The translations under genes were made by a program, and so were the position numbers. A model generated the notes under the pieces. The model ran no database searches and was not told where the DNA came from. It saw nothing but the letters and a program-made list of their open reading frames with translations. Of a DNA stretch of 64,000 nucleotides, positions 1 to 64,000 are shown in pieces. Source of the DNA: Streptomyces sp. NBC_01463. GTDB taxonomy: Bacteria > Actinomycetota > Actinomycetes > Streptomycetales > Streptomycetaceae. How positions within the stretch are numbered: position 1 is the stretch's first letter; every line of letters starts with the position of its first letter. The stretch spans positions 2,604,001 through 2,668,000 of the forward strand of contig CP109468.1 in the NCBI GenBank assembly GCA_036227345.1, written 5' to 3'.

Positions 1-865
1 AGGCGTTGCGCTGGTAGCGGGGCGGGCGCAGCTGCGCGACCAGGGTGTCGACGAGTTCCTCGGGCCGGGTGCTGCCGCCCCGGCAGACGAGGTGGGCCCG
101 GTGGAGCTGGTGCTGCAGGGCGCGGTCGCGGCCGCTGCCGCGGGCGACGACGCCGAACCGCACGCCGGGCTCCTCGCCGCCCGCGAACCACTGCCGCAGC
201 CGCCGCTCCAGGCCGCGGTCCCAGCCGTCCGGCCCGCTGAGCTCGGCGACGAGCGGCACGAGGGCGGCGATGCGGTCGACGGGGATCATGTACGAGATCG
301 CCAGGCCGTGCCCGCCGGGCGGCGCCGGGTCCGTACCGGGCCGGTAGCTGACGACGAGGCCGACGACCTCCTCCGTCCCCGGCAGCTCGCCGCGGGTCTG
401 GACGGCGGCGCCGCTGAACCCGGGGCGCACCGCCTCGGCTTCGGACCCGGAGGCGATTTGCACCCAGTCACCGTGCAGTCCGCTGATCCGGCCGCTGAGC
501 CACATCCCGTCGTCGTAGGCCTGGGCGTAGCCGCCGATCCACACCTCCCGGCCGCGCTCCAGCCGGCGGGCCAGCGGTGCGGGCGCGGCCTGCGGGCGTG
601 GGCTGTCCAGGGCGAGCACGGCGATGTCCTCGCCGGTGGCCCCGTCGAGGCCCGGCAGCCAGCCGTCCGGGGCGACCCGGGCGCCGACCGGCGGGATGCC
701 GGGGCTCTCGGCGAACTCGACCCACATCCGGACGCCCGGTTCACCGAGGACATGGGCGCAGGTCAGCGCCCGGTCCTGGGTGAGGAGCACACCGGCCCCG
801 CACACGGGTCCGTCCGCTCCGCCGCGGCGCAACCGGAGCCGCCAGTCCGCTCTCAACTCCCCCAT
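1..865 (-). CDS. Trypsin-like serine protease domain protein, 3' end cut by window edge
   Basis: 288 codons are visible and no stop is reached before base 1, so the C-terminus is missing. The first ~200 residues look like a chymotrypsin-fold protease: TCAH around His38, GEDIAVLALD around Asp80 and GFSGAAV around Ser151 form a plausible catalytic triad. There is no signal peptide, so it is probably cytoplasmic. After about residue 205 a second region starts (WDRGLERRLRQWF, later GGSTRPEELVDTL) that I do not recognise. In actinomycetes such N-terminal proteases are often joined to signalling or effector modules, but that is inference here. The ATG at 863-865 was chosen because it begins just before the protease domain; its ribosome site is weak. 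Confidence 0.75.
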   Translation of the reverse strand, partial: MGELRADWRLRLRRGGADGPVCGAGVLLTQDRALTCAHVLGEPGVRMWVEFAESPGIPPVGARVAPDGWLPGLDGATGEDIAVLALDSPRPQAAPAPLARRLERGREVWIGGYAQAYDDGMWLSGRISGLHGDWVQIASGSEAEAVRPGFSGAAVQTRGELPGTEEVVGLVVSYRPGTDPAPPGGHGLAISYMIPVDRIAALVPLVAELSGPDGWDRGLERRLRQWFAGGEEPGVRFGVVARGSGRDRALQHQLHRAHLVCRGGSTRPEELVDTLVAQLRPPRYQRNA

Positions 866-930
866 AGCTACCGAGAGTACGCGTGCACCACGCATGGTTC
901 CCAGACCGCGCGCACAGTCCGTCCAACGGG

Positions 931-3264
931 CTACCGGACGTCACACCGCAGGGTGGCGCCGGCCGTTCCCGGGTCGACGCGGAGCACGAGGCGGCGGCCG
1001 GTGGCGCGGACCTCGATGCCCGGGTCCGCCGGGAGGGCCTCGCGCACCGGACGGTCCCAGACCACGTCGAACGGGGTGCCGCTGCGGTCGGGCCCGCTGA
1101 TCCGGACCGTCGTGGCGCCCCGGCCCTCCCGTACGAGCACACTGGCCGGACCGGTCGAGGAGAGCCGTCCGGCGGTGCCGGGCTGCCAGAAGTTGGCGGC
1201 GGTCAGCCCGAGCGAGCGCACGGCGACGCCCTGGACGGCGGCGGTGTTGGCGAGCACGGTCAGCCAGTGCCGGTCGGCGGCGCGGGCTGCGACGGTGCGC
1301 CGGGACGCGCCCGGCATCAGGAGGTAGAGGTAGCCGTCGTCGGCGGGGTCGGTGCCGTGGTCGAGCCAGAGGGTCTGCCAGTGGCGGGTCTGCTGTTCGG
1401 TGGAGCTGGTGGTGTTGATGTCGGACCAGGCGCCGGTCCTGGCCTCGCGCAGGGTGTGCAGCTCGGCGCCGCCGGGGAGCACCCAGCCGCCGTGGCCCTC
1501 CAGATGGGCCCAGCGGGGGCGTTCGCGGTCGTCGACGGTGAGGGCCTGGCTGTCGTCCGGGCCGAGGTTGCGGTTGTCGACGACGGTCTCGACGGGGACC
1601 CCGTCGGCCGCGGTGATGCCCGCCCCGAGGCAGATGACCGTGTCGGCGGCGCAGAACCAGGACTTGCGGGCCTCCAGGGTGGAGCCGAGGCCCTTCACGT
1701 GCTGTCCGACCGCGGCGAACTCGCCGTCGTGGGCACCGCCGACCCACTGCACGGCCGGGCGGGGTTCGCCCCATTCGCCGCCGGCCCGGTCGGCGAGGCG
1801 CTTGGTGGAGACGGTGGTGCCGGGCAGCCGGTACCAGTCGACGGTGGGCCAGAACCAGTCGGTGTACTGGCCGCCGCCGGCCGGTCCGGCCCACCAGTAG
1901 AGCATTCCGGCCCCGGTGTGCCAGCCGCGCGGGTTCTCGCCGTTGCCGCACTCGTAGGCGCTGATCCGCTCCGAGGCCATGGACACGTTCGCGACCCAGC
2001 CGGGGCGGCGGTGCACGGCCCGGTCCATCGCGGCGAACAGGGTGTGCCCGACGGGTTCGGGCGCTGCCGGTACGGGGGCGTCGGCCGCCGCCTGGAGCCT
2101 GGACAGGTCGGCGACCCCGAACTGCGGGGCGGCGAGGACCGGGCTGACGGTGTCGCGTTCGATCCAGCCCTTGACCATGCCGTTCCACCGGTCGCGTTCG
2201 GCGGCGGAGGCGCCGCCCGCGAGCAGGGCGACGGCGGCGATCAGGCCCTGGCCGTGGAAGTGGTCGCTGCGCATGATGCGGAGCTCGTCGCTCTTGAGGA
2301 GGCCCCGGCTGATGGCACGGCCGTTGACGCTGTCCATCATCAGTCCGTCGTGGATGAGCGGGGCGTAGGCGTGCTCGACGCTGTCGAGGATGATCTGCCG
2401 GTTGGGGTCGGTGACCGCCCAGGTCGATCCGGCCAGCAGGGCGAAGAGCCGGCCGAGGCCGTCGAGCATGACCTGGCCGTACGTGCCCGAGTAGGCGACC
2501 CAGGTGTGCTGGACGAACGAGCCGTCGGCGTAGAGCCCGTCGCCCGTCGTCACGTACGGGAAGACGGGCGAAAGGGCATCGCGTGCGAGCGCGGTCTTCG
2601 CCGGGTCCCGGCCGAGGATGCCGCGCAGCGCGACGGAGCGGCACAGGTCGACCCGGTTGGCGCCGGTCGAGGTGCCGCTGTAGTCGGTGAGCATGGTGTC
2701 GGGGATGAAGTGGTCGACGGCGGCGCAGGCGGCCGCGACGCGCTCCTCGCCGAGATGGGGGCGGAGGACGGCGACGATGTCCATGAGCAGGCGCGGGCTG
2801 CCGATCTGCCACTCCCACCAGTTCCCGTACCGGGCCGTGGTGGTGTTGTAGACCGTCGCGGAGAGGTGGTCCAGGCCGCGGAGGATGTCGGCGAGGAGGC
2901 CCTCGTCGCCGGTGTGGCCGGTGCCCTGCTGGGCGTACGCCTGGGTCATCGTCCACAGCCGGCCGTAGCTCCAGGTGATGCCGGACGGCGGGTCGAAGGT
3001 GTGCCCGTCCCAGAGGGAGCCGGCGGCGGGGGCCATCGTCGAGCGGAACTCCGCGGCGAGTTCGCCGGTCTCGGCCAGCTTGGCGGCGTAGGGCTCGGCG
3101 GCGGGGTCGTAGCCGGTGCCGAGCGAGAGGTCGTTCCAGCGCAGCCGGAGCGTCTCGAACTCGTCCTGCGCCGCGCGGGCCGTCGGGGCGAGCGCCAGGC
3201 CGAGTGCGGTGGCACTGCCGGTGGCGAGGAAGGCACGGCGGGACCAGGCGGGCAGGAGTGACAC
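931..3264 (-). CDS. Secreted polysaccharide lyase family 8 (hyaluronate/chondroitin/xanthan lyase type)
   Basis: A 777-residue exported lyase that would cleave uronic-acid-containing polysaccharides by beta-elimination. The GTG start at 3262-3264 is preceded by a perfect GGAGGT six bases upstream. An in-frame extension to 3489 exists but would run through the operator and terminator region, so I reject it. The N-terminus has a Tat-type SRRAFLATG signal. Family hallmarks are NWWEWQIGSP near residue 148 and a His/Tyr pair near 250-259 (HTWVAYSGTYGQ), which fit the catalytic Asn, His and Tyr of PL8. The gene stands alone, with a DasR-like site in its promoter region. Exact substrate (hyaluronan, chondroitin or xanthan) cannot be told from motifs. 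Confidence 0.9.
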   Translation of the reverse strand: MSLLPAWSRRAFLATGSATALGLALAPTARAAQDEFETLRLRWNDLSLGTGYDPAAEPYAAKLAETGELAAEFRSTMAPAAGSLWDGHTFDPPSGITWSYGRLWTMTQAYAQQGTGHTGDEGLLADILRGLDHLSATVYNTTTARYGNWWEWQIGSPRLLMDIVAVLRPHLGEERVAAACAAVDHFIPDTMLTDYSGTSTGANRVDLCRSVALRGILGRDPAKTALARDALSPVFPYVTTGDGLYADGSFVQHTWVAYSGTYGQVMLDGLGRLFALLAGSTWAVTDPNRQIILDSVEHAYAPLIHDGLMMDSVNGRAISRGLLKSDELRIMRSDHFHGQGLIAAVALLAGGASAAERDRWNGMVKGWIERDTVSPVLAAPQFGVADLSRLQAAADAPVPAAPEPVGHTLFAAMDRAVHRRPGWVANVSMASERISAYECGNGENPRGWHTGAGMLYWWAGPAGGGQYTDWFWPTVDWYRLPGTTVSTKRLADRAGGEWGEPRPAVQWVGGAHDGEFAAVGQHVKGLGSTLEARKSWFCAADTVICLGAGITAADGVPVETVVDNRNLGPDDSQALTVDDRERPRWAHLEGHGGWVLPGGAELHTLREARTGAWSDINTTSSTEQQTRHWQTLWLDHGTDPADDGYLYLLMPGASRRTVAARAADRHWLTVLANTAAVQGVAVRSLGLTAANFWQPGTAGRLSSTGPASVLVREGRGATTVRISGPDRSGTPFDVVWDRPVREALPADPGIEVRATGRRLVLRVDPGTAGATLRCDVR

Positions 3265-3284
3265 GGGACTACCTCCGGTGGACA

Positions 3285-3321
3285 AGTGGTTTAGACCGGT
3301 CGGGAGTTGGTCTAGCACGCG
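3285..3321. promoter_or_regulatory. DasR-like operator (dre) plus a second half-site upstream of the PL8 lyase
   Basis: AGTGGTTTAGACCGGT at 3285-3300 matches the known DasR-responsive element A(C/G)TGGTCTAGACCA(C/G)T at 14 of 16 positions. A second copy at 3306-3321 keeps TGGTCTAG but has a degenerate right half. The pair lies 21-57 bases upstream of the lyase start. DasR is the GntR regulator that senses amino-sugar phosphates. The match is seen directly; binding is inferred. Confidence 0.6.
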
Positions 3322-3339
3322 CTTACTACGACGGGGAAG

Positions 3340-3402
3340 GGGGCGGACGACGACGGTCCGCCCCGACGGGAGAGGGGGCGGACCGATGACGGCCCGCCCC
3401 CT
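3340..3402 (-). terminator. Tandem terminator hairpins after the GH101 gene
   Basis: Two GC-rich inverted repeats lie just below the GH101 stop: 3340-3348 with 3356-3364 (GGGGCGGAC arms, 9 bp perfect) and 3373-3384 with 3391-3402 (one mismatch). There is no long U tract, as is common in streptomycetes. Confidence 0.6.
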
Positions 3403-3418
3403 TCCCTCATGGAGCCGT

Positions 3419-6400
3419 TCAGCTTCCGCAGTGGAAGCGGGCGCTGCCCCAGTCGGCGTGGTCGTTGCCGTTGCCGTCGCCGCCGTCACCGGCGATCAGC
3501 TCGACGTACTTCGCGCCGGTGACGTCCGCCGTCAGCGACCAGGCGGAGTCGGCGGCCTTGAGGACCGGGGACTTCACCTTCTCGGTGCCGTCGGCGGTCA
3601 CGGAGAACTGCACGCTGCCGGCGCTCTTCTGCACGTCGTCCACGCCCACCTCGGCGGTGAACGAGGTGCACTTGCCGCCCAGGTAGTAGCGGACCTTCGC
3701 CGGGGCGTGGCTGCCGAGGCCCTTCTCGTACACCGTGGAGCCGATGGTCAGCGCGGTGCCGTCGCCGGCGCCGGTCTCACCGTTGGAGAGGTCGCGCTCG
3801 ACCGGTCCCCAGCCGTTCTCGGAGGCCGTCCAGTCGAGGTCGCTGGCCCAGCTGTCCGTGGTGGGCGGCGGCGGCAGGGTCCGTACGGAGGTCTGCGCGC
3901 CGAGCGTCCGCCGCGCACCGCCGACCGTGTAGGCGGCCTCGGAACTCAGGCCGTACGTCCGGTACTCGGCGTCCACCGGCGGGGTGACCTGCCAGCTCGC
4001 GGTGACCTTGGCACCGGCGGCGACCGAGTCGAAGGTGACGGCGCCCGAGGGCTCCGCCCGCCAGCCCTCGGGGACGGTGAGGCCGACCGAGACGCCGGTG
4101 GCGGCGGTGGCCTCGTAGTTGGTGAAGCTCGCCTTCACGGTGTTGGCCGTGCCCGGCTCCAGGGTCTCCGCGGCCGGCGCGACGGTGAGTGTGCCGCAGG
4201 CGGCCTGCTCACCGGCGGGGGCCGCGCCGAGGTCGGTCACGGTGAAGCCGTCGAGGACGAAGTCGGCGCCCTCGGGGGCGTCGCCGCGCTTGCGCAGCCC
4301 GGTCCAGGTGTCGCCGCAGCCCGCCGTGACGGTCTCGGCGAAGTGGCCCGTGGTGTGCTGGGCGCCGATCGCGGTGTTCCGGGTCTCGACGGAGTCGGGT
4401 GCGCCGTCCGCGGTGATCCGGTCGTAGCCGTCGACCCACTCGTAGGCACCGGCGTGGCTGGACTGGTAGTCGTACTCGACCTTGTAGCGGTGGCCGTCCG
4501 TCATCGGGACGGTCCAGGGCGCGGTCCGGTAGACGATGCCCGCGTTCTCCTCGTGGGCCTTGAGGGACTCCTTGCCGCCGAGCACGTCGTCGATCAGCTT
4601 CCCGTTCCAGCCGGCCTGGGTGTACGGGGCGTGCAGCTGGGAGATGCTGGTGCGGGGGTCGGTGTCACCGCCCGCGTCGCCCTTGAGGAAGGGGCCCCAG
4701 CCCTGGTCGACGTCCTCGAAGTCCTCGTGGACGACGGTGTTCTTCCTGGTGGCGGGTGCGTTGGCGACGATGCGTACGTCATCGGCGCGGACGGTCGCCG
4801 CGCTGCCGCCGGCCGCCTCGATGCGCAGGGTGGTGCGCCCGCTGGCCGGTGCGGTGAAGTTCACCTTCGCGCGCTGGAAGTAGGTGCCGTGCCAGTCGGA
4901 CGCGGCGACCTGGTCCTTCGCGGTGGAGCGGTCCACGGCGACGGACGTCCCGCCGGCCGAGAGGACGGTGTGCCGGGTCTTGCCCGGCTGGACCTCGATG
5001 AGCGCGGACGCGGTGTAGCGCGCGCCGGGCTTCAGTCCGCCGATGGACTGGGAGAGGGCGGCCTTGCCGGTGCCGGACAGCTTCGCGCTGTTGCGGCCCT
5101 GGCCGTCGGTGTCGCGGGCGGCGGTGCCGGTGCGCGACCAGTCGGCCAGCCTGCCGTCGTTGAAGCCGGGGTCGTCGACGAGGGTGCCCTCGCCCCACTT
5201 GGCGTCGGCGGCCTTCGGGGCCTTGTCCGGGTAGAGGACGTACGGCTGACCGGCCTCGGCCGTCAGCGTGATCCTCCCGTCCACGGGACGCACGGTGCCG
5301 GTCTTCACCCGGCCGTTGTCGGTGAGCTCGTAGACGGTGTACGCACCCTTGGACGGCACCGCCCAGCTGCTCGTGCCACCGGACTTGCTGTAGTGGTACA
5401 GCTTCTTGCCGCCGTCCCACGGCAGCAGGTAGTCGGTGCCGCTGAGCACCTTGCGGCCGTGGTCGTAGAAGGTGCGCTTCCCGTCCTCGACGGTGCCGCT
5501 CACCCCGCCGGTGAACGTGATGTCGTTGCCGTCCCAGCGGGTGATCTTCTGCTGCTGGAGGTACTTGGCGGGCAGGTTGCGCTGCCAGATGTTGTCGTAG
5601 AAGGCGTTCCAGTCGGTCTCGCCCGTCCAGCCCTCGAACTCGTCGATGGCGCTCTGGCCGAGGACCGGGTCGTTGTTCCAGACGTCCTTCTCGCCGTTGC
5701 GGATGAACCGGATGATCTGCGAGTTCAGGCCCTTGTTGGTGGCGCCGCCGTAGTCGAGGTCATTGGCCCAGTGCGACCAGAGCGAGCCGCGCTCGAACTT
5801 GTCGGCCCATTCGCTGGAGACGTTCCAGCCCTGCTTCTGGAGGGACTGGAGGGTCTTGTCGGCGATCCAGCCGTGCGTGTAGTAGACGTCGATGTACAGC
5901 ATGCTGAGGTTGCTGTCCGTCTCGTCGCGCAGCTGCTGGAAGCGCTGGGCCAGGTCGCCGCTGTTGATGTCGCGGCGCTGGTCGATGTAGTAGCTCTGGT
6001 TGAGCCAGTTCCAGCCGGGCTTCGTCTTGTCGACGAGCTTCTCGTCGAAGGCCTTCGCCTCCGGGTATGCCTCGGTGGCATTGACGTGGACGCCGAAGGT
6101 GGCGCCCCACTTCTTGCCGTCCTTGAGCAGCTCGTTGAGGTCCTTCAGCCCGCCGGCGCGCTTGTTGTAGTTGCCGCCGTAGTCGGGGTGGGCGGAGTCG
6201 TGGCCCTCGGAGGCGTAGCCCTTGAGCAGCGCGAGCTGGCCGAGGCCGTCGGTGGAGAGCGAGATCCGCTTGACGTCGTCGAGGGTGCGCAGGAAGGGGT
6301 GGGTGGCCTGGCTGGCGAAGTTGAACGGGATGTGGGTGACGACCCGGTCCGCGGTGTCCTCGCTGCCCGGGGCGACCACGCCGATGGAGCGGAAGGCGAC

Positions 6401-7294
6401 GGCGCCGTCCTGCCAGTCGACGGTCTTGTCGCCGTTGGCGTCGGGCGTGACGACGACCTTGGCCCACGGCAGGCTGTCGCCGCTCTCCGGCTTGGGCGCG
6501 CCCTCGCCGCGGTAGGTCCACTGGCCGGACCAGACGCCGACCCGGGTGGTGCCGTCGTCGTCCTTGCGGGCCTGGTGCCAGAAGCGGGCGTCGTCGCCGC
6601 CGGTGGCGCCGGCGGGCTTGTCGTACGAGGAGTTGGACTCGACGGCGGCCGCGAGCGCACCGGTGTTCACGATGGCGTAGGTGCCGCCGACGGGTGCCGC
6701 GTCGGCCTTGGTGGCGTCGGTGACCTTCGCGAAGACGTCGGCGGTCTTCGTCGAGTCGGGGTCGAGCTTCGTGAAGGCGGTCGCGGCTCCGGTGTCGGTG
6801 CTCGCGACGGAGACCAGGTCGTGGCCGGGGATGTCGATGGTGCCGACGCGGAACGCCTCGGTGTCCCGGACCGCCGTCACCCTGAACGTGGTGGCGCGCC
6901 CGGAGACGGACAGCGAGGCGTCGATCTCGACACCGGGCAGGTCGCCGAAGACGAGCGTGTAGCGGGCGGCCGACCCGGTGACCGCGGGGGCGCCCTTGAG
7001 GTGCACGGGGTGCGCGGTGCCGTTCAGGGTGACGGCGGTGACCGGCCGGGTGCTGCCCGCCAGCTGGTTCCCGGAGGCCAGGTCGGTGTACGAGAGGACG
7101 CGCGGGAAGTCGTCGGCGACGGCGACGGAGAGCTGCGCCGATCCGATGACGCGGGCGTCGGCCGGTGCGGGGGTCTGCGCCGCACCGGCGGGAGAGGGGG
7201 CGGCGGCTGAGGCGGGGAGGGCGGTCCCCACCAGAGCCAGGACGGCGGCTGAGGCGGCGGCTGCGGCGCCCACCGAAGCGAATCTTGGCGACAT
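3419..7294 (-). CDS. Secreted GH101 endo-alpha-N-acetylgalactosaminidase
   Basis: A 1291-residue exported enzyme that would release the Gal-beta-1,3-GalNAc core from O-glycosylated (mucin-type) proteins. The ATG at 7292-7294 starts directly before a Sec signal peptide rich in Ala/Leu; a longer in-frame start at 7405 lacks such a signal. The GH101 core shows the SMLYIDVYYTHG strand near residue 466, where the family nucleophile Asp lies, and SSEWADKFERGSLW near 493, consistent with the acid/base Glu region. C-terminal to the core come carbohydrate-binding-like beta domains, a NEW3-like domain (about 1020-1130) and an NPCBM domain (about 1150-1291). It is divergent from the GH64 gene and sits next to the PL8 lyase, suggesting a host- or animal-glycan set. 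Confidence 0.92.
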   Translation of the reverse strand: MSPRFASVGAAAAASAAVLALVGTALPASAAAPSPAGAAQTPAPADARVIGSAQLSVAVADDFPRVLSYTDLASGNQLAGSTRPVTAVTLNGTAHPVHLKGAPAVTGSAARYTLVFGDLPGVEIDASLSVSGRATTFRVTAVRDTEAFRVGTIDIPGHDLVSVASTDTGAATAFTKLDPDSTKTADVFAKVTDATKADAAPVGGTYAIVNTGALAAAVESNSSYDKPAGATGGDDARFWHQARKDDDGTTRVGVWSGQWTYRGEGAPKPESGDSLPWAKVVVTPDANGDKTVDWQDGAVAFRSIGVVAPGSEDTADRVVTHIPFNFASQATHPFLRTLDDVKRISLSTDGLGQLALLKGYASEGHDSAHPDYGGNYNKRAGGLKDLNELLKDGKKWGATFGVHVNATEAYPEAKAFDEKLVDKTKPGWNWLNQSYYIDQRRDINSGDLAQRFQQLRDETDSNLSMLYIDVYYTHGWIADKTLQSLQKQGWNVSSEWADKFERGSLWSHWANDLDYGGATNKGLNSQIIRFIRNGEKDVWNNDPVLGQSAIDEFEGWTGETDWNAFYDNIWQRNLPAKYLQQQKITRWDGNDITFTGGVSGTVEDGKRTFYDHGRKVLSGTDYLLPWDGGKKLYHYSKSGGTSSWAVPSKGAYTVYELTDNGRVKTGTVRPVDGRITLTAEAGQPYVLYPDKAPKAADAKWGEGTLVDDPGFNDGRLADWSRTGTAARDTDGQGRNSAKLSGTGKAALSQSIGGLKPGARYTASALIEVQPGKTRHTVLSAGGTSVAVDRSTAKDQVAASDWHGTYFQRAKVNFTAPASGRTTLRIEAAGGSAATVRADDVRIVANAPATRKNTVVHEDFEDVDQGWGPFLKGDAGGDTDPRTSISQLHAPYTQAGWNGKLIDDVLGGKESLKAHEENAGIVYRTAPWTVPMTDGHRYKVEYDYQSSHAGAYEWVDGYDRITADGAPDSVETRNTAIGAQHTTGHFAETVTAGCGDTWTGLRKRGDAPEGADFVLDGFTVTDLGAAPAGEQAACGTLTVAPAAETLEPGTANTVKASFTNYEATAATGVSVGLTVPEGWRAEPSGAVTFDSVAAGAKVTASWQVTPPVDAEYRTYGLSSEAAYTVGGARRTLGAQTSVRTLPPPPTTDSWASDLDWTASENGWGPVERDLSNGETGAGDGTALTIGSTVYEKGLGSHAPAKVRYYLGGKCTSFTAEVGVDDVQKSAGSVQFSVTADGTEKVKSPVLKAADSAWSLTADVTGAKYVELIAGDGGDGNGNDHADWGSARFHCGS

Positions 7295-7508
7295 GTGCTC
7301 TGCGTAGTCGCCGTGTCCGGACACCGTCAACGACGTACGGTCCCGAGGGCTCCTCCAGTCCAACAACCGCTCCGCGTAAGTCCAAGTGAGGGGTGTGCGG
7401 GTCATCGCGGCCGCCGCGTTCAGTTCCTGATCACGGTGTTCGCGGGACGGGCCGCCCGAGCCGCCAAGTGCCGTTCGGATGTGTCGGGTTGTGAAGAGTT
7501 CTCTTTTT

Positions 7509-7522
7509 TGAGAGCGCTCTCA
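7509..7522. promoter_or_regulatory. CebR-like 14-bp palindromic operator
   Basis: TGAGAGCGCTCTCA is a perfect palindrome that matches the LacI-family CebR operator TGGGAGCGCTCCCA at 12 of 14 positions, including the central GAGCGCTC. It lies immediately upstream of the -35 of the GH64 gene and could also reach the GH101 promoter on the other strand. CebR-type repressors respond to beta-glucan oligosaccharides, which fits a beta-1,3-glucanase target; binding is inferred. Confidence 0.55.
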
Positions 7523-7532
7523 GTCACAAGTC

Positions 7533-7561
7533 TTGACGCTCGCGCCGCCCCTCGCAAGAGT
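7533..7561 (+). promoter_or_regulatory. Candidate promoter of the GH64 gene
   Basis: TTGACG (7533-7538) and AAGAGT (7556-7561) are separated by 17 bases, giving a sigma-70/HrdB-like promoter with a good -35 and a weak -10. The leader would be about 75 bases. Confidence 0.4.
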
Positions 7562-7642
7562 GGTGCGCACCGCGGACGGATCCGCTCCACCTCCCCGCAC
7601 GGATACCCCGTCCGCGACCCCCCACAGTCTCGGAGTCGCCTC

Positions 7643-8872
7643 ATGATTTCGCGCAGAATGTTCCTCTCCGGCGGCGTCGCCGCCTCCGCGACCGCGCTCA
7701 CCTACCCCCTCTGGGGGAGCACGCTGAGCCCGAGCGCATCGGCCGCGGCCGCGACCTGCGAACTGGCCCTGGAGAACAAGTCCCTGCCGGGCCGGGTCAA
7801 CGCGTACGTCACCGGTCACGAACAGGGCACCGACCGCTGGATCCTGCTCCGGGCCGACGGCAGCGTCTACCGCCCGGACTCCCCCGCCGCGCCGCAGACC
7901 CCGCTGCCGGTCGACTGCGCCATCCCGCTGAACGCGGCGGGCGGCGCACCGGTCGTGGTGACGCTTCCCCAGATGTACGGGGCGCGGGTCTACTTCGTCC
8001 GCGACGACACCCTGGACTTCTATCTCAACCCGGGCCCCTCCCTGGTCGAGCCGGCCTTCGCCACGTCCACGGACGCGAACTACGGGCGCACCTGGTCGTT
8101 CTGCGAGTTCACCTTCAACCCGCAGCAGCTGTACGCGAACATCAGCTACGTCGACCTGGTGACCGCACTGCCGATCGGCCTGACGCTGGAGGGCGACGCC
8201 ACACACACGGTGGCCCCGCTCCCGGACGGCGCCGTCCAGAGGATCGCCGACGGTCTCACCGCCCAGGCCGCGGCCGACGGGCAGCCGTGGGACCAGCTGG
8301 TGACGCGCGGCTCGGACGGCGGCGTGCTGCGGGTCATCTCCCCGCAGAACCTGATGGCGCCGTTCTTCGACCGCCCGGACCAGATGCCGTTCCGCGATCT
8401 GTTCACGGCGCAGATCGACGAGGTCTGGGACAAGTACCGCTCGACCGATCTGCGGATCGACCTCCAGGGCGGCCGCGGTGTCTTCACCGGGCGGGTCAGC
8501 GGCGACACGCTGACCTTCAACGGCGGGCACACCTTCACCAAGCCCGTCTCCAAGGACATCTTCACCTGCAACCACGGGCCGTTCACCAACAACCCGGGCG
8601 ACTCCGACGACAAGAAGGGCCTGCTGGCCCGGCTCGCGGCCGGCTTCAACCGGTCGATCATGCTCAGCCACCCCGACCAGCCGAACGGCACCACGGTGGC
8701 GGACTACTACCAGGGCGCGGTGACCAACCACTGGTCGCGGATCGTGCACGCCAACAGCCCGATCGGCTACGCCTTCCCGTACGACGACGTGCGCCCCGAC
8801 GGGGAGCCGGACGTCTCGGGCGCCGCCAACGACGGCAACCCGCGGCGCTTCACGGTGTCGGTGGGTTCCTGA
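7643..8872 (+). CDS. Secreted GH64 beta-1,3-glucanase
   Basis: A 409-residue protein starting with a Tat-type SRRMFLSGG signal ending near SASAAA. The rest reads as a glycoside hydrolase family 64 domain throughout: the NGG...FTKPVSKDIFTCNHGPF stretch and the C-terminal SYFG-like PIGYAFPYDDV segment are typical of laminaripentaose-producing beta-1,3-glucanases. No extra carbohydrate-binding module is present, so it is the compact form. The ATG at 7643 was chosen because the signal peptide begins there; the frame is open further upstream but without a signal. It would act outside the cell on beta-1,3-glucan such as curdlan, laminarin or fungal wall, complementing the GH16/GH3/GH1 locus 20 kb away. 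Confidence 0.92.
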   Translation: MISRRMFLSGGVAASATALTYPLWGSTLSPSASAAAATCELALENKSLPGRVNAYVTGHEQGTDRWILLRADGSVYRPDSPAAPQTPLPVDCAIPLNAAGGAPVVVTLPQMYGARVYFVRDDTLDFYLNPGPSLVEPAFATSTDANYGRTWSFCEFTFNPQQLYANISYVDLVTALPIGLTLEGDATHTVAPLPDGAVQRIADGLTAQAAADGQPWDQLVTRGSDGGVLRVISPQNLMAPFFDRPDQMPFRDLFTAQIDEVWDKYRSTDLRIDLQGGRGVFTGRVSGDTLTFNGGHTFTKPVSKDIFTCNHGPFTNNPGDSDDKKGLLARLAAGFNRSIMLSHPDQPNGTTVADYYQGAVTNHWSRIVHANSPIGYAFPYDDVRPDGEPDVSGAANDGNPRRFTVSVGS

Positions 8873-8882
8873 CCCTGGTGCC

Positions 8883-8917
8883 CCTGTGCCCCCGTCCGGG
8901 CGGGACGGGGGCACAGG
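8883..8917. terminator. Bidirectional terminator between GH64 and M15-like genes
   Basis: A perfect 15-bp stem (8883-8897 with 8903-8917, arms CCTGTGCCCCCGTCC and complement) with a 5-base loop lies between two convergent genes and can serve both. Confidence 0.75.
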
Positions 8918-8941
8918 CATGTCCGGGGGCGGATGACGGGA

Positions 8942-9463
8942 TCAGCAGCCGCCGCAGTTGTAGTACGTCACGTCCCAGTGGTTGCCCTCGTCCGCGTAGA
9001 TGTTGCCGGAGCCGGACTTGTACTGGGGTGCGCCGTCACCACGCAGGCCGATGTAACTGAACACGCCGTGCACGTAGTTGGTGAGACAGGTGGTCTTGCC
9101 GAAGTCGAGCTTGTAGCCGTTCCAGTGCGAGTACGTGCCACCGGCGTGCCCGGTCTCGGTGCCGCCGGTGATGTTGAGCGCGCAGCCGGTGGCGCTCTTG
9201 AGGGTCTGGGCCCCCTGGGCGGTCGGCAGGTTGAGCTGGTCGAAGGAGGTGCAGGTGGCGACGTTCCGGTTGGAGCAGCCGCCGGAGGACGACCAGGTCA
9301 CGCCGGACGAGCTGAATCTGGCGGTCGCCTGGCTGTGGGTGAGCTTGGTGACGGCGTAGGCGTCCGTCGTACCGGTGACGACACCGATTCCGGGGGCGAA
9401 GAGGACGCCCAGGACCAGGGCGAGGACGGTCAGGACGGGGCGCAGCGTCATACGGGACACCAT
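8942..9463 (-). CDS. Small secreted M15-like (VanY/endolysin type) metallopeptidase candidate
   Basis: A 173-residue protein with a signal peptide (LRPVLTVLALVLGVLFAPG) and many cysteines. The segment TGGTETGHAGGTYSHWNGYKLDF resembles the zinc-site pattern of M15 D,D-carboxypeptidases and phage endolysins, in which His and Asp sit in an SxHxxGxxxD arrangement. The C-terminal NHWDVTYYNCGG could supply the third ligand. It would act on the cell wall outside the membrane. The ATG at 9461-9463 has AGGAGGAG nine bases upstream, better than the in-frame starts further out. The family call rests on short motifs only and the missing Ala in the second motif is a deviation. Confidence 0.5.
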   Translation of the reverse strand: MVSRMTLRPVLTVLALVLGVLFAPGIGVVTGTTDAYAVTKLTHSQATARFSSSGVTWSSSGGCSNRNVATCTSFDQLNLPTAQGAQTLKSATGCALNITGGTETGHAGGTYSHWNGYKLDFGKTTCLTNYVHGVFSYIGLRGDGAPQYKSGSGNIYADEGNHWDVTYYNCGGC

Positions 9464-9596
9464 GGGGGGACTCCTCCTGTGCATGACAAGGTGGGCAAGG
9501 AGATAGTGCCCGAGTTCTACGCGCGTCCGCCAGAGGGCCCGGTGTAACGGCGTCGTGAACACCCGGCGTCGCCCGTAACAGTCGCGAACCTAGATG

Positions 9597-9625
9597 TTGA
9601 ACTTTGAACAAGATGGGTCTACAGT
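9597..9625 (+). promoter_or_regulatory. Candidate promoter and TTGAA repeat operator upstream of yceI
   Basis: TTGAAC (9597-9602) and TACAGT (9620-9625) are spaced 17 bases. GTTGAACTTTGAAC spans the -35 and a similar GTTGAAGGTTAAAC lies downstream at 9633-9646, so a MarR-type repressor may bind here. The regulator is not encoded next to it. Confidence 0.4.
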
Positions 9626-9689
9626 GAATCTCGTTGAAGGTTAAACAACTAGGTCGGGCCCCGCTCGATCACGTCCCCGAGGAGGAGCC

Positions 9690-10313
9690 ATGGCTCTGTT
9701 CAACCGCCGGAACAACGACACCCCCGCCGCCGCTGCCACCACCGTCGTCGTCGACCCCGCCCTGGCCGCCCTCACCGGTGACTACGCGATCGACCCGGCC
9801 CACAGCAGCATCGGCTTCACCGTGCGCCACGCCATGGTGACCAACGTGCGCGGCTCCTTCGGTGAGCACGAGGGCAGCCTGACGCTGGACGGCAGCAACC
9901 CGGCCAACTCCGCCGCGACGATCGACGTCAGGATCGCCAGCGTGGACACCGGCATCGCCGACCGCGACGGCCACCTGGTCAGCGGCGACTTCTTCGACGC
10001 CGAGAAGTTCCCCCTCATGACGTTCCGCTCCACGGCTGCCGAGCAGCTCGGCGGCGACAAGTACCGCGTCACCGGCGACCTCACGATCAAGGACGTCACC
10101 CGTCCGCTCGCCATCGACCTGGAGTTCAACGGCTCCGCGACCGACGTGTACGGCAACGAGCGCGTCGGCTTCGAGGGCAGCGCGGACATCCTGCGCTCCG
10201 ACTGGGGCCTGACCTGGAACGCGGCGCTGGAGACCGGCGGCGTGATGGTCAGCGACAAGGTCAAGCTGAACTTCGACATCTCCGCGATCAAGGCCGCCGC
10301 CCCGCAGGCCTGA
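9690..10313 (+). CDS. YceI-family lipocalin-like polyisoprenoid-binding protein
   Basis: A 207-residue protein. After a variable, Ala/Thr-rich N-terminus the YceI domain runs from about residue 28 (GDYAIDPAHSSIGFTVRHAMVTNVRGSF) to the end, with the usual later blocks VSGDFFDAEKFPLMTF and VTGDLTIKDVTRPL. YceI proteins are beta-barrels that bind isoprenoid lipids; the cellular role is uncertain. No signal peptide is evident, so this form is likely cytoplasmic. The ATG at 9690 follows GAGGAGGAGCC. It is monocistronic, flanked by its own promoter and a terminator hairpin. Confidence 0.9.
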   Translation: MALFNRRNNDTPAAAATTVVVDPALAALTGDYAIDPAHSSIGFTVRHAMVTNVRGSFGEHEGSLTLDGSNPANSAATIDVRIASVDTGIADRDGHLVSGDFFDAEKFPLMTFRSTAAEQLGGDKYRVTGDLTIKDVTRPLAIDLEFNGSATDVYGNERVGFEGSADILRSDWGLTWNAALETGGVMVSDKVKLNFDISAIKAAAPQA

Positions 10314-10327
10314 GCGACCCCCTGAAC

Positions 10328-10376
10328 CGAGCGCGCCCGCCTTCCGCCCCTCCGGGGGAGGACGGCGGGCGCTCGG
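10328..10376 (+). terminator. Terminator hairpin after yceI
   Basis: GC-rich inverted repeat with outer arms CGAGCGcGCCCGCC / GGCGGGCGCTCG and inner CCCC/GGGG pairing, starting 15 bases after the stop. Confidence 0.6.
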
Positions 10377-10409
10377 CGTCCGGGGCGGCGGGGTGCGTTC
10401 CGGCGCCCG

Positions 10410-10928
10410 TCAGCGCGGCTTGCCGAAGACGTCGGCGGCGGCCGAGCGGAAGCTCTTCACCTCTTGATGCAGGGCGCGTTCCCGCAGGGTGGCCAGGGCG
10501 GTGTCCGCCGCCTTGCCCGCGGTGTCCCCCGCGTGCGCGTCCTTCACCATGCGCCGCATGACCTCGGCGAGTTCACCGGACGCCCGGCCCAGCCGGCCCA
10601 CGGCCTTCGCCAGAGGGGGCGGCCCTTCGAGGATGACGACTTCGGCCGCGCGGTGCACCTCACGCGCCAGACCGACGAAGCGCCCCACCCGCTCCTCGAC
10701 CTGCGCCAGGTCGGGACGGTCCGGCCGCAGCGCCTCGAACACGGCGTCCATGGCGATGTCACGGTCGTGCAGGGCGCCGAGGTAGAACACACAGGCGTCC
10801 CTGCGGTGCTGTCTGCGCCACTGGTCGAACTGCGAGCGCGCCGCCGCGCGTCCGGTCACGAACGCCGCGCCGAGCGTGGCGAGCGAGCCGACGGCGGCTC
10901 CGAGCAGCGCGGCAACTTCTGCGTCCAT
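10410..10928 (-). CDS. Hypothetical membrane-anchored protein
   Basis: 172 residues; I do not recognise a family. An N-terminal hydrophobic stretch (VAALLGAAVGSLATLGAAFVTGRAAA) suggests a single membrane anchor, followed by a charged, mostly helical cytoplasmic domain with many Arg, Glu and Ala. The ATG at 10926-10928 places that anchor at the very N-terminus; a longer frame to 11045 would overlap the divergent XRE gene and its promoter. The gene is divergent from the XRE/membrane pair with 67 bases between, so the three may be co-regulated. Confidence 0.7.
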   Translation of the reverse strand: MDAEVAALLGAAVGSLATLGAAFVTGRAAARSQFDQWRRQHRRDACVFYLGALHDRDIAMDAVFEALRPDRPDLAQVEERVGRFVGLAREVHRAAEVVILEGPPPLAKAVGRLGRASGELAEVMRRMVKDAHAGDTAGKAADTALATLRERALHQEVKSFRSAAADVFGKPR

Positions 10929-10995
10929 GGACGCATTGTGCCGCCGCCCGTCGAACCTGTTGTCGTACCACCATGGAATGTAGTACTTCTTATAC

Positions 10996-11241
10996 ATGAG
11001 CGAGCAGGTGCACAACAGGTTGGCGATGGTGCGCGCGGAACGCAAGGTGTCCCGGCAGGCGTTGGCCGAAGCGGTCGGCGCCCACTACCAGACCATCGGA
11101 TACATCGAGCGCGGGCAGTACAACCCGAGCCTCGATCTGGCCCTGCGCATCGCCGAGTTCTTCGGACTGCCGGTGGAAGCACTCTTCTCCCTCCGGCCGT
11201 TCCGCCCGCTCACGGACGAGGTCTACGGGAGGAAGCAATGA
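10996..11241 (+). CDS. Small XRE-family HTH regulator
   Basis: 81 residues consisting almost only of an HTH_3 domain (NRLAMVRAERKVSRQALAEAVGAHYQTIGYIERGQYNPSLDLALRIAEFF). This matches short Cro/CI-like regulators paired with membrane proteins. No Shine-Dalgarno is visible before the ATG; a TAGTAC hexamer at 10981-10986 sits about nine bases upstream of it, so the mRNA may be leaderless. The stop overlaps the ATG of the downstream gene (ATGA), indicating translational coupling with the membrane protein, which may be its target or a sensor partner. Confidence 0.88.
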   Translation: MSEQVHNRLAMVRAERKVSRQALAEAVGAHYQTIGYIERGQYNPSLDLALRIAEFFGLPVEALFSLRPFRPLTDEVYGRKQ

Positions 11242-11768
11242 CCACCACACGCATGGCGGGACCCACGCGGTACGACCGGCGCATGTTCGCCCTCATGAAC
11301 GACCGCCGGGCGAGTGCGCTGTACGCGACGGCCACGCGCCGCCGCACGGCCGTCGCCGCCCACGTCACGCTCACCGCGGCCGGCCTGGCCGCGGGCACCG
11401 GCGCCTACGCGAGCGACCGGGTCTGGCCCGCCTTCGCCCTGCTCGCCGTGGTCCTTCCGTGGTGCATGGCCACGGGCGTGCTCAACGCCGCCACCCGCGG
11501 TCTGCTCGAACTGCGGACGCCCGTCCTGGACGAGCGCCAGGTGGCGGAGCGGGACCGGGTGCGGGCCCGGGCGCACCGCCTGACCACATTCCTGCTGGCG
11601 GTCGCCCTCGGTGTCGTCGCCGGCGGCGACTGGACCGGGCGGGCCGAGGCGGGGACGCTGCTCGTCCCCGTGCTGGCCACGGTGTTCGTCGCGCACTGGC
11701 TGATGCCGCTGTGGGTGGCGGGGCTGACCGTCCGGGACGAGCCGGAACCGGAATCGGAGCTGTTCTGA
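11238..11768 (+). CDS. Four-helix integral membrane protein coupled to XRE regulator
   Basis: 176 residues with about four hydrophobic segments (near 30-48, 52-75, 110-127 and 137-158), separated by an Arg/Glu-rich cytoplasmic loop (LELRTPVLDERQVAERDRVRARAHR). The ATG overlaps the upstream TGA. Pairs of a short XRE regulator with a small membrane protein whose loop carries LDERQ-like motifs are frequent in Gram-positive bacteria, but a biochemical role is not known to me. Confidence 0.78.
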   Translation: MTTTRMAGPTRYDRRMFALMNDRRASALYATATRRRTAVAAHVTLTAAGLAAGTGAYASDRVWPAFALLAVVLPWCMATGVLNAATRGLLELRTPVLDERQVAERDRVRARAHRLTTFLLAVALGVVAGGDWTGRAEAGTLLVPVLATVFVAHWLMPLWVAGLTVRDEPEPESELF

Positions 11769-11837
11769 GCCGACTCCCCCGCCGCTCGTCGTCGGCCGCC
11801 CGCCGCCCGTTGTTCATCGTCCATCGGCAGACCGCGG

Positions 11838-12395
11838 TCAGCCCATGCTCTTCGCGCCGTCGATCGACTCCCTGATGATGTCGGCGTGCCCGGAGTGCTG
11901 GGCGGTCTCGCTCACGATGTGCATCAGCACCCGACGCGCCGACCACCGCACGTCACCCTCGAACCACGGCGCCCTGGGCAGCTGCTGGGTGGCGTCCAGG
12001 TCGGGCAGGCCGGCGACCAGTTCGTCGGTGCGGCGGGCCACCTCGGCGTAGTCGTCCAGCACCCCGGCCAGCGTCTCGCCGGGCAGCATCCGCATCTCGT
12101 CGGCGCGCTGCGCCCAGTCGGCCTCGGTCATCGCGGTGAAGTCCGGCATGCCCGACGCACCGTCCACGATGAAGCGCGCCCAGCCCCGCTCGGCCCCCGT
12201 GACGTGCTTGATGAGCCCGCCCAGACACAGCTCGCTCGCCGTGGTGCGCATCCCGGCCTGCTCGTCGGTGAGGTCACGGGTGGTGAAGCGGAGGAAGTGC
12301 CGCTGCTTGGCCAGCGCCTCCAGCCAGTCGGCACGCTCGCCGGTGGCGGCCGGGGCCTCGGTCACGTCGCGGGTGGTCGCCTCGCTGACAGTCAT
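11838..12395 (-). CDS. DinB-family protein (DUF664 type)
   Basis: 185 residues forming a DinB/YfiT-like four-helix bundle. LIKHVTGAERGWARF near residue 65 and the C-terminal HIVSETAQHSGHADIIRESIDG carry the conserved His residues that coordinate a metal in this superfamily. Such proteins are thiol-dependent transferases or hydrolases (bacillithiol/mycothiol-related), with the substrate rarely known. The ATG at 12393-12395 follows AGAAGGCGGAC; an upstream start at 12440 would lie before the conserved region. A TATACG hexamer and the inverted repeat AGGTC/GACCT in the 120-base upstream gap could be promoter and operator. Confidence 0.85.
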   Translation of the reverse strand: MTVSEATTRDVTEAPAATGERADWLEALAKQRHFLRFTTRDLTDEQAGMRTTASELCLGGLIKHVTGAERGWARFIVDGASGMPDFTAMTEADWAQRADEMRMLPGETLAGVLDDYAEVARRTDELVAGLPDLDATQQLPRAPWFEGDVRWSARRVLMHIVSETAQHSGHADIIRESIDGAKSMG

Positions 12396-12514
12396 GATGT
12401 CCGCCTTCTGTCGTTCCTGTGGGCCGGTCGAGGAAGACACTAGAGACCGTATAGGTCAGTTCCCGACCTGAATTCCGCTGCCGGCCTGAACTCCGTTGTC
12501 TGCCCGGACGAGGC

Positions 12515-13135
12515 TCAACGGCCGGCGTCGGACCGTCGGGCCGCGGTGCCGTTCCAGCCGTGTTCGAGCAGGTCGAAGGCGGCGTCGACCGCGCGTTCCG
12601 GATCCTCGGCCCGGTGGGCGAGCGCCGACGTCTCCAGGACGAAGCGGGCCAGGGCCGTGGTACGGGGATCGCCGGGCGGGGCGCCGGCGTCATCGGCGAT
12701 GGCGCGGGCGAGGGCGCCCTGGTGGCGCATCCACATGCGGTGGGCGTAGTCGCCGAGAGCCGGGGTGTTCGCCACCAGGTCGAAGAAGTCGGCGTAGCGG
12801 GGGTCGGAGTCCGCCGGGCGGAGGCGAACGCTCTTCACGTGCGCGCACAGCGCATCGAGGACGGTCGCGCCTGGGGCGCGGTCGCGGACCGCGGCGACGA
12901 GCCCGGCCTCCTGGTCGGCGTCCTCGTCGAAGACGAGGGCCTCCTTGCCGGGGAAGTGCTTGAGGAGCGTGGTGGTGGAGACGTCGGCCGCCTCGGCGAT
13001 CTCGTGCAGGGTCACCGCGTCGTACCCGCGCGCGAGGAAGAGATCCAGGGCCGCGTCGGCGAGTGCCCGGCGGGTGGCGGCCTTCTTGCGTTCGCGGCGC
13101 CCCACGGGAGCCGCGGGCGGAGTCGGAGTCGTCAT
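12515..13135 (-). CDS. TetR-family repressor divergent from TetX-like monooxygenase
   Basis: 206 residues. Residues ~15-60 are a TetR_N helix-turn-helix (RRALADAALDLFLARGYDAVTLHEIAEAADVSTTTLLKHFPGKEALVF), followed by an all-helical ligand domain. The ATG at 13133-13135 is set by the domain start; the frame extends far upstream but into the divergent gene. The intergenic region carries repeated GCAAAAGT/TTGCAC elements that likely form its operator, so it should repress itself and the flavin monooxygenase. Confidence 0.9.
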   Translation of the reverse strand: MTTPTPPAAPVGRRERKKAATRRALADAALDLFLARGYDAVTLHEIAEAADVSTTTLLKHFPGKEALVFDEDADQEAGLVAAVRDRAPGATVLDALCAHVKSVRLRPADSDPRYADFFDLVANTPALGDYAHRMWMRHQGALARAIADDAGAPPGDPRTTALARFVLETSALAHRAEDPERAVDAAFDLLEHGWNGTAARRSDAGR

Positions 13136-13148
13136 GCAGTCATCGTAC

Positions 13149-13190
13149 GCAAAAGTGCCTGATAGCAAAAGTTGCACCGTTGCACTTTTT
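13149..13190. promoter_or_regulatory. TetR operator candidate between tetR and the TetX-like gene
   Basis: GCAAAAGT occurs at 13149-13156 and again at 13165-13172. The second copy begins an imperfect inverted repeat, AAAAGTTGCA against TGCACTTTT, ending at 13190, with a nested direct repeat GTTGCAC-C-GTTGCAC. The AT-rich patch is striking in this GC-rich context and lies 14 bases from the tetR start. Confidence 0.5.
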
Positions 13191-13348
13191 TGGTGAGTGT
13201 GTTTTTCTGGAATGGCGCCGCAGGGCCCGGCCCGCCGCCCACCGTCCATCGGATGAGGCGGTGCTGCCGGGCGTGATGCTCGCCGGCACGGCCGGCTGAC
13301 GCCCCCTTCACCGCGACGCGGCGCCACCCACACGAACGGAGCACCACC

Positions 13349-14500
13349 ATGACCACCGCACCCCCTCCCCGCATCGCGATCATCGGCGCCGGACCCGGCG
13401 GCCTGACCTGCGCCCGCATCCTCCAGCGGCACGGCATCACCGCCACCGTTCACGACCACGAGACCGGCCCCGGGTCCCGCAACCAGGGCGGCACCCTGGA
13501 CCTGCACGAGGACAACGGCCAGATCGCCCTGCGCGAGGCCGGGCTCCTCGACGAGTTCTTCCGGCTCTCCCGCCCCGAGGGGCAGGAGATGCGCCAGCTG
13601 GACCCGGGCGGCAAGGTCCTCTTCCACCACACCCCGGAGGAGGGCGAACGCTTCAAGCCGGAGATCGACCGCGGCCACCTGCGCGATCTCCTCCTGAACT
13701 CCCTGGAGCCCGGCACCGTGCGCTGGGGACACACCCTCACGTCCGTCGACGGCCCCTCCGAAGGCCCCCGCCTGTTGCGTTTCGCCGACGGCACCAGCGT
13801 CGAGGCCGACCTCGTCATCGGCGCCGACGGCTCTTGGTCCAAGGTGCGACGCGCCGTCTCCCCCGCCACGCCCCGGTACAGCGGTGTCAGCTTCCTCGAA
13901 GCGTGGTTCCACGACGTCGAGAACCGGCACCCCGACATCGCCGGACTAGTCGGCCGGGGAAGCGCCGCCGCGGCCGACGGCGAGCGAGGCCTGTTCGCCC
14001 AGCGCAACAGCGGCGACCACATCCGCGTCTACATCATCCAGCGCGTCCCCGCCGACTGGATCACCGCGAACGGCCTCACCGTCCAGGACACCGGCCCCCT
14101 CCGCGCCCACCTCGTGGAGCAGTACCGCGACTGGTCACCCCGCATGCGCCGGCTGCTCACCGACAACGACGGCCGCTACGTCGACCGGCCCATCCTCGCC
14201 CTGCCCGTCCCCCACAGCTGGGAGCACGACCCCACCGTCACCCTGCTCGGCGACGCGGCCCACCTCATGCCCCCGCTCGGCGTCGGCGTCAACCTCGCCA
14301 TGCTCGACGCCTGCGAACTGGCCCTCGCCGTGGCGGGCACCGGCACCGTCGACGACGCGATCCGCACCTACGAGCGGACCATGCTGTCCCGCTCCCACAA
14401 GATGCAGCAGCTGCTCGACCACGGCGCCGAGGAACTGCTGTCCGCCGAACTGCCCGACTTCGCGACCGACGACAGCGACAGCAACAGCGACAGCAACTGA
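13349..14500 (+). CDS. TetX-like FAD-dependent monooxygenase
   Basis: 383 residues with the class A flavoprotein hydroxylase layout: IIGAGPGGLTCARILQ at the N-terminus (dinucleotide fold), ADLVIGADGSWSKVR near 155-170 (DG motif) and LGDAAHLMPPLGVGVN near 300 (second FAD motif). Specific resemblance to tetracycline destructase TetX is seen in GGTLDLHEDNGQIALREAGLL and PEIDRGHLRDLLLNSLE. It would hydroxylate an aromatic or polyketide compound using NADPH and oxygen. The divergent TetR gene supports an inducible detoxification role, but many relatives act in biosynthesis. The C-terminus ends in a low-complexity DSDSNSDSN tail. Confidence 0.85.
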   Translation: MTTAPPPRIAIIGAGPGGLTCARILQRHGITATVHDHETGPGSRNQGGTLDLHEDNGQIALREAGLLDEFFRLSRPEGQEMRQLDPGGKVLFHHTPEEGERFKPEIDRGHLRDLLLNSLEPGTVRWGHTLTSVDGPSEGPRLLRFADGTSVEADLVIGADGSWSKVRRAVSPATPRYSGVSFLEAWFHDVENRHPDIAGLVGRGSAAAADGERGLFAQRNSGDHIRVYIIQRVPADWITANGLTVQDTGPLRAHLVEQYRDWSPRMRRLLTDNDGRYVDRPILALPVPHSWEHDPTVTLLGDAAHLMPPLGVGVNLAMLDACELALAVAGTGTVDDAIRTYERTMLSRSHKMQQLLDHGAEELLSAELPDFATDDSDSNSDSN

Positions 14501-14548
14501 AGCTCCGGCGTCCGTTCTCCGCTCCCGCCGCCCCCGTCGCACCGGCCG

Positions 14549-15184
14549 TCAGAGCCGACGGACCTTCAGCGCGTTGTCCGTGCGGGTGGTCGGGTTGCCG
14601 TCCGGGTCGTTCTGCACGCGCTCGTGCTCCGCGCTGAGCAGCACCTCCCATTCCCCTTCCGGGAGCCGGAGGGAGGCGAGCACCTCGTCCGTGGTGGGGA
14701 GCTCCATGTCCGCGTGGTCGTGCTCCCAGGCGGGGAATCCCGCGTGGCCGACGATCAGCAGCACGCCGCCCGGGGCCACCGCCGCGGCCGCCCGGCGGAG
14801 GATCTCCTCGCGCGGCAGGTCACCCATGGAGTGCAGGAACTGCGCGGAGACCAGGTCGTACTCCCCCTCCGGGAACGAGACCCCGAGGTCGTGGAACTGC
14901 CAGTCGATCCGGTCGGCGACGTCCGCCTCGGCCCCGTGCTCGGCGGCCCGGGCCAGCGCGACGCGCGAGATGTCGGTGGCGGTGACCTGCCAGCCCCAGC
15001 GGGCCAGCCAGACCGCGTCGGCCCCCTCGCCGCACCCGAGGTCCAGGGCACGCCCCGGCTTCAGGCCCTCCACCTCACGGACGAGCATCGTGTTGGGGTT
15101 CCCGCTCCAGATGCGGTGGCTCTCGCGGTAACGCTCGTCCCAGAGTTCGGCGTCCGATGCGGCCGAGGTGCTGTCGTGGGTCAT
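14549..15184 (-). CDS. Class I SAM-dependent methyltransferase coupled to CPYC flavoprotein
   Basis: 211 residues. The SAM site is ALDLGCGEGADAVWLA near residue 45, followed by VTATDISRVALARA and a later FLHSMGDLPREEIL block, a Methyltransf_11/25-type fold. Its ATG overlaps the TGA of the upstream flavoprotein (ATGA at 15181-15184), so the two are translated together. The pairing with a thiol-redox flavoprotein suggests methylation of a small thiol or of a metabolite handled by the same pathway. Thiopurine-methyltransferase-like relatives exist in this superfamily. Substrate unknown. Confidence 0.87.
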   Translation of the reverse strand: MTHDSTSAASDAELWDERYRESHRIWSGNPNTMLVREVEGLKPGRALDLGCGEGADAVWLARWGWQVTATDISRVALARAAEHGAEADVADRIDWQFHDLGVSFPEGEYDLVSAQFLHSMGDLPREEILRRAAAAVAPGGVLLIVGHAGFPAWEHDHADMELPTTDEVLASLRLPEGEWEVLLSAEHERVQNDPDGNPTTRTDNALKVRRL

Positions 15185-16227
15185 CGTGTCTCCTGCAGTC
15201 CGTGACGGCGGTTTCCGAGGGCCTTCTCGCAGACCTGGCGCTCGGCCTCGGCCGAGAAGGGGGCGCGGCGGGCCCCGACCGCGCGGCGGGTGTCGTCGGC
15301 GACAAGGTCCGCGTTGATGGCGGCGCCGGCCTTCAGCCCCGCGGCGGCGGCTCCGATGACCTGATCCATCAGGCTGGCGACGTTACCGGCCGCCCACACC
15401 CCGGGCACCTCCGTCGCCCCGACCGGGTCGACCGCGATGTACGTGCCCAGCGTGTGCCCGCCCATCTCCAGCGGGGTGGCGCGCAGCCCGAGCCCGTCGA
15501 GCACTCCCGAGCGCGCCGTGAACCGCGGCTGGACCACGACGGCCTCGCGCGGAACGACCCGGCCACCGGCCAGCCGCACCCCGGTGAGACGGTCGTCGCC
15601 GCCCACCTCCAGCCCGGTCACCTCCCCGTCCACCACGGCGATGTTCCGAGCCGCCAGCTGCTCGTACTCCTCGTCGCCCGGCTCGGGCCCGTCGTGCAGG
15701 AAGAGAGTGACGTCGGCGCTCCACTGCCTCCACAGCAGCGCCTGGTGCACGGCCATCGGGGACAGCGCCACGATGCCGATCGCCGCGTCCCGCACCTCCC
15801 AGCCGTGGCAGTACGGGCAGTGCAGCACGTCACGGCCCCAGCGGTCGGCCAGGCCCTCGATCGGCGGCAGCTCGTCGACCAGCCCGGTGGTGACGAGCAG
15901 GCGGCGCGCCGTCACGGCGGTGCCGTCCGTCAGTACGACGCGGAATCCGGCCCCGCCCGGCAGCGGCCCGGCCGACACGACCTCGCCCTCGACGACCTCG
16001 GCCCCGTATCCGGCCACTTCCTTGCGGCCGACGGCCACCAGCTCCGCGGGCGGGGTGCCCTCCCGGCCCAGGTAGTTGTGCACGTGGGACGCGGGTGCGT
16101 TGCGCGGGCTGCCCGCGTCGATCACCAGCACCGAACGCCTGGCCCGCGCCAGGGACAGCGCCCCGCTCAGACCGGCGGCCCCGCCACCGATCACCACCAC
16201 GTCGTACGTCTGCGTCATGTCGCTCAT
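15181..16227 (-). CDS. Thioredoxin-reductase-like FAD protein with CPYC motif (dithiol-oxidase type)
   Basis: 348 residues. The N-terminal VVVIGGGAAGLSGALSLARA binds FAD; the redox-active pair is CPYCHGWE near residue 137, and WAAGNVASLMDQVIGAAAAGLKAG closes the FAD site. The segment where thioredoxin reductases have the NADPH-binding GGGxSA is IGIVALSPMAVHQALLW, which lacks it. A CxxCHG(Y/W)E motif without a clear NADPH site recalls GliT/HlmI-type dithiol oxidases more than true thioredoxin reductase. Start ATG at 16225-16227 has GGAGGTG seven bases upstream. It lies 15 bases after the HATPase gene and overlaps the methyltransferase start. Confidence 0.88.
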   Translation of the reverse strand: MSDMTQTYDVVVIGGGAAGLSGALSLARARRSVLVIDAGSPRNAPASHVHNYLGREGTPPAELVAVGRKEVAGYGAEVVEGEVVSAGPLPGGAGFRVVLTDGTAVTARRLLVTTGLVDELPPIEGLADRWGRDVLHCPYCHGWEVRDAAIGIVALSPMAVHQALLWRQWSADVTLFLHDGPEPGDEEYEQLAARNIAVVDGEVTGLEVGGDDRLTGVRLAGGRVVPREAVVVQPRFTARSGVLDGLGLRATPLEMGGHTLGTYIAVDPVGATEVPGVWAAGNVASLMDQVIGAAAAGLKAGAAINADLVADDTRRAVGARRAPFSAEAERQVCEKALGNRRHGLQETR

Positions 16228-16242
16228 GCGAAACACCTCCAT

Positions 16243-16713
16243 CTACGGAAGATGGTGCGCGTCCGGTCCCAATCCGGCAAAGTTCCTTGCCGAAGCGGCA
16301 AACTCGCACCAGACGATCTTCCCGGGGTCCCGCTCCGCCACCCCCCACGCATCCGCGAGCGCCGAGACCAGCAGCAGCCCCCGCCCGCCCTCGGCCTCCG
16401 CATCGGGCTCCGCGCCACGGGCGACCGGGTCGGCCGGCACCTCGCCGTCGCCGCTGTCGTGCATCTCGACACGGAGCCTGCCCTCGGCCCGCTCCCAGTA
16501 CAGGTGCATACGGAACCCGCGCCCCGGCGGCACCCCGTGCACGAGCGCGTTGGTGGCCAGCTCGCTCACACAGAGCAGGAGGTCCGCCGCCTCCACCCCG
16601 CACGCCCACTCGACGAGCGCCTCGCGCGCGAACCTCCGTACGAGCGGGATCGACCTGCGTTCGCGCCGGTAGAACGCCTCACGGAAGCACGGGAGTTGAG
16701 TTGTCTCATTCAT
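16243..16713 (-). CDS. HATPase_c anti-sigma-factor-like ATP-binding protein
   Basis: 156 residues with the GHKL ATPase fold seen in SpoIIAB/RsbW-like proteins: the N box SELATNALVHG near residue 60, DSGDG, and GGRGLLLVSALADAWG. Streptomycetes have dozens of such single-domain proteins, often divergent from or next to XRE-DUF5753/DUF397 pairs, as here. It is expected to bind ATP and possibly sequester a sigma or anti-anti-sigma factor. The ATG at 16711-16713 fits the domain start. It is first in a likely operon with the flavoprotein and methyltransferase. Confidence 0.85.
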   Translation of the reverse strand: MNETTQLPCFREAFYRRERRSIPLVRRFAREALVEWACGVEAADLLLCVSELATNALVHGVPPGRGFRMHLYWERAEGRLRVEMHDSGDGEVPADPVARGAEPDAEAEGGRGLLLVSALADAWGVAERDPGKIVWCEFAASARNFAGLGPDAHHLP

Positions 16714-16824
16714 GAGACGAAGGTCACACACCGTCACTACGGTTGATCAGTGGGTCAGGTCGTACAACGCGGCTGTACGACCTCTGACGGGTCATCCGGG
16801 GGCCGTGACGGGGAGAGGTATTCC

Positions 16825-17646
16825 ATGCAGTCCGCAAAGAGGAACAAGCGCGTCACGTCCTGGCACGTGATCGGCGCCCAGCTCGCCACCTTCCGCAAAG
16901 CGGCCCGGATGACCCAGGCGGCCCTCGCGGATCAGTTCTGCGTGGGCGAGGACACGATCGCGTCGATCGAGCAGGGGCGGCGGCCCCTCCAGTTCGATCT
17001 CGCGGGCCGGCTGGACGAACTCCTGGACACCAAGGGGGCGTTGCAGGTCGCCGTGACGAGGGTCCCGCAGAAGGAGCGGTTCCCGGCGTTCGTGCAGGAC
17101 TTCGTGGAGTACGAGCAGGAGGCGTTGACGCTGCTCTCGTACGAGAACCAGGTCGTACCGGGGCTGCTTCAGACCGAGGCGTACGCGCGGGCGGTGTTCA
17201 ACTCGCTCTATCCTCCCCTGGAATCGGAGGAGGTGGACGAGCGGGTCGCCGCACGTCTGGAGCGTCGAAGGCTCCTGGAACGCAAACCGAGGCCGATGAT
17301 GAACTTCCTGCTCGAAGAGGTCATCCTGCACCGGCCGCTAGGCGGCCGCCAGGTGTTGCGCGAGCAGATCCAGCACCTCCGGCAGTGCGCCGAGCTCCCC
17401 TTTCTCGGTCTCCAGATCATGGAGACCAGGCGCGAGGCGCACGCGGCTCTGGATGGCCCGATGGTGTTGCTGGAGACGCCCCAGCACGATCAACTCGCCT
17501 ATATCGAGGGCCAGCGCGTGAGCTTCCTCGTCGATGATCTCGGTGAGGTCAGCGTCCTCCACCAGAAATATGGGATGCTCCGATCGCAGGCGCTCTCCCC
17601 CGAGAAGAGCGTGCGCCTACTGGATGACCTGCTTGGAGAGACATGA
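16825..17646 (+). CDS. XRE regulator with DUF5753 (WhiJ/AbaA-like)
   Basis: 273 residues. An N-terminal HTH (QLATFRKAARMTQAALADQFCVGEDTIASIEQGRRPLQFDLA) is followed by a C-terminal DUF5753 ligand- or protein-binding domain beginning near residue 90 (FVEYEQEALTLLSYENQVVPGLLQTEAYA). This is the architecture of WhiJ-like developmental repressors, which work with a small DUF397 partner. The ATG at 16825 is preceded by GGGGAGAGG. Its stop overlaps the DUF397 gene (ATGA), as is typical of the family pair, and a HATPase gene lies divergently upstream. Confidence 0.92.
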   Translation: MQSAKRNKRVTSWHVIGAQLATFRKAARMTQAALADQFCVGEDTIASIEQGRRPLQFDLAGRLDELLDTKGALQVAVTRVPQKERFPAFVQDFVEYEQEALTLLSYENQVVPGLLQTEAYARAVFNSLYPPLESEEVDERVAARLERRRLLERKPRPMMNFLLEEVILHRPLGGRQVLREQIQHLRQCAELPFLGLQIMETRREAHAALDGPMVLLETPQHDQLAYIEGQRVSFLVDDLGEVSVLHQKYGMLRSQALSPEKSVRLLDDLLGET

Positions 17647-17894
17647 CCCGCGCAGCACACCGCACAGGCCTCAGCTGGTTCAAGTCCAGCTACAGCAGCG
17701 ACCAGGGCGGGGCCTGCCTCGAAGTCGCCTACGACTGGCGCAAGTCCAGTCACAGCGCCAGCGAAGGCGGCAACTGCGTCGAGGTCTCCGCGCACCCCGC
17801 CGCCGTGCACATCCGGGATTCCAAGGTCACCGACGGTCCCGTCCTCACCGTCCCCCCGCACGCCTGGTCCGCGTTTCTCGACGCGACGGTGTGA
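17643..17894 (+). CDS. DUF397 protein with duplicated motif
   Basis: 83 residues. DUF397 proteins are small acidic partners of XRE-DUF5753 regulators and are thought to antagonise them. The usual motif W(R/F)KSS(Y/H)S...G..C(V/L)EVA appears twice: SWFKSSYSSDQGGACLEV and DWRKSSHSASEGGNCVEV, so the N-terminal half is an internal tandem duplication. The C-terminal VHIRDSKVTDGPVLTV is standard. It overlaps the upstream gene by ATGA and the downstream gene by GTGA. Confidence 0.92.
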   Translation: MTRAAHRTGLSWFKSSYSSDQGGACLEVAYDWRKSSHSASEGGNCVEVSAHPAAVHIRDSKVTDGPVLTVPPHAWSAFLDATV

Positions 17895-19222
17895 GGGCAC
17901 GCAGGCTCCCAGGCAGTCAGGGACAACGCGTCGGTCGCCGGGCCGTGCTCGGGGCCGGAGTCGTGGGGGCCGGGTCGCTGGTGGCCTGGCGGGTGTTCGG
18001 CGACTCGCGCGAGGCCGTACCCGCACCGCCCGAGCGGCCCCGCACCTGGTCGTACGCGATGGCCGGGGCCTCCGGCGCGTTGAGCAGCCTGAGCGTCTCG
18101 GGCGGGTCCCTCTACGCCACAGCCGACGGCCCGCCGTCCGTGCATGCGGTGAACGCCGCGAGCGGGCGTGGGCGGTGGGTGGCCGAGGTGAAGGCCGAAG
18201 CAGGGCTCGGGCCGGTGGCGGTCGTCGGGTCGAACCTCTACGTCGCGGCCGAGGGCGGGCAGGTCAACGCCCTCGCGGCCGGCGACGGCAGCCGGCGCTG
18301 GGCGAGCGGGGCACTGGGCGGTGGGCCTCCGGTGGCACCGGTGGTGATCGGCTCCACGGTGTGTGTGCTGATGGAGACGGAGAAGGTGGCGGACAACGCC
18401 GGTTCGACGCACACCCTGGTCGAGGGAGTGCTGTGCGGGCTGGACGCGGCGAGCGGCCGTACCAAGTGGCGCACCGGAGGGAACCGGCTGCTGCTCGCGG
18501 ACCGGCCCCGCGGACAACTCGTGGCGGAGAGCCGGGACGGCGACCGGGTGTCCGTGCTCGACGCCGACACCGGTGACGCGCGCTGGTCGCTGCCGCGGCA
18601 GGACAGCGTGGCACTCGGGGCGAAGGTGATGTACGCGACCGGGGCCGGGAAGGCCAACGAGGTCGTCGCGTACGACCTCGCCACCGGTGCGCGGCTCTGG
18701 AGGTCCCCCGCGCCGCCCAGGGAGTCCGGCCGCTCCCCCGGTGCGCGGGTCACCGTCTCCGACGACGGGCGCACGGTCTACGCCTGCGAGGCGGGGACCG
18801 GGGCCGTGTACGCGTACGACACGGCGACGGGCGACAGGCGCTGGCGCGTGACCGTCGATTCGCCGGTGACGCCCGAGGCGGCGTCGGGCGGGTCCGCCGT
18901 GTTCCTGGCGACGAGTGACGGTTTCCGGGGGTCGCGCTCCAGTGGCGGGAAGGAGCCGGACGGCTATGTCACCGCACGGGCCGCGTCCGACGGGAAGCGG
19001 CTGTGGCGTACGACGTCGGACGACTGCACCTCCGCTCCGGCCCTGGTGCCGGGCCGGTCGGTGCTGCTGGCCCACGGCTCGCACATCTGGGCCTACGACG
19101 CCCGGACCGGGGCGCGGCTCTGGCGCGTGGCGGGCAGGACGGGCGCGGCCCGGGTCCCGCTGGTCGCCGGCGGCAGGCTGTACGTGGTCACGGACACGGG
19201 GATCGGCGCGGTGGCGGTGTGA
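17891..19222 (+). CDS. Membrane-anchored PQQ-like beta-propeller protein
   Basis: 443 residues beginning at a GTG that overlaps the DUF397 stop (GTGA). The start has GRRAVLGAGVVGAGSLVAWRVF, a Tat-like signal or signal anchor. The rest is a series of blades with the repeated pattern LDAASGRTKWRTG, LDADTGDARWSLP, YDLATGARLWRSP, YDTATGDRRWRVT and YDARTGARLWRVA, a PQQ-binding-like WD propeller. No kinase domain or lipobox is present. Propellers of this type bind ligands or proteins outside the membrane. Its tight coupling to the XRE/DUF397 pair suggests a surface sensor or scaffold for that regulator, which is inference. Confidence 0.85.
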   Translation: MRARRLPGSQGQRVGRRAVLGAGVVGAGSLVAWRVFGDSREAVPAPPERPRTWSYAMAGASGALSSLSVSGGSLYATADGPPSVHAVNAASGRGRWVAEVKAEAGLGPVAVVGSNLYVAAEGGQVNALAAGDGSRRWASGALGGGPPVAPVVIGSTVCVLMETEKVADNAGSTHTLVEGVLCGLDAASGRTKWRTGGNRLLLADRPRGQLVAESRDGDRVSVLDADTGDARWSLPRQDSVALGAKVMYATGAGKANEVVAYDLATGARLWRSPAPPRESGRSPGARVTVSDDGRTVYACEAGTGAVYAYDTATGDRRWRVTVDSPVTPEAASGGSAVFLATSDGFRGSRSSGGKEPDGYVTARAASDGKRLWRTTSDDCTSAPALVPGRSVLLAHGSHIWAYDARTGARLWRVAGRTGAARVPLVAGGRLYVVTDTGIGAVAV

Positions 19223-19883
19223 GGCCCGCGCGACTGGCCGTGAGGTAGATGCGGCGGGTCGGGATCTCGTCGTCGTACGCCTCGCGGACCGTGCAGCCGT
19301 CGACGCGGAAGCCCGCGTCCCGGGCCGCCCTGCGGAGCTCGTACGGCGTGAACTCCGCCCAGTACACCCGCAGATCGCTGCCGAGCGGATCGTCGACGAC
19401 GTGGTCGCCCGTCCCCTCCTTCGCCACGATCAGCAGCTGGCCGCCGGGGCGGACCGCCGCCGCCCATGAGATCAGGGTGGCGGCCAGATGCCGTTTGGGC
19501 CGGTCGTGGAGCGAGTAGTACGAGACGAGGCCGTCGAGCCGCTCCCCCGCGATGTCCCGCTGGTCCATGACCGCGAACCGGCAGCCGGGCTTCTCCTGCC
19601 GGGCGAGGGCGACGCAGCGCGGCGAGAGGTCGATGCCCAGCACGTCGAGGCCGTGGGCGGCCAGGAGTTCGGTCACATGGCCGCAGGGCCCGCAGCCGGC
19701 GTCGTACACCCTGCCGCCCTCGGTGACGCGCCCGGCGAAGGCGTGCAGGATCTCGCGGTCGAAGGGCTTGGTGTCCAACTCGTCGCGGAACAGCCGGAGA
19801 TAGTGGGCGGCGCGTGCGTCCCAGGTGCGGACGACGTCGGCGGTGCTGCCGGGCTCCGGCGGGGAAGGTCGCGGGTCAGCCAT
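19188..19883 (-). CDS. Class I SAM-dependent methyltransferase
   Basis: 231 residues. The SAM motif is VYDAGCGPCGHVTELLAAHGLDVLGIDLSP near residues 58-88, followed by DGLVSYYSLHDRPKRHL and an AAAVRPGGQLLIV post-motif. It is a small-molecule methyltransferase of the Methyltransf_25 type with no recognisable substrate domain. Its 3' end overlaps the convergent propeller gene by 35 bases. It resembles the methyltransferase at 27851-28519 in length and layout. Function unknown beyond methyl transfer. Confidence 0.85.
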   Translation of the reverse strand: MADPRPSPPEPGSTADVVRTWDARAAHYLRLFRDELDTKPFDREILHAFAGRVTEGGRVYDAGCGPCGHVTELLAAHGLDVLGIDLSPRCVALARQEKPGCRFAVMDQRDIAGERLDGLVSYYSLHDRPKRHLAATLISWAAAVRPGGQLLIVAKEGTGDHVVDDPLGSDLRVYWAEFTPYELRRAARDAGFRVDGCTVREAYDDEIPTRRIYLTASRAGLTPPPRRSPCP

Positions 19884-19940
19884 CGCACCAATGTAGGGGT
19901 ACCGCTGCCGGTGCCCGAGGGCACCGGCAGCGGCGTGCGG

Positions 19941-20966
19941 TCAGTCCAGGCGCCGGCGCAGCCACCAGGCGCTGAACCCGGAAAGGATGCCCGCGAGCGC
20001 GACGAAGATCCCCGTCTCGATCCACTGGAAGGTCCAGTAGCGGTCCCCGGGCTGGTACTCCACCGCCACATGGAAGTCCGACTTCGCGAAGCAGCGCAGC
20101 GGGTCGGTCTCCCGTGCGGCACAGCCCGCGCTGCCACGCATTTCCTTGCCGTCGGAGTTCAGTACCGGGCCGAGGTCGGACAGGACCCAGGCCCCGGGCC
20201 TGGACAGGCCCACCTTCACCTGGGCGTTCTCCCCGTCGCCCGACAGCATGATGTCGGTGGCGCTCCATGTGGCGCCCTCGGCGGGCCTCCCCTCCTGCGC
20301 CGCCATGCCGAGGCCGGCGAGTGCCACCTCCGCCCGCACCGGCTCCATGAGCAGCGGCCGGATCGCGTACGGCATGAGGATCTGGACCGCGGCGAAGAAG
20401 GCGAGGGTCACCGCCATCGCGGGGACCGTCCGGCGGATCAGCAGTCCGGCGCAGACTCCGACGGTGAAGGCGAAGGCGGCGTAGCCGAGCGGTGCGACGC
20501 CCCGGCCGTCGAACAGCAGCGGGTCGAAGCGGTTGCTGGTGATCTCGTCGAGCGGCCGGGCCCACCAGGTCACCATGAGGCTGAGCAGACCGGTGACGGC
20601 GACGGACGACAGGCCGACGGCCGTGAGCTTCACGGCGAGCCAGTGGCCGCGGCTGATGCTCTGGTTCCAGATCAGCCGGTGCGTGCCCGCCTCCAGTTCC
20701 CGGGCGATGAGCGGCGCTCCCCAGAAGATCCCTATGACGCCCGGTACGGCGACGAGCAGTCCCGTGACGAGGGCGGCCAGGGTCTCGTACTCGTGGACGA
20801 ACGCGTTCTTGGCCGCTTCGCAGGTGGTGGAGCAGCCGGCCACGTCGCCGTCGTACGAGGTCCTCATCTGCGTCCCCGTGATCACGAGGGCGATCCCGAC
20901 AGCGGCCAGCGCCGCCAGGGCCAGGAGGGTCTGGACGCGGTACTGGCGCCAGGTCAGCCAGATCAT
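19941..20966 (-). CDS. ABC-2-type transporter permease
   Basis: 341 residues with about six membrane segments: one at the N-terminus (LLALAALAAVGIALVITG), several between 65 and 215, and one at the C-terminus (IFVALAGILSGFSAWW). Large extracytoplasmic loops carry cysteines (GDVAGCSTTCEAAK; GSAGCAARETDPLRC) that may pair. The start overlaps the stop of the ATPase gene (ATGA at 20963-20966). With the ATPase and YtrA-type regulator it forms an export or cell-envelope stress operon; the substrate is unknown. Confidence 0.88.
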   Translation of the reverse strand: MIWLTWRQYRVQTLLALAALAAVGIALVITGTQMRTSYDGDVAGCSTTCEAAKNAFVHEYETLAALVTGLLVAVPGVIGIFWGAPLIARELEAGTHRLIWNQSISRGHWLAVKLTAVGLSSVAVTGLLSLMVTWWARPLDEITSNRFDPLLFDGRGVAPLGYAAFAFTVGVCAGLLIRRTVPAMAVTLAFFAAVQILMPYAIRPLLMEPVRAEVALAGLGMAAQEGRPAEGATWSATDIMLSGDGENAQVKVGLSRPGAWVLSDLGPVLNSDGKEMRGSAGCAARETDPLRCFAKSDFHVAVEYQPGDRYWTFQWIETGIFVALAGILSGFSAWWLRRRLD

Positions 20967-21853
20967 CGCTGTGCCTCCGGGGTCATCGTGGCGACAGTGG
21001 TTCTGCCTTCGGCCATGTAGGTGAGGACCAGGTCCTCCAGATCGAGGGGCTCCAGAACCCAGGCGGGGTCGTGAACGGCGGTGTCGGCACGCACCAGGAA
21101 GGTGCTCTGGCGTTCGGTGTGCGTGGCCTGGAGCACCCGCATTCCCTCCGGGAGGCTCGACGCGTCACGGCGGGCCGTGGTCAGCCGGAAGTGGGTGGAG
21201 ATCAGGTCGTCGACATCTCCGGCGAGCTGGACCCGGGAGGCGACCAGGGAGATCAGGTGGTCGCAGACCCGTTCCAGGTCGGAGACCAGGTGCGAGGAGA
21301 GGATGACGGTGGTGCCGTGCTCGGCGACGTGCTTCATGAGTCCCTGAAGGAACTCGCGGCGGGCCAGCGGGTCGAGGGCCGCCACGGGTTCGTCCAGGAT
21401 CAGCAGTTCGGGGCGCTTGGCCACGGCGAGCGTCAGCGCGACCTGGGCCCGCTGGCCGCCGGAGAGCTTGCCGACCCGCTGGGCGGGGTCGAGGCCGAGG
21501 TCCCGGATCCGGCCCTCCGCGAGGCCCTTGTCCCAGGTGGGGTTGAGGCGGGCGCCCAGGTGCAGGTGGTCGGCGATGGACAGCCCGGTGTACGTGGGGG
21601 TGTCCTGGGCGACGAAGCCGACCTTGGCCAGCTGGGCCGCGTCGGCGGCGGGCCGTCCGCCGACGACTTCGATGGTGCCCGAGGTCGGGGTGATCAGCCC
21701 GCAGGCGAGTTGCAGGAGCGTTGACTTCCCTGCCCCGTTGGGGCCGACGAGGCCCACGACCCGGCCGGCGGGCACGCTGAGCGTGCAGTCCGAGAGTGCC
21801 TGGCGGCGGCCGTAGCGCTTGCCCAGGCCGATGGCTTCCAGAATGGCGGTCAT
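20963..21853 (-). CDS. ABC transporter ATP-binding protein
   Basis: 296 residues. Walker A GPNGAGKST near residue 39, ABC signature LSGGQRAQV, and Walker B LLILDEPVAALDPLARRE are intact, and the H-loop is ILSSHLVSDLE. It is the nucleotide-binding half of the exporter whose permease overlaps downstream; its own ATG (21851-21853) overlaps the GntR gene stop. A C-terminal extension of about 80 residues follows the ATPase core, as in CcmA-like family members. Confidence 0.92.
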   Translation of the reverse strand: MTAILEAIGLGKRYGRRQALSDCTLSVPAGRVVGLVGPNGAGKSTLLQLACGLITPTSGTIEVVGGRPAADAAQLAKVGFVAQDTPTYTGLSIADHLHLGARLNPTWDKGLAEGRIRDLGLDPAQRVGKLSGGQRAQVALTLAVAKRPELLILDEPVAALDPLARREFLQGLMKHVAEHGTTVILSSHLVSDLERVCDHLISLVASRVQLAGDVDDLISTHFRLTTARRDASSLPEGMRVLQATHTERQSTFLVRADTAVHDPAWVLEPLDLEDLVLTYMAEGRTTVATMTPEAQR

Positions 21854-22239
21854 TGCTCCTCTTCGGTGGCCGTACGGAACGTGCTCAGGAACAGGGCCTC
21901 GATGCTTTCCTCGTCCAGCCCGGCGGCCCGGGCCCGCTCCAGCCATCCACGCAACTCCTGCCGCAGGGGCTCGTGTTGGGACAGAGAGGCGTCACTGAGA
22001 GTGCTCGACACGAAGGTGCCGACGCCGGGCTTCTTGGACACCAGCCCCTCATACTCGAGCTCCCGGTACGCCTTGAGCACGGTGTTCGGGTTGATCGCCA
22101 CCTTGGCCGCGACGTCCTTGACCGTGGGCAGGCGATCCCCCTCGAACAACAGCCCCAGCCGCATGGCCTGTCGGACCTGGTGCACCAGTTGCAGGTACGG
22201 CGCGACGCCTGACCGGGCATCGAGGTGAAACTCGATCAC
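21850..22239 (-). CDS. YtrA-subfamily GntR regulator
   Basis: 129 residues: an N-terminal GntR winged helix (PYLQLVHQVRQAMRLGLLFEGDRLPTVKDVAAKVAINPNTVLKAYRELEYEGLV) and only a short helical tail, which defines the YtrA subfamily. These regulators normally repress the ABC operon they head. The start is GTG at 22237-22239, preceded by AGAGGAGAC. An inverted repeat overlapping the predicted -10 lies 22 bases upstream. Overlaps with the ATPase gene indicate a single three-gene operon. Confidence 0.93.
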   Translation of the reverse strand: MIEFHLDARSGVAPYLQLVHQVRQAMRLGLLFEGDRLPTVKDVAAKVAINPNTVLKAYRELEYEGLVSKKPGVGTFVSSTLSDASLSQHEPLRQELRGWLERARAAGLDEESIEALFLSTFRTATEEEQ

Positions 22240-22260
22240 CGTCTCCTCTATTCATCTAGG

Positions 22261-22278
22261 GTCCTAGCACTATAGGAC
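22261..22278. promoter_or_regulatory. YtrA operator overlapping the promoter of the GntR-ABC operon
   Basis: Perfect inverted repeat with arms GTCCTA and TAGGAC and a 6-base spacer. On the minus strand it contains TATAGT, a good -10, with TTGACG 19 bases upstream as a possible -35. This is the expected arrangement for autorepression. Confidence 0.6.
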
Positions 22279-22335
22279 TCTGGCGGTATGTCACGTCAAG
22301 GGCCGTCGCGGGGCAGGCGAGGATCATTCGGTCCC

Positions 22336-22351
22336 CCACTCGATCGAGTGG
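22336..22351. promoter_or_regulatory. 16-bp perfect palindrome upstream of the adenosine deaminase gene
   Basis: CCACTCGATCGAGTGG is a perfect palindrome in the 175-base gap between divergent genes. Nearby, GATCATTCGG occurs twice (22322-22331 and 22403-22412). An unknown regulator may bind; no assignment is possible. Confidence 0.35.
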
Positions 22352-22414
22352 ACGTGCCCTGCCACGGCCGCGATTCAGGTGATATCCATCTGAACCAGAC
22401 GCGATCATTCGGCG

Positions 22415-24028
22415 GTGATCTCAACCACCCCGACGGCACGCCGTCACAAGTACCCCTTCCTGGCCGGTCTCGGCTCACTCGCCGTGCTGGCTCTGCTCCC
22501 GGCGATCCCGGCCGAGGCCGCGCCGGGAGCCGACGCGTCGCCGCAGGGCGTCCGGTCCGTCTCGCCCCGCGTGGTGACCGCGGCCGAGCGCAGGACCGCC
22601 GCGTACCTCGACGCGTCGCAGAGCAGGCCCGAGCGGCTGAACGCCTTCTTCAGGGCGCTGCCCAAGGGCGGCGACCTGCACAACCACCTGTCGGGCGCGG
22701 CCTCGACCGAGTACCTGATCAAGCTCGCGATCGACCGGGGCCTGTGCATCGACGCGACGATGACGGCCGTCGCGCCGCCCTGCGGCACGGGCACGAGGCC
22801 GGCCGCCGACGCGCGGACGGACGCGGACTTCCGGCAGCAGATCATCCGGGCCTGGTCCATGCAGGACTTCCCGGCCGACGAGTCCGGGCACGACCACTTC
22901 TTCGACACGTTCGGCAAGTTCGGCCTGGCGACGTGGGACCGGGGCAAGCTGCTGGCCAATGTGGCCAACTCGGTGGTGAAGCAGAACCAGTTCTATCTGG
23001 AGACCATGGTCACTCCCGCGTCGGACAGCGCCAAGAAGCTTGCCGACGAGGTGGGTTACGACGCCGACCTGGCCGCCTTCCACCGCAGGCTGCTGGCCGG
23101 CGGGCAGCTCGACCGGGTCGTGAACGAGGCGGTCAAGGAGGCCGACGACGGCGACGCGGACTTCCGTGCGACCGCGCACTGCGACACCGCCAGCCCCGAC
23201 CCCGGCTGCCGGCTCCCCGTCCGCTGGATCTCCCAGGTCTCCCGGGGCAGCTCCCCGGCCCGGGTGTTCACGCAGATGGCGGTCGGCATGCGGCTGGCCG
23301 AGCGCGACCCGCGGTTCGTCGCGGTCAACCTGGTGCAGCCGGAGGACTGGGACAGCTCGCTGAGCAACTACAGCCTCCAGATGCGGATGCTGAAGTACCT
23401 GCGCGGCCAGTACCCCGGTGCCCACCTCACCCTGCACGCCGGTGAGCTGGCCCCCGGTCTGGTCAAGCCGGAGGACCTGACCTTCCACATCCGCGAGGCC
23501 GTCCTGGTCGCCGGTGCCGAACGCATCGGGCACGGTGTGGACCTGGTCCACGAGGACGACTGGCGGCAGCTCGCCCGGACGATGGCGCGGCGCGGGGTCG
23601 CGGTCGAGGTGCCGTTCTCCAGCAACAAGCAGATCCTCGGCATCTCGGGCGACGACCACCCGTTCAACGCCTACCGCCGCTACGGCGTCCCGGTGGTCCT
23701 GTCCACCGACGACCCGGGCGTCTCACGGATCGACGTCACCCACGAGTACCAGTACGCCGCCCGGACGTACGGCCTCGGCTACACCGAACTGAAGGACCTG
23801 GCCCGCGCCTCGCTGGAGTACGCCTTCCGCGACGGCCGCAGCCTGTGGGCCACCGGTTCCGCCCCCTCCGGCTACCGCCCGGTCCCCGCCTGCCTCGGCA
23901 GCCGGCCCGGCGACCGTCCGAGCACGCGCTGCGCCCGCTTCCTGGCCGACAGCCCGAAGGCCGCGACGCAGTGGCGTCAGGAGTCGGCCTTCGCCGCCTT
24001 CGAGCGCGCCCACGGCGGCCGGGGCTGA
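22415..24028 (+). CDS. Secreted adenosine deaminase-family enzyme
   Basis: 537 residues with a Sec signal peptide (YPFLAGLGSLAVLALLPAIPAEAA). The zinc amidohydrolase motifs of adenosine deaminase are complete: DLHNHLSG near residue 88 (two His ligands), LTLHAGE near 340 (substrate-binding Glu and third His), ERIGHGVDL near 370, and LSTDDPGVS near 430 (Asp ligand). The length beyond the ~340-residue cytosolic enzyme and the export signal recall secreted ADA/ADGF-like proteins. It would convert extracellular adenosine or a related nucleoside to inosine for salvage. The GTG start lacks a clear ribosome site, and the alternative starts are not better. Confidence 0.88.
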   Translation: MISTTPTARRHKYPFLAGLGSLAVLALLPAIPAEAAPGADASPQGVRSVSPRVVTAAERRTAAYLDASQSRPERLNAFFRALPKGGDLHNHLSGAASTEYLIKLAIDRGLCIDATMTAVAPPCGTGTRPAADARTDADFRQQIIRAWSMQDFPADESGHDHFFDTFGKFGLATWDRGKLLANVANSVVKQNQFYLETMVTPASDSAKKLADEVGYDADLAAFHRRLLAGGQLDRVVNEAVKEADDGDADFRATAHCDTASPDPGCRLPVRWISQVSRGSSPARVFTQMAVGMRLAERDPRFVAVNLVQPEDWDSSLSNYSLQMRMLKYLRGQYPGAHLTLHAGELAPGLVKPEDLTFHIREAVLVAGAERIGHGVDLVHEDDWRQLARTMARRGVAVEVPFSSNKQILGISGDDHPFNAYRRYGVPVVLSTDDPGVSRIDVTHEYQYAARTYGLGYTELKDLARASLEYAFRDGRSLWATGSAPSGYRPVPACLGSRPGDRPSTRCARFLADSPKAATQWRQESAFAAFERAHGGRG

Positions 24029-24050
24029 CCCTTCCGGTAAGCGTCGTGCC

Positions 24051-24080
24051 GGGGTGCGGGGCCGAGAGGTCCCGCACCCC
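24051..24080. terminator. Bidirectional terminator
   Basis: Perfect 10-bp stem GGGGTGCGGG / CCCGCACCCC (24051-24060 with 24071-24080), 10-base loop, between convergent genes and followed by TCGCGTTTCT on the plus strand. Confidence 0.75.
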
Positions 24081-24088
24081 TCGCGTTT

Positions 24089-24685
24089 CTAGTCCCTGGC
24101 CACCGGCCGGTACGTGCAGACCTGAACTCCGGCGCCGCTGACGGTCGTCGAGACCAGCTCCAGGGTGCGCAGGCCGCCGTCCGCAGGGAAGATCGACTTT
24201 CCGCCACCGAGCAGCACCGGCATGATCACGAGCTTGAGCTCGTCGACGAGGCCCTCACTCAGCAGACCGCGCACCAGGGTGGGGCTGCCCATGACCAGCA
24301 GATCGCCGTCGCCCTTGTCGCGCAGCTCCTGAATGCGCCCCACGAACTTCTCGCCGTCGATGCGCTCGGTGTTGTTCCAGGTCAGGTCGGAGTCGCCCAG
24401 GGTGCCGGTCACGACGTACTTCTCGATGGCGTTCATCCGGTCGGCGAACGGGTCGCCGGCCCGATCGGGCCAGGCCGCCGCCATCGTCTGCCAGGTGCGG
24501 CGGCCGAACAGCAGCGCCCGGGCGGAGCTCATCGCGCTGTCGAAGGCGCCGCCCACCACCTCGGGGTCGAAGAAGGGGTGCGACCAGCCGCCGTGGGCGA
24601 AGCCGCCGTCGGTGTCCTCCTCGGGACCGCCCGGCGCCTGCACGACGCCGTCCAGGCTGATGAACTCGCTGATGACGATGCGCAT
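24089..24685 (-). CDS. Dihydrofolate reductase/RibD-C-like reductase
   Basis: 198 residues of the RibD C-terminal superfamily: MRIVISEFISLDGVVQAPGG at the start, LLFGRRTWQTMAAAWP near residue 62, and LLVMGSPTLVRGLLSEGLVDELKLVIMPVLLGGGKSIF near 140-175. These small NADPH reductases (YyaP/YwjB group) are common in actinomycetes and are not the housekeeping folate enzyme; the substrate is generally unknown. The ATG at 24683-24685 has GAGGAGCG upstream. Confidence 0.9.
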   Translation of the reverse strand: MRIVISEFISLDGVVQAPGGPEEDTDGGFAHGGWSHPFFDPEVVGGAFDSAMSSARALLFGRRTWQTMAAAWPDRAGDPFADRMNAIEKYVVTGTLGDSDLTWNNTERIDGEKFVGRIQELRDKGDGDLLVMGSPTLVRGLLSEGLVDELKLVIMPVLLGGGKSIFPADGGLRTLELVSTTVSGAGVQVCTYRPVARD

Positions 24686-24775
24686 GTGGCTCGCTCCTCG
24701 CACTTCCTGCTCCGGATCACGGGTACGGGAGGAGAGACTGCCACGCCGCCCGGAACTCATCGGACCGGGCGCCTG

Positions 24776-26194
<1,419 letters not shown>

Positions 26195-26258
26195 ACTTCG
26201 AAGTTAGCCCACTCGGGTGAGCGGCGCCCGGCGAGCGAGGCCGGGTAGGGGCCCGGGG

Positions 26259-27038
26259 TCAGGCGATGCCGCCGTTGGCGAACAGGACCTGGCCGTTGAT
26301 CCACCGGCCGCCCGGACCGGCCAGGAAGGCGACGGCGGCGGCGATGTCCTCGGGCGTGCCGAGGCGCTCCAGCGGGGAGGCGCCGGCGATCCTCTCGATC
26401 AGTTCGGGGCTCTTGCCGTCCAGGAAGAGCGGGGTCGCGGTCGGTCCGGGGGCCACGGCGTTGACGGTGACGTCCCGGCCGCGCAGTTCGCGGGCGAGGA
26501 TCAGCGTCATCGCCTCGACCGCGCCCTTGGTCGCCGCGTAGGCGGCGTAGGCCGGCTGCTGGAGCCGGGTGACGGACGTGGAGAAGTTGACGAGCGCGCC
26601 GCCGGTGCGCAGCCGCCGGGCGGCGAGCTGGGAGACGACGAACGTGCCCCGCACATTGACCCGGTGCATCCGGTCGAAGGCGTCCAGGGCCATCTCCGCC
26701 AGCGGGGCGAGCAGCATGATCCCGGCGGTGTTGACCACCACGTCGACGCCGCCGAGGCGCTCCTCGGCCGTGTCGAACAGGGCCGTCATCGCCGTCTCGT
26801 CCGCGACGTCGCCGGACAGGGCGACGGCCGTGCCGCCCGCCTCCCGGATCGAGGCCATGACCCGCTCGGCCCGCTCGGCGCTGCCGGAGTAGTGCACGAC
26901 CACCGGCATGCCGTCGGCGGCCAGCGCCTGCGCGACCGCACCGCCGATCCCTCCCGAGCCCCCGGTCACGATCGCCACCCGGGGCACGGACTGCTCGCCG
27001 GTGGTCGTGCCGTTGCCGTTGTCGTCGGTGGTGGTCAT
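26259..27038 (-). CDS. SDR-family oxidoreductase
   Basis: 259 residues, classical short-chain dehydrogenase/reductase. NAD(P) site VTGGSGGIGGAVAQALA near 23, NTAG near 107, catalytic Ser in NFSTS near 151, and YAATKG near 164 (Tyr and Lys). The HYSG segment after beta-2 suggests NADPH preference as in FabG-like enzymes. Divergent from a TetR gene with 126 bases between, containing symmetrical half-sites; induction by the SDR substrate is likely. The ATG at 27036-27038 follows GGGAGGTC. Confidence 0.92.
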   Translation of the reverse strand: MTTTDDNGNGTTTGEQSVPRVAIVTGGSGGIGGAVAQALAADGMPVVVHYSGSAERAERVMASIREAGGTAVALSGDVADETAMTALFDTAEERLGGVDVVVNTAGIMLLAPLAEMALDAFDRMHRVNVRGTFVVSQLAARRLRTGGALVNFSTSVTRLQQPAYAAYAATKGAVEAMTLILARELRGRDVTVNAVAPGPTATPLFLDGKSPELIERIAGASPLERLGTPEDIAAAVAFLAGPGGRWINGQVLFANGGIA

Positions 27039-27059
27039 GGCGACCTCCCTCTCATTTTG

Positions 27060-27123
27060 TGGACGATAAGTACATTAACATCATGTGGACGAGTGGTCCA
27101 TATATATGTGGCCCGGGTGTCCA
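27060..27123. promoter_or_regulatory. TetR operator array between SDR and tetR genes
   Basis: Four half-sites arranged almost symmetrically: TGGAC at 27060-27064 and 27086-27090, then GTCCA at 27096-27100 and 27119-27123. The inner pair forms an inverted repeat with a 5-base spacer and is flanked by AT-rich ATATATG/CATATAG sequence, unusual in this genome and likely covering both promoters. Confidence 0.55.
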
Positions 27124-27164
27124 TATAGTGGCTCGGGGGGCCGTGCCGGACGAGGAGGACACGC

Positions 27165-27806
27165 ATGGAACGGACAGAGGCCGGGGGACCCGGCCCGCTC
27201 ACGCCCGGGCGCGGACGGCGCCGGGCGGAGGACGTCCGGCACGCGACGCTGACCGCGGCCGCCGATCTCCTGCTCGCCGAGGGCGTCCGCGCCCTGACCT
27301 TCTCCAAGGTCGCCGCCCGCGCGGGCGTCAGCAAGATGACCCTCTACAAGTGGTGGCCCTCCCCCGGGGCCCTGGCCTTCGACGCGTACTTCAACGCCTT
27401 TCAGGCCACCCTCGCCTTCCCCGACACGGGCGACATCCGGCGTGATCTGACGACACAGCTGCACGCGTTCATCGATCTCCTGAACGGCAACGGTCCCGTC
27501 GTCGCCGGCATCATCGGGGCCGCCCAGGGCGATCCCGATCTCGCCGATGCGCTCTCGACGCACTACGTCACCCCGCGCCGCGCCCTCGCCGTCGAACGCC
27601 TCGCAGTCGCCCGCGACGCGGGCCAGATCCGGGCCGACGCCGACCTGGAGACGATCGTCGACCAGCTCTGGGGAGCCGTCTACCACCGGCTGCTGATGCC
27701 CGCGCAGCCGCTGACGACGGAGTTCGCCGACCGGCTGGTCGACCACCTGTTCCGGGGCGTCGCCACGGACCCCGCCGCCGACTCACCGGGACCGGCCGGA
27801 AGTTGA
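27165..27806 (+). CDS. TetR-family regulator of the SDR gene
   Basis: 213 residues. HTH at about 24-70 (DVRHATLTAAADLLLAEGVRALTFSKVAARAGVSKMTLYKWWPSPGAL), with the TetR_C-like ligand domain behind it (HAFIDLLNGNGPVVAGIIGAAQGDPDLADAL). The TLYKWWPSK-like motif is typical of a large subgroup next to oxidoreductase genes. It should repress itself and the divergent SDR gene. Confidence 0.92.
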   Translation: MERTEAGGPGPLTPGRGRRRAEDVRHATLTAAADLLLAEGVRALTFSKVAARAGVSKMTLYKWWPSPGALAFDAYFNAFQATLAFPDTGDIRRDLTTQLHAFIDLLNGNGPVVAGIIGAAQGDPDLADALSTHYVTPRRALAVERLAVARDAGQIRADADLETIVDQLWGAVYHRLLMPAQPLTTEFADRLVDHLFRGVATDPAADSPGPAGS

Positions 27807-27850
27807 GGGCGAGCGGCCCCGACTGGGCCACCACCCCTTATCTTTGGCCG

Positions 27851-28519
27851 ATGCGCGCCCACTCCGTCGACCGCCCGGCCGACCTCGACACCGTCCGCGA
27901 GTCCTACGACCGCGTCGCCGACAACTACGCCCACATGGTGCTGACGACGGGAATCGGGGACATCCGCCGCCATCCCTGGCTCAAGGCGTCGATCGACGCC
28001 TTCGCCGACACCGTGACCGGCCTCGGACCCGTCCTCGACGTCGGCTGCGGCCCCGGAACGGTCACCGCCTACCTCGCCGAACGCGGCCTCGACGTGTCCG
28101 GCGTCGACCTCTCCCCCCGCATGATCGAGAACGCGCGCCGGCTGCACCCGGAGTGCCGCTTCAGCGTCTCCTCCGCCACCGACCTCGACCTCGCCGAGGC
28201 ATCGCTCGGCGGTGTGCTCGGCTGGTGGTCGCTGTTCAACCTGCCCCGTGCCGTGCTGCCCCAGGTGCTCGCCGGGTTCGTGCGCGCCCTGAAGCCGGGC
28301 GGACACTTCATCACCGCCACCCATGTCGGCGACGAGGACCTGGTGCGCACCGAGGCCTACGGCGGTGTGCCCGTCAGCTGGACGACGCACAAGTGGCGCC
28401 CGGAGCAGTTCGTGGAGCTGATCGAGCAGGCCGGACTGCACCCGGTCGCCGATCTCCGCATCCCCGCGGACGAGCACACCGGTCCCGGCGTCGTCGTCAT
28501 GGCCAGGAAGCCCGCCTGA
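27851..28519 (+). CDS. Class I SAM-dependent methyltransferase
   Basis: 222 residues. SAM motif VLDVGCGPGTVTAYLAERGLDVSGVDLSPRMIENAR near residues 55-90, then LGGVLGWWSLFNLPR and LKPGGHFITATHVGDED. Small-molecule or quinone-type methyltransferase, substrate unknown. The ATG at 27851 has no ribosome site, but TTATCT at 27838-27843 lies seven bases upstream, so a leaderless transcript is plausible. An alternative TTG at 27803 overlaps the tetR stop and would add 16 residues without domain content. Confidence 0.85.
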   Translation: MRAHSVDRPADLDTVRESYDRVADNYAHMVLTTGIGDIRRHPWLKASIDAFADTVTGLGPVLDVGCGPGTVTAYLAERGLDVSGVDLSPRMIENARRLHPECRFSVSSATDLDLAEASLGGVLGWWSLFNLPRAVLPQVLAGFVRALKPGGHFITATHVGDEDLVRTEAYGGVPVSWTTHKWRPEQFVELIEQAGLHPVADLRIPADEHTGPGVVVMARKPA

Positions 28520-28535
28520 GAGCCGGACGGCACAC

Positions 28536-28575
28536 GGGAGCGGGCGGGCGGCATCAGTGCCGCCCGCCCGCTCCC
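28536..28575. terminator. Strong bidirectional terminator at the end of the beta-glucan operon
   Basis: Perfect 18-bp stem (28536-28553 with 28558-28575) closed by a TCAG loop, five bases beyond the GH3 stop and 17 bases beyond the methyltransferase stop on the opposite strand. Confidence 0.85.
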
Positions 28576-28580
28576 CCGTC

Positions 28581-31500
28581 TCAGACGGCCCGGTAGGCCG
28601 CCCTCAGCTTCGCCACCGCACCGGTCAGGTCACCGGTCAGCAGCAGGTGATCGGCGTCCGCGAACGGCTTGGACACCTTCTCCGTCAGCTTCCCGCCGGC
28701 CTTCTGCTGGACCAGCAGCCGGGCCTGGCCGACGATGGTCCGGCCCACCTCGGTCCGGCCGAGACCGGTCCTCTCCGCCACCTGGGCGGCCAGCGCCAGC
28801 GCGGTGAGCGTCAGCTCGCCGCCGGCCGGGGGCTTCCTCAGCGTGGTGAGTCCCCAGCCGTAGGGGAACTGCGGGTCGTACGCCGCGTCGCCCACGTTGA
28901 TCGGCAGCTGCGCCTCGGACTTCGGCCAGGTGACCGGGAGCTGTCCGGTGAAGGCCCGCTTGCCGTAGAGCACGTCGGCCACGCCGTCGCCCTCGGTGCC
29001 CGGCAGCCAGGAGGCCACCAGCGCGTCGATGCCGCCCAGCCGGTCGCCGATGAGCTGCGGGCGGCCCGAGACGATCAGGACGGCGCACTTCATCGCGGCG
29101 CACACCTTGTCGACCGCGGCCTTGTCGGCGGCGGAGAGTTCCAGGTCGTGACCGTTGCCGACGTCGCCGATGCCCTCGGCGTACGGGGTCTCGCCGACCA
29201 CCACGACACCGACGTCGTAGCCGTCCGTCGCGGCCGACGCGTCCTTGGAGTACGTGACCGAGGCGGCGTCCTTCCTCATGGCCGAAAGGATCGTGGTGCC
29301 CGGGGTGATGTTCCCGGACGAGCCCTGCCAGCTGACGGTCCAGCCGCCGGCCTGGTTACCGATGTCGTCGGCGTTGGAGCCGGCGACGTACACCTTCTGC
29401 GAGGACTTCAGCGGCAGCACGCCGCCGTCGTTCTTCAACAGCACCTGGGACTTGGCCGCGGCCTCACGGGCCACGGCGCGGTGTTCGGCCGAGCCGACCT
29501 TGCCGAGGTTGGCGGTGTCGGCGTACGGCTTCTCGAACAGGCCCAGCCTGAACTTCTGCGTCAGGATGCGGGAGACCGCGTCATCGATCCGGGCCTGGGT
29601 GATGCGGCCCGCGGTGACCTCGTCCTGGAGCGTCCTCGTGAAGTCCTTGTACGCCGTCGGCACCATGATCATGTCGAGGCCGGCGTTGACCGAGGTGCGG
29701 ACGTCGCTCGCGTAGTCGCCGGGGATCTGGTCGATGGCCTGCCAGTCGCTGATGACGAACCCGTCGAAGCCCATCCGGTCCTTCAGCACGCCGTTGATCA
29801 TCGCGGCGTTGGCGTGCATCTTCACCGGGCCCTCGTCGTCCCCGAGGATGTCGAGCGAGGAGTAGGACGGCATGACCGTGCCGACCCCGCGCTCGACGGC
29901 CTCGGTGAACGGGGCGAGGTGGACGGCCTCCAGCTCCTGCCGGGTGACCTTGGTGACGCCTTGGTCGATCGGGTACGAACCGGTGGTGGAGGAGCCGTAC
30001 TCCGTACCGCCGTCGCCCACGTAGTGCTTGGCGGTCGCCAGCACCTTGTCGTTGCGGTCCAGGTCCTTGCCGGAGGCCGCTCCCTGCATGCCCTGGATCA
30101 CCGTCTCCAGCGACTCCACGAGCGCCGGGTCCTCGCCGTACGCCTCGTAGGCACGGCCCCAGCGGTCGTCGCGCGAGACGCAGAGGCAGGGGGCGAAGTC
30201 CCACGGGATACCGGTGGCGCGCACCTCGTTCGCCGTGACGGCGCCAGTCTTCTCGACGGTCCGCGGGTCGCGGGTCGCGCCGAGACCGACGTTGTGCGGC
30301 ATGATCGTCGAGCCGATCACGTTGTTGTGGCCGTGCACCGCGTCCACGCCGTAGATCAGCGGGATCTGGAAGCGGGTCGCCTGGGCGCGCAGCTGGTAGG
30401 AGTCGACCGTCTTCGCCCACGCGGCCGGGGTGTTGGGCGTCGGGACGGAGCCACCGCCGGAGAGCAGCGAACCGAGGTCGTAGGTGGCGATGTCGCCCTG
30501 GGAGCTGAGCGCGTTGCGCTCGGCCTGGGTCATCTGGCCGGCCTTCTCGGCGGGCGACATCCGGGCGAGCAGGTCGGCGACCCGCTGCTTCACCGGCAGC
30601 TTCGGGTTCTGGTAGGGCAGCCCGTGGGCGTCGATGACGACCTGCGGGTTCTCCTTCGGCGGCCTGGCGCCGGTGACGGTGAGTTCGAGCGGGACCGTCT
30701 TCGCGGAGGCGGATCCGGTGATCTTCTTCGTGTCGACGGAGACGCGGTGCGCGGTGCCGGAAGCCGTGCCGGCGGGGAAGGTGTACGTGCCGCTGACCGG
30801 GGTGTAGTCGGTGCCGGATGCCGCGCTGCCGCCCTTGGTCTCGTAGGCGACGGTCACGGGCTCGTCCAGCGGGAGGGAGCCGGTGGTGGCGACGGAGAGG
30901 TCGATGTCCGCGGTGGCGCCCTGCGTGACGGGGTGGACGGCCGCGTCCGTGACGACGCTCGCCTTCAGGGCGGCGTCCGCCTTGCCGTACAGCTCCATGC
31001 CGTCGATGGCGAACTTGCCGGGGGCGCCGGGCGGCAGGGTGAGGGCGTAGCCCCACATCTCGTTGAGGCCCAGTACCTGGTCGATACCGCCGACCGGCTG
31101 GTAGTCGCCGCGGTAGGTGAAGTCGGCGAAGGGGACCTCGACCTGGTGCCAGCCCTCCCAGTCGTCGGTGAAGGAGGTGGTCCACAGCTCGGAGGCCTCG
31201 CCGTGGGCGCCGCCGTCCTTGATCTCGAAGCTGATCTTCCTGCCCGAACCGGGCGGCAGGGGTGCGGTGTTCTGGCCGTACCACCAGAACCGGATGCCCT
31301 TGTGCGCGGACCAGTCGTGGGCGGGCCGGTCGGCGGCGTAGTCGTGGCTGAGTCCGCCGTAGCCGCTGATGTCGTAGGTGCCTTCGAGGACCTTGGCGCC
31401 CTCGGGCGCGTCCGCGCGTTCCTTCAGTGCCAGGGCGGGCGGGTCGTCGGCGTCGCCGCCCCAGGTGAAGATGCCCTCGGCGGGCTGGTTCGCGAAGGGG

Positions 31501-31661
31501 ACCTCGCCCTCGAACCGGTCGACGGCCACGGGTGCCGGATCGTCGGCCGCGGCGGGCGCCGCCGCGCTGGGGACCGCGCCGGCGAGCAGGCCGGCGAGGA
31601 CGGTGGCGGCGGCGAGTGCGGCCGTCGCGGGTCTCGCGCGGTGACGGGTGCGTGGTGGCAT
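28581..31661 (-). CDS. Secreted GH3 beta-glucosidase with N-terminal binding and Calx-beta-like domains
   Basis: 1026 residues. After a signal peptide (AALAAATVLAGLLAGAVPSAAA) comes a CBM11/CIA30-like jelly roll (about 45-225, FEGEVPFANQPAEGIFTWGG), a Calx-beta-like segment (about 240-345) and a complete two-domain GH3 core. The nucleophile lies in GFVISDWQAID near residue 640; substrate motifs include KHYVGDGG and PFTEAVERGVGTVMPSY. GH3-C shows LLKNDGGVLPL. An extra ~100-residue helical C-terminus follows the enzyme. It probably trims beta-1,3/1,4-gluco-oligosaccharides outside the cell. Last gene of the transporter-hydrolase operon; ATG preceded by GAGGAG. Confidence 0.93.
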   Translation of the reverse strand: MPPRTRHRARPATAALAAATVLAGLLAGAVPSAAAPAAADDPAPVAVDRFEGEVPFANQPAEGIFTWGGDADDPPALALKERADAPEGAKVLEGTYDISGYGGLSHDYAADRPAHDWSAHKGIRFWWYGQNTAPLPPGSGRKISFEIKDGGAHGEASELWTTSFTDDWEGWHQVEVPFADFTYRGDYQPVGGIDQVLGLNEMWGYALTLPPGAPGKFAIDGMELYGKADAALKASVVTDAAVHPVTQGATADIDLSVATTGSLPLDEPVTVAYETKGGSAASGTDYTPVSGTYTFPAGTASGTAHRVSVDTKKITGSASAKTVPLELTVTGARPPKENPQVVIDAHGLPYQNPKLPVKQRVADLLARMSPAEKAGQMTQAERNALSSQGDIATYDLGSLLSGGGSVPTPNTPAAWAKTVDSYQLRAQATRFQIPLIYGVDAVHGHNNVIGSTIMPHNVGLGATRDPRTVEKTGAVTANEVRATGIPWDFAPCLCVSRDDRWGRAYEAYGEDPALVESLETVIQGMQGAASGKDLDRNDKVLATAKHYVGDGGTEYGSSTTGSYPIDQGVTKVTRQELEAVHLAPFTEAVERGVGTVMPSYSSLDILGDDEGPVKMHANAAMINGVLKDRMGFDGFVISDWQAIDQIPGDYASDVRTSVNAGLDMIMVPTAYKDFTRTLQDEVTAGRITQARIDDAVSRILTQKFRLGLFEKPYADTANLGKVGSAEHRAVAREAAAKSQVLLKNDGGVLPLKSSQKVYVAGSNADDIGNQAGGWTVSWQGSSGNITPGTTILSAMRKDAASVTYSKDASAATDGYDVGVVVVGETPYAEGIGDVGNGHDLELSAADKAAVDKVCAAMKCAVLIVSGRPQLIGDRLGGIDALVASWLPGTEGDGVADVLYGKRAFTGQLPVTWPKSEAQLPINVGDAAYDPQFPYGWGLTTLRKPPAGGELTLTALALAAQVAERTGLGRTEVGRTIVGQARLLVQQKAGGKLTEKVSKPFADADHLLLTGDLTGAVAKLRAAYRAV

Positions 31662-31683
31662 GTGCGGCTCCTCGGTACGGTGA

Positions 31684-31726
31684 CCGCGCGCGGCACGGCG
31701 GGGTGCGGATGCCGTGCCGCGCGCGG
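31684..31726. terminator. Intercistronic hairpin between GH16 and GH3 genes
   Basis: Perfect 16-bp stem (arms CCGCGCGCGGCACGGC and complement) with an 11-base loop in the 115-base gap. It may partly terminate or stabilise the upstream transcript, lowering GH3 expression relative to GH16. Confidence 0.55.
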
Positions 31727-31776
31727 GGTGCGGGTGTGACCTTGAGGTGCGGGGGTGCTTCTGCCGGACGGGCCGG

Positions 31777-33651
31777 TTACTTCTTCTGCTCGACGCGCAC
31801 CCAGTCGATCTCCGCCTTGATGCCGCCCTGCGCGATCCGGTCGACGCTGGACTGCGGAAGACCCCAGTAGGGCGTGGTGACCTTGTTCCAGCCGGCCGGA
31901 TAGGCGCCGCCGAGGGCCAGGTTGAGGATCACGTACTGGTTGTGGTCGAAGACCCACTGGCCGCGGGTCGACTCCAGCTTCTGGCGCGAGGTCGTCTGGA
32001 CGACCCGGTCGTCGACGGTGAACGTCATGCCCTCGGGCGTCCACTCGACGCCGTAGGTGTGCCACGCGTCGGCGCGGCCGCCGTTCGGATACGTCTGCTG
32101 CTTGCCGATGTTGCCGTCGGCCGAGTAGCCCGGGCCGTGCAGGGCGGAGCTGGTCCAGTCGCCGTAGCCGATGTTCTCCATGATGTCCGTCTCGCCCGAG
32201 CCGGGCCAGGAGACGGACGGGTCGTCGACATTGCTGCCGAGCATCCAGAAGGCGGGCCAGAAGCCGTCGCCGACCGGCAGCTTCATACGGGCGCTGACCT
32301 TGCCGTAGGTGAAGTCGAACTTGGTGTTGGTGTCGACCCGGCCGGAGGTGAAGTCGAAGGTGCCGTTGGGCGTGGGGGTGCACGCCTTGCAGTACTTCGA
32401 CTCCAGGACGAGGGCGCCGTTCTCGGTGCGGATGTTGTCCGCCGAGTCGACGTAGGCCTGCGACTCGCCGTTGACGGGTCCCATCTCCGTGCCGGTGCGC
32501 ACCACCCGCCACTTGGAGCGGTCCAGCCCCGAGCCGGTGAAGTCGTCGAAGAAGGTGGTGCTGTAGGCGCCGCCGGGGTTCTTGGGCAGGGCCGGGTAGG
32601 CGGCGTCGGCGCTGCCTCCGGTGCCCCAGACCTGCAACTCGTAGAGGGAGTAGCCGAACTGGGCGGTGGCGGGCGCCGGGTTGTAGAACGAGCGGCGTTC
32701 GACACCGAGCATCCGGACGTAGCGCCCGGTCGCCGGGGTGGGCAGGGTGACCGTGTCATGGCGTCCGGCGGCCTCGCCCGGCGCCTTCACATCGGCGCGG
32801 CGGGCGGCGACGTCGGCGGCGGACGGCTGGTAGACGGTGCGCCAGGTGCGGTTGTCGTCGGAGACCTGGATCCGGTAGTCGACGGCGTAGGCCGCCTCCC
32901 AGTACAGGTCGACGGTGTCGATCGTGGAGGTGGCGCCCAGGTCGACGCCGACCCAGCGGTCCGCGTTCCAGTCGCTGGACCAGCGCGACTGGTCCGCCTT
33001 GAGGTCGGCCGGCCAGCCGCCGTCGGTGACGAAGGCCGGTGAGTTGCCGGCGTGCTGGTAGAGGTTGCCGTACGCGGGGTGGTTCAGGGCCAGGTTGGTG
33101 CGGGTCGTGGAGGCGGGGGCCTGCTCCCCTCCGTACACCTTGAAGGAGTACAGGGAGTAGCCCCAGGCGGTCGCGCGCTGGATGCCGCGCATCCGGACGT
33201 AGCGTCCGGTGACCTCCTGCGGGTAGGTGTGCGCAGTGACGCTGCCGCCGGTGCCGTCGTCCTCGGTGTAGAAGGCGGTCCAGTCGGTACCGTTCTTCGA
33301 CACCTCCAGGACGTACTTCTTGCCGTAGGCGGCCTCCCAGTCCAGGGTGACCTGGCTGATGCGGAGGGTGGCGCCGAGGTCCACCCGGATCCAGGCGTCG
33401 TCGGCGGTGTTGCTCGACCAGCGGGTGGTGCCGTTGCCGTCGGCGGCGGCCCCCGGTCCTGTGGCGTCGTTCTCGCTGCCGGACGCGGTGACGGCGCCGG
33501 GGTCGGCGGTGTGGGCGGCGGCCGCCCGGTCGGTGTCCCAGGCCGCGGCCTGCGCCGCCGGCCGGGGGGCGGCCGGAGCGGCGAAGGCCATGGGGGCGGC
33601 GAGGGCGATCAGTGCGGCGGTGGTGGCTGCCAGAGTCGTACGAGAGGGCAC
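31777..33651 (-). CDS. Secreted GH16 endo-beta-1,3-glucanase with two F5/8 type C domains
   Basis: 624 residues. Signal peptide (TTLAATTAALIALAAPMAFA), then two discoidin-like F5/8C carbohydrate-binding domains (about 55-180 with DDAWIRVDLGATLRISQVTLDWE, and 185-345 with ADRWVGVDLGATSTIDTVDLYWE), then the GH16 catalytic domain (about 370-624). The active-site motif is GETDIMENIG near residue 487, with two Glu and one Asp as in laminarinases. It should cut internal beta-1,3 links of glucan outside the cell. The GTG at 33649-33651 with CGGGAG upstream was preferred to a TTG eight codons earlier that lacks any ribosome site. Confidence 0.93.
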   Translation of the reverse strand: MPSRTTLAATTAALIALAAPMAFAAPAAPRPAAQAAAWDTDRAAAAHTADPGAVTASGSENDATGPGAAADGNGTTRWSSNTADDAWIRVDLGATLRISQVTLDWEAAYGKKYVLEVSKNGTDWTAFYTEDDGTGGSVTAHTYPQEVTGRYVRMRGIQRATAWGYSLYSFKVYGGEQAPASTTRTNLALNHPAYGNLYQHAGNSPAFVTDGGWPADLKADQSRWSSDWNADRWVGVDLGATSTIDTVDLYWEAAYAVDYRIQVSDDNRTWRTVYQPSAADVAARRADVKAPGEAAGRHDTVTLPTPATGRYVRMLGVERRSFYNPAPATAQFGYSLYELQVWGTGGSADAAYPALPKNPGGAYSTTFFDDFTGSGLDRSKWRVVRTGTEMGPVNGESQAYVDSADNIRTENGALVLESKYCKACTPTPNGTFDFTSGRVDTNTKFDFTYGKVSARMKLPVGDGFWPAFWMLGSNVDDPSVSWPGSGETDIMENIGYGDWTSSALHGPGYSADGNIGKQQTYPNGGRADAWHTYGVEWTPEGMTFTVDDRVVQTTSRQKLESTRGQWVFDHNQYVILNLALGGAYPAGWNKVTTPYWGLPQSSVDRIAQGGIKAEIDWVRVEQKK

Positions 33652-33706
33652 GGTGGGGCTCCCGTTCGTATCCAAGGAGGCTGCGCGGCCACGCGCGCGG
33701 GCGCGG

Positions 33707-35125
<1,419 letters not shown>

Positions 35126-35156
35126 GGTTCTCCTGTGGTGTGCGGTGCGTATGTCG

Positions 35157-36169
<1,013 letters not shown>

Positions 36170-36173
<4 letters not shown>

Positions 36174-37147
36174 GAGCGGGGCTCCTTCTCGGAGGTGCCC
36201 GTACGGGCCACGGGGGTGAAGCCGACGCGCATGCGGACCTTCCGGGAGCCGCCGGTCTCGGTGCGCAGGCGCGGGTTGACGAATTCGTCGATGCCGAAGT
36301 TGATGAGGGCGAGCGACATGCCGAGCAGCGCGATGCAGAGCCCCGCGGGGACGAACCACCACCAGGCGCCCTGGGCGAGTGCCTGGTTGGACTGCGCCCA
36401 GAAGAGCACGGTGCCCCAGTTCCAGTTCGAGATGTCGGCGACGCCGATGAAGGCGAGCGTGATCTCGGAGAGGATCGCGAAGATGACCGTGCCGACGAAG
36501 CCCGAGGCGATGACGGCGGTCAGGTTGGGCATCACCTCGAAGAGGATGATCCGCCAGGTCGACTCACCGGTGGCCCGGGCCGCCTCGACGTAGTCCCGGC
36601 GGCGAAGCGAGAGCGTCTGGGCGCGGAGCACCCGGGCGCCCCAGGCCCAGGAGGTGAGGGCGATGACGCCCGCGATCAGGAGGTCGCCGGTGTCGGTGAC
36701 GAAGCTGGCGATGATGATGATCAGCGGCAGTCCGGGGATGACGAGGAAGACGTTGGAGAGCAGCGAGAGCACCTCGTCGGCGGTGCCGCCGAGGAAGCCG
36801 GCGCTGACCCCGATGAGCACGGAGAGGATCGTGGCGAGGATGCCCGCTATGAAGCCGACGACCAGGACGCCGCGAGTGCCGACGAGGATCTGCGAGAGCA
36901 CGTCCTGACCGGTCTGCGTGGTCCCGAACCAGTGGGATCCGGAGGGCGGCTGGAGCAGTTCGTTGCCCATCGTGTCGGGGTCGTACGGGGCGATCCACGG
37001 GCCGATGACGGCGATCAGCACGAAGAAGAGCAGGATGCACAGTCCGACGACGGTCTTGCGTCCGCGCAGGAAGCGGAACCTGCGCTTGCTTGCGGCCGGG
37101 GTCTCGATCGCGTCGAGTACGGCGACCTCTGTGGCGGTGACAGCCAT
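36170..37147 (-). CDS. ABC transporter permease (DppC/OppC type)
   Basis: 325 residues with about six transmembrane helices and the OppC N-terminal pattern VGLCILLFFVLIAVIGPWIAPYDPD...HWFGTTQTGQDVLS. The EAA-like cytoplasmic loop is EAARATGESTWRIILFEVMPN. The ATG at 37145-37147 lies five bases after the DppB-like stop. Confidence 0.95.
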
Positions 37148-37152
37148 GTGTC

Positions 37153-38129
37153 CTAGGCCTCCCTTCGGGTACGGGGGTCGAGGAGCATGTAGAGGACGTC
37201 GGCGAGGAGGTTCGCCGCGAGGACGGAGAGCGTGATGATGAGGAAGATGCCCTGCATGAGGGGATAGTCCTTGGCGCCGACGCCCTGGAAGAGCTGGTAG
37301 CCGATGCCCGGGTAGGAGAAGACCATCTCCACCAGGAGCGTGCCGCCGACGATGAAGCCGAGCGAGAGGGCGAAGCCGGAGATGTTGGGCAGGATGGCGT
37401 TGCGTGCCGCGTAACCGAACATCACCCGGCGCTCGGAGAGGCCCTTGGCCTGGGCGACCATGACGTAGTCCTCGCTGGACACCGTCACCATCATGTTGCG
37501 CATGCCGAGGATCCAGCCGGCCACGGCGCTGAGGACGATCGTGAACCCGGGCAGCACCCCGTGGTACAGCGCGCTGGAGATGAACGGCCAGTCGAAGGCG
37601 GGCACCAGCGAGTTGTCGTAGCCGCCGTCGGCCGGGAACAGCGGCCACTTCACCGCGAACAGCGAGATGGCGATCAGTCCGAGCCAGAAGTACGGGATGG
37701 CGGAGATGAAGGTGGTGACGGGCAGCAGGCTGTCCATCCAGGAGCCGCGCCGCCAGCCGGTGAAGACCCCGATGCCGGTGCCGAGCACGAAGCTGATCAG
37801 CGTGGTGATGCCGACGAGGGCGAGGGTCCAGGGCAGCGACTGGGCGATGACCTCGCTGACCGGCGTCGGGAAGAAGGTGAAGGAGAGCCCGAGGTCGCCG
37901 TGGAGCAGGTGCGACCAGTAGTCGGTGTACTGCTCCCAGATCGACTGCTTCTTGTCGAGGCCGAACAGGGCCTTGAGCGAGGCGATGGCGTTGGTGTCCA
38001 GCTGGCCCTGGAAGCGGGCGATGAGCGACTGGACGGGGTCACCGGGCATCATGCGCGGAATGAGGAAGTTGATCGTGATGGCGGCCCAGGCCGTGACCAG
38101 GTAGAAGGCGAGCCGTTGGAGCAGGAACT

Positions 38130-38133
<4 letters not shown>
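37153..38133 (-). CDS. ABC transporter permease (DppB/OppB type)
   Basis: 326 residues, six helices. [33 protein letters not shown] is the standard OppB start, and [26 protein letters not shown] the EAA loop. GTG start at 38131-38133 with GAAGGAGG upstream, overlapping the stop of the OppF-like gene (GTGA). Confidence 0.95.
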
Positions 38134-39191
<1,058 letters not shown>

Positions 39192-39230
39192 GGCCGGTAC
39201 CTGGATCCCTGGGGTGTGAGGCCGACGGCC

Positions 39231-40907
39231 CTACTTCGACGGCTTGAGCTTCAGCACGACTTCCAGCGCCGAGCGCTGGGTGTGCTGCGGGTCGGCGTAC
39301 GGGTCGGCCTCGGTGGGCCAGCCCACCCAGTTCTTGGTGGAGTACTCGGCCCCGATGGGGGCGGCGGCGGTGGGAATCATCGGCGCCTCCTCGACCATGA
39401 TCTTCTGGAGGGTGTTCATGGCGGCGGTGCGGGCGGTGTCGGTCGTGGCGTTGGCGAAGTCCTTGAGCGCCTCGGTGGCCTCGGGGCTCTTGAAGCGGCC
39501 GAAGTTGCCGAGCTGGGAGGCCTTGCCGATCGGCTGGAGCAGCGCGCCGTCCATGATGTTCTGGTACATGTCGTAGGGGGTGGCGCCGCTGTTGGTCCAG
39601 TGCAGGGTGGCGTCGAAGTTGCCGTTGGCGACGTCCGCGCCCCAGGCGTCGGCGGTCTGCGTCTTGACCTTGGCCTCGATGCCGATCTTCTTGATGTTGT
39701 CCTTGATGATCGACAGACCCGTGATGTAGTCGTTCCAGCCCGCCGGGTCGGTGAAGGTGAGCTTCACCGCCTTGCCGCTCGGGTCCTTCAGCACACCGCC
39801 GCTGAGCGTGAAGCCGGCCTTCTCCAGGACCTTCTTGGCGCCCTCGACGTCAGGCTTCGTCGTGGCGCTCTTGTACTCGGGGGCGATGAAGGACTGGCCG
39901 GCCGGCAGCGGAATGCCGGTGGGGCTGGTGATCTCCGGGTAGAGCGTCGCCTCGGCCTGGGTGTAGATGGCGTTGCGGTCGACGACCATCGCCATGGCCT
40001 TGCGCAGCGCCGGGTTGTCGAACGGCTTACGGGTGGTGTTGAACCAGAGGCCGTGGATGCCGAGCCCGGAGGGGAACCACAGCTTGTGGTTCTTCGGGTC
40101 CTTGGCGATGAACAGCTTCTTGTAGTCCGGCATGAAGACGAACGACCACTCGAGCTTGCCGCTGGCCAGCGCGGTGGTGGCGGCGTTGTTGTCGTTGTAC
40201 GTGCTGTAGCGCAGCTCCTTGACCTTCGTCTCGCCCTTCCAGTACGTGGGCGTGGCGGTCAGCGTGGTGGTCTGCGGGGTGAACGTCTTGAGCTTGTACG
40301 GGCCCGAGCCGACGGGCGTGCGGTTGGGCCAGGTCTCCGGGTTCTTGACGCCTTCCCAGATGTGCTTGGGCACGACGAACTGCTGAAGGATCTTGTTCTG
40401 GTTGACGTACTGCGAGTCCTCGAAGGTCAGAACGACCTTCTTGCCCTGGACCTCGACCCCGTCGTACGCGATGCCGTCACCGTTGAGCGCCGGGTGCTTC
40501 TTCAGCAGGTTGAAGGTGTACGCCACGTCGTCCGCGGTCACCGGCTTGCCGTCGGCCCACTTCGCCTTGCCGTCCAGGGTGAAGGTGAGCTTGGTGAAGT
40601 TGAGCTCCCACTGCCAGTCCGACGCGAGCCACGGGTCGGCCTTGGCGGTGGGCCGGATCTGGCTCACCATCGCCAGCGGCTCGTAGATCATGAAGCGGTA
40701 GCCGAGGGTGGCGCCGGCCGAGGTGTTCAGGAACGGGTTGCTGTTGTTCGTCTGCGGCCCGTCCGGCTTGCCGATGTTCAGGACACCGGAGGCGCCGCTG
40801 CCGCCCTTCTTGTTGTTCGAGTTGGCTGACGAGCATCCGGCGGCGAGCGCGACCACCGCGGTGGCGAGCGCGACCGCTCTGAGCGTGTGGTGACGGCGTG
40901 CGGACAT
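39231..40907 (-). CDS. Family-5 solute-binding lipoprotein, probable beta-glucan oligosaccharide binder
   Basis: 558 residues with a lipoprotein signal (VALATAVVALAAGCSS, lipobox Cys near residue 25). SBP_bac_5 blocks include KWADGKPVTADDVAYTFNLL, PVGSGPYKLK and the C-terminal TLQKIMVEEAPMIP. The family usually binds peptides, but several members bind beta-gluco- or manno-oligosaccharides. Co-transcription with GH1, GH16 and GH3 genes argues for beta-glucan fragments here, which is inference. It is the first gene of the eight-gene run; ATG preceded by GGAG. Confidence 0.93.
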   Translation of the reverse strand: MSARRHHTLRAVALATAVVALAAGCSSANSNNKKGGSGASGVLNIGKPDGPQTNNSNPFLNTSAGATLGYRFMIYEPLAMVSQIRPTAKADPWLASDWQWELNFTKLTFTLDGKAKWADGKPVTADDVAYTFNLLKKHPALNGDGIAYDGVEVQGKKVVLTFEDSQYVNQNKILQQFVVPKHIWEGVKNPETWPNRTPVGSGPYKLKTFTPQTTTLTATPTYWKGETKVKELRYSTYNDNNAATTALASGKLEWSFVFMPDYKKLFIAKDPKNHKLWFPSGLGIHGLWFNTTRKPFDNPALRKAMAMVVDRNAIYTQAEATLYPEITSPTGIPLPAGQSFIAPEYKSATTKPDVEGAKKVLEKAGFTLSGGVLKDPSGKAVKLTFTDPAGWNDYITGLSIIKDNIKKIGIEAKVKTQTADAWGADVANGNFDATLHWTNSGATPYDMYQNIMDGALLQPIGKASQLGNFGRFKSPEATEALKDFANATTDTARTAAMNTLQKIMVEEAPMIPTAAAPIGAEYSTKNWVGWPTEADPYADPQHTQRSALEVVLKLKPSK

Positions 40908-41020
40908 GGCGACTCCAGGAGGGACTGGCGGGTCTGGGAGATCCGGAAACGGGCAGCGCTCGGCGCGCCGGGTACGGGCGGTACGGGTGGTGCGGGTGCG
41001 GACGGGCCGGGGGCCCGCCG

Positions 41021-41995
41021 CTAGGGCGCCGAGTGGCGCACGACCAGTTCGGTGGGCAGCACGACCGGTGCGTCGGGTACCGGTGTGCCGCCGAGGTGGG
41101 AGAGCAGCATCCGTGCGGCCGTCTCACCCATCTGCCGGGTGGGCTGGCGCACGGTGGTCAGGGGCGGTTCGGTGTGCTCGGCCATCGGGATGTCGTCGAA
41201 GCCGACCACCGCGATGTCGCCGGGCACGGTGCGCCCCGCGGCGCGCAGCGCCCGCAGCACACCTGCCGCGGTGATGTCGTTGTGCGCGAAGACCGAGTCG
41301 AACTCCGCGCCGGAGGCCAGGAGTTCCTCCACGGCGACGCGGCCGCAGCGTTCGGTGAAGTCCCCGCGGAAGACGAGCTCGGTGGGCAGGACGGAGACGA
41401 ACCCCGCCAGCCGGTCGCGTACGCAGCCGAAGTCCTGGGGGCCGGTGATGACCAGCGGCCTGGTGCGGCCGGCAGCCCGCAGATGGCGGGCGGCCGACGC
41501 GCCTCCTTCGTGGTTGGTGGTCACGACGGAGGGGAATTCGGGGTGGTGGCCGCGATCGTCGATCAGCACGATCGGCAGGCCGCCGCGGTGCAGTGCGGTG
41601 AGGTGGTCGAGGGTGTTCTCGGGTTCGACGACGACCAGTCCGTCGAAGGCGCGCGCCGACACCTGGCTGGTGAAGCGCTCCACGGACTCGGCCCCGCGGT
41701 TGCAGGTGAAGAGCAGCAGCCCGTAGTCGGCGGCCTCGACGGTGTCGACGACGCCCTGCAGTACCTCGCCCATCCACGGCCAGGTCAGCGAGGGCACCAG
41801 CATGCCGACGGTGCGGCTGCTGCCGCGGGCCAGACCGACGGCGCCCGAGCTGGGCACGTAGCCGAGCTGTGCGATCACTTCACGAACACGGGCAGCCGTC
41901 GAACCGTCCACTTCGCCCTTGGTGTTGATGACCCGGGACACGGTCGTCTTGCTGACGCCGGCCTCGCGGGCGACATCAGCGATGGTGACTCGCAT
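41021..41995 (-). CDS. LacI-family repressor of the beta-glucan operon
   Basis: 324 residues. HTH at the extreme N-terminus (VTIADVAREAGVSKTTVSRVINTKGEV) and hinge GYVPSSGAVGLARGSSRTVG, followed by a periplasmic-binding-protein-like sensor domain ending FDDIPMAEHTEPPLTTVRQP. The ATG at 41993-41995 has GGAGG upstream. It lies 113 bases before the binding-protein gene and is divergent from GH30. An AACCGGTT palindrome array lies just upstream and likely allows autoregulation. No exact copy of this operator is seen before the binding-protein gene, so its control of the operon is inferred from position. Confidence 0.9.
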   Translation of the reverse strand: MRVTIADVAREAGVSKTTVSRVINTKGEVDGSTAARVREVIAQLGYVPSSGAVGLARGSSRTVGMLVPSLTWPWMGEVLQGVVDTVEAADYGLLLFTCNRGAESVERFTSQVSARAFDGLVVVEPENTLDHLTALHRGGLPIVLIDDRGHHPEFPSVVTTNHEGGASAARHLRAAGRTRPLVITGPQDFGCVRDRLAGFVSVLPTELVFRGDFTERCGRVAVEELLASGAEFDSVFAHNDITAAGVLRALRAAGRTVPGDIAVVGFDDIPMAEHTEPPLTTVRQPTRQMGETAARMLLSHLGGTPVPDAPVVLPTELVVRHSAP

Positions 41996-42042
41996 CGGGG
42001 GCCTCCAGGGACACAACGGACAGAGCGAACGGCCGGCTGTGG

Positions 42043-42078
42043 AACCGGTACCGCAACCGGTTCCGGAACCGGTACCGG
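42043..42078. promoter_or_regulatory. LacI-type operator array with AACCGGTT palindromes
   Basis: GGAACCGGTACC occurs at 42043-42054 and 42067-42078, with AACCGGTT at 42057-42064 between them. Bases 42057-42076 form a near-perfect 20-bp palindrome (arms AACCGGTTCC and GGAACCGGTA). CG-centred palindromes of this kind are typical LacI-family operators. It is 48 bases from the repressor start and about 210 bases from GH30. Confidence 0.6.
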
Positions 42079-42285
42079 CGTTGGTGGCGTGAGTTAACCC
42101 CGCTGGAACAGAGCCGTCAATACTTCACGTCGAGATTGGTCCGTACCCATCCTCGGAGCGGCCAGGAACGCCCTTGCGTTCAATTCCTGAACGCGCATCC
42201 TCTTGACGTGGGCACGTAAGAGCAGTTCACTCCCGTCTCGTCCGACGGCACGATCCCCACGCTCCCGCCGAGGAAGGCATCAGCC

Positions 42286-44154
42286 ATGATCCGATCAGGA
42301 AGGGCGGCGAGGGCGCTGCTCGCCGCCGTGCTCGCGACCGCCGGGCTCACCGGACTCTCGTCCGGCACCGCGCAGGCCGCGGGCGAGACGGTGAACATCG
42401 CCCTGACCACCACGGACGACGCGGGCGGCCGCCATGTCACCCGGGGCCTGGAGGCCCAGACGCCGGTCGCCTTCGGCGCGGGGAACGGCGGTGGCGGCAC
42501 GAACATCACGGTCGACGAGAACACCACCTACCAGACCTTCACAGGCGGCGGCGCCTCGTTCACCGACACCGCCGCGTACCTGATGAAGAGCAGCGGGGCG
42601 CTGAGCCAGGCGACCCGGGACGCCACGATGAAGAAGCTCTTCTCCCCCACGGAGGGCATCGGGCTCTCGTTCGTACGCAATCCGATGGGCGGTTCGGACC
42701 TGGCGCGGTACGGCTACACGTACGACGACATGCCCGCCGGGCAGAGCGACCCGTCGCTGGCGAACTTCTCGATCGCACACGATCTGGAGGACGTGCTGCC
42801 GCTGACGAAACAGGCCAGGCAGCTCAACCCGGCGCTGACGACGGTGGCCTCGCCGTGGACCGCCCCGGCCTGGATGAAGGACAACGGCCAGCTGAACGGC
42901 GGCTGGCTGAAGGCGGAGAACTACGGCGCCTACGCCGACTACTTCGTGAAGTACCTCCAGGCCTACCGGGACCAGGGCGTGCCGGTCGACTACGTCACCG
43001 CGCAGAACGAGCCGACGTGCTGCGGCGGTTACCCCTCGATGAGCTGGAACGGCTCCGGCCTGGCCTATTTCACCAAGAGCGAGCTGCTGCCCAAGCTGGC
43101 ATCGGCCGGCCTGGCGACCAAGGTGCTGGCGCACGACTGGAACTGGGACACCTACGACGCGTACGCCGCGGCCACCGTGGACGACGCGGCGGTGCGCAAC
43201 CACCCCAACTTCGGCGGGGTGGCCTGGCACGGCTACGGCGGTGACGTCACCAAGCAGACGACGGTCCACGACCAGTACCCGACGACGGACGCGTTCCAGA
43301 CGGAGCACTCCGGCGGCACCTGGGTCGCCGACCAGCAGCGCGAGGACATGACCAACATCATCGATTACACCCGCAACTGGGCGAAGTCGGTGACCAAGTG
43401 GTCCCTCGCGGTGGATCAGAACCGTGGCCCGCACAACGGCGGCTGCGGCACCTGCGACGGGCTGATCACCGTGCACGACGGGGACAGCCGGAGCGGGCAG
43501 GTCGACTACACCGTCGAGTACTACACGATGGGCCACCTGACCAAGTTCGTCCGCCCGGGAGCCTCCCGGATCGCCTCCACCGCCAGTTCCACCGTGCCCA
43601 ACGTCGCCTGGCGCAACCCGGACGGCTCGAAGGCACTGATCGCGTACAACGGCGGCGGCCAGACCCAGCAGGTGACGGTCAACTGGGGTGGCCAGAAGTT
43701 CACTTACTCGCTGCCCGGGCGCACTTCGGCGACCTTCACCTGGTCGGGGACGCAGTCGGGCGCACAGTCCGCATCGGGCGCCCTGTCCGGCTCCGGCGGC
43801 AAGTGCCTGGACGCGACGGGCAACACCGGCGCCGACGGCACGCCGGTGCAGATCTGGGACTGCACGGGAGCGGCCAACCAGCGCTGGACCGTCCAGGGCG
43901 ACGGCTCGGTCCGCACGCTCGGCGCCTGCCTGGACGTGACCTCGGGCTCGACGGCGAACGGGGCGAAGGTGCAGCTGTACACCTGCAACGGCTCCGCCGC
44001 GCAACGCTGGACGTACAACCCTTCAACGGGCGACGTCGTCAACACGGCCGCCGGCAAGTGCCTCGACGTGACCGGCCAGTCGACGGCGAACGGGGCGCGC
44101 ACCCAGATCTGGACGTGCACCGGGGCGGCCAACCAGAAGTGGCACCTGGGGTAG
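42286..44154 (+). CDS. Secreted GH30 endo-beta-1,6-glucanase type with CBM13
   Basis: 622 residues. Signal peptide (ALLAAVLATAGLTGLSSGTAQAA), GH30 (beta/alpha)8 barrel with side beta domain (about 60-490), then a ricin-type CBM13 lectin (about 500-622) with repeats GKCLDATGNTGADGTPVQIWDC, GACLDVTSGSTANGAKVQLYTC and GKCLDVTGQSTANGARTQIWTC. Catalytic residues: acid/base Glu in TAQNEPTCC near 242 and nucleophile Glu in QTEHSGG near 340. GH30 covers glucosylceramidase, beta-1,6-glucanase and xylanase activities; the neighbours favour beta-1,6-glucan. ATG preceded by GAGGAAGG. Confidence 0.92.
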   Translation: MIRSGRAARALLAAVLATAGLTGLSSGTAQAAGETVNIALTTTDDAGGRHVTRGLEAQTPVAFGAGNGGGGTNITVDENTTYQTFTGGGASFTDTAAYLMKSSGALSQATRDATMKKLFSPTEGIGLSFVRNPMGGSDLARYGYTYDDMPAGQSDPSLANFSIAHDLEDVLPLTKQARQLNPALTTVASPWTAPAWMKDNGQLNGGWLKAENYGAYADYFVKYLQAYRDQGVPVDYVTAQNEPTCCGGYPSMSWNGSGLAYFTKSELLPKLASAGLATKVLAHDWNWDTYDAYAAATVDDAAVRNHPNFGGVAWHGYGGDVTKQTTVHDQYPTTDAFQTEHSGGTWVADQQREDMTNIIDYTRNWAKSVTKWSLAVDQNRGPHNGGCGTCDGLITVHDGDSRSGQVDYTVEYYTMGHLTKFVRPGASRIASTASSTVPNVAWRNPDGSKALIAYNGGGQTQQVTVNWGGQKFTYSLPGRTSATFTWSGTQSGAQSASGALSGSGGKCLDATGNTGADGTPVQIWDCTGAANQRWTVQGDGSVRTLGACLDVTSGSTANGAKVQLYTCNGSAAQRWTYNPSTGDVVNTAAGKCLDVTGQSTANGARTQIWTCTGAANQKWHLG

Positions 44155-44162
44155 CTGCCCGC

Positions 44163-44210
44163 ACGCACCTGGACCGCGGGCCGGAGAGCCGGCCCGCGGT
44201 CCGGGTGCGT
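44163..44210. terminator. Bidirectional terminator between GH30 and cimA
   Basis: Very long hairpin: 14-bp perfect inner stem (GGACCGCGGGCCGG and complement, loop AGAG) extended by one T-G pair and a 7-bp outer stem ACGCACC/GGTGCGT. The genes are convergent with only 61 bases between. Confidence 0.85.
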
Positions 44211-44215
44211 CCGTG

Positions 44216-45823
44216 CTACTCGGTCGGCTCGATCCCCGCGCGCAGCAGCCCGAAGGTGTACGCGTCCTCCAGCGCCTGCCAGGACGCGGCGATGACGTTC
44301 TCGGCGACCCCCACGGTCGCCCAGTCGCCGGTGCCGTCGCCCGTGGTGATCAGGACGCGGGTGGTGGAGTCGGTGCCGGTGCGGCCCTCCAGGATGCGGA
44401 CCTTGTAGTCCATCAGCTCCAGCTTGGCGAGCTGCGGGTAGATCCGCTCCAGGGCGACGCGCAGCGCCCGGTCCAGCGCGTTGACCGGGCCGTTTCCCTC
44501 GGCCGTGGCGACGATCCGCTCGCCCTTGGACCACAGCTTCACGGTCGCCTCGTTGGCGTGCGTCCCGTCGGGGCGGTCCTCGACGATGGCGCGCCAGGAC
44601 TCGGTGCGGAAGTACCGGCGTACCCGCCCCTCGGCCTCGGCGCGCAGCAGCAGCTCGAAGGAGGCGTCGGCCGCCTCGTAGGTGTAGCCCTTCAGCTCGC
44701 GCTCCTTGACCCGCTCGACGACGCGGCCGATCAGCTCGCGGTCGCCGCCGAGGTCGATCCCGAGCTCCTGGCTCTTGAGCTCGATGGAGGCGCGGCCCGC
44801 CATGTCGGAGACGAGCATCCGCATGGTGTTGCCGACCAGTGCGGGGTCGATGTGCTGGTACAGGTCCGGGTCGACCTTGATCGCGGAGGCGTGCAGCCCG
44901 GCCTTGTGCGCGAACGCCGAGACTCCGACGTAGGGCTGGTGGGTGGACGGCGTGAGGTTGACGACCTCGGCGATGGCGTGCGAGACGCGGGTCATGTCGG
45001 CGAGCGCGCCCTCGGGCAGCACGGTCTTGCCGTACTTCAGCTCCAGCGCGGCGACGACGGGGAAGAGGTTGGCGTTGCCGACCCGCTCGCCGTAGCCGTT
45101 GGCGGTGCACTGGACATGGGTGGCGCCCGCGTCGACGGCGGCCAGGGTGTTGGCGACGGCGCAGCCGGTGTCGTCCTGGGCGTGGATGCCGAGGCGGGCG
45201 CCGGTGTCGGCCAGGACGGTGGCGACGACGGCCTGGACCTGGGCGGGGAGCATCCCGCCGTTGGTGTCGCAGAGGATGACGACGTCGGCGCCGGCCTCGG
45301 ACGCGGCCTTGACGACGGACTTGGCGTACTCGGGGTTGGCGCGGTAGCCGTCGAAGAAGTGCTCGCAGTCGACGAAGACCCGGCGGCCCTGTTCGCGGAG
45401 GTGGGAGACGGTGTCGCGGACCATCTCCAGGTTCTCCTCCAGCGTGGTGCGCAGGGCGAGCTCCACATGGCGGTCGTGCGACTTGGCGACCAGGGTGATC
45501 ACCGGGGCGCCCGACTCCAGCAGCGCCTTGACCTGCGGGTCCTCGGACGCCTTGCCGCCGGCCCGGCGGGTCGCGCCGAAGGCGACCAGCTCGGCGTTCC
45601 TGAACTCGATCTCCTGGCGCGCGCGGGCGAAGAACTCGGTGTCGCGGGGGTTGGCGCCCGGCCAGCCGCCCTCGATGAAACCGACGCCGAAGTCGTCCAG
45701 GTGCCGGGCGATGGTCAGCTTGTCCGCGACCGTCAGGTTGATGCCTTCACGCTGGGCACCGTCGCGCAGCGTGGTGTCGAAGACATGGAAACTGTCGTCG
45801 CTGGGCTTGGCCTTGGTGGTCAT
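44216..45823 (-). CDS. cimA: (R)-citramalate synthase
   Basis: 535 residues. It condenses pyruvate with acetyl-CoA to citramalate, giving 2-oxobutyrate for isoleucine without threonine. The HMGL-like catalytic domain has DTTLRDGAQREG near residue 16, GIHAQDDTGCAVANTLAAV near 210 (metal His pair) and QCTANGYGERVGNANL. The C-terminal LeuA-type allosteric domain (about 410-535) suggests feedback control. The length and the GWPGANPRDTEFF segment favour the CimA branch over 2-isopropylmalate synthase. The ATG at 45821-45823 follows AGGAG. A leader with peptide and terminator suggests attenuation. Confidence 0.93.
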   Translation of the reverse strand: MTTKAKPSDDSFHVFDTTLRDGAQREGINLTVADKLTIARHLDDFGVGFIEGGWPGANPRDTEFFARARQEIEFRNAELVAFGATRRAGGKASEDPQVKALLESGAPVITLVAKSHDRHVELALRTTLEENLEMVRDTVSHLREQGRRVFVDCEHFFDGYRANPEYAKSVVKAASEAGADVVILCDTNGGMLPAQVQAVVATVLADTGARLGIHAQDDTGCAVANTLAAVDAGATHVQCTANGYGERVGNANLFPVVAALELKYGKTVLPEGALADMTRVSHAIAEVVNLTPSTHQPYVGVSAFAHKAGLHASAIKVDPDLYQHIDPALVGNTMRMLVSDMAGRASIELKSQELGIDLGGDRELIGRVVERVKERELKGYTYEAADASFELLLRAEAEGRVRRYFRTESWRAIVEDRPDGTHANEATVKLWSKGERIVATAEGNGPVNALDRALRVALERIYPQLAKLELMDYKVRILEGRTGTDSTTRVLITTGDGTGDWATVGVAENVIAASWQALEDAYTFGLLRAGIEPTE

Positions 45824-45926
45824 GCTGGTCTGACTCCTGTCGGATGAGTGGATCCGGACGATCTGATTCCACTTGCCCCCATCATCCCGCGCGCCTCGTC
45901 CCGGTCCGTGGTGAGGGCCGGAAAAC

Positions 45927-45954
45927 AAAAAACCCCTCGCGGGTGCGAGAGGTC
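45927..45954 (-). terminator. Intrinsic terminator (attenuator) in the cimA leader
   Basis: On the minus strand CCTCTCGC - ACCC - GCGAGGGG (one G-U pair) is followed by six U residues, a textbook intrinsic terminator and rare in this genome. It lies about 104 bases upstream of cimA and about 55 bases after the putative leader peptide stop. Upstream, CCGTAC/GTACGG and GGCACG/CGTGCC hairpins could be pause or anti-terminator elements. Confidence 0.75.
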
Positions 45955-46007
45955 TGCGCGCGGGTCTGGGGCACGGTGGCCGTGCCGTACATGGTGGTAC
46001 GGGACGG

Positions 46008-46043
46008 TCACTGCGGACCGGCGCGCCTGTTGCCAATAATCAT
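46008..46043 (-). CDS. Putative cimA leader peptide with tandem Ile codons
   Basis: Short reading frame ATG ATT ATT GGC AAC AGG CGC GCC GGT CCG CAG TGA, giving MIIGNRRAGPQ. Two consecutive ATT isoleucine codons, rare in this GC-rich genome, lie upstream of an intrinsic terminator and of an isoleucine-pathway gene. This is the arrangement of ribosome-mediated attenuation. There is no clear Shine-Dalgarno, so the transcript may start at or near the ATG. Confidence 0.5.
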   Translation of the reverse strand: MIIGNRRAGPQ

Positions 46044-46055
46044 GACGAACGAGGA

Positions 46056-46089
46056 CACGGAGGCAGTCTGGCACAGGACCGCCTCCGTG
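46056..46089 (-). terminator. Hairpin after the MHS transporter gene
   Basis: Inverted repeat CACGGAGGC / GCCTCCGTG (9 bp perfect, 16-base loop) just beyond the transporter stop; likely its terminator, directly upstream of the cimA leader. Confidence 0.5.
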
Positions 46090-46101
46090 CTCCGCCCCGT
46101 C

Positions 46102-47433
46102 TCAGGATGCGGGCGTGACGCTCGTCGCCCCGGCCGGTGCCGCCTGCTCGCCGGAACGCCCGGCGGCGACCCGGTTCAGGTCGATGTCGCGGGTCTCGCG
46201 CATCGTCAGGTAGACGACCAGGGAGACCGCGGCGCAGCCGGCCACGTACCAGTAGAAGCCGGACTCGATCCCGGCGTTCTTGAACCACAGCGCCACGTAC
46301 TCGGCGGTGCCGCCGAACAGCGCGTTGGCGACGGCGTACGAGAGACCGACGCCCAGGGCGCGGATGCCCGTCGGGAACAGCTCGGCCTTCACACAGGCGT
46401 TGATGGAGGTGTATCCGGTGATCACCAGCAGCGCCAGCAGCGCGAGCCCGAAGGCGGGCCAGAAGGTGTCGGCGTGCTTGAGCATCGTCATGATCGGCAC
46501 GGTCAGGAAGGTCGAGCCGACCGCGAAGGTGATCAGCAGCGGGCGGCGGCCGATCCGGTCGGAGAGCATCCCGGCCAGCGGCTGGACGCACATGAAGACG
46601 AACAGCGCGCAGAAGCTGACGAGCGAGGCGGTCGACTTGTCCATGCCGGCGCTCTTGGAGAGGAACTTCGTCAGATAGGTCGTGTACGTGTAGTAGGCGA
46701 CGGTCCCGCCCATGGTCAGGGCCATCACCAGGAACGCCTCGCGCCGGTGCTGCCAGAGCACCTTCAGCGTGCCGCGGTCCTGCTGCTCGGCGGCGCCCGA
46801 CTCGGCGTACACCTCGGTCTCCAGCATGGAGCGGCGCAGGTAGAACACGATGGCGGCACCCAGCGCGCCGACGACGAACGGGATGCGCCAGCCCCAGCTG
46901 TGCAGGGCCGCCTCGGACATGTTGCGCTGCAGGACGATCTGCAGGCCGAGGCCGACGAGCTGTCCCGCGGTCATGGACACGTACTGGAAGCTGGAGGCGA
47001 AGCCGCGCTTCTCCGGCGCGGAGGCCTCGGTGAGGTACGTGGCGCTGGCCGCGTACTCGCCGCCGACGGACAGCCCCTGGAGCAGCCGCGCCAGCATCAG
47101 CACGGCGACGCCGCCGTACCCGGCGACGTCGTAGGTCGGCGCGATCGCGATGAGGATCGCGGAGGCCGACATGAGGGTGACGGTCAGGGTGAGCGCGGCC
47201 TTGCGGCCCTTGCGGTCACCGATCCGGCCGAGCAGCCAGCCGCCGACCGGCCGCATGAAGAAGCCGACGGCGAAGATGCCCATGGTGTTCATGAGGTTGG
47301 CGGTCTCGTTGCCTTCGGGAAAGAACGAGTCCGCGAAGTAGACCGCGAAGGTCGCGTACACGAACCAGTCGAACCACTCGACCATGTTGCCGGCCGAGCC
47401 GACCCAGATTTTCTTCCACTGCTCTCGTCCCAT
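46102..47433 (-). CDS. MFS transporter, metabolite:H+ symporter (MHS) family
   Basis: 443 residues, twelve predicted helices. The N-terminus GNMVEWFDWFVYATFAVYFA and the loop GWLLGRIGDRKGRKAAL are hallmarks of the KgtP/ProP/citrate-type MHS family; RLLQGLSVGGEYAASATYLTE follows. Substrate could be a dicarboxylate, 2-oxoglutarate, proline or betaine; motifs do not decide. It is 98 bases downstream of tetR on the same strand, with an inverted repeat in the gap, so it may be separately transcribed. Confidence 0.92.
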   Translation of the reverse strand: MGREQWKKIWVGSAGNMVEWFDWFVYATFAVYFADSFFPEGNETANLMNTMGIFAVGFFMRPVGGWLLGRIGDRKGRKAALTLTVTLMSASAILIAIAPTYDVAGYGGVAVLMLARLLQGLSVGGEYAASATYLTEASAPEKRGFASSFQYVSMTAGQLVGLGLQIVLQRNMSEAALHSWGWRIPFVVGALGAAIVFYLRRSMLETEVYAESGAAEQQDRGTLKVLWQHRREAFLVMALTMGGTVAYYTYTTYLTKFLSKSAGMDKSTASLVSFCALFVFMCVQPLAGMLSDRIGRRPLLITFAVGSTFLTVPIMTMLKHADTFWPAFGLALLALLVITGYTSINACVKAELFPTGIRALGVGLSYAVANALFGGTAEYVALWFKNAGIESGFYWYVAGCAAVSLVVYLTMRETRDIDLNRVAAGRSGEQAAPAGATSVTPAS

Positions 47434-47481
47434 GGTTGGCCACCGTGCCCGAACCGCCGGAAGTCCAACAAGGGTGCAGGG

Positions 47482-47513
47482 CGCAACGATCGCGCGTACT
47501 TACGTGCGTTGCG
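47482..47513. promoter_or_regulatory. Inverted repeat upstream of the MHS transporter
   Basis: CGCAACG (47482-47488) and CGTTGCG (47507-47513) are 18 bases apart, 49 bases from the transporter start. Possible operator; the regulator is unknown. Confidence 0.3.
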
Positions 47514-47531
47514 TTCACGAACAGGTGAGGC

Positions 47532-48140
47532 TCAGCCGCCGGCGGTCAGCGAGTCGTCGATGAACTCCCGGACCAGGGACAGCGCCTGGTCCCGGCCGGT
47601 GCCCGGGAGGCCGACCGCCACATGGACGCTGAAGCCGTCCAGGAGGGCGCGCAGCCGGGTGGCGACGCGGTCGGCGTCCACCGGGCGGAACTCCCCGCGC
47701 GAGGCCCCCTCGGCGAGCAGCGCCACCAGGTCGCGGTGCCAGGCCCCCTCGATCGCGGCCTGCCGGGCCCGGGCGTCGTCGTCGGCGTCGCGCGAGCGGT
47801 TCCAGACCTCCAGCCAGAGCGTCCAGTGCGGGTCGCGGTGGCCGTCGGGCAGGTAGAGACCGATGTACGCGTCGAGCCGCTCACGGACCGTGCCCGGCCG
47901 CGACAGCAGCCGGCGCCGCTCGGCCCCGAGCCGGTCCTCGCTCCACTCCAGGGTCCGCAGCAGCAGCTCGTCCTTGGTGCGGAAGTAGTAGAGGAGGTGG
48001 CCGCTGCTCATGCCGACCTCGCGGCCGAGCCCGGCCATGGTGAGGCCGTCGAGGCCGCGGGCGGCGACGGTGGCCATGACGGCGGCGAGCACGTCCTCGC
48101 GGGGCGGGGCGGTGTTGCGGCGGCGCGGGGCGGGGGGCAC
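47532..48140 (-). CDS. TetR-family regulator of the urease/agmatine deiminase operon
   Basis: 202 residues. HTH near 14-60 (REDVLAAVMATVAARGLDGLTMAGLGREVGMSSGHLLYYFRTKDEL), with the LLYYFRTKDELL signature of BetI-like TetR proteins, and a TetR_C_6-like domain after it. The GTG start lies three bases after the aguA stop, so it is the last gene of a four-gene operon. Its operator is probably the inverted repeat before ureAB. Ligand candidates are polyamines or ureido compounds. Confidence 0.9.
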   Translation of the reverse strand: MPPAPRRRNTAPPREDVLAAVMATVAARGLDGLTMAGLGREVGMSSGHLLYYFRTKDELLLRTLEWSEDRLGAERRRLLSRPGTVRERLDAYIGLYLPDGHRDPHWTLWLEVWNRSRDADDDARARQAAIEGAWHRDLVALLAEGASRGEFRPVDADRVATRLRALLDGFSVHVAVGLPGTGRDQALSLVREFIDDSLTAGG

Positions 48141-48143
48141 GGT

Positions 48144-49157
48144 TCAGACCTTCGGCTGCTGCTGGGTGATGCAGTGGATGCCGCCGCCCCCGGCGAAGAT
48201 CGCGCGGGCGTCGACGAGTGTCACCGTACGGCCGGGGAAGAGGCGGCGGAAGATTCCGGCGGCGAGCTCGTCGCGCGGATCGCCGAAGGCGCACAGGACG
48301 ACGCCGCCGTTGCAGAGGTAGTGGTTGATGTAGGAGTAGTCGACCCACTCCCCGCCGGCCCGCAGCACGGTGGGTGCCGGGACCTCCACGACCTCCAGCG
48401 GCCGCCCCTTCGCGTCGGTCGCGGCGCGCAGCACGCGGACCGTCTCCCGGGTGATCTCGTGGTCCGGATGGGCCGGGTCCGGCTGGACGTGGGCGACGAC
48501 GGTGCCGGGGCGGGCGAAGGCCGCGACGATGTCGACATGGCCGAGGGTGCCGTACGTGCCGTAGTCGCCCGCCAGCCCCCGGGGCAGCCAGATCGCCTTC
48601 TCGGTGCCCAGGCGCGCGTGCACCTCGGCCTCGACCTGCTCGCGGGTCCAGCCGGGGTTGCGCTCCCTGCCGAGCTGGACGGTCTCGGTGAGCAGGACGG
48701 TGCCCTCCCCGTCCACGTGGATGGCACCGCCCTCGTTGACCAGCGGCGAGCTGTGCACCGGGACACCGGCGAGAGCGGCGACCGAGCGGGCGATGTGCCG
48801 GTCGTGGTCCCAGCGGGCCCAGTCCTGGGCGCCCCAGCCGTTGAACGTCCAGTCGACGGCGGCCAGTTCGCTGCCGTCGGTGACGAAGGTGGGGCCGATG
48901 TCGCGCATCCAGGCGTCGTCGAGCGGGCGCACGGCCAGCTCCACGTCCGGGCCGAGGAGGGCGCGGGCGCTGTCCTCCTGGCCGGGGCCGACGACCATCG
49001 TGACGGGTTCGAAGCGGCGGACGGCCCGGGCGACGCGGGCCCAGGCGCGGCGGGCCTCGTCGAGTTCGGCCGCGGTCTCGAAGGTGGGGTTGGGGCCGGG
49101 CCAGGCCATCCAGGTGCGTTCGTGCGGGGCCCACTCGGGGGGCATGCGGAAGGTCAT
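48144..49157 (-). CDS. aguA: Agmatine deiminase
   Basis: 337 residues of the peptidyl-arginine-deiminase superfamily. It converts agmatine to N-carbamoylputrescine and ammonia. Catalytic Cys is in GGGGIHCITQQ at the C-terminus; supporting residues lie in RDIGPTFV, NEGGAIHVDGEG, GTLGHVDIVAAF and WMAWPGPNP. The length matches bacterial AguA. It follows ureC by 14 bases. No aguB (carbamoylputrescine amidohydrolase) gene is next to it; a divergent urease is instead. Confidence 0.93.
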   Translation of the reverse strand: MTFRMPPEWAPHERTWMAWPGPNPTFETAAELDEARRAWARVARAVRRFEPVTMVVGPGQEDSARALLGPDVELAVRPLDDAWMRDIGPTFVTDGSELAAVDWTFNGWGAQDWARWDHDRHIARSVAALAGVPVHSSPLVNEGGAIHVDGEGTVLLTETVQLGRERNPGWTREQVEAEVHARLGTEKAIWLPRGLAGDYGTYGTLGHVDIVAAFARPGTVVAHVQPDPAHPDHEITRETVRVLRAATDAKGRPLEVVEVPAPTVLRAGGEWVDYSYINHYLCNGGVVLCAFGDPRDELAAGIFRRLFPGRTVTLVDARAIFAGGGGIHCITQQQPKV

Positions 49158-49171
49158 GGGAGCACAGGTCC

Positions 49172-50860
49172 TTACAGGAAGTAGAGCCGGTTGAGGGAGA
49201 CCGAGTCGGCGGGCTCCGAGCTCAGCGGGTCGCCGTCCAGGGTGACGAGCCCGCTGCGCGCGTCCACGTCGACCGCTCCGGTACGGGAGTTGAGGCGCAG
49301 GTCGGCGGGGCCGATGCCGCGGGTGCCGCGGACGCCCACGCGCCGGCGCCGGGTCGGCATGGCGTCCGCGCCCAGCTGGGTGGCGGCCTGCGAGACGAAG
49401 GCGACGGAGAGATCGGCGGCGGTCGCCCCGTGCGCGCCGAACTGCGGCCCCAGCACCAGGGGTTCACAGGTGTCGGTGGCGGCGTTCGGGTCACCGGTGA
49501 CCCCGTACGCCGGGAAGCCGGACTTGAGCACCAGCTGCGGCTTGGCCCCGAAGAACTCGGGGCGCCACAGCACGATGTCGGCGAGCTTCCCCGTCTCGAT
49601 GGAACCGATCTCGTGCGCGAGGCCGTGGGCGATGGCCGGGTTGACGGTGAGCTTGGCGATGTACCGCAGCACGCGGGCGTTGTCGTCGCCCGGCCCGTCG
49701 CCCTCCATCGGCCCGAGTTCGGCCTTCATCTTCCCGGCCATGGCGAAGGTGCGGCGGACGGTCTCGCCGGCCCGTCCCATGCCCTGGGCGTCGGACGAGG
49801 TGATCCCGATGGCGCCGAGGTCGTGCAGCACGTCCTCGGCGCCCATCGTCCCGGCCCTGATCCGGTCACGGGCCATGGCGGCGTCACCCGGCAGGTCCGT
49901 CTTCAGGTCGTGAACGGAGACGATCATCCCGTAGTGCTCGGCGACCGCGTCCCGGCCGAAGGGCAGGGTGGGGTTGGTGGAGGAGCCGATGACGTTCGGC
50001 ACGCCCGCCATCTTGAGCACGTTGGGGACGTGGCCGCCGCCGCAGCCCTCGATGTGGAAGGCGTGGATGGTGCGCCCCTCCAGGACGCGCAGGGTGTCCT
50101 CGACCGACAGGCACTCGTTCAGCCCGTCGCTGTGCAGGGCCACCTGGACGTCGTACTCCTCGGCGACGCGCAGCGCGGTGTCCAGGGCGCGGGTGTGCGC
50201 GCCCATGTCCTCGTGGACCTTGAAGCCGCAGGCCCCGCCCTCGGCGAGCGCCTCGACGAGCGGCGCCTGGTGCGAGGAGGAACCGCGGCCCAGGAAGCCG
50301 ATGTTGACCGGCCAGGCGTCGAACGCGTTGAAGGCGTGGCGCAGGGCCCACGGCGAGTTGACGCCGACGCCCCAGACCGGGCCGAACTCCTGGCCGATGA
50401 TCGTGGTGACGCCGGAGGCGAGCGAGGCCTCCATGATCCGCGGCGAGAGCAGATGGACATGGGTGTCGACCGCGCCGGCCGTGGCGATCATGCCCTCACC
50501 GGACACGATGGACGTGCCGGTGCCGACGACGACGTCCACACCGTCGAGGGTGTCCGGGTTCCCGGCCCGGCCGATCGAGGAGATGCGGCCCTCGCGGATA
50601 CCGATCGAGACCTTCCGGATGCCCTGCACGGCGTCGATGACCAGCACGTTACTGATCACGACATCGCAGGTCTCCCGGACGGCGGCGGCCTTGAGGTGGA
50701 TTCCGTCGCGGGCGGTCTTGCCGAATCCGGCGAGGAACTCGTCGCCCGGCTTCTGGGCGTCCGACTCGACCCGGACGATCAGCCCGGAGTCACCGAGCCT
50801 GACCCGGTCGCCGGCGCGCGGGCCGTGCACGGAGGCGTACTCGTGCGGATCGATGCTCAT
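49172..50860 (-). CDS. ureC: Divergent urease alpha subunit
   Basis: 562 residues. The nickel ligands of urease are all present: His134 and His136 (DTHVHLL), Lys214 (GFKVHED, the carbamylated Lys), His243 (ALHSD), His269 (HAFHIEG) and Asp357 (SSDAQGMGR); the catalytic flap His is His317. The flap Cys of standard ureases (VCHHL) is Val316 (SVHDL). The usual GTxATTCTPG loop is replaced by GVGVNSPWA and is three residues shorter, and HEDWG reads HEDMG. No ureDEFG accessory genes are nearby. It overlaps ureAB (ATGA) and is followed closely by aguA. Activity on free urea is therefore uncertain. Confidence 0.9.
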   Translation of the reverse strand: MSIDPHEYASVHGPRAGDRVRLGDSGLIVRVESDAQKPGDEFLAGFGKTARDGIHLKAAAVRETCDVVISNVLVIDAVQGIRKVSIGIREGRISSIGRAGNPDTLDGVDVVVGTGTSIVSGEGMIATAGAVDTHVHLLSPRIMEASLASGVTTIIGQEFGPVWGVGVNSPWALRHAFNAFDAWPVNIGFLGRGSSSHQAPLVEALAEGGACGFKVHEDMGAHTRALDTALRVAEEYDVQVALHSDGLNECLSVEDTLRVLEGRTIHAFHIEGCGGGHVPNVLKMAGVPNVIGSSTNPTLPFGRDAVAEHYGMIVSVHDLKTDLPGDAAMARDRIRAGTMGAEDVLHDLGAIGITSSDAQGMGRAGETVRRTFAMAGKMKAELGPMEGDGPGDDNARVLRYIAKLTVNPAIAHGLAHEIGSIETGKLADIVLWRPEFFGAKPQLVLKSGFPAYGVTGDPNAATDTCEPLVLGPQFGAHGATAADLSVAFVSQAATQLGADAMPTRRRRVGVRGTRGIGPADLRLNSRTGAVDVDARSGLVTLDGDPLSSEPADSVSLNRLYFL

Positions 50861-51537
50861 CGTGCCGCTCCCAGGTATCCGCAGGCCGCCGCGCGCCGCA
50901 GCGCCTCCTCGCGTGCGCCGGGGGCGTCGAGCGGTCCGTCGACCAGCCCGGCGAACCCGATCGCGACGCGGTCGCCGCCGATGGGCACGAGGCCCACCTC
51001 GGCCGACTCCCCCGGTCCGAAGCGGGCGGAGGAGCCCGCGGGCACGCAGAGCCGCATGCCGTACGCCGCGGCCCGGTCGAAGTCGAGCCGCGGGTTGGCC
51101 TCGAAGAAGTGGAAGTGCGAGGTCACGGAGACGGGGACGGTCGCGGTGTTGTGGACGGTCAGCCGCAGCACGGGCTCCGGCCCGGGCGTCGCGGGTCCGG
51201 GGACGACGGCGCCGGGCGCCTCGTCGCCGAGGCCCTCGCCCAGTGGCCGGGAGACCACGGCGAGCCGCGAACCGTCGTCGAAGACGGCCTCCACATGGAC
51301 CTCGGTGACGACGTCGGCGACCCCGGGCAGCACATCGTCCGGGCCCAGCACCCGGCGCGCGGCCTCGATCGCCTCGGCGAGCCGGCGCCCGTCGCGGGCG
51401 GCCTCGCAGACGGTGTCCGCGATCAGGGCGGTGGCCTCGGGGACGTTGAGCCTCAGCCCGCGGGCCCGGCGGGCCCGGGCCAGCTCGGCGGCGCCGAAGA
51501 GCAGCAGCCGGTCGCGTTCGGTCGGGGTCAGTCGCAC
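50857..51537 (-). CDS. ureA: Fused urease gamma-beta subunit
   Basis: 226 residues. Residues 1-100 are UreA-like (MRLTPTERDRLLLFGAAELARARRARG... VLPGVADVVTEVHVEAVFDDGSRLV), and about 120-226 are UreB-like (VTSHFHFFEANPRLDFDRAAAYGMRL, a conserved core). Such UreAB fusions are known from Helicobacter and from second urease sets of actinomycetes. First gene of the operon; the GTG at 51535-51537 has AGGAGGTG upstream and the operator sits 14 bases before it. Confidence 0.93.
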   Translation of the reverse strand: MRLTPTERDRLLLFGAAELARARRARGLRLNVPEATALIADTVCEAARDGRRLAEAIEAARRVLGPDDVLPGVADVVTEVHVEAVFDDGSRLAVVSRPLGEGLGDEAPGAVVPGPATPGPEPVLRLTVHNTATVPVSVTSHFHFFEANPRLDFDRAAAYGMRLCVPAGSSARFGPGESAEVGLVPIGGDRVAIGFAGLVDGPLDAPGAREEALRRAAACGYLGAAR

Positions 51538-51550
51538 GTCGTCGCACCTC

Positions 51551-51575
51551 CTGGTTAGAGCAGCACTCTAACCAG
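51551..51575. promoter_or_regulatory. Operator of the ureAB-ureC-aguA-tetR operon
   Basis: Perfect inverted repeat with 10-bp arms CTGGTTAGAG and CTCTAACCAG and a 5-base spacer, directly upstream of the ribosome site of ureAB. Its position, overlapping the probable transcription start, and the TetR gene at the operon end suggest autorepression. Confidence 0.7.
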
Positions 51576-51638
51576 TAGGCCGATGGAAATGAAACCGTTG
51601 ACGATGTGTTTCGAGCGACGCTCCAAGTCCTGGCGGGC

Positions 51639-51671
51639 AAAAAAAGGCCGCGCCCCCGGGGGCGCGGCCTT
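51639..51671 (-). terminator. Rho-independent terminator of ilvE
   Basis: 28-base perfect palindrome (AAGGCCGCGCCCCC and complement, 51644-51671) followed on the minus strand by a run of seven T (51639-51645). Strongest canonical terminator in the window. Confidence 0.9.
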
Positions 51672-51698
51672 CTTGTGCGGGCGGGTGGAGCGTGGCGG

Positions 51699-52787
51699 CT
51701 AGCCGAGCGGGTGCATCCAGCCGTGGGCGTCCTCGGCGGTGCCGCGCTGGATGTCCAGCAGGCGCTCGCGCAGCCCCAGGGTGACCGGGCCGGGCGTGCC
51801 GTCGCCCTGGGTCCACTCGCCGCCGGCGCTCTTCACGATGCCGACGGGGGTGATGACGGCGGCGGTGCCGCAGGCGAAGACCTCGGTGAGGGTGCCGTTC
51901 GCGGTGTCGTCGCGCCACTGGTCGATGGAGACGCGGCCCTCCTCGGGCTCGTAGCCGAGGTCCTGGGCGAGCCTCAGCAGCGAGTCGCGCGTGATGCCCG
52001 CGAGCAGGGAGCCGGTCAGGGCCGGGGTGACGATCTTGTTCCCGTACACGAAGTACAGGTTCATCCCGCCGAGCTCCTCGACCCACTTGTGCTCGACGGC
52101 GTCGAGGTAGGCGACCTGGTCGCAGCCCTTCGCGGCGGCCTCGGCCTGGGCGAGCAGGGACGCGGCGTAGTTGCCGCCGGTCTTGGCGTCGCCCATGCCG
52201 CCGGGGACGGCGCGGACGCGGTCCTCGGAGAGCCAGATGGAGACGGGCTTCACACCGCCGGGGAAGTAGGCGCCGGCCGGCGAGGCGATGACCAGGAAGA
52301 GGTACTCGTTGGACGGCCGCACACCGAGACCGACCTCGGTCGCGATCATGAACGGGCGCAGGTACAGCGACTCCTCGCCGCCGTGCTCCGGGACCCAGGC
52401 CGCGTCCTGGCGGACGAGCGCGTCGCAGGCGGCGACGAACGTCTCGACGGGCAGCTCCGGCATGGCCAGCCGGTTCGCGGAACGCTGGAAGCGCTCGGCG
52501 TTGGCCTCTGGGCGGAAGGTGGCGACCGTGCCGTCGGGCTGACGGTAGGCCTTCAGACCCTCGAAGATCTCCTGGCCGTAGTGCAGCGTCATGTTGGCGG
52601 GGTCGATCGACAGCGGCGCGTACGGGACGAGCTGGGCGTCGTGCCAGCCGCGGCCTTCGGTCCACTTGATCGTCACCATGTGATCGGTGAAGTAGCGGCC
52701 GAATCCGGGCTTGACCAGGATCGCCTCGCGCTCCGCGTCGGACAGCGGGTTCGAGGAGGGCTTGAGCTCGATCGTGGGCGTCGTCAT
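51699..52787 (-). CDS. ilvE: Branched-chain amino acid aminotransferase
   Basis: 362 residues, PLP fold class IV. The Lys of [12 protein letters not shown] near residue 205 binds [16 protein letters not shown] and [19 protein letters not shown] complete the type II BCAT signature. It interconverts Leu, Ile and Val with their 2-oxo acids using 2-oxoglutarate/glutamate. It lies between leuB and the urease operon, each with its own terminator. ATG at 52785-52787. Confidence 0.95.
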
Positions 52788-52896
52788 GAGTGCGTGTCCT
52801 TCACCGGTTTTGTGTGTGTAGGACCACGCCCGCGCCAGCTCCTGTCGGACAGGTGCTAGGACGTCCGAGCTTCGCGGCAAGCCACGGTCCCGTTCG

Positions 52897-52925
52897 ATTA
52901 TCTCTCGTGGGTGGCCGTGCACGAA
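52897..52925 (-). promoter_or_regulatory. Candidate ilvE promoter
   Basis: TTCGTG (minus strand, 52925-52920) and GATAAT (52902-52897) are 17 bases apart, giving a leader of about 100 bases. No attenuator with a U tract is seen between it and ilvE. Confidence 0.4.
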
Positions 52926-52978
52926 ATGACGTGAATGCGGTCCAGGGTTCGATGGTGACACCCGGGGCCGCACAGGAG

Positions 52979-53011
52979 AAGCCGCCGGGTGCGTGTGCGA
53001 CCCGGCGGCTT
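52979..53011 (-). terminator. Terminator of leuB
   Basis: Perfect 12-bp stem AAGCCGCCGGGT / ACCCGGCGGCTT with a 9-base loop, 18 bases after the leuB stop. Confidence 0.75.
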
Positions 53012-53029
53012 CTTGAGGGAGTCGTCGGA

Positions 53030-54070
53030 TCAGCCCGCTACGCGTACCGCGAGCGCGTCGCCGATCTCGTCGGTGGTACGGGCGGTCCCGTCGCGCTCCG
53101 CGAGGTCGGCGGAGACGGCGTCCTCGATGCGCACGGCCTGGGCCTCGTAGCCGAGGTGGCGCAGCAGGAGGGCGACGGAGAGGATCGTGGCCGTCGGGTC
53201 GGCCTTGCCCTGGCCCGCGATGTCGGGGGCGGAGCCGTGGACCGGCTCGAACATCGAGGGGAAGGCGCCCGTCGGGTTGATGTTGCCGGACGCGGCCAGG
53301 CCGATGCCGCCGGAGACGGCCGCGGCGAGGTCGGTGAGGATGTCACCGAAGAGGTTGTCGGTGACGATGACGTCGAAGCGCTCCGGCTGGGTGACGAAGA
53401 AGATCGTCGCCGCGTCGACGTGCAGGTAGTCGGTGGTGACCTGGGGGTACTCGGCCGCGACCTTGTCGAAGGTGTTCTTCCACAGGTGGCCCGCGTAGAC
53501 GAGGACGTTGTTCTTGTGGACCAGCGTCAGCTTCTTGCGGGGGCGGGCGGCGGCGCGCTCGAAGGCGTCACGGACCACGCGCTCCACACCGAAGGCCGTG
53601 TTGAGGCTGACCTCGGTGGCGACCTCGTGCTCCGTGCCGGTGCGCAGCGAACCGCCGTTGCCGGTGTACGGGCCCTCGGTGCCCTCACGGACGACGACGA
53701 AGTCGATCTCCGGACGGCCGGCCAGCGGGGTGTCCGTGTTCGGGAACAGCTTCGACGGCCGCAGGTTGATGAAGTGGTCGAAGGCGAATCGCAGCTTCAG
53801 CAGCAGCCCGCGCTCCAGCACGCCGGAGGGCACGGACGGGTCACCGATCGCACCGAGCAGGATGGCGTCGTGGCCCTTGAGGGCCTCCAGCTCCGCGTCC
53901 GGGAGGGTTTCACCGGTGCGGTGCCAGCGCTGGGCGCCGAGGTCGTACTCCTTGGTCTCCAGCTTCACATCCTGCGGGAGAACAGCGTTGAGGACCTTGA
54001 GTCCCTGGGCCACGACCTCCTGGCCGATACCGTCACCGGGGATCACTGCGAGATTGATGCTGGGAGCCAT
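53030..54070 (-). CDS. leuB: 3-isopropylmalate dehydrogenase
   Basis: 346 residues. NAD-dependent oxidative decarboxylation of 3-isopropylmalate in leucine synthesis. [10 protein letters not shown] at the N-terminus, [13 protein letters not shown], substrate-binding Tyr/Lys region, [15 protein letters not shown] near 235 (metal Asp residues) and [26 protein letters not shown] (NAD loop). It is the short monomeric-family length typical of actinomycetes. The ATG at 54068-54070 starts the domain; an upstream ATG at 54130 would include the promoter. Confidence 0.96.
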
Positions 54071-54115
54071 GTCCGGCACGATACTGCGCGTCCCACCCCA
54101 TGACACGTCACGTCC

Positions 54116-54121
54116 ACTATA
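54116..54121 (-). promoter_or_regulatory. Possible -10 of the leuB promoter
   Basis: TATAGT on the minus strand, 46 bases upstream of the leuB start. CACGTA 18 bases upstream is a poor -35, so confidence is low. Confidence 0.3.
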
Positions 54122-54200
54122 CGGACACATGGGCAGCTGTACGTGTACCGTTCACCTACTCGACGGAATGCCGTCAGGGAACGGGTGGAGGTTGTCGCCC

Positions 54201-55778
54201 ATGGACATCCCCCGTTTCGGCATCCCCGAGAAGCTCGCCGACCGCATGAGCATGGCCGAGCAGCACGAATACCTCCGCACCCGGCTGACGCGGCGCGGGG
54301 TGCTGCGCACGAGCGTGGCCACCGCGGCCGTGGCCGGCGCCGGCCTCGGCACCTCGCTCGTCTCCCCGGCCTCGCCGGCGTATGCCGCTCCGACGACACT
54401 CACTTCGCGCAGCTCCACCCGGGTGGACGGCTCGCTGGTCGCGCCGTTCGGCCGGCACCTGGCCTACGGCGCCGACCCGAGGACGCAGATGGCGGTCTCC
54501 TGGCAGGTCCCCTTCGCGGTGCGCCGCCCGTACATCCGCATCGGCCTCAAGCCGTGGGCGCTGAGCCGGAAGATCGACGCCGAGGTGCGCCACCTGACGA
54601 CACCGCGGCTGAACGACGGCAAGATCGCGGCCGCCGAGCAGTTCTACGTGCACGCCGGCCTGGAGCGGCTGAAGCCCGGCACGACGTACTACTACGGCGT
54701 CGGCCACGACGGCTTCGACCCGGCCGACACCCGCAACCTGGGCACGCTCGGCACCTTCACCACCGCGCCCTCGCGCGCGGAGAAGTTCACCTTCACGGCC
54801 TTCGGCGACCAGGGCGTCAGCTACCACGCGCTCGGCAACGACCAGCTGATCCTGGGCCAGAACCCGGCCTTCCACCTGCACGCGGGCGACATCTGCTACG
54901 CCGACCCGTCGGGCTCCGGCCAGAGCAGCGACACCTACGACGCCCGCACCTGGGACCAGTTCCTGGCGCAGACGGAGACGGTGTCCAAGACCGTGCCGTG
55001 GATGGTGACGACCGGCAACCACGACATGGAGGCCTGGTACTCGCCGGACGGCTACGGCGGGCAGAACGCCCGCTGGACCCTGCCGGACAACGGCCCGGAC
55101 CCGGTGAACCAGCCCGGCGCCTACTCCTTCGTGCACGGCAACGTCGGCGTGATCGCGCTCGACGCCAACGACATCTCGTACGAGATCCCGGCCAACTTCG
55201 GCATCAGCGGCGGCAAGCAGACCCGCTGGCTGGACCGGCGGCTGGGCGAACTGCGGGCCCGGCACGACGTCGACTTCCTGGTGGTCTTCTTCCACCACTG
55301 CGCCTTCTCCACGACCAACGCGCACGCCTCGGACGGCGGGGTGCGCGACGCCTGGGTGCCGCTCTTCGAGAAGCACCAGGTGGACCTGGTCATCAACGGG
55401 CACAACCACGTCTACGAGCGCACCGACGCGATCCTGAAGAACGCGGTGCAGCGCAAGGTGCCGATCGGCGAGCGCACCGACCCGACGCGGGACGGCATCG
55501 TGTACGTCACCGCGGGCGGCGCGGGCAAGGCGCTCTACGACTTCCCGGCGCCCGACAGCTACGAGGGACACGTCGCGGATGCGGAGAGCGTGAACACGTA
55601 CCACGTGGTCAAGGGCGGCGGCAGGGCCACCGAGACCGTGGAGTGGTCGCGGGTGCGCTACACCGGCTTCTCGTTCCTCGCGGTGGAGGTGGAGCCCGGC
55701 CGGCACGCGCGCATGAAGGTCACCGCGCTCGCCGAGTCCGGCGAGCGCATCGACCACTTCGAGATCAGCCGCGGCTGA
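54201..55778 (+). CDS. Tat-exported purple acid phosphatase-like metallophosphoesterase
   Basis: 525 residues. An unusually long n-region (about 30 residues, MDIPRFGIPEKLADRMSM) precedes the Tat motif LTRRGVLRTS and AAVAGAGLGTSLVSPASPAYAA. A Fn3-like N-terminal PAP domain (about 70-190) is followed by the metal-binding motifs FGDQG, GDICYAD, GNHDME, FFHHC and NGHNHVYER in order. It would release phosphate from extracellular phosphomonoesters, probably under phosphate starvation, though I see no clear PHO box. The ATG at 54201 is preceded by GGAGGT. Divergent from leuB. Confidence 0.93.
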   Translation: MDIPRFGIPEKLADRMSMAEQHEYLRTRLTRRGVLRTSVATAAVAGAGLGTSLVSPASPAYAAPTTLTSRSSTRVDGSLVAPFGRHLAYGADPRTQMAVSWQVPFAVRRPYIRIGLKPWALSRKIDAEVRHLTTPRLNDGKIAAAEQFYVHAGLERLKPGTTYYYGVGHDGFDPADTRNLGTLGTFTTAPSRAEKFTFTAFGDQGVSYHALGNDQLILGQNPAFHLHAGDICYADPSGSGQSSDTYDARTWDQFLAQTETVSKTVPWMVTTGNHDMEAWYSPDGYGGQNARWTLPDNGPDPVNQPGAYSFVHGNVGVIALDANDISYEIPANFGISGGKQTRWLDRRLGELRARHDVDFLVVFFHHCAFSTTNAHASDGGVRDAWVPLFEKHQVDLVINGHNHVYERTDAILKNAVQRKVPIGERTDPTRDGIVYVTAGGAGKALYDFPAPDSYEGHVADAESVNTYHVVKGGGRATETVEWSRVRYTGFSFLAVEVEPGRHARMKVTALAESGERIDHFEISRG

Positions 55779-55797
55779 TCCCGGTGACGGCTTCCGG

Positions 55798-55929
55798 TCA
55801 GTGACCGGTGGAGCCGCCGTTGTCCCTGCGGTCGAGAGCACGCTGCAGGGCGGCGGCGGCATTCTGCCGCTCCGACTCGGTCGGGCGGTGGGTGTGACGG
55901 ACGCGGCGGCGGACAGTGGTCTCGGCCAT
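55798..55929 (-). CDS. 43-residue basic small protein
   Basis: Frame MAETTVRRRVRHTHRPTESE... ending GGSTGH, with AAGGAG ten bases before the ATG. Composition is Arg/Ala-rich, with a helical middle (SERQNAAAALQRALDRR). The third-position GC bias fits a real gene. The family is unknown to me. It is convergent with the phosphatase gene and has a 250-base upstream region with repeats. Confidence 0.6.
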   Translation of the reverse strand: MAETTVRRRVRHTHRPTESERQNAAAALQRALDRRDNGGSTGH

Positions 55930-56084
55930 GGTGGATCGACTCCTTGAGATCGCGAGGATTTCGAGATCGAAAAATCGTGAACGTGATGTCGAGATCAGGG
56001 ATTTCGAGGCGCCGGAAGGGGCGGGGAGCAGGCGCCGCAGGGGTTGCCTGCTTCGGGGCGCGCGCTCACGACCGCCAGTCGCTT

Positions 56085-56112
56085 GATCTAGCGAGACGTT
56101 CGGCTTCTACAA
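56085..56112 (-). promoter_or_regulatory. Candidate promoter of the small-protein gene
   Basis: TTGTAG (minus, 56112-56107) and TAGATC (56090-56085) are 16 bases apart. The leader would be about 150 bases and contains GATTTCGAG twice (55957-55965 and 56000-56008) and several GAGATC copies. The rest of 55930-56188 holds no gene. Confidence 0.35.
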
Positions 56113-56188
56113 AGCTAGGGCAGCCGAGCCGGTCTGTCTCCACAATTACTCGGACTTCCTACTATCTGAGACGGAGGTTTACCCGCGC

Positions 56189-57073
56189 TCACCCGCCGCT
56201 CACTCTCAGCTCCCTGATGAGCGCCCGCACGGCGAGTGATCGTGCCAGCTCAGGGGTGGTGACGTAGCCCACGGACCGGGTCGGGCGGTCCGGCCCGAGA
56301 GCGGTGATCGCGACGGTGTCCGGTGCTCCTTCCAGGGACAGTCCGGGCATGATCGCCATCCCGAGACCACGGGACACCATCGAGAGCACCGCTCCGTCGT
56401 CCTCGGCCTCCATCGTCGCGTGCGGGATCCAGTCCTGGGCGGACCACCAGTCCCGGGTGTACGAGGTGCAGCTCTCCGCCCAGTCGAGCAGCGGGAGCGT
56501 CCGCGGCGCCGGATGACCGGCCGGGTGCACCAGGGAGTACTCCTCCTCCCGCAGCACTCCCCCGACCAGCTCCTTCGGTACGGGGGAACTCGCGCCGATC
56601 GTCGCGATCCCCAGATCGGCGCGGCCGTCCAGGACCTCGCCCGCCGTGCCCCGGCCGACCTCCCGGACCACCCGGACCCTCGCGTCGATGCCGGGGTGGC
56701 GGGCCCTGAGCCGTTCCAGGGCGGGCGGCAGCAGATGGAGCGCGGCGCTGCGGAAGGCGGCGATCCGCAGCGGGCCCGCCGGTACGCCGGCTTCCCCGGG
56801 GCCGGCCGCCGCGGCACGCGCCTCGTCGCCCATCAGCTCCAGCAGCCGCAGGACGCGGCGGGCGTGCGCGACGGCGCTCGCGCCCGCGGCGGTGGGCCGG
56901 GCGCCCTTGCGGCCCCGGTCGAAGAGGACGGCGCCGATCCTGCCCTCGCTGGTGCGGACCGCGTGCGAGACGGCCGACTGCGTCATGCCCAGCGCCTCGG
57001 CGGCACCGGAGAAGCTGCCGGTCCTCTCGACCGCGATCATGATCCGGAGCTCGTGCGGGCTCAGGTCGGTCAT
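56189..57073 (-). CDS. LysR-family transcriptional regulator
   Basis: 294 residues. HTH at 5-62 (LSPHELRIMIAVERTGSFSGAAEALGMTQSAVSHAVRTSEGRIGAVLFDRG) and a LysR substrate-binding domain from about 95 (GPLRIAAFRSAALHLLPPALERLRARHPG). Divergent from the oxidoreductase at 57187, with a T-N11-A type inverted repeat between, the classic LysR target arrangement. ATG at 57071-57073 with GAGGGGGAT upstream. Confidence 0.93.
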   Translation of the reverse strand: MTDLSPHELRIMIAVERTGSFSGAAEALGMTQSAVSHAVRTSEGRIGAVLFDRGRKGARPTAAGASAVAHARRVLRLLELMGDEARAAAAGPGEAGVPAGPLRIAAFRSAALHLLPPALERLRARHPGIDARVRVVREVGRGTAGEVLDGRADLGIATIGASSPVPKELVGGVLREEEYSLVHPAGHPAPRTLPLLDWAESCTSYTRDWWSAQDWIPHATMEAEDDGAVLSMVSRGLGMAIMPGLSLEGAPDTVAITALGPDRPTRSVGYVTTPELARSLAVRALIRELRVSGG

Positions 57074-57102
57074 GGTGTGATCCCCCTCGTTCCCATGAAA
57101 GA

Positions 57103-57123
57103 TCCATGAACGCCGCTCATGGA
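57103..57123. promoter_or_regulatory. LysR box between lysR and oxidoreductase genes
   Basis: Inverted repeat TCCATGA - 7 bases - TCATGGA, containing a T-N11-A core; CCCATGAAA just upstream and TTTCCATC downstream may be extra half-sites. Confidence 0.55.
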
Positions 57124-57186
57124 AACGGCCTTTCCATCGACGCAACCCACTGCCGGGCCGTTCGATTCCTTCCTACGGTCACTGCC

Positions 57187-58197
57187 ATGACGACGACGCG
57201 CACGGCCCGCACCTTCCACCTGACCGCCCGCCCTTCGGGATTCCCCACCTCCGATCTCTTCTCGCTGGTCGAGTCCCCGGTCCCCTCCCCCGGTCCCGGC
57301 GAGGCCCTGGTGGAGAACCTCTACCTCTCCGTGGACCCGTACCACCGCGAGGAGATGGACAGCGGCTGGGAGCTGGACACCCCGCTGGAGGGCCGGGCCA
57401 TCGGCCGGGTCACCGCCTCCCGCGACCCCGCACTCACCGAGGGCGACCTGGTCTTCCACCGGCACGGGTGGCGCACCCACGCCCTGGTCACCGCCGGGGT
57501 GTACGGCACCCGCAGGCTCCCCTCGTACGAAGGGGTGCCGCTGACCGCCCACCTCTCGATCCTCGGCGGCACCGGCCTGACCGCGTATGTGGCGCTCACC
57601 CGCACGCTGCGCTTCGAGGCGGGCCAGGACCTGTTCGTCTCGGCCGCCGCGGGCGGCGTCGGCACGGCGGTGGGCCGGATCGCCCGGCTCCTCGGCGCCG
57701 GACGGATCGTCGGCAGCGCGGGCTCGGCCGCGAAGGTCGCCCGGCTCACCGGTGAACTCGGCTTCGACGCCGCCTTCGACTACCACGACGGGCCCGTCGC
57801 GGAACTCCTGGCGAAGGCGGCCCCGGACGGGATCGACGTGGCCGTCGACAACGTGGGCGGCGACCATCTGGAGGCCGCGATCTCGGCGCTCCGCGACCAC
57901 GGGCGGATCGCCTGGGTCGGCGCCATCGCCCAGTACCACTCGGCGGGCCGACCGCCCGCCGCCCCGCGCAACCTCTTCGACATGGTGGAGAAGAGCCTGC
58001 GTCTCGAAGGTGTGCTGGTCCGCAACTACACCGATGTGCAGGGAGAGTTGGAGGAGCTGCTGGTCCCGGAGCTGCGGAGCGGCCGGATCACCCCGGACGT
58101 CACGGTCGTCGACGGGTTCGAGCGGACGGTGGACGGTTTCCTGGGGATGCTGCGCGGCGAGAACACCGGCAAGATGCTGATCAGCACGGGCGCGTAG
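57187..58197 (+). CDS. NADP-dependent oxidoreductase (MDR superfamily, PTGR/CurA-like)
   Basis: 336 residues of the zinc-free medium-chain reductase group. LYLSVDPYHREEM near 50, GGTGLTAYVALTRTLRFEAGQDLFVSAAAGGVGTAVGRIARLLGA (NADP site) near 125-170, and VDNVGGDHLEAAISALRDHGRIAWVGAIAQYH near 220. Relatives reduce alpha,beta-unsaturated ketones and aldehydes. The divergent LysR protein likely controls it. ATG at 57187; no strong ribosome site, and TACGGT lies about ten bases upstream, so it may be near-leaderless. Confidence 0.92.
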   Translation: MTTTRTARTFHLTARPSGFPTSDLFSLVESPVPSPGPGEALVENLYLSVDPYHREEMDSGWELDTPLEGRAIGRVTASRDPALTEGDLVFHRHGWRTHALVTAGVYGTRRLPSYEGVPLTAHLSILGGTGLTAYVALTRTLRFEAGQDLFVSAAAGGVGTAVGRIARLLGAGRIVGSAGSAAKVARLTGELGFDAAFDYHDGPVAELLAKAAPDGIDVAVDNVGGDHLEAAISALRDHGRIAWVGAIAQYHSAGRPPAAPRNLFDMVEKSLRLEGVLVRNYTDVQGELEELLVPELRSGRITPDVTVVDGFERTVDGFLGMLRGENTGKMLISTGA

Positions 58198-58246
58198 CCG
58201 CGACGGCCCGCTTCCCGGCCCGTCCGGCGACTGAGCGCGAGCACCG

Positions 58247-58804
58247 TCACAGCACGTCCCCGTCCCGCCAGTCGAAGACCAGCACGTCCGTGGCCGCTTC
58301 CCCGGCCGGCAGGACCGGAGCACCGCCGGCCCCCCGGACATAGGTGCTGCCCTCCTCGTCCGGCAGCCGCTCCACCCCGCGCGCCCCCTGCACGGCGATC
58401 CGTCCCGGCCACACCGTCCAGCCGCGCGCGGTGTACAGCGGGGCCCCGGCGGCCGACGCGGACAGGGCCCCGAAGACGTACGCCCCGTCGACGACCTCCT
58501 CCAGCGCGGCCATGACCCGCCCGCCGAGGCCCTCGCGCCGCCGGTCGGCGCGGACGGCCACGCCCTCCACGTAGCCCACCCGGCGGGAACGCCCGGCATG
58601 GACCACCCGCCGCTGCACGACACTGCCGTGCGCGAGCAGCCCGCTCGCGTCGCGCACCCAGGCGTGGATGCCGCCGAGCGCGTGGTCCCAGTCGTCGGCG
58701 TCGAAGGTGCCCGCGAACGCGGTGTCCAGGAAGGCGTGGATCTCGTCGAGTGCGGCCGGGGACAGCCGGCAGGTGTGCGCGGTGTGCAGGATCGGATCGG
58801 TCAT
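58247..58804 (-). CDS. Aminoglycoside 2'-N-acetyltransferase-like GNAT (AAC(2') type)
   Basis: 185 residues. Beyond the general GNAT fold it matches AAC(2') of mycobacteria in specific blocks: DDWDHALGGIHAWV, GYVEGVAVRADRRREGLG (acetyl-CoA loop), GALSASAAGAPLYTARGW and the terminal DWRDGDVL. AAC(2') enzymes acetylate the 2'-amino group of gentamicin/tobramycin-class compounds; the chromosomal physiological role may differ. The ATG at 58802-58804 was chosen over an upstream in-frame ATG since the motif block begins here. Confidence 0.85.
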   Translation of the reverse strand: MTDPILHTAHTCRLSPAALDEIHAFLDTAFAGTFDADDWDHALGGIHAWVRDASGLLAHGSVVQRRVVHAGRSRRVGYVEGVAVRADRRREGLGGRVMAALEEVVDGAYVFGALSASAAGAPLYTARGWTVWPGRIAVQGARGVERLPDEEGSTYVRGAGGAPVLPAGEAATDVLVFDWRDGDVL

Positions 58805-58904
58805 GCGCCCCAGCCTCCCAGGCACCGCACCCACCGGGTACTCAGCCGCCGGTTGAGTACCCAAGCCGTGTCGAAGAACTGTGCGGCGCACGAGAGTTGA
58901 CCCC

Positions 58905-59477
58905 ATGAACGGCCTCTACGCTCTCAAGCCCTGGTACGCGGACCGGCTCTCCGGTGTCCGCGCCTCGCTGGTCCGCCGTGAGGTGTCGCCCGACACCCTC
59001 ACCGCGGCCGGCGTCGTCGCCGCGGCCGGCGCCGCAGCCTCGCTGGCCTGGCTGCCCGCCGGGACCGCCGCCCTGGCGGTCGCCCCGCTGCTCGCGGCCC
59101 GGCTCGCCTTCGCCAACCTCGACGGTGCGCTGGCCCGCGACACGGGCCGCACCACCAGGCGCGGCGCGGTGCTCAACGAGCTCGGCGACCGGGTCGCGGA
59201 CCTGGTCGTGCTGGCCGGATTCCTGGCCCTCGCCCCGCTGTGGCTGGTGGCGGTCGCCGCGCTCGCGGCGACGCTGCCGTCCTGGGTGTCGCTGGCCGGG
59301 GCAGCGGCCGGCGCGCCCCGGCGCAACGGCGGGCCGGTCGGCAAGACCGAGCGGTGCCTGCTGGTCGTGGTCGCCGCGGCGAGCGGCTGGGCCGTCCCCG
59401 TCCTGATCGTGATCGCCGCCGGTTCGCTGCTCACCGCGGCGCTCCGGCTGGCGGGCCTGTGGCGGGAGCTGGCATGA
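58905..59477 (+). CDS. CDP-alcohol phosphatidyltransferase family protein
   Basis: 190 residues, about five membrane helices. The catalytic motif is DGALARDTGRTTRRGAVLNELGDRVAD, matching DGxxAR(x8)Gx3Dx3D. It joins a CDP-activated lipid with an alcohol (for example glycerol-P, inositol-P) in the membrane; the alcohol is unknown. Its stop overlaps the next gene (ATGA), forming a three-gene phospholipid operon. Confidence 0.92.
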   Translation: MNGLYALKPWYADRLSGVRASLVRREVSPDTLTAAGVVAAAGAAASLAWLPAGTAALAVAPLLAARLAFANLDGALARDTGRTTRRGAVLNELGDRVADLVVLAGFLALAPLWLVAVAALAATLPSWVSLAGAAAGAPRRNGGPVGKTERCLLVVVAAASGWAVPVLIVIAAGSLLTAALRLAGLWRELA

Positions 59478-60334
59478 GCACCGTACTGATCGCCGAGGAG
59501 GCGGCCGCGCGGGCGGTGCCGCTGGTCGCGGGTGTGCTGGGGGCGGGCGGGGTCGCGGTCGCGGTCCTTCCCTCGAAGGTGCGGATGCGGGCCGAACTGC
59601 GCCGGCGGTGGCGGACCTGGGCGCTGGTGGCGCCGGTGTTCCTGGGGGCGTACTTCCTGGGCGGCGGCGGCACGTACGCGCTGGCCGCAGGGCTCGGCCT
59701 GATCGCGGCGAGCGAGTTCGTCCGGATGGCGGGGCTGCGGCGCGGCGACCATGTCGTGCTGGCGGCGGCCGCGGTGGCCCTCCCGGCGCTGGCCTGGCTG
59801 GCGCCGCACCTCCTGGACGCACGGGCCGCGGCGCTGCTGCTGATCGCGGCCGCGCTGCCCTCGGTGCTGGCCGGGGACGACCGGACGGGCTTCACCCGGA
59901 CGGCCAGGACCGTGTTCGGGCTGCTGTGGATCCCGGTCGCGCTGACGGGCCTGGTGACGCTCGGCGACACGGGTGTCGCCATCGGACTGGCGGTGGCGCT
60001 CGGCGATGTGGGCGCCTGGTGCGGCGGTACGGCGCTGGGCAGGCGCGGCCCGCTGGCCCGTCCCCTGTCGCCGCTCTCCCCCAACAAGACGTGGGCGGGC
60101 GTGCTCGGCGCGGCCGTCGCGACGGCCGTACTGCTGCTGGTGCTCGGCGAGTTCAGCCTCCCGCTGTGGGCGGCGGTGACAGGCGGCTGTGTCCTGGGCG
60201 ACCTGATCGAGTCGATGGTCAAGCGCGAGTCGGGCGTGAAGGACGCGGGCAGCTGGCTGCCCGGCTTCGGCGGCCTGCTCGACCGGATCGACTCCCTGCT
60301 GGTGGCCCTTCTCCTGGCGATGGTGATGACGTGA
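59474..60334 (+). CDS. CDP-diglyceride synthetase (phosphatidate cytidylyltransferase)
   Basis: 286 residues, about eight helices. The signature SMVKRESGVKDAGSWLPGFGGLLDRIDS near the C-terminus matches the CdsA pattern, with Phe instead of His before GG. NKTWAGVLGA is the other conserved block. It makes CDP-diacylglycerol for the neighbouring transferase. It is not obviously the housekeeping cdsA, which lies elsewhere in Streptomyces near the translation genes; a second copy is inferred. Confidence 0.9.
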   Translation: MSTVLIAEEAAARAVPLVAGVLGAGGVAVAVLPSKVRMRAELRRRWRTWALVAPVFLGAYFLGGGGTYALAAGLGLIAASEFVRMAGLRRGDHVVLAAAAVALPALAWLAPHLLDARAAALLLIAAALPSVLAGDDRTGFTRTARTVFGLLWIPVALTGLVTLGDTGVAIGLAVALGDVGAWCGGTALGRRGPLARPLSPLSPNKTWAGVLGAAVATAVLLLVLGEFSLPLWAAVTGGCVLGDLIESMVKRESGVKDAGSWLPGFGGLLDRIDSLLVALLLAMVMT

Positions 60335-61539
60335 TGAGTACGCTCCTGAGCACCCCGGTCCGCACCGTCCTCCCCCGCCGTTCCCGGTTCGCCGCCGCGC
60401 TCCGCCGCGGACTGTGGTGGGGCGTCCTCAGCCTCACCGGCGGGGTCGAACGGCGCGGCCGGCTGCCGCGCGGCGGCTGTGTCGTGGTCGCCAACCACTC
60501 CTCGCACGCGGACACCGCGGCGCTCCTCGCGGCGCTGGACGCCCGGCACTCGCCGGCGATCGGGGCGGCGGCCGACTATTGGTTCGCCTCCCCGTGGCGG
60601 CGGCGGATCTGCCGCAGGATGGCGGCGGGCTTCCCGGTGCGCCGGGGCGGCGGCGGGATGGAGGACCTGCTGACGATGGCGGGCGAACTGCGGGCGGGCC
60701 GGGCGGTCGTGCTGTTCCCCGAGGGCACCCGGGCGAAGGACGGCACGCTGGGCTCCTTCCACCGCGGTGCGCTGGTGCTGGCCGAGGAGGCGGGGGTGCC
60801 GGTGGTGCCGGTGGGGATCGCGGGCACGGACCGGCTGCTGCCCAAGCACGGGCGGCTGCGTTCGTCGCTGGTCCGGGTGACGATCGGCGAGCCGCTGCCG
60901 TCGGCCGTCTCCCCGGATGAGGCGCGCGACGCGGTGGTGGCGCTGCACACCCGTGCGGTGGCCGAGCCGCTGAGGGACTCGGCGACGCGGCGCCGGGTGG
61001 CGGCGGTCGTCACCTCGCGCCTGGGTGTTCCGCTGGCGTTCTGCTGGGCGTTCGCGGAGGCGCTGAGCTGGCCGCTGATGCCGGAGCTGCTGCTGGGCGC
61101 GGTGTGCGCGGCGGTGCCGCGGGCGGCCCTGAAGATGTCGCTGGGCGCGCTGGCCGGCAGCCTGGCGGGCGGTCTGCTGGCGCTGCACCTGGCCTCGGCG
61201 GGCGTCCACCTGCCGGCGCCGCTGACCACGGACCGGATGCGTGCGGAGGTCCGGCACGAACTGGCGCTGGAGGGTGCGTCCGCGGTGCGCCACCAGCCTT
61301 GGAACGGCATCCCGTTCAAGGTGTACGGCGCCGAGGCGGGCCGCGCCGGTGTCCCGGCGTCCGACTGGCTCGCCGCGTCGGCGGCGGCCCGTGGCTCCCG
61401 CACCCTGACGGTGGGCCTCGCCTTCGCCGGCTTCGGGCTGCTGATGCGCCGCCACCGCCGTTGGTACGGCCGCTGTCTGGTGCTGCTCGGAGGCGGGTTC
61501 GCGGCGGGGCTGTCCCTGATCGTGCACGGCTGGAGCTGA
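60334..61539 (+). CDS. PlsC-like lysophospholipid acyltransferase fused to a membrane domain
   Basis: 401 residues. N-terminal acyltransferase (about 20-225) with VVANHSSHADT (HX4D-type motif) and VVLFPEGTRAKDG; the C-terminal half (about 235-400) has four or more hydrophobic segments (LSWPLMPELLLGAVCAAVPRAAL, LGALAGSLAGGLLALHL) and is YqaA/VTT-like in look, a rare fusion. It would acylate lysophosphatidic acid or a related lipid. ATG at 60334 shares a base with the upstream TGA; a GTG one codon earlier is also possible. Confidence 0.88.
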   Translation: MSTLLSTPVRTVLPRRSRFAAALRRGLWWGVLSLTGGVERRGRLPRGGCVVVANHSSHADTAALLAALDARHSPAIGAAADYWFASPWRRRICRRMAAGFPVRRGGGGMEDLLTMAGELRAGRAVVLFPEGTRAKDGTLGSFHRGALVLAEEAGVPVVPVGIAGTDRLLPKHGRLRSSLVRVTIGEPLPSAVSPDEARDAVVALHTRAVAEPLRDSATRRRVAAVVTSRLGVPLAFCWAFAEALSWPLMPELLLGAVCAAVPRAALKMSLGALAGSLAGGLLALHLASAGVHLPAPLTTDRMRAEVRHELALEGASAVRHQPWNGIPFKVYGAEAGRAGVPASDWLAASAAARGSRTLTVGLAFAGFGLLMRRHRRWYGRCLVLLGGGFAAGLSLIVHGWS

Positions 61540-61562
61540 ACCGCGGGACCCGTACATGGAAA

Positions 61563-61600
61563 CCGCCCCCCGGCCGGCAGGGGAACCGGTCGGGAGGCGG
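61563..61600. terminator. Bidirectional terminator
   Basis: 15-base arms CCGCCCCCCGGCCGG and CCGGTCGGGAGGCGG (two non-Watson-Crick pairs), 8-base loop, between the convergent acyltransferase and pruA genes. Confidence 0.65.
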
Positions 61601-61643
61601 AGTTCGGGACGGGGCGCCGGGAGGGCGGCGCCCCGGAGGGCGG

Positions 61644-63275
61644 TCAGCCCTGGTGGGGGTAGGTGTAGTCGGTCGGCGGGACCAGCGTCTCCTTGATGGC
61701 CCGGGTCAGGGTCCAGCGCTGGAGGTTCTGCGGGGCGCCCGCCTTGTCGTTCGTACCCGAGGCGCGGCCGCCGCCGAAGGGCTGCTGGCCGACGACGGCA
61801 CCGGTCGACTTGTCGTTGATGTAGAAGTTGCCCGCGGCGTACCGCAGCTTCTCCATCGTGTACGCGGCCGCGGCGCGGTCGTTCGCGATGACGGAACCGG
61901 TCAGGGCGTAGTCGGAGACCGACTCCATCTGCTCCAGCATCGCGTCGAAGTTCTCGTCCTCGTAGACGTGGACCGCGAGGATCGGGCCGAAGTACTCGGT
62001 CGTGAAGACCTCGTTCTCGGGGTCGCTGCACTCGATGACGGTCGGGCGGACGAAGTAGCCCACCGAGTCGTCGTAGGTGCCGCCGGCGACGATCGTGCAC
62101 GCCGGGTCGGCCGCGGCGCGGTCGATGGCGGCCTTGTTCTTCGCGAAGGCGCGGTCGTCGATGACGGCACCCATGAAGTGCGACAGGTCGGTGACGTCGC
62201 CCATCGTGATGGAGTCGACCTCGGCCGCGAACTTCTCCTTGAAACCGGAGTTCCAGATGGAGGCCGGGACGTAGGCGCGCGAGGACGCGGAGCACTTCTG
62301 GCCCTGGAATTCGAAGGAGCCGCGGGTCAGCGCGGTCTTCAGGATCGCGTGGTCGGCCGACGGGTGCGCGACGACGAAGTCCTTGCCGCCGGTCTCGCCG
62401 ACGAGACGCGGGTAGGTGCGGTACTTCGCGATGTTGTTGCCGACCGTCTTCCACAGGTGCTGGAAGGTGGGGGTCGAGCCGGTGAAGTGGATACCGGCCA
62501 GGTCGCGGTGGTTCAGGGCCACCTCGGAGACGGCGATGCCGTCACCGGTCACCAGGTTGATGACGCCCTTGGGCAGACCGGCCTCCTCCAGGAGCTGCAT
62601 CAGCAGCACGGCGGCGTGGGTCTGCGTGGGGGACGGCTTCCAGACCACCACGTTGCCCATGAGGGCCGGGGCGGTGGGCAGGTTGCCCGCGATGGCCGTG
62701 AAGTTGAACGGCGTGATCGCGTAGACGAAGCCCTCCAGCGGGCGGTGGTCCATGCGGTTCCACACGCCCGGGGAGTTGGCCGGGGGCTGCTCGGCCAGGA
62801 TCTGGCGCGCGTAGTGCACGTTGAAGCGCCAGAAGTCGACGAGCTCGCAGGGGGTGTCGATCTCGGCCTGCTGGGCGGTCTTGCCCTGGCCGAGCATCGT
62901 GGAGGCGGCCAGCGTCTCGCGCCAGGGGCCGGAGAGCAGCTCGGCGGCGCGCAGGATGATCGCGGCGCGGTCGTCGAAGGCCATCGCGCGCCAGGCCGGA
63001 GCGGCGGCGAGGGCGGCGTCGACCGCGTCCTGCGCGTCCTGCTTCGTGGCACCGGCGTAGGTGCCGATGACGGCCTTGTGGTTGTGGGGCTGCACGACGT
63101 CGAAACGCTCGCCGCCGCCCATCCGCTTCTCGCCGCCGATGGTCATCGGCAGGTCGATCGGGTTCTGGCCGATCTCCTTGAGCTTGGCCTCCAGGCGGGC
63201 GCGCTCCGGGGAGCCCGGGGCGTAGGAGTGGACCGGCTCGTTGACCGGCGCGGGGACCTGGGTTACAGCGTCCAT
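61644..63275 (-). CDS. pruA: L-glutamate gamma-semialdehyde (P5C) dehydrogenase
   Basis: 543 residues, ALDH superfamily. Catalytic Cys in FEFQGQKCSASSRAYVP near 325 and Glu in VGETGGKDFVV near 290; ITPFNFTAIAGNLPTAPALMGN is the NAD-site block typical of P5C dehydrogenase type 1. It oxidises glutamate semialdehyde to glutamate, step two of proline degradation. Located 38 bases after the proline dehydrogenase gene, so co-transcribed; ATG preceded by AAGGAG. Confidence 0.96.
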   Translation of the reverse strand: MDAVTQVPAPVNEPVHSYAPGSPERARLEAKLKEIGQNPIDLPMTIGGEKRMGGGERFDVVQPHNHKAVIGTYAGATKQDAQDAVDAALAAAPAWRAMAFDDRAAIILRAAELLSGPWRETLAASTMLGQGKTAQQAEIDTPCELVDFWRFNVHYARQILAEQPPANSPGVWNRMDHRPLEGFVYAITPFNFTAIAGNLPTAPALMGNVVVWKPSPTQTHAAVLLMQLLEEAGLPKGVINLVTGDGIAVSEVALNHRDLAGIHFTGSTPTFQHLWKTVGNNIAKYRTYPRLVGETGGKDFVVAHPSADHAILKTALTRGSFEFQGQKCSASSRAYVPASIWNSGFKEKFAAEVDSITMGDVTDLSHFMGAVIDDRAFAKNKAAIDRAAADPACTIVAGGTYDDSVGYFVRPTVIECSDPENEVFTTEYFGPILAVHVYEDENFDAMLEQMESVSDYALTGSVIANDRAAAAYTMEKLRYAAGNFYINDKSTGAVVGQQPFGGGRASGTNDKAGAPQNLQRWTLTRAIKETLVPPTDYTYPHQG

Positions 63276-63313
63276 GGGTTCCGTGGCTCCTTGGGTAGAG
63301 AGGTGGAGGGGGC

Positions 63314-64000
63314 TCAGCCCTTGGTGAGGATGGAGCGGCCGAAGAACAGCAGGTTGGCCGGCTTCTCCGCGAGGCGGCGCATGAAGTAGCCGTACCAGTC
63401 GGTGCCGTACGCGGTGTAGACACGCATGCGGTGTCCCTCGGCCGCGAGCCGGATGTGCTCGTCGCTGCGGATGCCGTACAGCATCTGGAACTCGTACTCG
63501 TCGAGCTTGCGCCCGGCCTTGCGGCCGAGCTCCTGGGCGATGGCGATCAGGCGCGGGTCGTGGGACCCGATCATCGGGTAGCCCTCGCCCTCCATCAGGG
63601 TCTTCAGGATGCGGACGTACGCCTTGTCGATCTCGGCCTTGTCCTGGTACGCGACGGAGGCGGGCTCCTTGTAGGCGCCCTTCACGATGCGCACGCGGCT
63701 GCCGGCGGCGGCCAGGCGGCGGGCGTCGTCCTCGGTGCGGAAGAGGTAGGCCTGGATGACGCATCCGGTCTGCGGGTAGTCCTTCCGCAGCTCCTCGTGG
63801 ATGGCGAACATCGAGTCGAGGGTGGTGTGGTCCTCGGCGTCCAGGGTGACCGTGGTGCCGATCGCGGCGGCGGCCTCGACGACCGGGCGGACGTTGGCGA
63901 GGGCCAGCTCGTGGCCGTCCTCCAGCGCCTGGCCGAACATCGAGAGCTTGACGGACATCTCGGCCCTGGTGCCCAGGCCGAGGTCCTTGAGGCGGCCGAC
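63314..64000 (-). CDS. Proline dehydrogenase, 5' end cut by window edge
   Basis: 228 codons of the C-terminal part are visible, reading in from base 64000 without a start. PRODH barrel motifs: TLDAEDHTTLDSMFAIHEEL, VIQAYLFRTEDDARRL, VRIVKGAYKEP and YEFQMLYGIRSDEH, with AEGHRMRVYTAYGTDWYGYFMRRLAEKP at the end (substrate Arg pair). FAD enzyme converting proline to P5C for pruA. It is the monofunctional Gram-positive form, not a PutA fusion. Confidence 0.95.
   Translation of the reverse strand, partial: VGRLKDLGLGTRAEMSVKLSMFGQALEDGHELALANVRPVVEAAAAIGTTVTLDAEDHTTLDSMFAIHEELRKDYPQTGCVIQAYLFRTEDDARRLAAAGSRVRIVKGAYKEPASVAYQDKAEIDKAYVRILKTLMEGEGYPMIGSHDPRLIAIAQELGRKAGRKLDEYEFQMLYGIRSDEHIRLAAEGHRMRVYTAYGTDWYGYFMRRLAEKPANLLFFGRSILTKG

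Follow-up and report, generated by a model that had tools for sequence, protein, structure and literature searches.

A remodelled urease encoded with an AguA-family deiminase in Streptomyces as a candidate ureido hydrolase in the place of AguB

What does a urease hydrolyse when its genes stand beside an agmatine deiminase-family gene and apart from the urease accessory genes? The question is raised by an operon in Streptomyces sp. NBC_01463, within a 64,000-nucleotide stretch (contig CP109468.1, positions 2,604,001–2,668,000; hereafter the window) of a genome of 9,071,628 bases in two contigs. Urease is, to our knowledge, regarded as having a single natural substrate. The step after AguA is carried out in known systems by a nitrilase or a transcarbamylase. 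A sequence-only reading of the locus had proposed that an altered urease replaces the nitrilase AguB and hydrolyses N-carbamoylputrescine made by AguA. Comparative analysis strongly supports a ureido hydrolase in the place of AguB, with N-carbamoylputrescine as the likeliest but not the sole candidate substrate.

The genes lie on the reverse strand. A fused urease gamma/beta subunit gene, ureAB (50857–51537; PRK13192, 314.7 bits, cut-off 243), overlaps the alpha subunit gene ureC (49172–50860) by 4 bases. The aguA-like gene (48144–49157) follows after 14 bases and tetR (47532–48140) after 3 more, and these ORF coordinates bear out the tight ureAB-ureC-aguA-tetR operon described earlier. An MHS-type metabolite/H+ symporter gene (46102–47433; TIGR00883, 404.8 bits, cut-off 443.45) lies 98 bases beyond tetR on the same strand and is possibly the last gene of the unit. 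Flanking genes include ilvE and leuB upstream and a citramalate synthase gene downstream. A terminator-like hairpin with a T run (51644–51671, reverse strand; 14-bp perfect inverted repeat) separates ilvE from ureAB. Accessory genes are absent nearby, as first noticed, and the three UreD genes of the genome are all outside the window.

The ureC product scores 748 bits against PRK13207 (cut-off 354) and 646.2 bits against TIGR01792, the urease alpha equivalog model, below the cut-off of 680. It belongs to a separate clade, group A, whose other members are 78–94% identical to it; canonical ureases are ~47% identical. Residue columns are given in Sporosarcina pasteurii numbering, and the positions compared are those of the metal ligands with the carbamylated Lys and of the His and Arg that take part in catalysis. 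Positions H137, H139, K220, H222, H249, H275, D363, H323, and R339 are invariant in all 43 group-A rows, which represent 42 places because the window protein is counted twice. Flap Cys322 is replaced by Val (38 rows) or Ala (5), and position 324, His in canonical ureases, holds Asp in 39 rows, Gly in two, and Gln and Ala in one each. Trp225 of the HEDWG motif is Met in 42 rows and Leu in one, and Ala366 is Gly in 43/43. The canonical Ala170 loop, GGGTGPxxGTxATTxTPG, is shorter in the window protein and reads GQEFGPVWGVGVNS. The columns thus agree with what had been read from the single sequence: metal ligands and flap His kept, flap Cys changed to Val, HEDWG changed to HEDMG, and a shortened, changed loop.

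An AlphaFold2 model (pLDDT 86.2, pTM 0.91; mean pLDDT 68 over the remodelled loop, residues 161–170) aligned to Klebsiella aerogenes urease (1ejt) and others with a TM-score of 0.95, and the modelling step of the structural check that had been proposed confirms a predicted urease fold. Fold, subunits, and the nine metal and catalytic positions are common to the window's UreABC and to urease (EC 3.5.1.5) of K. aerogenes and S. pasteurii. The window's enzyme differs in the flap Cys, the HEDWG Trp, Ala366, and the Ala170 loop, in an operon without accessory genes, and in its constant place beside AguA. The flap Cys is not known to be essential in K. aerogenes. That the changes are so uniform, while the metal site they surround is conserved, suggests a new substrate and not decay. 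The flap acid, present in most but not all group-A rows, could hold a cationic tail. Phenylurea hydrolase B (4whb), which presumably acts on a substituted urea, as its molecule name indicates, is a distant superfamily relative with a weak match (E 3.4e-4) over only ~35 aligned residues. Unlike the window's UreC, it and other amidohydrolases of the superfamily are not members of the urease family.

Group A is discrete. Across the window's genome and 60 relatives, UreC matches fell into two classes, 27 at 79–100% identity and the rest at 43–50%. The window's genome encodes four ureC genes, three of which are ~46–47% identical to the group-A gene and have UreD close by; a whole-genome check for canonical ure sets, suggested at the outset, returned three canonical ureases. 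An AguA-family gene was found within ~1.1 kb of ureC, mostly within 150 bases, at all 42 group-A places drawn from these genomes and from a 396-genome phylum sample. No AguA-family gene was present in the fetched flanks of 81 other ureases. These comprised 63 controls (0/63), which were all ureases outside group C in the group C scan described below, whatever their flap, and 18 canonical or near-canonical rows (0/18), some with short flanks. In the phylum sample, 15/15 genomes with a group-A UreC also encode the window-type AguA. Five same-genus genomes lack a group-A UreC, and four of them also show no match to AguA. In the fifth (G161), which has a 217.8-bit nitrilase on a different contig, the contig that carries AguA stops at that gene. 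At one group-A locus (L060) the genes are arranged differently, and the AguA clusters with AguA proteins that are paired with a nitrilase. At three others (L054, L055, L168), group-A UreC is paired with an AguA of a different subfamily. AguA paralogues with a DITDxH motif (L054:2220–4396, L055:10134–11126, L168:4423–5403 and 16254–17264) sit at these loci, which carry a second group-A urease.

Several further UreC variants were encountered. The canonical UreC of G219 (C1:445412–448932) is split into two matches, one of which contains an internal stop; that genome may thus have no intact UreC other than its group-A protein. Canonical-type UreC frames of 695–896 aa in G019 (L206:6975–8921), G036, G239, and G440 align to the query in three separate segments, a pattern that insertions would give. 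A UreC at L203:6795–8489 has Val for the flap Cys, a canonical loop, and flanks without AguA.

The genes that adjoin AguA where group-A UreC is missing indicate the position that UreABC fills. In sixteen phylum-sample genomes, AguA is full-length and shares 50% or more identity with that of the window, and group-A UreC is lacking. With the contig-end case (G161) left out, a candidate ureido hydrolase adjoins AguA in 15/15; these partners were assigned by tblastn and profile-checked in 7/15. Neighbouring genes at the compared loci were called with a simple ORF picker that leaves some frames or starts wrong. Seven loci (L150, L151, L152, L154, L155, L158, L160) have a nitrilase of a second type, at 173–220 bits against an AguB cut-off of 410.25. 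AguB above that cut-off is present at two (L163, 425.9 bits; L164, 457.8 bits), and also beside more distant AguA genes (L166, L176, L182, L184). The other six (L153, L156, L157, L159, L161, L162) have a PRK06565-type amidase, which may be a further ureido hydrolase. Since close aguA genes without group-A ureC adjoin a nitrilase, AguB, or this amidase, UreABC is, judged by gene neighbourhood, in the ureido-hydrolase position beside AguA. A tree of 57 of the 68 AguA rows (near-copies, fragments, and a few others dropped) requires a minimum of nine partner changes, and one of the five changes in the group-A label is the contig-end row of G161. Repeated pairing of this kind is difficult to account for unless a reaction is shared.

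AguB above its cut-off is encoded by 10/396 phylum-sample genomes and by 0/15 of those with a group-A UreC. A search for aguB elsewhere had been named as a check on the proposal; a profile search of the window's genome returned none above 410.25. Its best-scoring nitrilase, at 261.9 bits, was rejected as AguB because a gene of 255–263 bits is present in all 20 same-genus genomes in the phylum sample, including four without an AguA match. AguA and AguB are agmatine deiminase and N-carbamoylputrescine amidase, as in Pseudomonas aeruginosa (PMC9397018). The window's system has in common with that route an AguA-family first enzyme, and has UreABC where relatives keep AguB. Its second enzyme is a urease homologue and not a nitrilase, so that the two second enzymes share position alone.

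The fixed pairing with AguA, the partner exchange, the absence of AguB above its cut-off from 15/15 genomes, and the separate canonical ureases together underlie the proposal that UreABC stands in for AguB. In the route that we infer, the AguA-family enzyme would turn a guanidino group into a ureido (N-carbamoyl) one by deimination. UreAB-UreC, matured with nickel by UreD, UreF, and UreG made elsewhere in the genome, would then hydrolyse the ureido group to an amine, CO2, and ammonia, in place of AguB. The likeliest compounds would be agmatine, N-carbamoylputrescine, and putrescine. We consider it fairly probable that such a two-step guanidino-to-amine route operates, with a nickel enzyme of urease fold acting on the N-carbamoyl product of AguA, most likely N-carbamoylputrescine. 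If so, a UreABC complex would have a physiological substrate other than urea, and the step after AguA would gain a new enzyme class, an amidase also being suggested here. How the specificity of urease can shift would be illustrated by a clade that combines an unaltered metal site with a rebuilt pocket and a constant metabolic partner. Annotation of the second ureases of Streptomyces, now counted as urea-hydrolysing, would be corrected.

No report of an AguA-urease partnership was found in the open-access literature searched. The attachment of SCO5526–SCO5524 to nrdABS in PMC4991794 was set aside as a probable misprint. PMC2492869 describes ure(AB)C-only clusters in Streptomyces coelicolor and S. 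avermitilis, with UreC near those of Bradyrhizobium BTAi1 and Pseudomonas syringae. From names and order, these clusters are very probably orthologues of the window genes. In PMC3293853, SCO5525–5526 are ureABC, SCO5527 is among homologues of the arginine decarboxylase pathway, and none of these is affected by ArgR or arginine. The clusters are treated as ureases in the portions of PMC2492869 and PMC3293853 available, where AguA is not mentioned as a partner, and are counted as ureolysis genes in that of PMC5489568.

The group-A enzyme could be an ordinary urea-hydrolysing urease, with AguA freeing urea from guanidine or serving general nitrogen scavenging. The urease fold (TM-score to the K. 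aerogenes enzyme given above) and the full set of metal ligands are consistent with that reading, and PMC3293853 and PMC5489568 place such genes among those for the use of urea. However, flap and loop are rebuilt in 43/43 rows, and canonical ureases are encoded in the same genome. Relatives also hold AguB or the second-type nitrilase in the same place. Neither of these nitrilases is known as a urea hydrolase. An Rfam search of the window and six related loci for a guanidine riboswitch, which a guanidine route might have led one to look for, returned none; its only hit was a tRNA in L170. We regard ordinary ureolysis as quite unlikely.

The accessory genes bear on the metal. A comparison of 14 hand-chosen genomes included three (G040, G045, G047) in which the group-A UreC is the sole UreC match. 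At a locus apart from that of ureC, each encodes UreD above cut-off and has a match to UreG, which in G040 is below its cut-off. The accessory set of G045, the only genome in which UreF was looked at, is UreF-UreG-UreD. Of the two UreG-UreD pairs in G044, which encodes both a canonical and a group-A UreC, one adjoins the canonical ureC and the other lies elsewhere. UreD and UreG were absent from G031 and G043, both of which lack UreC. Retention of UreD and UreG where group-A UreC stands alone argues for nickel maturation, and the accessory proteins are probably kept for the group-A enzyme. A protein that lacks nickel or has no hydrolase activity would account for the lack of accessory genes beside the operon and the loss of the flap Cys. 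The retention of every ligand in 43/43 rows and the UreD and UreG matches in the three genomes with group A only make an inactive or nickel-free enzyme very improbable. A second UreD-like gene (122.8 bits) was observed at L128 (G023:C1:5924075–5924665), in a genome that encodes two UreC proteins, one of them canonical and the other of group A. Substrate-binding proteins with weak, sub-cut-off similarity to the nickel-binding protein NikA are encoded near modified ureases at L169:2442–4265 and L054:10783–12597.

The earlier assignment of N-carbamoylputrescine as the AguA product agrees with the enzyme family and is less secure as to the exact compound. The aguA-like gene (PF04371, 380.5 bits) is the sole member of that family in the genome, and its product keeps the family fold and the catalytic Cys, His, and Asp. 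Against TIGR03380, the curated agmatine deiminase model, it scores 302.0 bits, below the cut-off of 381.8; the AguA genes scanned beside AguB (L163, L164, L166) are all below this cut-off too. In the Medicago truncatula enzyme, Asp220 binds the amine of agmatine and loop 291–314 closes the site (PMC6447857). The window's AguA subfamily has Gly at the Asp220 position, with an insertion, lacks the gate loop, and often has Arg near the active site. An agmatinase-type gene is encoded elsewhere in the window's genome (234.2 bits, cut-off 174.3), and the transporters beside the operon are of MHS or NCS1 types and not polyamine types. The altered AguA site, the sub-cut-off score, the agmatinase-type gene, and the transporters make the two-step logic firmer than the identity of the compound. 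The same two steps could thus act on another guanidino compound, such as a guanidino acid, with UreABC hydrolysing a ureido compound other than N-carbamoylputrescine. The changed substrate end of AguA with its frequent Arg, the transporter types, and the agmatinase-type gene would fit such a compound, but AguA of the same subfamily stands beside AguB above cut-off (L163, L164), and at L054, L055, and L168 the partner of group-A UreC is from an AguA subfamily in which the acid is retained. We hold this alternative to be unlikely; N-carbamoylputrescine is the likeliest substrate of UreABC and not the sole candidate.

The tetR product is BetI-like (68.2 bits against the BetI model, cut-off 201.3) and is the probable regulator. 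A perfect 10-bp inverted repeat with a 5-base spacer, 5′ of ureAB (51551–51575), is the candidate operator. It is the one match in the window, where none was expected, and its outer end, 51575, is also the end point given for the locus by the sequence-only reading. The core TTAGAG-N5-CTCTAA, with at most one mismatch, precedes ureAB at 16 of the 24 loci compared. It is present at 16/16 loci with a TetR orthologue and 0/8 without one. At L064, L066, and L175, the best match is farther out, at −61 to −119. TetR would probably control the operon through this palindrome. An NCS1-type permease gene is transcribed divergently from ureAB at 12 of the 16 TetR loci, and the MHS transporter gene is present at 6 of them.

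Other UreC proteins with a changed flap and loop form groups B, C, and D. In a quick tree of 38 of the 54 UreC rows (near-copies, fragments, and a few others omitted), groups A–D fall on one side of a branch (21/38 rows, SH-aLRT 99). There is perhaps an even chance that the window's enzyme is a nickel urease homologue with N-carbamoylputrescine as its natural substrate, and that it is one branch of a larger clade of urease-fold hydrolases for N-substituted ureas comprising groups A–D. The idea that all modified ureases are tied to AguA was rejected, as groups B–D are mostly not beside it. AguA is linked to group B in 1/2, to group C in 2/7 genomes (8 rows), and to group D in 1/1, where it lies 7.3 kb off with its own nitrilase. 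Members of group C were located in Actinomycetota, Pseudonocardia acaciae among them, and in Chloroflexota and Dormiibacterota. In a scan of 17 group C loci, several with short flanks and two (L210, L219) apparently the same records as L190 and L204, an AguA-family gene was found at 2/17, 3.4 and 6.4 kb from ureAB. Neither UreF nor UreG was present in the retrieved flanks of the 17 group C loci, whereas UreF or UreG was found at 62/63 other loci. No recurrent enzyme other than UreAB was found among the group C neighbours. At L189:4536–10217, polyamine transporter genes, PotA (above cut-off) and PotD-like and PotB-like genes (below their cut-offs), come after a group C urease.
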